DNA from: a virus
Virus record (IMG/VR): IMGVR_UViG_3300025769_000780
Span: 1 to 25,050 of that record
Strand: one strand, 5' to 3'
DNA: 25,050 nt
Part shown: positions 1 through 25,050 of the stretch, one piece after another
Position numbering within the stretch: the stretch's first letter is position 1
Layout of the letters: every line of letters starts with the position of its first letter
Position numbers and translations under genes: made by a program
Notes under the pieces: generated by a model
What the model saw: only the letters and a program-made list of their open reading frames with translations
What the model was told of the DNA's origin: nothing
Database searches by the model: none

Positions 1-989
1 ACACCGTGTGCGCCAGGATGGTACACTCCGAGAGTCAATGCACAGTCAACGAATCCACGCTCACCGCCACCAAGATTTGGAAGGCGAGTTGATCCCATTG
101 GGATAAGCTCGTGAATACCGTAGTATTCTGGGTTTACGATGTAACCGGAACCAGTAGCTGTGTTGCCACCGAAGTTAGGCGCGCAGTCAGGATTTTGGTT
201 AACAATGGAGACAACACCATGATCGGACTCATAGAGGTCAACAGATAGCTTGATGCTACCGCTGTTGCCGTCGTAGTTCACTGTACGAACATTGTCCGTA
301 GCAGAAGCACTTGTGCGAGCGAAGTCAGCAATAACTTGGCGTAGGCCAGTGTCAGCAACAAGCATAAGATTGTTTGCGGAACCGGTTACACGGAAGATCG
401 AGCTGATGATGCCGTTAAGAGCTGATTCGCTGAATGCAGTTGCATTAGCTTCAGTTGTTGTGTAGATGCTGTCAGCAGGTGTGCGGAATGTAGCAGGTAC
501 ATCAGCAGGTCCAGCAGAATCAAGCCAGTCGCCAAGTCCACGAAGTGCGTTGGCTGTGCCTGCACCGTTTTCTGTAGCTGAATCTTGAGTGCCAGCAATA
601 GTGGCTTCAACGTCGCGCTTTAGTTCGCGGATAGCTTTGGCTTCTGCTTGAGCAATCTTAGCGGGACCAACGGAATCGACAGCTTCTTGCATATCGGAAA
701 CCATGTAATCACGGCGGAACTTTTGAACGCGGTTACCAAGCTTTGCACGGCCAGCGAACTGGTCAGTGAATGCTGTTACGTCAGCACCTTCAGAGATACC
801 AGCAGTGCTGGGAGCCGAAAGGCTGTCGACAGTCCACTCAACGAATGTAGCGGATGCGCGTTGTTTATTGGCGGACGAAAGGATAGGAGTCTCTTCGGGA
901 GCGAGGATAGTCAAGACATCAGTCAAGTCTTCGCGATTGGAGACACCCGAACCTGTATTTGTAGTATCGAATGTATTTGAGAATGACAT
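1..989 (-). CDS. Major capsid protein, SU10/DUF5309-like (3' end cut by window edge)
   Basis: The reading frame opens at the ATG whose complement is 987-989 and stays open for 329 codons to the left edge, so the C-terminus is missing. The N-terminal region contains SNREDLTDVLTILAPEETPIL followed shortly by VEWTVDSL. In the SU10/DUF5309 major capsid family a GNREDL...I.P.ETP segment followed by a W-x-(T/V)-D-(S/T)-L segment is typical. The rest is a mix of Gly/Ala/Ser/Thr-rich capsid-like sequence without membrane segments. It follows a scaffold-like gene and, upstream, a portal gene, the usual head order. The 26-nt gap before it is A/T-rich with AACTAA and no Shine-Dalgarno site. The family assignment comes from remembered motifs; the capsid role is supported by position as well. 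Confidence 0.85.
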   Translation of the reverse strand, partial: MSFSNTFDTTNTGSGVSNREDLTDVLTILAPEETPILSSANKQRASATFVEWTVDSLSAPSTAGISEGADVTAFTDQFAGRAKLGNRVQKFRRDYMVSDMQEAVDSVGPAKIAQAEAKAIRELKRDVEATIAGTQDSATENGAGTANALRGLGDWLDSAGPADVPATFRTPADSIYTTTEANATAFSESALNGIISSIFRVTGSANNLMLVADTGLRQVIADFARTSASATDNVRTVNYDGNSGSIKLSVDLYESDHGVVSIVNQNPDCAPNFGGNTATGSGYIVNPEYYGIHELIPMGSTRLPNLGGGERGFVDCALTLGVYHPGAHG

Positions 990-1015
990 TTTATTTAATG
1001 ATTAGTTTTAATGAG

Positions 1016-2104
1016 TTAAAGGCGTGAAGCCATTTGTAGTTTTCTAAGTGCAGCAAAATCACGAGCGTTACCCGATTTTTGGAATTGACTTTGCAAATCC
1101 TTGAGTGCCTTTGCAGTTCTTGATGGGGACTTAGCAGCGTTTGCATTACTTGTTGTCGCACCCTTGGGTGGTGTAAGTTTCATGCTTGGCTTACCTTCAG
1201 CTATTGGTTTACGACCATAGATACTGTTTGCCGCGTGAGCGAACCAGTAATCCAATTGACCCGCAACATCCGGAGCTTCCCTTGATATGATCTCTTTCAT
1301 TTTTTGAAAACGAGCATCATTCACTGTAGCTTCGTACTGTTTGCGTACATCATTGTCCTCACCTTCTAGCCAGGATAGCTCTTCTTTGGCTCTCTGCTTG
1401 AAAGCAACTTCCATATTTTGAGCCGTTTCTCTGGCTTGTATTTTAGAAAGTTGATCAGGAAGAAAGGTCTTCTGAGCCTTACGCGCCTGTAGTAGGGATT
1501 TACGGACTTCCGCCTTCGTCATTTCTTTGCCTTCGATCTCAGTAATGACATCGTCAGCCGCATAGTCAGCACCTTCAAAAAGAAGGTCCTCAGCCCAATC
1601 GACTATTTGCTCAATCTCTTGAGCCTTATCTTGAAGGCTTTCAATTGAATCTAAATTTCCAAATGGGTTATTTTCTATTTTCTTTTTTGACTCCAGGGGA
1701 TCCTTCTGTTGAAGCGAAGCCTCTAGTTTAGCCAGTTTTTCTTCTGCCGTTTTTCGTCTTGCGGTAAGTTCCCCAAAACGAGCCACAGCTTTACTGCCTA
1801 ACTTATCAGCTAGTTCCCGTAATTCTTCTTCGGACGCGTTGTCCAAATCAATCTGTGAAAGAACATCCTCGGATGCTGATTCAACTTCTGGTTCACCTTC
1901 TTCGGCTTCTTGAGTTTCCTCAATGACCTCTTCGGGTGTCTCTTCCGTTTCCTCTTCGACAACTGGTTCTGATTTTTCCTCAGCACTTGGCTCAGGAGTC
2001 ATCTGCCCCAATCGGCGATTTGCAAAATCCGTTACGGATATATTAGTATTGTCCACTGGTATTGTATCTGCCCCAGAGTCAGCAGTCGTGATTTCATCTG
2101 TCAT
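1016..2104 (-). CDS. Head scaffolding-like protein
   Basis: This gene encodes about 362 residues from the ATG at 2104. The frame extends to a GTG at 2113, but the ATG (MTDEITTADSG) is preferred and has a weak GAGTGG about 8 nt upstream. The first 100 residues are extremely acidic, with runs of Glu and Val (EEKSEPVVEEETEETPEE). They are followed by a Lys/Glu/Gln-rich, coiled-coil-like middle (about 100-270) and a basic Ser/Lys/Ala-rich tail ending in ARDFAALRKLQMASRL. A charged helical protein with a basic C-terminus immediately before the capsid gene is what phage scaffolds look like. In T7-like phages the basic C-terminus contacts the coat; applying that here is inference. No enzyme motif was seen. 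Confidence 0.7.
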   Translation of the reverse strand: MTDEITTADSGADTIPVDNTNISVTDFANRRLGQMTPEPSAEEKSEPVVEEETEETPEEVIEETQEAEEGEPEVESASEDVLSQIDLDNASEEELRELADKLGSKAVARFGELTARRKTAEEKLAKLEASLQQKDPLESKKKIENNPFGNLDSIESLQDKAQEIEQIVDWAEDLLFEGADYAADDVITEIEGKEMTKAEVRKSLLQARKAQKTFLPDQLSKIQARETAQNMEVAFKQRAKEELSWLEGEDNDVRKQYEATVNDARFQKMKEIISREAPDVAGQLDYWFAHAANSIYGRKPIAEGKPSMKLTPPKGATTSNANAAKSPSRTAKALKDLQSQFQKSGNARDFAALRKLQMASRL

Positions 2105-2174
2105 AATTTCCACTCATTTACGCCGAGAGATTGCGATGCGTTAATATAACACAGGTGAACAGTTATTGTTCAGC

Positions 2175-2393
2175 CTAGAAATTTTCGCGGTGACGATTAC
2201 TTAATTCCTGCCAGCTTGATAACTGCAATAGCTGATCATAAGTAATAATTCGTCCGGATACCTGCTGAATGGTGTCGCTTGTAGCTTCGTGTAGTTCCTC
2301 GATTGCCTCTTCTCTGAGGTCATGAACCATTTTCATGAACCTAGCAAAAGCCTCATAGTTATGAAGTGTTTTTATATCGTCTTGGATATTCAT
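2175..2393 (-). CDS. Small helical protein of the head module, unknown function
   Basis: A 72-residue, largely helical protein rich in Glu, Arg and His (MVHDLREEAIEELHEATSD near residues 23-41). Its ATG begins one base after the lysozyme stop codon (TAA-T-ATG), so the two are probably translated by coupling. There is no Shine-Dalgarno site. It lies between the lysozyme and the scaffold-like gene. I do not recognise a family. Size and position suggest a minor head or assembly factor, but nothing in the sequence proves that. Confidence 0.6.
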   Translation of the reverse strand: MNIQDDIKTLHNYEAFARFMKMVHDLREEAIEELHEATSDTIQQVSGRIITYDQLLQLSSWQELSNRHRENF

Positions 2394-2394
2394 A

Positions 2395-2922
2395 TTATTT
2401 TGCTGCGGAACGCATTACTTGAACCATTCTAGGACCTCTATCTTTTACTTGCTTGTACCACTTACTGTCAATCATTTCATCGGCAGCTACATTGTAGTCA
2501 TTGTTCATGAGGCCAGCCTTCATCTTTTCAAACTTGTTAAGTTTAGTCAAACCTAAGTTGAACGCCATATCTACTAGGGTCATTTTAACTGCTTCGGGTC
2601 TTTTAGCAAAGTTAGGATCATAGGACTGAGCGTCCTTGAATGCTTGAGTTAGGCTATAATTATAAAGGGTTTTTGTTTCCTTGTCAGTAAGTTCTCGACC
2701 AGCAAACAATTCATTGATATCAATTCCTTCCTTCTTTAGGATCTTACGATTAGCGGGTTCCTCGAGATTGAATCCAATGCCTATCGTTCGCTTGCCCTTA
2801 GTGTCCTTGTAAACCTTTGATTTGTTTCCCTCATTAAGGACAAACATATCATAGAAATTATTGGCACGCTGTTCGCGGACTCGTTGTTGAGCGAGTTGTT
2901 GGGTGCTTTGATTATCAGCCAT
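2395..2922 (-). CDS. T4-type lysozyme (glycoside hydrolase family 24)
   Basis: A 175-residue protein starting at MADNQSTQ. The catalytic triad of T4 lysozyme is visible with exact spacing: Glu31 in NEG, Asp40 in KDTKG and Thr46 in RTIGIGF (E-x8-D-x5-T). T4 lysozyme is 164 residues, so this is a full-length single domain with a short Gln/Arg-rich N-terminal extension. It cleaves the N-acetylmuramic acid to N-acetylglucosamine bond of peptidoglycan. There is no signal peptide or N-terminal membrane segment, so release would need a holin, or the enzyme is packaged in the virion. It sits between portal and scaffold rather than in a lysis cassette. The frame is open upstream to 3318 but that stretch overlaps the portal gene; the start after the AACTAA-containing leader is preferred. 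Confidence 0.92.
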   Translation of the reverse strand: MADNQSTQQLAQQRVREQRANNFYDMFVLNEGNKSKVYKDTKGKRTIGIGFNLEEPANRKILKKEGIDINELFAGRELTDKETKTLYNYSLTQAFKDAQSYDPNFAKRPEAVKMTLVDMAFNLGLTKLNKFEKMKAGLMNNDYNVAADEMIDSKWYKQVKDRGPRMVQVMRSAAK

Positions 2923-2950
2923 AGTGTAAGTATTAGTTAATAAAATAATA

Positions 2951-5041
2951 CTACATATTCTGAGTGTCAACATTACCCATCTGTGCAGGGGCTGTGCCGA
3001 CTCGACCAATCTGGGCGTTCTGCGCTTGCTGCATCTGGAAGGTATATTGACCCTGGTATTTCTCCATCCGTCCCCGGAATGCTTCATCCTGCTGTAGACG
3101 CTGTTGAATGTCCGGCTGCTGGGCGTATTGCTGTAGGACTTGCATAGCAATCTGCGCGCCTGTAGGACGTGCCGGCATTTCAATACCTGCAAAAATCTTT
3201 GTAAGATCATCGGTAACATTCTTAACCATTTCTTGTTGAGCATCTTGTGCAGGTTGCAGAACAGCATCAGCCATGACTGGATCAATGCTAGCGGCTGCAA
3301 TGTCAAGTAGTCCATCAATATTCATTCGGTTATTAACATTGAGTTGGTTCAATGCAACGAACCCTTGTAGTTTCTTTTCTACTGTTTCTGGATCACTGTC
3401 AAGAACATCAAAGTTAATCATGATGTCAAAGTTCTCATTAGGATTACCCTTGTTCATTACTTGAGGGTCAGGGATGCCTGTTACCTGGAAGAAGACTTCA
3501 TCGGGTCCAAATCTCTGGAAGCATTTATAGGCCATGCGAATAACCTCGGCTACGTGGCTAAGGTACTTATCAACCATGAACTGCTGTCTGGATTGAGACA
3601 TTGGGTCATTCGTATCCAGTCCAATCATTCTGTCAGCTTGATTGATTAGTGTTTGTTCCATCTCAAGCGATCCTTGATTGTACGCGGGGGTAGGAGCGAA
3701 GTCCAAATCTCCTTTACGGCGGTATGGAATCATACGACCTGGACCCCAGTCATTGGGTGCTTGACCCACTGGGTGCAAGATAGGAGGTAGGGTAGCTAGG
3801 CTATTGCGGTCAATCCGTGAATCACGCTCTACCTTTACTTGGTTCTGAATACCACGAAGAATACTGGGAACGGTGGATACATCATAGAGACGCTTAGTGT
3901 CCTCGGACAAGCGTGTCACTACTACTGGATAGTCTTCGTATCCGTTAAGTAGCTCGAACTTTGCATATCCGGGAGTCCCAGTGCCATCATCTCCATCAAA
4001 GTTCTTATGAAATACTGTGCAATAAATTCCTTCGGAGCCATCCTCTTCGTTAATAAGTCTCTGGTATCCGTAAACAATTTCAATCAGTTCATCAGCTTCG
4101 TATGCAGTATCCGTGAGGCTCATGCTTCGACGGCCTTCTTCGTATCGCTCAAGGCTGTCAATGTTGACCCCTCGGTATCTTTCGATCATCATATCCACGA
4201 AGTCCTGATCCCAACCATCGGTTGTTACCTTTAGTTCTAATTCCTGTGGAGTATAATACGTTTTCCAAAAGCAATACGGTGCGCGCTGCGGATCAGTTAC
4301 ATATGGAGGAAAGACGAAGTCACCATCAGGTGCTAGGGTCTTGACCTCCGGGCAATTAATTTGACGACGCACGACGGGCAGTTTCGCGATTCCTTTTTTG
4401 CGTAGATCTTTGAGTGCGGTCCTTGCTCGCTTTTCCGTAACGCCGTCAAAAACTTGCTGCATAAGCAGGATGAGTTCTTCATCGTTTTCGCCTTGCTCAA
4501 CAGCTTGAAAGATTTCTGGAGATATTTGTGCGATCTGCTGGAGGTCAATCTCTTGCTCAAAGGAGCGATCCTCCATGTGCCAGCCAACATAAGTGACTAG
4601 TAGTCCACGCTCGAGCAGGTAGTTAGCACCGAGTTCCATCTCCCTGTAGAAGCGGGGAATGTATCCGGATCGTATCATCCACTTAAGGAAACCTGATACC
4701 AATTTGCTACGGGCAATGTCTCCACTCTCCACGGGGAAGGCTCTGACGTTAGCCCTCTTGAGTGCGGACATGAATAGGGATGAAAGTTTCGTGATGCGTT
4801 CATCAATAATATGGCACTCACTATCGCTAGCACCTTCCCAAGGGAATGCGTCCGCGCCATGCTTGCGGTGATCACGGCTCTTGCCCGGCCACCAGTTCCG
4901 CCTGTCATCGTAGCTAGTACGACATAAATCAAAATAACCTTCTAGCTCAGTTACTGTTTCCTCGTAGGCAAATCGGAGAGTTTGAATGTCCGGCTCGTCA
5001 CTAACGTAAGTAAGGGCCTTTGAAATATTATTGTTCTGCAT
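2951..5041 (-). CDS. Portal protein
   Basis: A 696-residue protein in the size range of podovirus portals. The N-terminal third (YFDLCRTSYDDRRNWWPGKSRD, then DAFPWEGASDSECHIIDERI) matches the pattern of marine phage portal proteins. The middle holds an Asp/Gly-rich wing-like region (DGDDGTGTPGYAKFELLNGY), and a helical region containing LINQADRMIG follows at roughly 490-500. The C-terminus is Gln/Met-rich (QQYAQQPDIQQRLQQDEAF), typical of the barrel or crown end. The dodecameric portal would sit at the packaging vertex, bind TerL and join the tail. Its start overlaps the upstream gene by 14 nt. The assignment rests on length, sequence feel and gene order (TerL, portal, scaffold, capsid); no single motif is decisive. 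Confidence 0.88.
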   Translation of the reverse strand: MQNNNISKALTYVSDEPDIQTLRFAYEETVTELEGYFDLCRTSYDDRRNWWPGKSRDHRKHGADAFPWEGASDSECHIIDERITKLSSLFMSALKRANVRAFPVESGDIARSKLVSGFLKWMIRSGYIPRFYREMELGANYLLERGLLVTYVGWHMEDRSFEQEIDLQQIAQISPEIFQAVEQGENDEELILLMQQVFDGVTEKRARTALKDLRKKGIAKLPVVRRQINCPEVKTLAPDGDFVFPPYVTDPQRAPYCFWKTYYTPQELELKVTTDGWDQDFVDMMIERYRGVNIDSLERYEEGRRSMSLTDTAYEADELIEIVYGYQRLINEEDGSEGIYCTVFHKNFDGDDGTGTPGYAKFELLNGYEDYPVVVTRLSEDTKRLYDVSTVPSILRGIQNQVKVERDSRIDRNSLATLPPILHPVGQAPNDWGPGRMIPYRRKGDLDFAPTPAYNQGSLEMEQTLINQADRMIGLDTNDPMSQSRQQFMVDKYLSHVAEVIRMAYKCFQRFGPDEVFFQVTGIPDPQVMNKGNPNENFDIMINFDVLDSDPETVEKKLQGFVALNQLNVNNRMNIDGLLDIAAASIDPVMADAVLQPAQDAQQEMVKNVTDDLTKIFAGIEMPARPTGAQIAMQVLQQYAQQPDIQQRLQQDEAFRGRMEKYQGQYTFQMQQAQNAQIGRVGTAPAQMGNVDTQNM

Positions 5042-5294
5042 TTAGTCTATTTTTAATTAGTTGAAGCATACTAGCCAGATGTGTTCTGGAACTGCCTATC
5101 TTATCACATAACTCTATGTTTGTCATGGGAACTTTGGACTCATGCTTTACGTGTCGTTTGAAAGTCTCCCACATTATTAGGCGATCCCTGTTCTGCTGAT
5201 TCCATTTGTAATCCAACGTTAGGTTCTCGTCCTCGACCTCTCCGGTCTCAGGATTCCTTGCATAAAATAGCTTTGTTCTATCAACCTTTGACAT
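5028..5294 (-). CDS. Small HTH-like protein between terminase and portal
   Basis: An 88-residue protein from MSKVDRTKLF. A start 13 codons upstream would give a 53-nt overlap with the preceding gene, so the internal ATG, with a 14-nt overlap, is preferred. It is basic. The C-terminal segment MTNIELCDKIGSSRTHLASM followed by LQLIKNRL has the helix-turn-helix rhythm of a winged-helix recognition unit: a short helix, a Gly-Ser-Ser turn, then a second helix. The N-terminal part mentions no known motif (ARNPETGEVEDENL). It could bind DNA or assist packaging. This is a weak structural inference and the protein is otherwise unrecognised. Confidence 0.55.
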   Translation of the reverse strand: MSKVDRTKLFYARNPETGEVEDENLTLDYKWNQQNRDRLIMWETFKRHVKHESKVPMTNIELCDKIGSSRTHLASMLQLIKNRLNAEQ

Positions 5295-5652
5295 AACGGT
5301 AACTGACTCCTGTTTCTGATTCAATGGCTTCAAAGCAGATCATCTTACCTAAGAATCTGTCCTTCAACCTGTTAGGCAGGAGGACTGGAACTTTCTTTCC
5401 GATTTCTACGAAGTGAACCATGTTGAACCTAGGGTTCGGGCAAATGGATAGTACCTTGCCCGTGTAATGCTTAGGTATTATTTCATTAATAAATAGACCG
5501 TCGGACAGGATGTCCTGACCTTCTGGGCTGATCCAAGTGTTCTTGCCTTTACCGCTGATATATTCAGGCGGTAGTTTTTCGTGGGCTATTTGTAGGGCTT
5601 CATCAAAATCAGTATTATGATATTCGGTGAACTCAGTTAATTTAATTTTCAT
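5281..5652 (-). CDS. Unknown protein downstream of TerL, possible small beta domain
   Basis: A 123-residue protein. Its ATG overlaps the TerL stop by one base (TAATG) and has a perfect Shine-Dalgarno AAGGAGG about 6 nt upstream, encoded in the last codons of TerL. The N-terminal half is helical (DFDEALQIAHEKLPPEYI). The C-terminal half alternates hydrophobic and charged residues (GKVLSICPNPRFNMVHF, then KVPVLLPNRLKDRFLGKM), suggesting a small OB-like or SH3-like beta barrel. Partners are likely among the packaging proteins because the gene is locked into that operon. No family is recognised. Confidence 0.6.
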   Translation of the reverse strand: MKIKLTEFTEYHNTDFDEALQIAHEKLPPEYISGKGKNTWISPEGQDILSDGLFINEIIPKHYTGKVLSICPNPRFNMVHFVEIGKKVPVLLPNRLKDRFLGKMICFEAIESETGVSYRYVKG

Positions 5653-7301
5653 TAGTATCCTCCTTGTTGTTTTCTGGTTATCCCCATATCAGAGGATGCG
5701 AAGTAGTCCGGACCCATACCACCATTTGACATACGCAAGTAACGGATGAGGTCAAAAAAGTCCTTGAGTGCTTCGTCCGCTTTACCAGCAGCGTTGTAAT
5801 TAATCATGCTCTCAATAAGATTCCCGCAGTCCTGATGCACGTAGCACCGTGGTCTATTGGCGGGATCAAGGTCATAGTTCGGATTATAGAAGAACCAATC
5901 GTCCAGGCTTGTGTTACCTATGCCCTCCTGCTGTCCGTCCGACGGGGTAAAGTTCATACCGAAGTCATAGAAAGCCGTGAATAGATCCACATTGTTCTCA
6001 TTCTCCTTAGCAAAGAATCTGGAGTCACCTATACGTTCCGTGACCTCAATACCTAGCTCCTCTTCAATTTCCTCAAATAGTTCACAGTACCTCTGCACGT
6101 CGTAGCCTATCTTATCTGAGGCTGGACCCTTGCGCCATTTCGGGTCACCGAACAATGCCCACTCACCGTAGGTATCTCTGTCCGGCCACTCCCGTCGTAT
6201 AAATATCTCCTCGTCCTCGGATACTCCTGCCCATATTGCTACATAGTTTCTGGCAAAGGCGGGGTCAACTACCTGATACCAGGTAAGGGACTTCTTGTCA
6301 GGGAAGGTCATCCCGTATTTGTTTGGCTCCTCGCTCAGAACATTGACCTCCGGGCTGAAGTTAGGTAGCAGTGAAGTCATTGACTTCGTAGGTAATCCGT
6401 AGGCACGGACCATGATCGTATCACGGTTCGCGTTCTTTAGGTCCTTAGCTATGCGGTCATAACCGCCAAAGGGGTTCTCGTCGGAGTGCAAGTAAACAAC
6501 ACCAGCATCTCGTTCGGGGCTGTATTGAATCACGGGAACCTGTTCACCGTTAAGCAGGGACGCGGTCTTAGTCTCGAGCGTCTCAGCACCCTTTAGGTAA
6601 TCCGAAACAAATGGTGTGTATCCGTCAATAGGAGTAAAGCCCAGCAGCATCTTACTGTCTCTGGTCGCTAGGCGGAAGCGTAGGGTGTTGACCAAAGCAG
6701 CATCCCCTAGGTATTCGTCCAGCCAAGCCCCAATATTTGTTCCTGTAGGGTTACGGAAACCGAACTCAAAACCTTCTAGGATGGTTTGGTTATTACTGAA
6801 CTGGGTATATGTCTTGAAGTCCACCCTAGTCCTAGTGTCCGGAAAGATAAAGGAACTGCCCGTGAACCCGTTCTGCATACTGAAGTTAATGTACCCATCA
6901 ATACTCTTGGTCTTCCTGCGAAACTCTCTGGGCATCATCTCCCAGATTGCGGCCTGCTGTACCTTGATGGACGTGTCCGCGTTTTGACTGAAGCATACCA
7001 CATGTCCGTCCATGTTCTCGGTCACGGATTCCATGACCATCTTGGCGCATCCCGTTGTCTTTCCGCTTCTGTTCCCCCCAAAGGTAATGACCTCGTCGTA
7101 GTCCTGTAGGGCATCGCGCATCCTGCTCCAGCCTGGTAACTCAAATCCGTGACGAAGTGGATCCTCCTCCGCTGACTTTATCCTACCCTCGTGTGCTTCG
7201 TGCAGCGCAACCAATAACTTGGGATCCGCCTCACCTAGGATAACTATCTCCTCATCGGTAGGGGCTTCGAGGGCCGGGTGCTTTGTGAACTCAATGGTCA
7301 T
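5652..7301 (-). CDS. terL: Terminase large subunit
   Basis: A 549-residue ATPase and nuclease that pumps DNA into the prohead and cuts it. Walker A is FGGNRSGKTT at about residues 74-83. Walker B is IGAWLDE at about 190-196, with Asp-Glu as the metal-binding and catalytic acids. The coupling motif region is LLGFTPIDG near 219-227. The nuclease domain starts with YQVVDPAF, with the first metal-binding Asp near residue 346, and further acidic clusters follow (IGDSRF near 435). The length fits phage TerL. The start codon overlaps the upstream gene by 4 nt (ATGA), and the preceding GAG-GAA-GAG-GAA codons provide an SD-like AGAGG. Confidence 0.96.
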   Translation of the reverse strand: MTIEFTKHPALEAPTDEEIVILGEADPKLLVALHEAHEGRIKSAEEDPLRHGFELPGWSRMRDALQDYDEVITFGGNRSGKTTGCAKMVMESVTENMDGHVVCFSQNADTSIKVQQAAIWEMMPREFRRKTKSIDGYINFSMQNGFTGSSFIFPDTRTRVDFKTYTQFSNNQTILEGFEFGFRNPTGTNIGAWLDEYLGDAALVNTLRFRLATRDSKMLLGFTPIDGYTPFVSDYLKGAETLETKTASLLNGEQVPVIQYSPERDAGVVYLHSDENPFGGYDRIAKDLKNANRDTIMVRAYGLPTKSMTSLLPNFSPEVNVLSEEPNKYGMTFPDKKSLTWYQVVDPAFARNYVAIWAGVSEDEEIFIRREWPDRDTYGEWALFGDPKWRKGPASDKIGYDVQRYCELFEEIEEELGIEVTERIGDSRFFAKENENNVDLFTAFYDFGMNFTPSDGQQEGIGNTSLDDWFFYNPNYDLDPANRPRCYVHQDCGNLIESMINYNAAGKADEALKDFFDLIRYLRMSNGGMGPDYFASSDMGITRKQQGGY

Positions 7302-7546
7302 TCCTCTTCCTCTAAACTATCGGAATCATCCTCGAACTCCCACTCAAAACTTATGTCACTGTCACTGAGTTCCTTCTGCATCTCATGCAAAAGCATCCTT
7401 CCTGCTGGTAGGTGATTGTAATCATAAAATAGCTCACCCTGCTCGTCCATAACTATGAAGCAGTAATTCTCAAAATGCTCTCCAAGGATACCACGAATCT
7501 GGTCATAGATCGGGTCATAGCTGGAATCCGTGATTGATCTAGGCAT
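7298..7546 (-). CDS. Small acidic protein between TerS and TerL
   Basis: An 82-residue protein with a strongly acidic tail (SFEWEFEDDSDSLEEEE). It overlaps TerS by 8 nt and TerL by 4 nt, so translation of the three is probably coupled. The N-terminal part is YDPIYDQIRGILGEHF and then a beta-like CFIVMDEQGELFYDY. It has no recognised family. The acidic tail codons double as the ribosome-binding region of terL. A role as a packaging accessory, or a DNA mimic binding TerS, is speculation from charge and position. Confidence 0.6.
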   Translation of the reverse strand: MPRSITDSSYDPIYDQIRGILGEHFENYCFIVMDEQGELFYDYNHLPAGRMLLHEMQKELSDSDISFEWEFEDDSDSLEEEE

Positions 7547-8111
7547 CCTTAACCTCAGCCTCTATTGTCTTAGCTTCCTGTATCCTATCCCTTGCTGCCT
7601 TGATAGTAGCCTCGTAGTCATCCTGGGTGAATACCTTCCTGTCTTCCGTGATTTGTGTAGCTTCACCTCTAGCAGTCAAAGCCTCCCTACCTGCGTTAGC
7701 CTTGGCAATGGATAGCTCCTTTAGGTCACGGAATGATACCTCAAATTCCGGATCACCTTCTAACCTACCACGGACTTTCTCAATGAGGTCCTCTTCCAAT
7801 GAGGACAGGTTCAAGTAGTTCCTGGCCGCTAGTCGGCCAGTTACCTCTCGGAACTTCCCTATGTGGTCAGCATAATCAGTTAAAACAGATATGACTGTAT
7901 CCCGATTGAACTTGTACTTCTTCACAATCTTCGTCTGAGTCTCACCCATAGCGTAGTGATAAAGTATCTCAGCCACCTTCCCTGGGTTACCACGGCTTAG
8001 ACTATTGACCTTCAGCACTTCCTTCTCCCTGCTTACGGCCTGAATACTCTCAGAGATACTGGACATTAAGTCCAGTCGCATCTCATCAGGGGTAGGGTTT
8101 AGGGTACTCAT
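7539..8111 (-). CDS. terS: Terminase small subunit-like protein
   Basis: A 190-residue protein. A helix-turn-helix is visible at about 44-80 (GKVAEILYHYAMGETQTKI, then YKFNRDTVISVLTDY), the usual N-terminal DNA-binding fold of TerS. It is followed by a long charged helical region suited to oligomerisation (LSSLEEDLIEKVRGRL, FRDLKELSIAKANAGREAL) and an acidic C-terminus. It lies two genes ahead of TerL in the same direction. TerS recognises the packaging site and loads TerL. The start at 8111 lies only about 8 nt from the -10 box of the only clear minus-strand promoter, so the mRNA is probably leaderless. Family identity is inferred from fold pattern and position. Confidence 0.75.
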   Translation of the reverse strand: MSTLNPTPDEMRLDLMSSISESIQAVSREKEVLKVNSLSRGNPGKVAEILYHYAMGETQTKIVKKYKFNRDTVISVLTDYADHIGKFREVTGRLAARNYLNLSSLEEDLIEKVRGRLEGDPEFEVSFRDLKELSIAKANAGREALTARGEATQITEDRKVFTQDDYEATIKAARDRIQEAKTIEAEVKDA

Positions 8112-8118
8112 TATGTCT

Positions 8119-8147
8119 TTGATAGGAAGGACTTAGATACATGTCAA
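8119..8147 (-). promoter_or_regulatory. Late-gene promoter (sigma70 type), minus strand
   Basis: On the minus strand, TTGACA (8142-8147) is separated by exactly 17 bp from TATCAA (8119-8124). Transcription would start near 8112, essentially at the A of the TerS ATG at 8111. It diverges from the plus-strand promoter at 8189-8217. Confidence 0.65.
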
Positions 8148-8188
8148 GTTTTTCTTCCCTCTGGATCAAAAATAATTGGATTTTTTGC

Positions 8189-8217
8189 TTGACAGAGATT
8201 TTCGTGCTACATAGAAT
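8189..8217 (+). promoter_or_regulatory. Early promoter (sigma70 type), plus strand
   Basis: TTGACA (8189-8194), a 17-bp spacer and TAGAAT (8212-8217), preceded by an AT-rich stretch (8166-8188). This is the best promoter match in the control region and fires toward the early genes beginning at 9106, leaving a very long leader of almost 900 nt. Confidence 0.75.
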
Positions 8218-8398
8218 CCGGAATCTCCGCTGGAACAAAGGAGCATTAGAGCAGTGACCCTACTGAGTAATACAAGGGTAGTATGCGGATAGTATGGCCT
8301 ATGAGTTATCTATTTTTTAAAGGGGTGTCTGATGATATACACTTAACAGTCGCGCAGGCACGCTGACCCCCTCCTCCCCCCTTAGCGAGACCTAGCTT

Positions 8399-8453
8399 GG
8401 CTCAGTCCGGCTCAGTCCGGCTCAGTCCAGATCAGTCCGGCTTGGCTCAGTCC
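8399..8453. repeat. 10-bp direct repeats GGCTCAGTCC (five copies)
   Basis: Three perfect copies begin at 8399, 8409 and 8419. A variant (AGATCAGTCC) begins at 8429 and a fifth perfect copy at 8444. The 10-bp period places the first four copies on nearly the same face of the helix. A C-rich tract (8367-8381) lies just upstream. The array resembles iterons or stacked binding sites for a phage or host protein. Confidence 0.85.
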
Positions 8454-8496
8454 GGCTTCATGTGAGGAGTCTTTTTCTTCTCAATCAGCGAGATGT

Positions 8497-8595
8497 ATTC
8501 AGTGCCATTATTGAGTACCAGATTCAGTGCCATCATTCTGCCCCAAGTGTAGTCCATTCAGTGCCATCATTCATCCATCCATAGGTGCCATCATT
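8497..8595. repeat. 16-bp direct repeats ATTCAGTGCCATCATT (three full, one partial)
   Basis: Copies lie at 8497-8512 (one change, T for C at position 13), 8522-8537, 8556-8571 and a partial copy GGTGCCATCATT at 8584-8595. The spacing is about 25, 34 and 26-28 bp, that is 2.5 to 3 helical turns. A 12-bp near palindrome (CGGTG-GT-CACCG, 8596-8607) follows. They are unrelated to the 10-bp array upstream and look like iterons or operators. The stretch 8112-9105 carries no gene I can support. Confidence 0.85.
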
Positions 8596-8770
8596 CGGTG
8601 GTCACCGGAGGGTCAAACTGGATGCCATGGGATAGCTATTTAAGGGTGCTTTGAAGGGTTGATTGTATCGTTTCACGGAACTTAGCCGAAAAAAAGTTTA
8701 ATTGAGAGTATGTTGATTGTCATGGAGTTACAGAAGTCCCCGAAAGAAATATGGCTTATCTGGAAAAAAA

Positions 8771-9060
8771 AGCTCGTAGGGGTTTGGAAAGTGTGCATAT
8801 TGGAGGTGCAGTTCCCGTTCATTGACAGTCCAAACGCTACCGACTCCGACCTCGGATGTCGACCGCTAGCATCTCTACCGTTACCAGAAGACCCACTGCC
8901 TCGAGCTTTGGACTTGCGGATATATGACAGCGACTCGACCTTCGATACGGTGATACCTCGGATGACCTCTCTGGAAGTGGAGAGGTGGCCGCCAAAGCGG
9001 CCTCGATGACGTAGCAAGTGGGACATAGATTGGTAACCCAGCCGCATACTGCGGCGGTCA
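8771..9060 (+). ncRNA. Candidate structured RNA or long structured leader
   Basis: This GC-rich stretch has no good reading frame but many compact pairings on the plus strand. The helix 8776-8788 with 8829-8840 pairs GTTTGGA to TCCAAAC and GTAG to CTAC. The hairpin 8841-8861 has CGAC-TCCG, loop ACCT, CGGA-T-GTCG. ACCGT (8877-8881) can pair with ACGGT (8947-8951). Hairpin 8965-8986 has a 7-bp stem ACCTCTC/GAGAGGT. Hairpin 8987-9002 pairs GGCCGC and GCGGCC around CAAA. Hairpin 9041-9055 pairs GCCGC and GCGGC around ATACT. It ends about 45 nt before the ATG at 9106, so it is either the leader of that gene or an independent RNA. I do not recognise it as a known RNA class. Confidence 0.4.
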
Positions 9061-9105
9061 CAAGCCCGCATAGATGGGGAGTGCCAATAATCAACTAGTG
9101 CAAAT

Positions 9106-9396
9106 ATGACAATTGAATACATCACCTTCGGTATCATCGACAACCTCGTGATGATCATCGGTGCCATGACTGGCATCGAGGTCGAGAATTACCTTCCAAA
9201 GGCGTTCCAAAAGGGCCTCGGCGTAGTAGTCGGGGCTGGCCTCGGAAACGCCACCAGTGACTGGCTCGGAGGAGCCGTTGCAGGCAACCTCGGGATGGCC
9301 AATGGCACGGCCGTGGGATGCATAATTGGACTGGGATTTATCCCAGCCATACTGCTCATCAAGAACCTACGGAAAGCCAAGCAGGCGTCCAAGTAA
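9106..9396 (+). CDS. Small membrane protein with glycine-rich helices, holin-like
   Basis: A 96-residue protein with three probable membrane segments at about 5-25 (ITFGIIDNLVMIIGAMTGI), 36-60 and 65-86 (GCIIGLGFIPAILLI). It ends in a basic tail (KNLRKAKQASK). The second segment, GVVVGAGLGNATSDWLGG, carries spaced glycines typical of helix packing. Related small membrane proteins with an IDNLVMI-GA-G-E start occur in other phages, as I recall, with no assigned role. Size, topology and basic tail would suit a holin, but it is the first early gene, away from the lysozyme, so that is only one possibility. The leader has no Shine-Dalgarno site. Confidence 0.7.
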   Translation: MTIEYITFGIIDNLVMIIGAMTGIEVENYLPKAFQKGLGVVVGAGLGNATSDWLGGAVAGNLGMANGTAVGCIIGLGFIPAILLIKNLRKAKQASK

Positions 9397-9401
9397 TACC
9401 A

Positions 9402-9436
9402 CAGCTCGCACCCTCACAGCTACGGGCTTTTTGGGT
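9402..9436 (+). terminator. Imperfect terminator, first of the recurring type
   Basis: The sequence AGCTCG...CGGGCT can pair around a 14-nt loop and runs into TTTTT. It shares the CACAGCTCGCACCC opening and GGGCTTTTTGGGT ending with the perfect hairpin at 9730-9759, so it looks like a decayed copy. Confidence 0.5.
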
Positions 9437-9478
9437 GTAAGCATTCCGCTTCAAATTAACACACAACCAATCAAAATT

Positions 9479-9724
9479 ATGTATACTATAGACCAAGTAA
9501 ATGCTATGTGCCAAGACAGGCAGAAAGAGATCGTTCTCGAAGAACCAATTATACGGGCAATCGAGGATAGCGGCTATATTAAAACCTATTGCTCCGAATC
9601 CGAAAGGGGTCGCATAGAAGCCTACAAGGATGGGTTCCTTGTCCTTCACATAAGAACAGGTTACAAGCACCCTCACAAGACTTGGAGTGACGCTTATAGC
9701 CACTTCAAAAACCTTAGTTGGTAA
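9479..9724 (+). CDS. Small unknown early protein (81 aa)
   Basis: The ATG at 9479 follows an A-rich leader containing ACAACCAATC and no Shine-Dalgarno site. The protein is soluble and mixed alpha/beta: MYTIDQVNAMCQDR, a Glu-rich helix, then KDGFLVLHIRTGYKHPHKTW. It sits alone between two terminators of the same design, as its own transcription unit or as an attenuated cistron. I do not recognise a family. Small, separately terminated early genes in phages often encode host-takeover proteins, but nothing in the sequence shows which target. Confidence 0.6.
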   Translation: MYTIDQVNAMCQDRQKEIVLEEPIIRAIEDSGYIKTYCSESERGRIEAYKDGFLVLHIRTGYKHPHKTWSDAYSHFKNLSW

Positions 9725-9729
9725 CCCAC

Positions 9730-9759
9730 AGCTCGCACCCTTCGGGGTGCGGGCTTTTT
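9730..9759 (+). terminator. Strong intrinsic terminator
   Basis: An 11-bp stem (9730-9740 with 9745-9755, one G-U pair) closed by a TTCG tetraloop and followed by a T run to 9759. It ends the 81-aa gene. Confidence 0.9.
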
Positions 9760-9764
9760 GGGTA

Positions 9765-9889
9765 GACGGACAGGGCTTTGACCCGTGAATTAAAAAGAGC
9801 CTGCAATGACTGCTTTTATCGACGGATAGAGGCACGCAGGTTTCACACAGAAGTCCAAAGGTGGCACAAGCTATGCCGCTGAGTCCGTC
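9765..9889 (+). ncRNA. Candidate multi-helix RNA upstream of a 47-aa gene
   Basis: A closing helix GACGGAC (9765-9771) with GTCCGTC (9883-9889) encloses three hairpins. They are a small GGG/CCC stem (9773-9775/9782-9784), a long hairpin (CCTGC 9800-9804 with GCAGG 9836-9840, inside it a 10-bp stem 9811-9820/9825-9834 with loop GACG), and GTGGCA/TGCCGC (9861-9866/9874-9879). A second copy of GTCC (9853-9856) could compete for GGAC, as in a switch. It lies between a terminator and a gene leader and has no long reading frame; a seven-codon frame (9806-9829) lies inside the long hairpin. It matches no riboswitch class that I know. Confidence 0.45.
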
Positions 9890-9955
9890 CACTTTTCTTA
9901 ACCAACAACTAACCAATACATGCGCCACTGAATACAGGCGCGAACCAATACAAGA

Positions 9956-10099
9956 ATGACAATAGAAGAATTATCCACCGCCGAGCTATGGCTCGCCTTC
10001 AACAAACTCCACGGCGTTGCTTACGCATCGCTTTCCTACGAAGAAAAGGCACTACTAATAGATGTCGCCAAAGAACTAGAACACAGACAAAAAATATAA
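9956..10099 (+). CDS. Short unknown protein (47 aa)
   Basis: A 48-codon gene starting MTIEELSTAELWLAF and ending KELEHRQKI. It is helical and acidic. The ATG lies after a leader with two AACCAATACA copies (9911-9920, 9943-9952) flanking a small GCGCC/GGCGC hairpin. Its stop overlaps the next start by one base (TAATG), so translation is coupled. The pattern LSTAELWLAFNKL...LSYEEKALLIDVAKEL suggests a small helix-turn-helix or a two-helix protein; no family is recognised. Confidence 0.6.
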   Translation: MTIEELSTAELWLAFNKLHGVAYASLSYEEKALLIDVAKELEHRQKI

Positions 10100-10356
10100 T
10101 GAAAAACAACGTATTATACTCATGGAAAAAATACTCATTGTCCGACTACATGGACTGCCTAAATGCAGAGGGGGTCGGAGGATACAAGTGGGGCATCGCA
10201 TATGATCAAACAGAATCGCCCACGTTCCAAGGCGAGATGGATCAAGCCGATGTAGACAAATACCATCTTGTGACCTTCACGTGCCTCAACAGCAGTGACT
10301 ACCGATCATACATGATTGGCGAAGACGATGGCAAGTTGTCCTGCTATTGCTGTTAA
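10099..10356 (+). CDS. Small unknown early protein (85 aa)
   Basis: It starts at MKNNVLYSWKKYSL, overlapping the 47-aa gene stop by one base. An in-frame upstream extension would run through that gene, so this ATG is chosen. The protein is rich in Tyr, Asp and Ser and ends with three cysteines (KLSCYCC). An upstream Cys lies in DCLNAEG and another in TFTCLNSS, so a metal site is possible but not patterned like a known finger. Function unknown. A terminator of the shared design follows. Confidence 0.6.
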   Translation: MKNNVLYSWKKYSLSDYMDCLNAEGVGGYKWGIAYDQTESPTFQGEMDQADVDKYHLVTFTCLNSSDYRSYMIGEDDGKLSCYCC

Positions 10357-10366
10357 TAAAACACCT

Positions 10367-10395
10367 AGCCTCACCTCACAAGGGTGGGGCTTTCT
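10367..10395 (+). terminator. Intrinsic terminator of the shared type
   Basis: A 9-bp stem (10367-10375 with 10383-10391), loop TCACAAG, then TTTCT. It is followed by a 23-nt segment (10396-10418) matching 9433-9455 at 19 positions. Confidence 0.75.
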
Positions 10396-10426
10396 GGGTG
10401 CAAGCACCCTGCTTCAAAAAAATATC

Positions 10427-10675
10427 ATGAAAATAGCACCAAAGGAAAAACAGATCGTTTTTATCCGGGAATTACTCGGATGTTTCGATCGAATCAACGG
10501 TAACTTTTACCGTTCGATCTTATGTAACTACAGCAATGTAGTTACCCTTGATGAGAATCAAGAGGTTCAACTCGCAGAGGATGCAAATGACATAGAGGTT
10601 CACCACTTCAACGTGTTTCTGCAGACCTTCAATGTGGGTTTCATGGTTGACCTCGGTCTTTTGGATCGCAAGTAG
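10427..10675 (+). CDS. Small unknown early protein (82 aa)
   Basis: It starts MKIAPKEKQIVFIRELLG, with an A-rich leader directly after the repeated post-terminator segment and no Shine-Dalgarno site. The upstream in-frame codons are in the previous terminator and are rejected. The sequence continues as helical and acidic (TLDENQEVQLAEDANDIEV) with a hydrophobic C-terminal part (FLQTFNVGFMVDLGLLD). There is no motif I recognise. It stands as a single cistron between two terminators. Confidence 0.6.
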   Translation: MKIAPKEKQIVFIRELLGCFDRINGNFYRSILCNYSNVVTLDENQEVQLAEDANDIEVHHFNVFLQTFNVGFMVDLGLLDRK

Positions 10676-10680
10676 ACCAC

Positions 10681-10711
10681 AGCTCCAGCCCTCAAAGGCT
10701 GGGGCTTTTTT
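10681..10711 (+). terminator. Intrinsic terminator of the shared type
   Basis: A 10-bp stem (10681-10690 with 10697-10706), loop CTCAAA, then six T. Its flanks, CCACAGCT and GGTAGAC, match those of the terminator at 9730. A second small hairpin GCTAC/GTAGC (10722-10726/10735-10739) follows. Confidence 0.88.
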
Positions 10712-10741
10712 GGTAGACAAGGCTACGTTTTTTTGTAGCAT

Positions 10742-10775
10742 TCAAACGAGACTGCGCGTCAAACGAGACTGCGCG
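10742..10775. repeat. Two tandem 17-bp repeats
   Basis: TCAAACGAGACTGCGCG occurs perfectly at 10742-10758 and 10759-10775, directly upstream of the tRNA-like element. The copies could be arm-type binding sites, a binding site for a regulator, or a recent slippage duplication. Confidence 0.95.
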
Positions 10776-10790
10776 GAATAACAACTAACA

Positions 10791-10857
10791 GGGGGTGCCA
10801 GGCTATCGACCCGGTCAAGCACTGGGGACGGGGGTTCGACTCCTCCCACCTCCACCA
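10791..10857 (+). ncRNA. tRNA-like element resembling the tmRNA tRNA-like domain (alternatively an attP-type site)
   Basis: GGGGGTG (10791-10797) pairs over 7 bp with CACCTCC (10847-10853), followed by ACCA (10854-10857). The third pair is G-U, placed exactly as the G3-U70 alanine identity pair, with A73 as discriminator. A 5-bp T-arm GGGGG/CCTCC has the 7-nt loop TTCGACT (10830-10846). CCCGG/CTGGG (10811-10815/10823-10827, loop TCAAGCA) makes a further stem. There is no D-stem; instead GGCTATCGAC stands where tmRNA has GG..TCGAC. Total length is 67 nt, too short for a normal tRNA, and the anticodon-like loop lacks U33. It looks like a tmRNA head with the tag-coding part and pseudoknots deleted. 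The 3' half alone could be an integration core copied from a host ssrA gene. Confidence 0.5.
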
Positions 10858-10880
10858 TTTAATCACAAACAACTAGCAAT

Positions 10881-11078
10881 ATGGACATAGAAGCATACCT
10901 AAAAACCATTGATGAAAAAACAGATGTCATGCGGAGGTGCATGGCCTACCGACAGAAGTATGAGAGATGGGACGAAGATTTTGTTCCCCTCGATGACATG
11001 AGCATTGATCAGCTATGTAAATACTATATATCCACACAAGAAATATTAAACAAACAACTAACAACTAACAACAACTAA
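10881..11078 (+). CDS. Small unknown early protein (65 aa)
   Basis: It starts MDIEAYLKTIDEKTD after a leader with CAAACAACTAGCAAT and no Shine-Dalgarno site. It is helical, with alternating charged residues (MAYRQKYERWDEDF). The C-terminal codons encode TTNNN from the repeated CAACTAA leader sequence of the next gene, so the end of this protein is dictated by the leader of its neighbour. The gap to the next ATG is 2 nt. No family is recognised. Confidence 0.6.
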   Translation: MDIEAYLKTIDEKTDVMRRCMAYRQKYERWDEDFVPLDDMSIDQLCKYYISTQEILNKQLTTNNN

Positions 11079-11080
11079 AT

Positions 11081-11557
11081 ATGTATAACGAACCCGCAAG
11101 ATCCGCACTGGCTTTTTGCCAGTCCATGACAGAAAAATATCACGAACTCCTTAAGACGGGAGATATAACCGATGCCGTCGAGCGTAGACCGAACAGGCAA
11201 AAAATCTGTGTTGATCCAGAGGCTGAGGCTAACTGGCTATCGCTAGTAATAAAAAGAATTGAAGAGGAAGAAATGAGTTGGCCCCAGGCTATCAAGGGAA
11301 CTCCGTGGGAGGGTAGACCGGAGGCAATGCGTCACCTTGCAATACGACGAGGCATTTATAGTCAAAAAACTTTGAAAGCCAAAAGGGCGGAGGCAACCCA
11401 ACGGATAAACGATGAAGCGAGACGGGTGAACAAGCTAGCCCGGAGTAGTCACATGAATCTCAAGGACGCTTTAGAGGATAGCACGATCAATGAAAATCAA
11501 TACTATGCCGCCAAGGGTAGGTTAAATTTACCTCATATAACTAAGCGTCCGAACTAG
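11081..11557 (+). CDS. Basic helical protein, possibly DNA-binding (158 aa)
   Basis: Its leader contains several tandem AACTAAC units and no Shine-Dalgarno site. The protein is basic and helical. MSWPQAIKGTPWEGRPEAMRH then LAIRRGIY, and later MNLKDALEDSTINENQYYAAKG, each have a helix-turn-helix-like rhythm (helix, short turn, helix). The middle is a long Arg/Lys/Glu helix (KTLKAKRAEATQRINDEARR). As the last gene before an operator-rich intergenic region it could be a regulator acting there. This is inference from composition and place; no known family was recognised. Confidence 0.6.
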   Translation: MYNEPARSALAFCQSMTEKYHELLKTGDITDAVERRPNRQKICVDPEAEANWLSLVIKRIEEEEMSWPQAIKGTPWEGRPEAMRHLAIRRGIYSQKTLKAKRAEATQRINDEARRVNKLARSSHMNLKDALEDSTINENQYYAAKGRLNLPHITKRPN

Positions 11558-11597
11558 TTAAATGTATCTGTCCTTCATTGACTTACATAACTTCTCC

Positions 11598-11627
11598 TTG
11601 ACAGGAAAGTTAGGGTATGCCTATATG
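11598..11627 (+). promoter_or_regulatory. Promoter of the recombination operon
   Basis: TTGACA (11598-11603), an 18-bp spacer and TATATG (11622-11627). It is flanked by an inverted repeat, ACATAACTT (11585-11593) and AAGTTATGT (11639-11647), that brackets the whole promoter and could be a repressor site. Confidence 0.6.
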
Positions 11628-11661
11628 GAATCAGATGTAAGTTATGTTAATTAGATACTCT

Positions 11662-11698
11662 AACATATTACTAGAATGATCCAACATATTACTCGAAT
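11662..11698. promoter_or_regulatory. Pair of 16-bp operator-like repeats
   Basis: AACATATTACTAGAAT (11662-11677) and AACATATTACTCGAAT (11683-11698) differ by one base and start 21 bp apart, two helical turns. They lie 35-70 bp downstream of the promoter at 11598-11627 and upstream of the gene at 11756. A hairpin (GCACA-CTTT/AAAG-C-TGTGC, 11705-11729) follows in the leader. Confidence 0.7.
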
Positions 11699-11755
11699 TT
11701 TACTGCACACTTTTTAAGTAAAGCTGTGCCTACTAAAAACCAACCGACTAAACAT

Positions 11756-12136
11756 ATGAAAATAAAAATACACACCTATCCAGATGGACCTGCCTTGGGT
11801 CTGCCTAAAGATGAAATCGTATCAGCCATGGGACTACGTGGTAGATTCTCCGACGCTCGTATTGGACAACTTGAAGCTGGGGATCAGTATCTTATGCCGA
11901 TCCAGACCGAACTAGAGCCTCGCAGTGACACGCAGTTACTTGCGCTGATGGCACAGCGACACCTACGGACTTGTTACATCGACAACGTAGTAAATCCAGA
12001 GGGTAGCCGGACGCTTATTATTATGACCGCTGACGGCGGCACTCTATGGCAAGCGGACCACAATACAAATGAATGCTCGGACCTCGATGCTCTTCGTGAT
12101 GGACTCAACTTCATCCTTGACCAAGAGGAACTATGA
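11756..12136 (+). CDS. Unknown protein, first gene of the recombination operon (126 aa)
   Basis: The ATG at 11756 (MKIKIHTYPDG) is chosen over an in-frame GTG at 11726, which lies in the leader hairpin. The leader CCAACCGACTAAACAT has no Shine-Dalgarno site. The sequence looks alpha/beta: a short beta N-terminus, a conserved-looking GLRGRFSDARIGQLEAGDQY, then a strand pair TLIIMTADGGTLWQAD, and an acidic helical end. The stop overlaps the next start (ATGA). It is not recognised; its place suggests a partner of the nuclease that follows. Confidence 0.65.
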   Translation: MKIKIHTYPDGPALGLPKDEIVSAMGLRGRFSDARIGQLEAGDQYLMPIQTELEPRSDTQLLALMAQRHLRTCYIDNVVNPEGSRTLIIMTADGGTLWQADHNTNECSDLDALRDGLNFILDQEEL

Positions 12137-12912
12137 GTCACTTCTATAATTGCCAGAACCCATCGGAGCCTCAGTTCGAGGCCGAGGTGGGGACTCCTGC
12201 ACAGGCTCGTAAAGCTGGAGCAGACGTTTATCCGTCAGTCACTACCGTGCTAGGCATAGTCAAGGACCCGTTTCTTGACGAGGTTTACAAGCCAAGGATG
12301 ATTACTGACCTAGCCAGAGAGCATCCGAATCGGACTTGGTCTGACCTTGCTGAGATGGTTTACGGAACGAGACCGCATCCAAAGGATGGAGAGTTAATCC
12401 CGTCTCATGAGTTCGGAACATCTGTTCACGGAACCATCGAGCGTATGATAAACCACCACGTTTTGGGCATTGACGAGCATCCCGGTCAATCATGCTGGGA
12501 CAAGTGGGCCATGCCGTTTCTTAACTGGATTGATGACAACAATGTCCAAGCATTGGGCTGTGAAAAGATAGTCAGTCACGGCGGAATCAAGATCGCTGGC
12601 TCCGTTGATTTCATCGGAATCAAGGACTCCAGAATCTTCCTCGCTGATTACAAGTGCAGGGTGAATACTAAAGGTAAGGCTAAACGATACCAGAAGGACT
12701 GCTGTCAGCTAGCCATTGAGGCTTACATGCTGATGCACCTACAGAAGTTACCTTACCTTCCCAAGATTCGATCCGTCATTGTGGACTGCGAGACAGCAGA
12801 ACATATGCACTACGAGTGGACGGACGAAGAGAGCCAGTGGGGTATCCGTGTAGCCAAAGCCGCGGCTAGCCTGTTCTGGATGTTAAGAATGAAACCCGTC
12901 GTAAAACAATAA
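12133..12912 (+). CDS. PD-(D/E)XK exonuclease, RecB/Cas4-like
   Basis: A 259-residue nuclease. GTSVHGTIE (about 95-103) fits the Gly-x3-His entry motif. GSVDFIG (156-162) gives the metal-binding Asp159. LADYKCR (170-176) gives the DxK motif Asp172/Lys174. QLAIEAY (192-198) gives the QxxxY motif of RecB-type nucleases. All the catalytic positions are present. In phages such a protein typically digests dsDNA ends to expose single strands for an annealing protein; here an ERF protein lies in the same operon. It could equally take part in host DNA breakdown. It overlaps the upstream gene by 4 nt. The neighbouring CxxC pattern of true Cas4 iron-sulfur enzymes is not visible. Confidence 0.85.
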   Translation: MSHFYNCQNPSEPQFEAEVGTPAQARKAGADVYPSVTTVLGIVKDPFLDEVYKPRMITDLAREHPNRTWSDLAEMVYGTRPHPKDGELIPSHEFGTSVHGTIERMINHHVLGIDEHPGQSCWDKWAMPFLNWIDDNNVQALGCEKIVSHGGIKIAGSVDFIGIKDSRIFLADYKCRVNTKGKAKRYQKDCCQLAIEAYMLMHLQKLPYLPKIRSVIVDCETAEHMHYEWTDEESQWGIRVAKAAASLFWMLRMKPVVKQ

Positions 12913-12914
12913 CT

Positions 12915-13214
12915 ATGAACAAAGCACTACCCACTGACGCTAAGGCTCGCAAGACTTACCCCATGTATTCTGGCCTTATTAAATACTTTCCTCACGCGCT
13001 AGCCGCCGTGTCTCATTGTAGCTACCAAGGCAACCAACAACATCATCCCGACAAACCACTTCACTGGGACATGAACAAGTCCGCAGACGAATTGGACGCA
13101 CTCATTCGACACATCATTGAAGAAGATTGGGATAAGGTAGCATGGAGGGCATTGGCTAATTTAGAACGCAAACTGACTGACACATGTTCATACAAAAATG
13201 GAACCACGGAATGA
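12915..13214 (+). CDS. dATP/dGTP diphosphohydrolase-like protein (dGTP_diPhyd_N type)
   Basis: A 99-residue protein. ARKTYPMYSGLIKYFPHAL, AAVSHCSYQGNQQHHP, KPLHWDMNKSADELDALIRH and KVAWRALANLE match, from memory, the conserved blocks of the phage family annotated as dATP/dGTP diphosphohydrolase N-terminal. The Asp/His/Glu set (NQQHHP, DELDALIRHIIEED) could hold a metal. The usual insert between the RH helix and the KVAWRALA helix is short here. The predicted role is nucleotide pool control; enzymatic activity of this short form is unproven. It begins 3 nt after the nuclease gene and ends in an ATGA overlap with the next. Confidence 0.7.
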   Translation: MNKALPTDAKARKTYPMYSGLIKYFPHALAAVSHCSYQGNQQHHPDKPLHWDMNKSADELDALIRHIIEEDWDKVAWRALANLERKLTDTCSYKNGTTE

Positions 13215-13681
13215 TTGAGATTAACTTAACTGACGACGAAGTCATGATGTGCCAGCACATTGGACACCTGCGATCGGTGCTGTCCAGGGGCAACAATATT
13301 AAGGACAGAAAGCAGTCCAACATGGCCGGGCTTGATATAGATGCCCAAGGTGTCACCGCTGAGTATGCAGTAGCAAAGCACTTGAATGTATTCTTTGACC
13401 TCGGCCTCAGCCCTCGAGCTGGGTCAGCCGATGGAGTAATGAAAGGTCACTCCTATGATGTCAAAAGCACTCACCACGCCTTCGGAAAGTTACTGGCAAC
13501 CCTCAAGGACAACCCCGATGTGGACATGTATATCATGTGCCTCACACCGGATCGTTGGACAGTAAAGATGGTTGGCTGGTGCTGGAAGGATGAACTAATA
13601 AACAAAAAGAACATAAAGGATCTAGGTTACGGAAAGGGTTACGCACTCGAGCAGAACCAACTCCGTCCCTTCAAAAAATAA
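13211..13681 (+). CDS. PD-(D/E)XK-like nuclease fold protein (156 aa)
   Basis: The start at 13211 (MIEINLTDDEV) overlaps the previous stop by 4 nt; a start 9 codons earlier is less likely. The order of motifs is a Glu in GVTAEYAVAKHL (alpha-helix Glu), then ADGVMKGHSYDVKST with an Asp, a DVK core and a Lys, then VDMYIMCL as the next core strand. This is the E...D...DxK arrangement of restriction-endonuclease-like folds. It could be a structure-specific or host-DNA-degrading nuclease, or a Vsr-like repair enzyme. Family not recognised exactly. It is the second nuclease fold in one operon. Confidence 0.65.
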   Translation: MIEINLTDDEVMMCQHIGHLRSVLSRGNNIKDRKQSNMAGLDIDAQGVTAEYAVAKHLNVFFDLGLSPRAGSADGVMKGHSYDVKSTHHAFGKLLATLKDNPDVDMYIMCLTPDRWTVKMVGWCWKDELINKKNIKDLGYGKGYALEQNQLRPFKK

Positions 13682-13682
13682 T

Positions 13683-13868
13683 ATGAGTATGACACAAGTA
13701 GAAAGTAACGTCGAAAGAATACAAACTCGGATCGACATGATCCGACAGGAGTCCCGCACCCTATCCTTCAGGATGGAGAGAATGCTTGAGCAACGTAAGC
13801 AACTGACCCAAGAGAAGAATACGCTCAAGGATTTACTCACGGAACTCAATGTATCTGCCACAAAATAA
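13683..13868 (+). CDS. Short coiled-coil protein (61 aa)
   Basis: Almost the whole chain is a heptad-like coiled coil (VERIQTRIDMIRQESRTL, MERMLEQRKQLTQEKNTL). It starts one base after the preceding stop and overlaps the endonuclease VII-like gene by 20 nt, so it is translationally tied to it. It may act as a dimerisation partner for a neighbouring nuclease. Endonuclease VII of T4 dimerises through its own helices, so this could supply a separate one; that is speculation. Confidence 0.65.
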   Translation: MSMTQVESNVERIQTRIDMIRQESRTLSFRMERMLEQRKQLTQEKNTLKDLLTELNVSATK

Positions 13869-14289
13869 ACTCAAGGACTGGAGGGTTAAACATCAACCCA
13901 AAGCCTGCCCTCTTTTACTACGCAAAACTTCGGACTGGGTTGTGGATCATTGCCACAAATCCGGCATGGTCCGAGGTGTAGTATCGAGGGTTGGTAACTC
14001 CTTGTTAGGTAAGATAGAGAACTTTGCTTACCGCAGATGCCAGGTGAGCCAGAGTCATTTACCCGCCGTGCTTAGAGCAATAGCGGACTACGTGGAGCAG
14101 GATCAACAGGATGTATTGCACCCCGTTGGACTGACTCAACTTTCAAAAAGATTTAAATCCTTGACATCCGAAAAACAGAAGGCCACTTTAGTAGATCTAG
14201 GGGCGAAACGAAAACAACTCATGGAATGTTCTAATGCCTCAGAACGAACCAAATTATTCCGTGAACTAACTAAACATAAACATGAATAA
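13849..14289 (+). CDS. Endonuclease VII-like Holliday junction resolvase lacking full zinc site
   Basis: A 146-residue protein. WVVDHCHKSGMVRGVVSRVGN (residues 30-50) matches the core of recombination endonuclease VII: the DHCH block with the catalytic Asp33 and His34, and Asn50 in the place of T4 Asn62. T4 endonuclease VII binds zinc through two CxxC pairs. Here only one Cys remains at the first site (KACPLL) and the second is replaced by SRVGN, so zinc is probably lost. The enzyme would resolve branched replicative DNA before packaging. The C-terminal part is helical and Lys-rich. It is followed by ERF with an 8-nt overlap. Family call good, activity unproven. Confidence 0.78.
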   Translation: MYLPQNKLKDWRVKHQPKACPLLLRKTSDWVVDHCHKSGMVRGVVSRVGNSLLGKIENFAYRRCQVSQSHLPAVLRAIADYVEQDQQDVLHPVGLTQLSKRFKSLTSEKQKATLVDLGAKRKQLMECSNASERTKLFRELTKHKHE

Positions 14290-14755
14290 ATTGAATATAC
14301 ATTCAAAACTCAAAGGGATTCAATGGTCCCTTAAAGCTCCCAAGGGGCAGACTAATAAGTTCGGCGGGTACAGCTATCGCTCCGCTGAGGACATACTAAC
14401 AGCTCTTAAGCCTCTACTCGATGAGTGGAACTGTACGCTTGTTATAACTGACGACATGGTCGAAGTAGGTGGGCGTGTATACGTCAAGTCCACGGCTGTG
14501 CTAGCAGATACTGAAGGCGAGTACACAATACAAGCAAATGGATTTGCGAGAGAAGCAGAGACGCGCAAGGGGATGGATGACTCACAGATTACCGGGTCAG
14601 CTAGTTCCTACGCTCGCAAGTATGCACTCAATGGACTCTTTGCTATCGACGATACAAAGGACGCTGATGCTACTAACAATCACGGCAAGAAGCCAACAAC
14701 ACAAACCAAGAAGATAAGCCAGACAGCTAACGCTGACTCGAACTTTGACTTCTAA
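14282..14755 (+). CDS. erf: ERF family single-strand annealing protein
   Basis: A 157-residue protein of the P22 ERF type. FGGYSYRSAEDILTALKPLL near residues 28-47 and MDDSQITGSASSYARKYAL followed by NGLFAID near residues 99-124 are the two hallmark segments of the family. The C-terminal 35 residues are low-complexity and end in acidic ADSNFDF. ERF proteins form rings and anneal complementary single strands, supporting recombination and genome concatenation or circularisation. It lies after the resolvase and before the SSB-like gene, and in the same operon as a RecB-like nuclease, a typical exonuclease plus annealase pairing. It overlaps the upstream gene by 8 nt. Confidence 0.93.
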   Translation: MNKLNIHSKLKGIQWSLKAPKGQTNKFGGYSYRSAEDILTALKPLLDEWNCTLVITDDMVEVGGRVYVKSTAVLADTEGEYTIQANGFAREAETRKGMDDSQITGSASSYARKYALNGLFAIDDTKDADATNNHGKKPTTQTKKISQTANADSNFDF

Positions 14756-14769
14756 TAACCAATAATACA

Positions 14770-15048
14770 ATGCCAAAGTACAACAACGAAAACACTGGGG
14801 TGCTATTCCCCGAAAGCAAACGTGAGTCCGATTCATCGCCTCACGCCACAGGAACACTAGAAGTCACTGCACCAGGCAAGTACCGTGCGGCGGCTTGGAA
14901 GAACCAGAGCCAATCTGGTCCTGTTATGAACATCCGTTTGACTCGTCTCGATGAGGACAAACAGCCAGAGCAATATCGCAGAGGCGGAACCCCAAATCAG
15001 CCCACAGCGGCTCCTTCCGCCGCCCCAGCGGGAGACGATCCTTTTTAA
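14770..15048 (+). CDS. Small SSB-like protein with acidic tail
   Basis: A 92-residue protein. The core, NNENTGVLFPESKRESDSSP then KYRAAAWKNQSQSGPVMNIR, matches a small beta-rich phage protein family I recall as SSB-like. The tail is Pro/Ala-rich and ends GDDPF, like the acidic Asp/Pro-Phe tip by which SSB recruits partner proteins. It lies immediately downstream of ERF and before a strong terminator. Its leader is ACCAATAATACA without a Shine-Dalgarno site. A single-stranded DNA-binding role is likely but inferred from motif likeness and neighbours. Confidence 0.65.
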   Translation: MPKYNNENTGVLFPESKRESDSSPHATGTLEVTAPGKYRAAAWKNQSQSGPVMNIRLTRLDEDKQPEQYRRGGTPNQPTAAPSAAPAGDDPF

Positions 15049-15067
15049 GGGTCACTTGATTATCAAG

Positions 15068-15096
15068 GGGGAGAGGGTCACGCCTCTCCCCTTTTT
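15068..15096 (+). terminator. Strong terminator after the recombination operon
   Basis: A 9-bp GC-rich stem (15068-15076 with 15083-15091), loop GTCACG, then TTTTT. It separates the recombination operon from the helicase operon. Confidence 0.92.
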
Positions 15097-15141
15097 ATTC
15101 TTTACTTAGTTACATGAACCAACAAAAACAAAAATATAAAT

Positions 15142-15348
15142 ATGAGATACACCTATATGCTCAACATGGACAACGAAAAGGCGGAGTCCTGCGATGTTGT
15201 CGTTAAGTTTCGGACAGACGCTTTTGAAAGATTTGATGGATTCACTTCCATCTATTCCGATAAACCACTTTACTCCGAGGACCTAGCTTACCTAGAAGAA
15301 TGGGTAATGCAGGGCAAGGATCAGTGGAGACCACAAATTGACAATTAG
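15142..15348 (+). CDS. Small unknown protein (68 aa)
   Basis: It starts MRYTYMLNMDNEKAESCD after an A-rich leader (CCAACAAAAACAAAAATATAA) with no Shine-Dalgarno site. It is acidic, and beta-like at the N-terminus (DVVVKFRTDAFERFDGFTSIY) with a helical Trp-containing end (YLEEWVMQGKDQW). No family is recognised. It is the first gene after the terminator at 15068-15096, so a promoter near 15097-15130 is expected, but I cannot point to a good one. Confidence 0.6.
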   Translation: MRYTYMLNMDNEKAESCDVVVKFRTDAFERFDGFTSIYSDKPLYSEDLAYLEEWVMQGKDQWRPQIDN

Positions 15349-15370
15349 AACCAATAACAAAACAAAAACC

Positions 15371-15625
15371 ATGAACGAATTACTACAAGGATACATTGAC
15401 GCGGGTGAACCGCTACTAAAGATGGACGGCTTTGATGACTGCATTGCAGGGGTCGTAGAAAGAATAGGACAGGACCCCATCATATGCTATGACAAGGCTA
15501 AGGTCATTGACCAGATGATCGCCGATGGCATGACCGAAGAGGAGGCCGTCGAATACTTTGAATACAACCAAATAGGCGCATGGGTAGGTGACAGGACACC
15601 TTGCTTCCTAATATCACAGCCATGA
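15371..15625 (+). CDS. Conserved phage protein of unknown function (84 aa)
   Basis: The ATG at 15371 (MNELLQGYIDAG) follows the leader CCAATAACAAAACAAAAACC and is chosen over an in-frame upstream start at 15338, inside the preceding gene. FDDCIAGVVERIGQDPIICY then MTEEEAVEYFEYNQIGAWVG is a pattern I recall as widely conserved in phages next to replication genes, without assigned activity. It overlaps the helicase start by 4 nt (ATGA), so it is translationally coupled to it. The role may be as a helicase or replisome accessory; this is inference only. Confidence 0.7.
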   Translation: MNELLQGYIDAGEPLLKMDGFDDCIAGVVERIGQDPIICYDKAKVIDQMIADGMTEEEAVEYFEYNQIGAWVGDRTPCFLISQP

Positions 15626-16908
15626 AGGAATTAGAGAAAAGCCTTTTGGGGACAATCCTAAAGGCTGAGATAAACGATGGGTGCAACGCGTTACTGAACG
15701 AAGCGAAGGAGTCCGGCATCAACGCTGACTTCTTTACGGCCCACGATACTCAGTCAATGTGGGAGGCTATGTGCAAGCTGGACTCCAAAGGAGTTATCCT
15801 TGGCACGATGTCCCTGTTCACGGATATGTCCAAGGGTCAGAAGGGACTCGATGCTAACTCAGTCTGGTCCACGCATGACAAAGGTCTAAGCGAGTTGCAC
15901 TTCAAGGGATTAACGGATGACATGGTGGAGTCCCACAGGACAAGGAACCTCTCGCGTCTGTCTCTGGTTATCAAGGACGGCTTACAGGAGGGTAAGGACT
16001 CCGAAGAGATCCTTACTACTATACAGGGTCAGTGCGATTCCATATCCTCGTTGACTCCTACTAGGGATAATCTACAAACCATTGTTGATCAAACATTTGA
16101 GGACGTTACAGGTAAGGTAGATTTTTCTAAATACCTACGGACTGGCATCCAATCCATTGATGATGTTCTCTACAGAGGTGGCTACGGATCAGGCCAGCTG
16201 TGCGTCCTAGCTTCACGGCCAGGGTGCGGCAAGACCGCATACGCCTTGAACTTCTTGAGCAACACCTGCACGACAGGCAATGGTATGTTACTCTTCAATC
16301 TTGAGATGGGTGCTAACCAGATAATGAAGCGCATCTTCAGCATTAAGTCAGGACTACATATGCGTAGGTTCGAGGACGGGCTAGCTCCGGCGGACAAGAT
16401 GCAAGCACTGAGGAAGACTACCGAAACCGTGAAGGGTTGGAACTGCTGGATCCGTGACAACGTATATCGACTGGACCACATACTAGCAACAGCTAGGGGT
16501 ATGCACAGAAAGCATAAGGTAAATGGAATCATTATTGATTACTGCCAGCTGATAAAGCCCATGTCCAAGAACATATCCAGAGAGCAACAAGTCGCAGAGA
16601 TCAGCCGTGAGTTAAAGCTACTCGCCAAGGACTTAGATATACCCGTCCTGTTACTCGCACAGGTGAACCGTGAATCCGAAAAGGATGACCGCTCTCCTAT
16701 TATGTCCGACCTCCGTGAGAGTGGAGCCTTGGAGCAGGATGCTGACAGTATTATATTTCTGTGGCAGACTTTATCAGAGAGGGAACAGAAGATGGACTAC
16801 GTCCGCTGGACTCTAGCCAAGCAGAGGGAGGGCATGGGATATACCCAAGGCCGTATCCTCTTTAACAAAGGCACTCAGAAGATGGAGGATCACTCACAGT
16901 TCATTTGA
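15622..16908 (+). CDS. Replicative DNA helicase, DnaB type
   Basis: A 428-residue helicase starting MKELEKSLLG, by an ATGA overlap with the previous gene; the in-frame start 7 codons earlier is less likely. The N-terminal 150 residues form the DnaB-N-like partner-binding domain. The RecA-like domain has Walker A ASRPGCGKTAY (about 198-207), Walker B NGIIIDYCQL (301-310), a sensor-like LLAQVNRE (345-351) and the DnaB signature DLRESGALEQDADSIIFL (363-380), then a basic motif near KQREG. It unwinds DNA at the phage fork as a hexamer. No primase, loader or polymerase is seen in the window, so it may recruit the host replisome. Confidence 0.95.
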   Translation: MKELEKSLLGTILKAEINDGCNALLNEAKESGINADFFTAHDTQSMWEAMCKLDSKGVILGTMSLFTDMSKGQKGLDANSVWSTHDKGLSELHFKGLTDDMVESHRTRNLSRLSLVIKDGLQEGKDSEEILTTIQGQCDSISSLTPTRDNLQTIVDQTFEDVTGKVDFSKYLRTGIQSIDDVLYRGGYGSGQLCVLASRPGCGKTAYALNFLSNTCTTGNGMLLFNLEMGANQIMKRIFSIKSGLHMRRFEDGLAPADKMQALRKTTETVKGWNCWIRDNVYRLDHILATARGMHRKHKVNGIIIDYCQLIKPMSKNISREQQVAEISRELKLLAKDLDIPVLLLAQVNRESEKDDRSPIMSDLRESGALEQDADSIIFLWQTLSEREQKMDYVRWTLAKQREGMGYTQGRILFNKGTQKMEDHSQFI

Positions 16909-16909
16909 T

Positions 16910-17161
16910 ATGAAGCCTCACCAGAAGCGGACGGCTCGTTACCATAAAATCATTGAGGATTTTTTCGGTGGCTATGTCTGCGGTGAGTGCGGGTTCAAGG
17001 GCAAGGCAGTTCAATTTGACTGTCATCACCTGCCTGGGTATGAGAAGGTGAGAGCCATCAGGGACTTCGCCAGAACGGGGAACCGTCAGGAGTTCATTGA
17101 GGAGCTAGAGAAGTGCGAACTTCTATGTGCAAATTGCCACAGGCTGGAGCATTCCTCTTGA
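16910..17161 (+). CDS. HNH endonuclease (83 aa)
   Basis: A small zinc-type HNH protein. CGEC (24-27) and the later Cys pair in CANC (73-76) supply four zinc-binding cysteines. DCHHLPG (37-43) provides the first catalytic His block. NCHRLEH (75-81) completes the HNH core. It begins one base after the helicase stop. HNH proteins in phages act as homing, nicking or packaging-associated nucleases; this one is free-standing, far from the terminase genes, which disfavours a packaging role. Its stop codon overlaps a TTGACA element. Confidence 0.85.
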   Translation: MKPHQKRTARYHKIIEDFFGGYVCGECGFKGKAVQFDCHHLPGYEKVRAIRDFARTGNRQEFIEELEKCELLCANCHRLEHSS

Positions 17162-17190
17162 CAGAAAACATAGGACACCTATGTTATAAT
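17158..17190 (+). promoter_or_regulatory. Promoter-like element with internal palindrome
   Basis: TTGACA (17158-17163) is followed by TATGTT (17180-17185, 16-bp spacing) overlapping TATAAT (17185-17190, 21-bp spacing). A perfect inverted repeat ACATAGG-ACA-CCTATGT (17168-17184) lies between the boxes, suiting a repressor site; it could also work as a weak terminator for the HNH gene. Confidence 0.45.
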
Positions 17191-17270
17191 TATTCTACCA
17201 CACAAATGGTTCGTGTGTTAGTTGGTTCATATAGTAATACAAGGTAAGCCGAAGGAGTAATCCCAGGCGA

Positions 17271-17300
17271 AGTGCGGTTTTCATGGACCGCGCTTTTGTT
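17271..17300 (+). terminator. Intrinsic terminator
   Basis: An 8-bp stem (17271-17278 with 17287-17294), loop of 8 nt, then TTTTGTT. It is the first of two terminators closing the rightward early block. Confidence 0.75.
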
Positions 17301-17312
17301 CAGTCCTTGGAG

Positions 17313-17347
17313 GGGCTGTTCCGTGTTATTCCGGAGCAGCCCTTTTT
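17313..17347 (+). terminator. Strong terminator at the convergence point
   Basis: An 11-bp stem (17313-17323 with 17332-17342, one T-G pair), loop of 8 nt, then TTTTT. It abuts the stop codon of the oppositely oriented giant gene at 17349. The minus strand lacks a T run after the same hairpin, so it terminates mainly plus-strand transcripts. Confidence 0.88.
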
Positions 17348-17348
17348 A

Positions 17349-20300
17349 CTAGAACAACCGTTGAGGAAGTTTAATTTCAGACGGTATAACAATAGGATCC
17401 TGTCCGACCTTCTTCTTGCGTTCGTATTTGCGTAGCTGTGATTCAGTGTTGAATCCAAACACCCTGTTTATAATTTCACTATAAGGTCCAAAGGCTGTTA
17501 TATCTTTGGGTTGAACCTTCTGTCCCATTGAAAGTCTTTGCATTACCAACAACATATCACCCGCCATCTGCAAGGACACCGGAGCGAAGTATGAAACAGC
17601 GGCCCCGAAAATACCTTCTCTTTTTATTTTGTATCCCGTGTAGGTGCTGATACCCAAAGGGGACAACAAAGAATTAATAAGGTAATCGTTCAGGTATCCT
17701 AGTCTACCCGCGATGAAATCCTTTAGTCCAGCAACGGGCATACCTATCGCAGCTAGGCCAGCCAATAATCTTAATAAGTCTATGACTGCTCTTCGTCTCT
17801 CGAGGTTAGACAGCCTTGGATCCGCAATGCGATTAATAATTTCTGAACGAGCATTATTCATCTGGTTCACCATGAAGCTCTTCATCATGTACAAGATCTG
17901 AGCATTCGGGTTCTCCGTAGCAGCCAGTGGTCGACTACCTTTACTCATTGGCTGGGACTCGTTAAGTCTTGAAAACAGAACCTGTCTTACCAAAGGTGCA
18001 TTTCTAAATTGATCTGAATTAGGTTTGCCTGGCTTGAATCTCTTGAGTTCAGCCATGAATTGAATCTGTTGATTTGGACTCAGGCCCAAGTAAGAAAGTT
18101 CTGAAGCAAACAGCTTTGATTTATTGCTGTTACGGTCCCGGTAGTATCCGTTGGTCAGTTTTCTGTATCGATTGAAGTTCGCAGTAAGATTTGCGTTCTT
18201 CATCCTCATGTCCAATTGCCTAAAGCCGGTAGTCATTAGTAATTTCCGTAAGGACTTATTACTTAAATTAGCTGCCTTAGCAAACTTAGATCCGTCCGTC
18301 CGTGCAGTCTTGTCCTGGACGAACTCACTAGCAATTTGTTCGACATCAATGCCAACCATTTGACCGGTCACTGTGTTGTTCAATATCGCAGATAAGGTTC
18401 CGATGGGATTATTTTTTACAGTAACAAACGTAGTATCCAGGAGTTGCGATAAGGTCGAAGTGAACTCAACGAGTCCTGATATGTAACCCAGGCTTCTAAG
18501 TAATTCTAACGGCGCAGCCTCTTGCTTTCTTACTCTGACTGCCCGCTGGAAGATGTCCGGGATGATTCCCTCCGCCTGCTCTTCCGTGATGCGGTTAGCC
18601 GCTACAAGTTCTCTCAACAAAACGGACAGGTCACTAGGCACTTCGTTTTTATTTATCTTAATGCCCGTGTCCTCATACGTGTAACGACGACCAATGATCC
18701 GAAGTGTCTCAAGTGAGGATGTCATGTTATAGATGTATCTTTCCAGGGCTACATCAATGTCATCGTAAGCATCAATAATTTTTGACGGAATCAGATCACC
18801 CTCAAGAACTCCAACGGTTCTTTCTTTAGTGCTGCTAGGTGTTGCCCCCTTGGGCTTTTTAAATCCTTCCTGCCGCAGGTAATCGTCAAAGTAAATGGCT
18901 TCATAGTAGGCTGTTTCTTTGCCTCCTAGTACAGGTATAATCTCCTTGTTAGCTAACTCACGAACGGACTCAGGGACGGGCTGCCCTTGTTCCTGTAACT
19001 CGTCCAGTCTAGCGCGGGCCTCTTTAATCTCTTGGTTCTGGCCCTTGATGATTACATTACCTTCGCTATCCTTCGTGCCTTTTATATACTCCCGGAAGCC
19101 AGTCTTGGCGGACTTGCCGTAATAATTTTTTACCTTATCTAGGTCATTAATAAAGCGAGGCATGTAGTCATACACCTTGCCCATCTCAACGCCTGCCTTA
19201 GTTCCTTCGTCCAGGATCTCGTCCAGGATAAATCTTGGTCCTAGCTGGAAGTCATTATACATTCCGTATTTCTTTAGGAGTGCATCTCTTTCTTTAATAA
19301 AATTCTGGCCGCGTTCGCTGACGGATACTTCACTGAACAACAATAATCTTTTTAGTCTTTGGAAGTCCCGCTTGCTTTTCTTTTCAATACCCCTGTATTT
19401 TTCTACGAAGGGTAAGGCGGCTCTCAATCTGTCCAAAGATTTGCTTTCGATATTGTAGTAATACTGATTGCTGAAACCCTTTAGGGATGGATCAATGTCA
19501 GCCAGCAAAGCGTTCATTGTTTTAGCGTACTTATCAAAAGCCGTGACTTCTATTTTCCGTTCATTAAAGGGTTCGCCCTGGACAGCAAATCCGTAATTAG
19601 AATTAGGGAAGACTGGAGCCGACTGGGCCGTAGCTTCTTTGACGATTGTTTGGTTGATAAGTTTAGCACTGGGATCAACCTGCTGTAAAAGTTCGGCAGA
19701 AGCACGGATAACTCCAGCGGCCTCTGGGTTTGCCTTAACTTCAGCCCCTAAAGTTCTAGCCAAGTAGGACTGCACCGACTTCAGAAGGGACTTGAGTTTT
19801 TCAAATGCTGGTCCTTTACGAATGTAGCTCTCGGTAAGATCTCCATACAATGCTTGCTGTATAGCAGCCCGACTGTACTCGGCACCGAATTGTGCGTCAG
19901 TCTCCAAGCCTGAGTAAACCTGTGAGATAGCTGTTCGCTGTTCCGGTGTCAGGCTTTTACCTAAGCTGGACATAAAGGACTGAAATGCTTCGCCCTCATT
20001 CTTTCCCTTAGCTTTTTGTAAAATAACCTTGGACATTGCCGCGTGAATCATTTCTTCACGCATAGCAGCTGTTATGTACTTTTGGTCCTGTTGGGCCAGT
20101 GCCGCTGGGTTGTACTCAATAACGCCCTGTGTGGCATTGTATTGAGCCATAGGAACCGTATAGTTTGGTATTATGTCTACCCCTATCTTGTCCGCCAGGG
20201 GTAAGAAGTTCTTGGTTATGAATTGATCCAGGGTATTTTGATTAAATGTACCCCCTGGGTCTGTCGGTGCTACCTGAGCAGTTTCATCTGTAGGCGCAGC

Positions 20301-23300
20301 CTTAGCTATGACATCTGTTCCAGTGCCTTCTAGGTATTCTTTTCCGGCTTCGACGAACTGGTCAACCCTTGATTGGATTGAGATTTCTCCGAAGACTTCT
20401 GGCGCAATCCGCTGCCCAGTCTCTGCAAGTCTTTGTCCGTATTGCTGCCGAAGGCGTAAGAGCCTTTCCCGTATATTGCCTGTGCTTCCTGATTGCTCAA
20501 TTTCTTGTATATAACTTTCGCCATTTTGATTATCCTTCCAATTATTTTCTGTAAATGTAGTAACTGCTGAAAAGTTCTGTATTGTTAATGAATCCGAGCC
20601 AGTATATTGCTCCGCAAACTTTTGTAAAGTGTTTTCTACGCCCCTTGCTTTTGATTCAGTTAAGCCAAAAACTATAATGCCCTGCTCTCCCGGCATTGCT
20701 CTAGTAGAGAAGCCTCTCAGTGCCTCAGCGTCCCTGGCTGCTTTTTTGTCGGCACCTGTTTGTAATTGATTTACGAAATCAACAAAGTTAGAAAGTTCAT
20801 TGTTACTTAAACCAACCAAAGCAACTGCTCTTTGATTATTGCCACCCTTACCAATGACTGCTTGCATCGTGCCGGCTTGTTCCGTAACCCAGGCTAGAGA
20901 ATTAGTAAAGATGTTCGCGGCCTCACTAGAACCCATTATATAAAAGTTTCCTGAAGGGGAAACACTGCCCTCCCAAGAACCAATGCCGAACTCCTCGTCC
21001 CTAAGTATTGCCGAGGGTGCCATCTCTTGTTGGACCCTGGGTACTATAAAACTTAATACATCTTCTGTGATTACAGTTTTTTGTTGTTCGTTAAGTTTTT
21101 GAAAATCAGGATAGATCTGTGTAATTTTAGATCCTAGGCCATAGTCTACTTCAGCAGCTACACGAAAAGTATTTTCAATCAAAGAAGATTCTAGGTCCGA
21201 TTCTTTCAAGCCGTATTGTCGTAGTATCCGCATCCATCCGACCGCTTGTACCTCAGCCGGTATCCAGTCAGTGCGACCCTTCCATCCGATGGAGTTCAAG
21301 TAATCCGTGAGACGATTACCCCAATCCGATATACCCTCGTATTCGCCCTTAGACGGAGAACCAGTCAAATCTCTGACGAGTTGAACTTCTTGGCCTCCTA
21401 CTCGAAGTATAGCTTCCTCTGGCTCGGTCTTAGTTTTACCCTTAACCGTCTTCTTTTTAACCTTCGTAATTTCTACGGAAGCTGGTTGGCCATCTACAGT
21501 AAGAACTCCATTATCTGAAAATCTTTTTATTCGTGTAAGTGTTTGTTGATCTAACTTTCCGGAGTCACGGCCAGTGTGAACATCGGCAACAAAAGGCATA
21601 CCTCCCTCAGGAGAATCGCCCATGAAAGTACGAGTTCTCTTACCCATACCCGCATCAATAAAGTCACTGAGCTTTGCATCCAGTCCTTTTTCAGCTAAGG
21701 TATCAGTAAATATAGCCTCTAGTTTTTCGTCCGCTAGACCGCCCTTCTTACCTGACTTGATGCCAGTAAGACGATCAATGACTCTAAATGTATTGCGTAC
21801 ACCACCAGCTGGTGATTCGTTTTGTTGTGATGCAAGCCATGCCAACATCATCTTTGGTCCTCTCTTCGGACCGAACTCTTTTGTAAATTTACTTTTAAGT
21901 GAATCGTACCAACCAGCCGCATTGCTTATTTCTTGGTCCGTGAACCATGCAGAAGTTTCTTCGGTCCAACCTTCAAAACTCTTGCCGCCTCTCTCTGAAT
22001 CCTTACCTATATAAATAGGCTTGCCGTTGACTTCTAATCTAAGCGATGGATTCTTACCTTCTCCAGTTCCAGCTCTACGTCTTTTCTTGCTAGCTAAATT
22101 TTGCGCTGGGTCACCAGATGCTCCTTTAATAAAGTCAATGGTTTGTACAGGCGCAGCCCCGGCTACTACGTCTGGATCAACAGCACCCTCTACTTCACGA
22201 GAAAGAAACTCGTTACGCGGGGTCTTTCCGTACACTGGATTTTTAGCTAGGACAAGTGGTCCAATCTGTATGACCTCATCGGCGGACATTACCTCTTGCA
22301 TACTAGAACGATCATAGAAGTAACCCCTTCGCTTGGGGTCCATGCCCACTTGTATAAAAGATGGATCCTTGATTGCCGCATTAGCGCGAGCAACAGCCTG
22401 ATCTTCGGTTAAGTTTACATACTGCCCCAGTATTGTGGCTATTGGTATTTTAGTTTCTTTCTTAGAAGCAATACCCGTAGCTATAACTTGACCGGCAGGT
22501 TTGTCGTAACCCACGATGCCAAACCTTGGATTAGTAACAACTGAAGTAGATTGATGACTAATAGAAGCACCACCTCTAAATCCTTTTGTTTTTTCTGTAG
22601 CTCCGTGAATGGTAGGAACCCATACACCGTGATCTCGGTAAGCAGGAATGTCTAGGCGCAGTTTAACAAATGTTCCCGTTGGAAGATTCCTGGCTTGATT
22701 AATTTTTTCACGCTTGTCTTCGGCCAGCCCACGAAGCATATCAGATTCACTCGCAGGAGGAGGAACCTCCTTGTATGGCCTAACGGGATTAACTCTGTCT
22801 ATAACGCTAGCAAGCTGCTTGCTCTCAGATGGTGTAATCCTGCCGCCTGACTTTAACTTTGTAAAGATAGGCAAAGCCGCTTTAACCACCTCTGGTTTTG
22901 GCATCATTTCTTTTCTATAAGGAGTAAATGCACCTACGGTAATATCCTTTTCGTCCAGAATGTTAGGCAGCCTATCTCCGGCCTGGGCTATCGGGTCAAG
23001 TTCTTCGGCTAACTCTTGACTAATAATATCAATTTCATCTTGAGTAAGTTCTGCCTCCACGACCTCTTCTTCTACTGCGGCTTCTTCCTCTACTACAGGA
23101 TCCGGGGTAACCTCTTTCTCTACCTTGAAGTCAGATGTATTAATACCCTCGTATTTTATGTTGACTGCACGATCACCTAAGCCCTGGGTAGCAAGCCTAA
23201 CGGCTTCCTCTGGATTAGCTGCTTGGAGATTGAGAATGCTTTGTTCGTCGTTCTTGGGATTAATATAGCTGACCGTATAAGTAAGTTCAGTATCCGGGTC

Positions 23301-24176
23301 AACGCCTTGTTCGACAGCCTGTTCATCGGGTGATAGGTTCCTGTCCTGGAAGGCCTGGTATCCAACAAACGGAGTAGTCACCGTTCCACCAGCAACTGCC
23401 CCCAATAAAATTGATTCAAAGACACCTTCAGTGATCTCACGGTCAGGGTCATATTGCATTAACTCACTGGCTAATGTGTTCTGGAATATAGTCTGGCTAC
23501 CCTCGGTTAAGCCTTCTCCAACAGCAGAGCTTGCTATCCTTTTACCCGCCTCTCTAATTGTTACCTTGGACTGACCTCTAAATATATTATCTACTAACCG
23601 AGTAGCACCAAAACGCTCAAGGACAACAATAGGTACAGCGGAGAACGCTCCAACCTTGTCTGCCTCCTTGAGTTGATCCTCACTTGCGCTAACAGAAGTA
23701 ACACCCTGTGTTGATAAATAATCATCCCTGCCTTGTTGGTATGCGTTAGCAGTCAAAGCTGATAAGCCGATTGGTCCGGTGGCCGCTGCCGCCATGTAAG
23801 CAGGGGTCTGCGCTATGGTAGTTACGGCCTTGTATCCGAACTTACTTTTATCTTCGTCCGATACACTGCCCTCATAAAATTCTTTGCTGTAATTCCTGAA
23901 GTCAGATACAGTTTTTACTAAATCCGAATCCCCGGTAAGCCTAGATATACCAGAGGCTACGCCTTCAAGGGTTGCGTAACCAACGTCAGAAAAACCAGCA
24001 AGTGCCGCTTGTGTGTATTTTTTTGCGCTGTCCAGTAGCCCGCCGTCATCTAGCTTGGTCCTGTATTGAGGATACTTCTTGAGGATTGAATCAGCTAATT
24101 GATCATTATCAATGGCAGCGTATTGTGGATACTTGTTTTTAACTGATTCAGCAAGCTGCTGTCTAGTGTACTCCAT
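17349..24176 (-). CDS. Giant polyvalent virion protein, probably an internal/ejection protein (2275 aa)
   Basis: The N-terminus has two KYPQY repeats (15-19 and 34-38), then Gly/Ala-rich hydrophobic segments (about 115-145), and an acidic linker near 350-400 (EEEAAVEEEVVEAELTQDE). Residues about 495-660 carry YFYDRSSMQEVMSADEVIQIG, and about 740-860 carry WLASQQNESPAGGVRN and TRTFMGDSPEGGMPFVADVH, blocks I associate with phage large polyvalent proteins. MREEMIHAAM near 1372 resembles a zinc-metalloprotease helix but lacks the first His of HExxH. The C-terminus (about 2130-2220) has amphipathic hydrophobic stretches (LLRLLAGLAAIGMPVAGL). Such proteins are usually packaged and injected, like T7 gp16. 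There is no Shine-Dalgarno site. The role is inference; the domain blocks are from memory. Confidence 0.75.
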   Translation of the reverse strand: MEYTRQQLAESVKNKYPQYAAIDNDQLADSILKKYPQYRTKLDDGGLLDSAKKYTQAALAGFSDVGYATLEGVASGISRLTGDSDLVKTVSDFRNYSKEFYEGSVSDEDKSKFGYKAVTTIAQTPAYMAAAATGPIGLSALTANAYQQGRDDYLSTQGVTSVSASEDQLKEADKVGAFSAVPIVVLERFGATRLVDNIFRGQSKVTIREAGKRIASSAVGEGLTEGSQTIFQNTLASELMQYDPDREITEGVFESILLGAVAGGTVTTPFVGYQAFQDRNLSPDEQAVEQGVDPDTELTYTVSYINPKNDEQSILNLQAANPEEAVRLATQGLGDRAVNIKYEGINTSDFKVEKEVTPDPVVEEEAAVEEEVVEAELTQDEIDIISQELAEELDPIAQAGDRLPNILDEKDITVGAFTPYRKEMMPKPEVVKAALPIFTKLKSGGRITPSESKQLASVIDRVNPVRPYKEVPPPASESDMLRGLAEDKREKINQARNLPTGTFVKLRLDIPAYRDHGVWVPTIHGATEKTKGFRGGASISHQSTSVVTNPRFGIVGYDKPAGQVIATGIASKKETKIPIATILGQYVNLTEDQAVARANAAIKDPSFIQVGMDPKRRGYFYDRSSMQEVMSADEVIQIGPLVLAKNPVYGKTPRNEFLSREVEGAVDPDVVAGAAPVQTIDFIKGASGDPAQNLASKKRRRAGTGEGKNPSLRLEVNGKPIYIGKDSERGGKSFEGWTEETSAWFTDQEISNAAGWYDSLKSKFTKEFGPKRGPKMMLAWLASQQNESPAGGVRNTFRVIDRLTGIKSGKKGGLADEKLEAIFTDTLAEKGLDAKLSDFIDAGMGKRTRTFMGDSPEGGMPFVADVHTGRDSGKLDQQTLTRIKRFSDNGVLTVDGQPASVEITKVKKKTVKGKTKTEPEEAILRVGGQEVQLVRDLTGSPSKGEYEGISDWGNRLTDYLNSIGWKGRTDWIPAEVQAVGWMRILRQYGLKESDLESSLIENTFRVAAEVDYGLGSKITQIYPDFQKLNEQQKTVITEDVLSFIVPRVQQEMAPSAILRDEEFGIGSWEGSVSPSGNFYIMGSSEAANIFTNSLAWVTEQAGTMQAVIGKGGNNQRAVALVGLSNNELSNFVDFVNQLQTGADKKAARDAEALRGFSTRAMPGEQGIIVFGLTESKARGVENTLQKFAEQYTGSDSLTIQNFSAVTTFTENNWKDNQNGESYIQEIEQSGSTGNIRERLLRLRQQYGQRLAETGQRIAPEVFGEISIQSRVDQFVEAGKEYLEGTGTDVIAKAAPTDETAQVAPTDPGGTFNQNTLDQFITKNFLPLADKIGVDIIPNYTVPMAQYNATQGVIEYNPAALAQQDQKYITAAMREEMIHAAMSKVILQKAKGKNEGEAFQSFMSSLGKSLTPEQRTAISQVYSGLETDAQFGAEYSRAAIQQALYGDLTESYIRKGPAFEKLKSLLKSVQSYLARTLGAEVKANPEAAGVIRASAELLQQVDPSAKLINQTIVKEATAQSAPVFPNSNYGFAVQGEPFNERKIEVTAFDKYAKTMNALLADIDPSLKGFSNQYYYNIESKSLDRLRAALPFVEKYRGIEKKSKRDFQRLKRLLLFSEVSVSERGQNFIKERDALLKKYGMYNDFQLGPRFILDEILDEGTKAGVEMGKVYDYMPRFINDLDKVKNYYGKSAKTGFREYIKGTKDSEGNVIIKGQNQEIKEARARLDELQEQGQPVPESVRELANKEIIPVLGGKETAYYEAIYFDDYLRQEGFKKPKGATPSSTKERTVGVLEGDLIPSKIIDAYDDIDVALERYIYNMTSSLETLRIIGRRYTYEDTGIKINKNEVPSDLSVLLRELVAANRITEEQAEGIIPDIFQRAVRVRKQEAAPLELLRSLGYISGLVEFTSTLSQLLDTTFVTVKNNPIGTLSAILNNTVTGQMVGIDVEQIASEFVQDKTARTDGSKFAKAANLSNKSLRKLLMTTGFRQLDMRMKNANLTANFNRYRKLTNGYYRDRNSNKSKLFASELSYLGLSPNQQIQFMAELKRFKPGKPNSDQFRNAPLVRQVLFSRLNESQPMSKGSRPLAATENPNAQILYMMKSFMVNQMNNARSEIINRIADPRLSNLERRRAVIDLLRLLAGLAAIGMPVAGLKDFIAGRLGYLNDYLINSLLSPLGISTYTGYKIKREGIFGAAVSYFAPVSLQMAGDMLLVMQRLSMGQKVQPKDITAFGPYSEIINRVFGFNTESQLRKYERKKKVGQDPIVIPSEIKLPQRLF

Positions 24177-24200
24177 ATGAGTATTATAAAATAAATTGTT

Positions 24201-24791
24201 TTAAAGAGTAGGTATATCTAATCCCAACGGATTGTTGTCATTCGTCATCATTTGTTCGCCCTGCATTATTCGTTTAGTTTCAATAAGCTCTGGCACACCT
24301 TTTATTCCTTGTACTATACGTGGATCTAACTCAACAGGCTCGGGCGTAAATGGTTGACCTGGGCTAAATATATTACCAAGCATTCCTAGAAAGCCAGGAC
24401 CTTCTTGTTTCTGCATTGTTTGAGTCTCTGGATTGTATGCAAAACCTGCCTCGGTAAGCATTGTATCAGCAGCTCCAAGTGCAGCAGGAGATATTGGTGA
24501 TGGCTGTTCGCTCTTTAAAGTACTTTTAAATAAATCACGGACTGCCTCATCTCTAACTACCGCTTTAGCAGTATCATCATCCATCTGTGGAAATAAAGAT
24601 TTAATCGCCTGGAGAGAAACTTGTTCCTCTTGTTTTTTAATTTTCTTTTCTTGATGCTTTTCTATAGCGGAGCCAATGGTAGCACCTAGCTGCGCTAATG
24701 TATTAGCCTGTATCTCAGCGGCTCTTGCAAAGCCACTGTAGTCCGCGTTACCCAGTTCTGGTCGTATCTGTGATCCTGCTTGAAATGCCAT
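24201..24791 (-). CDS. Virion structural protein, internal-protein-like (196 aa)
   Basis: It begins MAFQAGSQIRPELGNADYSG, a start I recall in small virion proteins of marine podovirus-like phages, followed by Ala/Gln-rich helix (ARAAEIQANTLAQLGATIGS) and a Lys/Glu helix (EKHQEKKIKKQEEQ). The middle (AAGLGAADTMLTEAGF-like region, about 105-120) and the Pro/Gly-rich part (about 130-160) are loosely folded. It lies just before the giant protein and just after another virion protein, the position of ejection or tail-tube-associated proteins. The leader is A/T-rich without a Shine-Dalgarno site. Enzymatic motifs are absent. Confidence 0.65.
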   Translation of the reverse strand: MAFQAGSQIRPELGNADYSGFARAAEIQANTLAQLGATIGSAIEKHQEKKIKKQEEQVSLQAIKSLFPQMDDDTAKAVVRDEAVRDLFKSTLKSEQPSPISPAALGAADTMLTEAGFAYNPETQTMQKQEGPGFLGMLGNIFSPGQPFTPEPVELDPRIVQGIKGVPELIETKRIMQGEQMMTNDNNPLGLDIPTL

Positions 24792-24792
24792 A

Positions 24793-25050
24793 CTATTTAA
24801 TTTTTGTATTCATCCACTTGCGGATGATTAATTTTACACGAGGCTTGTTTGAAATAAACTTAGCGAATCGCTCGCCATACTTCAAGTATAGATTGCGGAG
24901 CCAGCTTGGTGCATCGTTCAGCATCCATTCACGGAACTCTAGCCACTGAGGATTCTCAATGCCGTAGACCTCACGGGCTACCCAACAACCACCACCACCG
25001 CTGGCCGCTGCCCCAGCCATGCTACCAAACGCTTGGGTCACGCCTCCGAT
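24793..25050 (-). CDS. C-terminal end of a virion protein with Gly-rich linker and CW-A box (5' end outside window)
   Basis: The frame is open through the right edge, so only the last 85 or so codons are present; a GTG at 25041 is not needed as a start. After GAAASGGGG comes CWVAREVYG, then NPQWLEFREWMLNDAPSWL, LYLKYGERFAKFI and a basic IIRKWMNTKIK end. A Cys-aromatic-(I/V)-A box after glycines, followed by an Arg/Trp helix and a Tyr-Gly-Glu segment, recalls the C-terminal CFI(A)-type module on many phage and bacterial proteins. It is probably the end of a tail or internal virion protein; the function of the module is not known to me. Confidence 0.7.
   Translation of the reverse strand: MGGVTQAFGSMAGAAASGGGGCWVAREVYGIENPQWLEFREWMLNDAPSWLRNLYLKYGERFAKFISNKPRVKLIIRKWMNTKIK

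Follow-up and report, generated by a model that had tools for sequence, protein, structure and literature searches.

A message-less tmRNA gene in a phage genome

The DNA that we analyzed is a virus record of 25,050 bases, and we refer to this whole stretch as the window. On the evidence of its sequence, an element of 67 nt at positions 10791 to 10857 of the plus strand, including an encoded CCA, is the tRNA-like domain (TLD) of tmRNA only, in the normal, unpermuted order. This identification follows from an end-to-end match to the Rfam tmRNA model (RF00023) in which the columns of the message part are deleted. Genes of this type are present in many phages; in close relatives of the window, the TLD is gained, lost and moved as a unit while its structure is maintained by compensatory changes.

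The element reads GGGGGTG-CCAGGCTA-TCGAC-CCGGT-CAAGC-ACTGG-GGAC-GGGGG-TTCGACT-CCTCC-CACCTCC-A-CCA. The 5′ strand of the acceptor, GGGGGUG (10791-10797), forms seven of seven pairs with the 3′ strand, CACCUCC (10847-10853), and the third pair is G-U (G3-U70; 10793 and 10851). Together with A73 (10854) and CCA (10855-10857), this pair makes up the alanine identity set. The T-arm, GGGGG-UUCGACU-CCUCC (10830-10846), has a 5-bp stem with one G-U pair and the loop TTCGACT. In place of a D-stem there is a stemless D-region, CCAGGCUAUCGAC (10798-10810), which is a tmRNA-type D-loop and aligns to the tmRNA consensus GGaUUCGAC. In tmRNA, the D-loop is the region that SmpB binds. The acceptor with its third-pair G-U, A73 and CCA, the T-arm and the missing D-stem had all been described in the original prediction, and direct reading bears them out. 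That prediction also described a further stem of 5 bp with a 7-nt loop. The helix stands, as helix P2 (CCGGU/ACUGG; 10811-10825), and it has 6 bp if C10810-G10826 is counted. However, its loop, CAAGC, has 5 nt, and the register is slightly shifted. The stretch GGAC (10826-10829), which is conserved in tmRNA, joins P2 to the T-arm.

The earlier proposal that this RNA resembles tmRNA without its message part agrees with the covariance-model search. RF00023 gives the TLD 56.1 bits (E-value 1e-19), the best score of its clan and above the curated cut-off of 47 bits, and no other match in an Rfam scan of the window exceeds a curated cut-off. The alignment, which includes GGAC, the T-arm and the 3′ strand of the acceptor, spans model positions 1 to 374 and thus both ends; roughly 312 message-domain columns are deleted, and P2 and its CAAGC loop stand where tmRNA has its mRNA-like domain and pseudoknots. 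A model that is independent of the window's clade, R1, which was built from 19 phage TLDs outside that clade, gives 44.8 bits. ARAGORN predicts no tRNA and no tmRNA in the window. The folding energy of the TLD does not reach significance (z -0.69), and energy minimization predicts another fold. The case for the window TLD therefore rests on homology and covariation.

Several known RNA types were considered and rejected. A complete tmRNA (ssrA) does not fit because, with the message-domain columns deleted and only 5 nt in the P2 loop, the mRNA-like domain, tag frame and pseudoknots are absent. A permuted two-piece tmRNA (RF04321) does not fit because both acceptor strands belong to a single 67-nt unit, the 5′ strand coming first, and RF04321 has no match in the window at its cut-off. 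An ordinary tRNA-Ala would fold into a cloverleaf that includes a D-stem and an anticodon arm; the TLD has no D-stem, and ARAGORN calls no tRNA here. Compared with bacterial tmRNA (RF00023), the window RNA shares the acceptor G3-U70, A73, CCA, the GG..UCGAC D-region, GGAC and the T-arm, all of which are present, but it lacks the mRNA-like domain, resume codon and pseudoknots, and its P2 is closed by a short loop.

Genomic context

The window encodes a large terminase, an exonuclease, endonuclease VII, an Erf-like annealing protein, a DnaB-like helicase and a lysozyme. Relatives of the terminase number in the hundreds in IMG/VR, but there is only one in the phage collection. The latter belongs to C75C1 (71% identity), a circular genome of 39,484 bp whose replication genes resemble those of the window, and in which we found no TLD and no tyrosine integrase. 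A minus-strand ORF of 2275 aa (17349-24176) covers over a quarter of the window, and a 96-aa ORF (9106-9396) is weakly similar to TMEM65 (Pfam E-value 2.6e-5, just under the cut-off).

The gene preceding the TLD ends in an intrinsic terminator (10681-10706, plus strand; 10-bp stem and T tail). Behind it lies TAGACA-N16-TAGCAT (10714-10741, plus strand), whose hexamers are kept, with a variable spacer sequence, in relatives with and without the TLD. Based on its match to the consensus, this site looks like the promoter of the operon that follows, in which case the TLD would sit in the leader. The TLD begins approximately 50 nt past the site and lies immediately ahead of the exonuclease, endonuclease VII, Erf and helicase operon. 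A direct repeat, TCAAACGAGACTGCGCG, is found just past the promoter-like site (10748-10776) and varies strongly in relatives (e.g., TGCCGCGCAGC variants). In leaders at 11045-11085 and elsewhere, AACAACTAAC repeats precede gene starts, and a clear Shine-Dalgarno sequence is absent; the insertion point of the TLD is directly after one motif of this AACAACTAAC type.

Gain, loss and compensatory change among relatives

R1 matches the window TLD and seven relatives. The TLD is at the window's site, directly after AACAACTAACA, in L259, L266, L267, L269, L271 and L273, and in L280 it is located about 0.8 kb from that site, behind the terminator of the previous gene. L373 and L384 also have a TLD of this type, and the sequence upstream of it is similar. 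In L256, L258 and L260, by contrast, AACAACTAACA runs straight into the leader of the next gene, with no TLD, and the break relative to the window falls exactly at the junction 10790/10791 (plus strand).

Where the TLD is present, P2 changes on both strands. It is CCGGU/ACUGG in the window, UUGGU/ACUAA in L259, L266 and L267, and UUGGA/UCCAA in L280, i.e., CC/GG is replaced by UU/AA, and a U-A pair by A-U. Since the TLD comes, goes and moves as one piece while compensation preserves P2, it looks like a functional RNA gene rather than a scar.

A wider class of TLD-only genes

We scanned IMG/VR with the pattern TCGAC-N8..38-GGAC..GGGTTCGA.TCC, in which neither the upstream acceptor strand nor G3-U70 is specified. 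Among the matches listed, 109 of 121, the window being one of the 121, have at least six of seven upstream acceptor pairs. Within these 109 good-acceptor loci, 107 have all seven pairs and 107 have G3-U70. The acceptor test excluded ordinary tRNAs that also matched (L030, L059, L062 and others). At least 88 matches with the acceptor and G3-U70 came from a second scan, which targeted short loops; a few of them are common to the first scan. Together, the scans yield at least 158 TLD-only loci and at least 134 distinct sequences, the latter being 84 long forms (first scan) and 50 short forms (second scan), with slight overlap between the lists.

The long forms are mostly 78-80 nt without CCA, among the matches listed. 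In the first five positions of P2, 92.7% are paired in 80 distinct long-form segments (43% when shuffled) and 91.9% in 42 short-form segments (54% when shuffled), again among the matches listed. In alignment A2, double-changed cells number 103, compared with 31 in shuffles, and the covariation score is 0.61, compared with 0.14. For percentage paired, double-changed cells, pair types and covariation score alike, none of 500 shuffles of A2 reaches the observed value. Among the matches listed, a hairpin of the CCGCA..GCGG type caps P2 in 35 of 84 long forms, several short forms close P2 with UUCG loops, and CCA is encoded in 23 of 109 long-form loci and 22 of 50 short forms. The conserved cap may add a further function to many of the 78-80-nt forms, and TLDs without an encoded CCA would need CCA addition, like many host tRNAs. 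ARAGORN predictions overlap only 7 of 158 TLD loci among the matches listed (4 called as tmRNA), which explains the missing annotation. L029 and L037 have a sequence like the 3′ end of an acceptor, CCAGGTCCACC, directly upstream of the TLD, and R1 gives a second, weak match in both G045 and G046; these are possibly tandem TLDs or tRNAs.

TLDs are also found in named phages. The Streptomyces phages GiJojo, LuckySocke, pSt2308 and BRock each carry one (R1, 77-89 bits; Rfam, 57-64 bits) in a shared tRNA cluster, where it is unannotated or lies under a hypothetical protein. In these four phages, RF00023 found no full-length tmRNA, and a tyrosine integrase was not found either. The copy in Alone3 is degenerate, with damage to the D-region and T-stem, and the sequence of Microbacterium phage Armstrong likely includes a divergent copy.

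A BLAST search of the phage collection with the window element matched the T-arms of full or permuted tmRNAs. Matches in Pseudomonas PA_L9, Alcaligenes QDWS595, Ruegeria RpAliso and Acinetobacter BUCT628 were dropped because they are complete permuted tmRNAs. S-CRM01, Kumao, BUCTxx99 and the crAss-like cr50_1 and cr130_1 were likewise dropped. The permuted genes of PA_L9, QDWS595, RpAliso, BUCT628 and Stenotrophomonas phage BUCTxx99 (L243, L244, L245, L246 and L447) are unannotated. In cr50_1, a RAGATH-22 RNA (L337, 868-1034; 155.6 bits) precedes the permuted tmRNA by about 0.4 kb. A pattern scan of genome contigs serves as a control: nearly all matches listed look like the 3′ part of a normal, full-length ssrA, with PK4 supplying the TCGAC, and none of those listed (up to L167) has seven of seven upstream acceptor pairs. 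One bacterial genome, L152 (Peribacillus huizhouensis), has two ssrA 3′ ends (2538-2593 and 3648-3703) that are 1.1 kb apart and may represent a duplicated tmRNA gene or an attachment-site duplication.

Comparison with known message-less and phage-borne tmRNAs

Message-less tmRNA is a kind of RNA that is already known, both from organelles and, as two papers report, from mycobacteriophage DS6A. These papers state that endogenous tmRNA is inhibited in E. coli by the TLD-only RNA of DS6A (PMC11915505) and that a DS6A-like molecule inhibited tmRNA whether chargeable or not, perhaps by titrating SmpB (PMC4131195); both papers credit Mao et al. 2009 with the inhibition result. The window RNA likewise has little beyond the TLD, is phage-encoded and is devoid of a tag frame. 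However, DS6A is a single mycobacteriophage, the terminase of the window phage matches only one record of the phage collection, and the likeness is one to DS6A as those papers describe it.

The tmRNAs of jakobid and oomycete mitochondria and of Mallomonadaceae plastids also have a TLD without an mRNA-like domain, as in the window, and those of plastids measure about 65 bp (PMC11915505). In contrast to some of these organellar systems, which have a nuclear-encoded SmpB, none of 50 phage records searched has an SmpB gene, and the phage RNA would thus need the SmpB of the host. Permuted two-piece tmRNAs, such as that of Melnitz (PMC9004378) and those of the Pseudomonas, Alcaligenes, Ruegeria and Acinetobacter phages, are phage-borne like the window TLD, but they are complete (RF04321), whereas the window TLD is in unpermuted order and lacks a coding piece.

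Possible functions

Our preferred hypothesis, which we hold at slightly better than even confidence, is that the RNA acts in trans as a decoy, binding SmpB, AlaRS and EF-Tu and damping trans-translation. Transcription of the TLD would probably start at the promoter-like site downstream of the terminator, and the transcript would probably be trimmed as a tRNA is. Host AlaRS would then charge the mature RNA with alanine via G3-U70, A73 and CCA. Binding by host SmpB and EF-Tu is to be expected, since the acceptor, T-loop and D-region are kept where both proteins bind tmRNA. The TLD has no tag template and would be in competition with the tmRNA of the host, both for SmpB and for stalled ribosomes, which would lower tagging and trans-translation during infection. 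A decoy or modulator of trans-translation was also among the functions originally proposed, and it fits all of the evidence. We favor it because SmpB binds the elbow and D-loop of the TLD, and EF-Tu and the ribosome also engage the TLD (PMC3968760), because of the reported precedent of DS6A (PMC4131195, PMC11915505), and because the 50 records searched have no SmpB gene. The TLD's retention within the tRNA cluster of the Streptomyces phages also counts in favor of a decoy. Against it, many charged copies of a TLD might rescue ribosomes and not only block them.

The retained alanine identity leaves room for rescue without a tag, since G3-U70 and A73 would be unnecessary for a pure SmpB sponge. 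In such a mechanism, the charged TLD would enter nonstop ribosomes with SmpB and EF-Tu, take over the nascent chain and help to clear the ribosome with no degradation tag added, which would spare phage proteins. The persistence of message-less tmRNAs alongside SmpB in jakobid and oomycete mitochondria (PMC11915505, PMC4131195) is consistent with this idea. However, with neither a resume codon nor a stop codon, the TLD has no known route to complete release, and the effect published for the DS6A form is inhibition of tmRNA. We regard tag-free rescue as unlikely, though worth taking seriously.

It might seem natural, given the position of the TLD shortly after a promoter-like site and just ahead of the replication operon, as well as behind a terminator at both positions in the clade, that it acts in cis. 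A tRNA-like leader at the head of the operon could, through its processing, set the 5′ end or the expression of the downstream genes. However, the next gene differs among relatives that have the TLD at the same site, some of which lack the window's small ORF, and the Streptomyces phage TLDs are inside a tRNA cluster. Moreover, the tmRNA-specific GG..UCGAC and GGAC are not needed for plain processing by RNase P. We consider a cis role improbable.

Remnant and attachment-site explanations

Full tmRNAs do occur in phages and the Alone3 copy is damaged, but the compensatory changes and the many independent copies whose P2 hairpin is closed, some by UUCG-type tetraloops, make it very hard to believe that the TLD is a decaying remnant of a full phage tmRNA.

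The gene ssrA is a common integration site, and the original prediction offered, as an alternative, that the phage had copied the end of a host ssrA as the core of its attachment site. Some phages do have ssrA 3′ fragments at attP: in Gordonia phage Yeezy and Moorella phage MCACPph1, such fragments lie beside integrase genes. However, these lack the 5′ half; RF00023 gives 17 bits for Yeezy and, for Moorella, a match to model positions 171-374 only. In the window, the 5′ acceptor strand, D-region and P2 are intact and covarying. The search for an integrase, which had been set beforehand as a check, found no PF00589 in the window, itself a genome fragment, or in clade relatives of up to 37 kb. 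PF00589 is present in 3 of 50 records, none of them of the window's clade, and the TLD is about 1 to 9 kb away in those three. Given also the two insertion sites and the clean absences, we abandoned this explanation as extremely improbable. A related possibility is tRNA-dependent lysogeny (PMC10865867), in which the phage bears an intact tRNA-type gene, as the window phage does. That system, however, depends on an integrase and on a tRNA able to take the place of the disrupted host gene; a TLD by itself cannot substitute for ssrA, and no integrase was found in the window.

Implications

In the literature that we searched, which lies mostly outside subscription journals, there is no report of message-less tmRNA as a broad phage class, and DS6A is the only published phage precedent that we found. 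We see the case as evenly balanced for a widespread, repeatedly acquired class of phage genes that target the ribosome rescue of the host. They would be the RNA equivalent of anti-defense or host-takeover proteins, and many phages would benefit from altering trans-translation. The benefit to phages becomes directly testable in culturable systems, e.g., Streptomyces lividans and LuckySocke. If inhibitory, TLDs would be natural minimal inhibitors of a pathway that is pursued as an antibiotic target. If they act as the RNA of DS6A is described to act, manipulation of ribosome rescue would be a common phage strategy.
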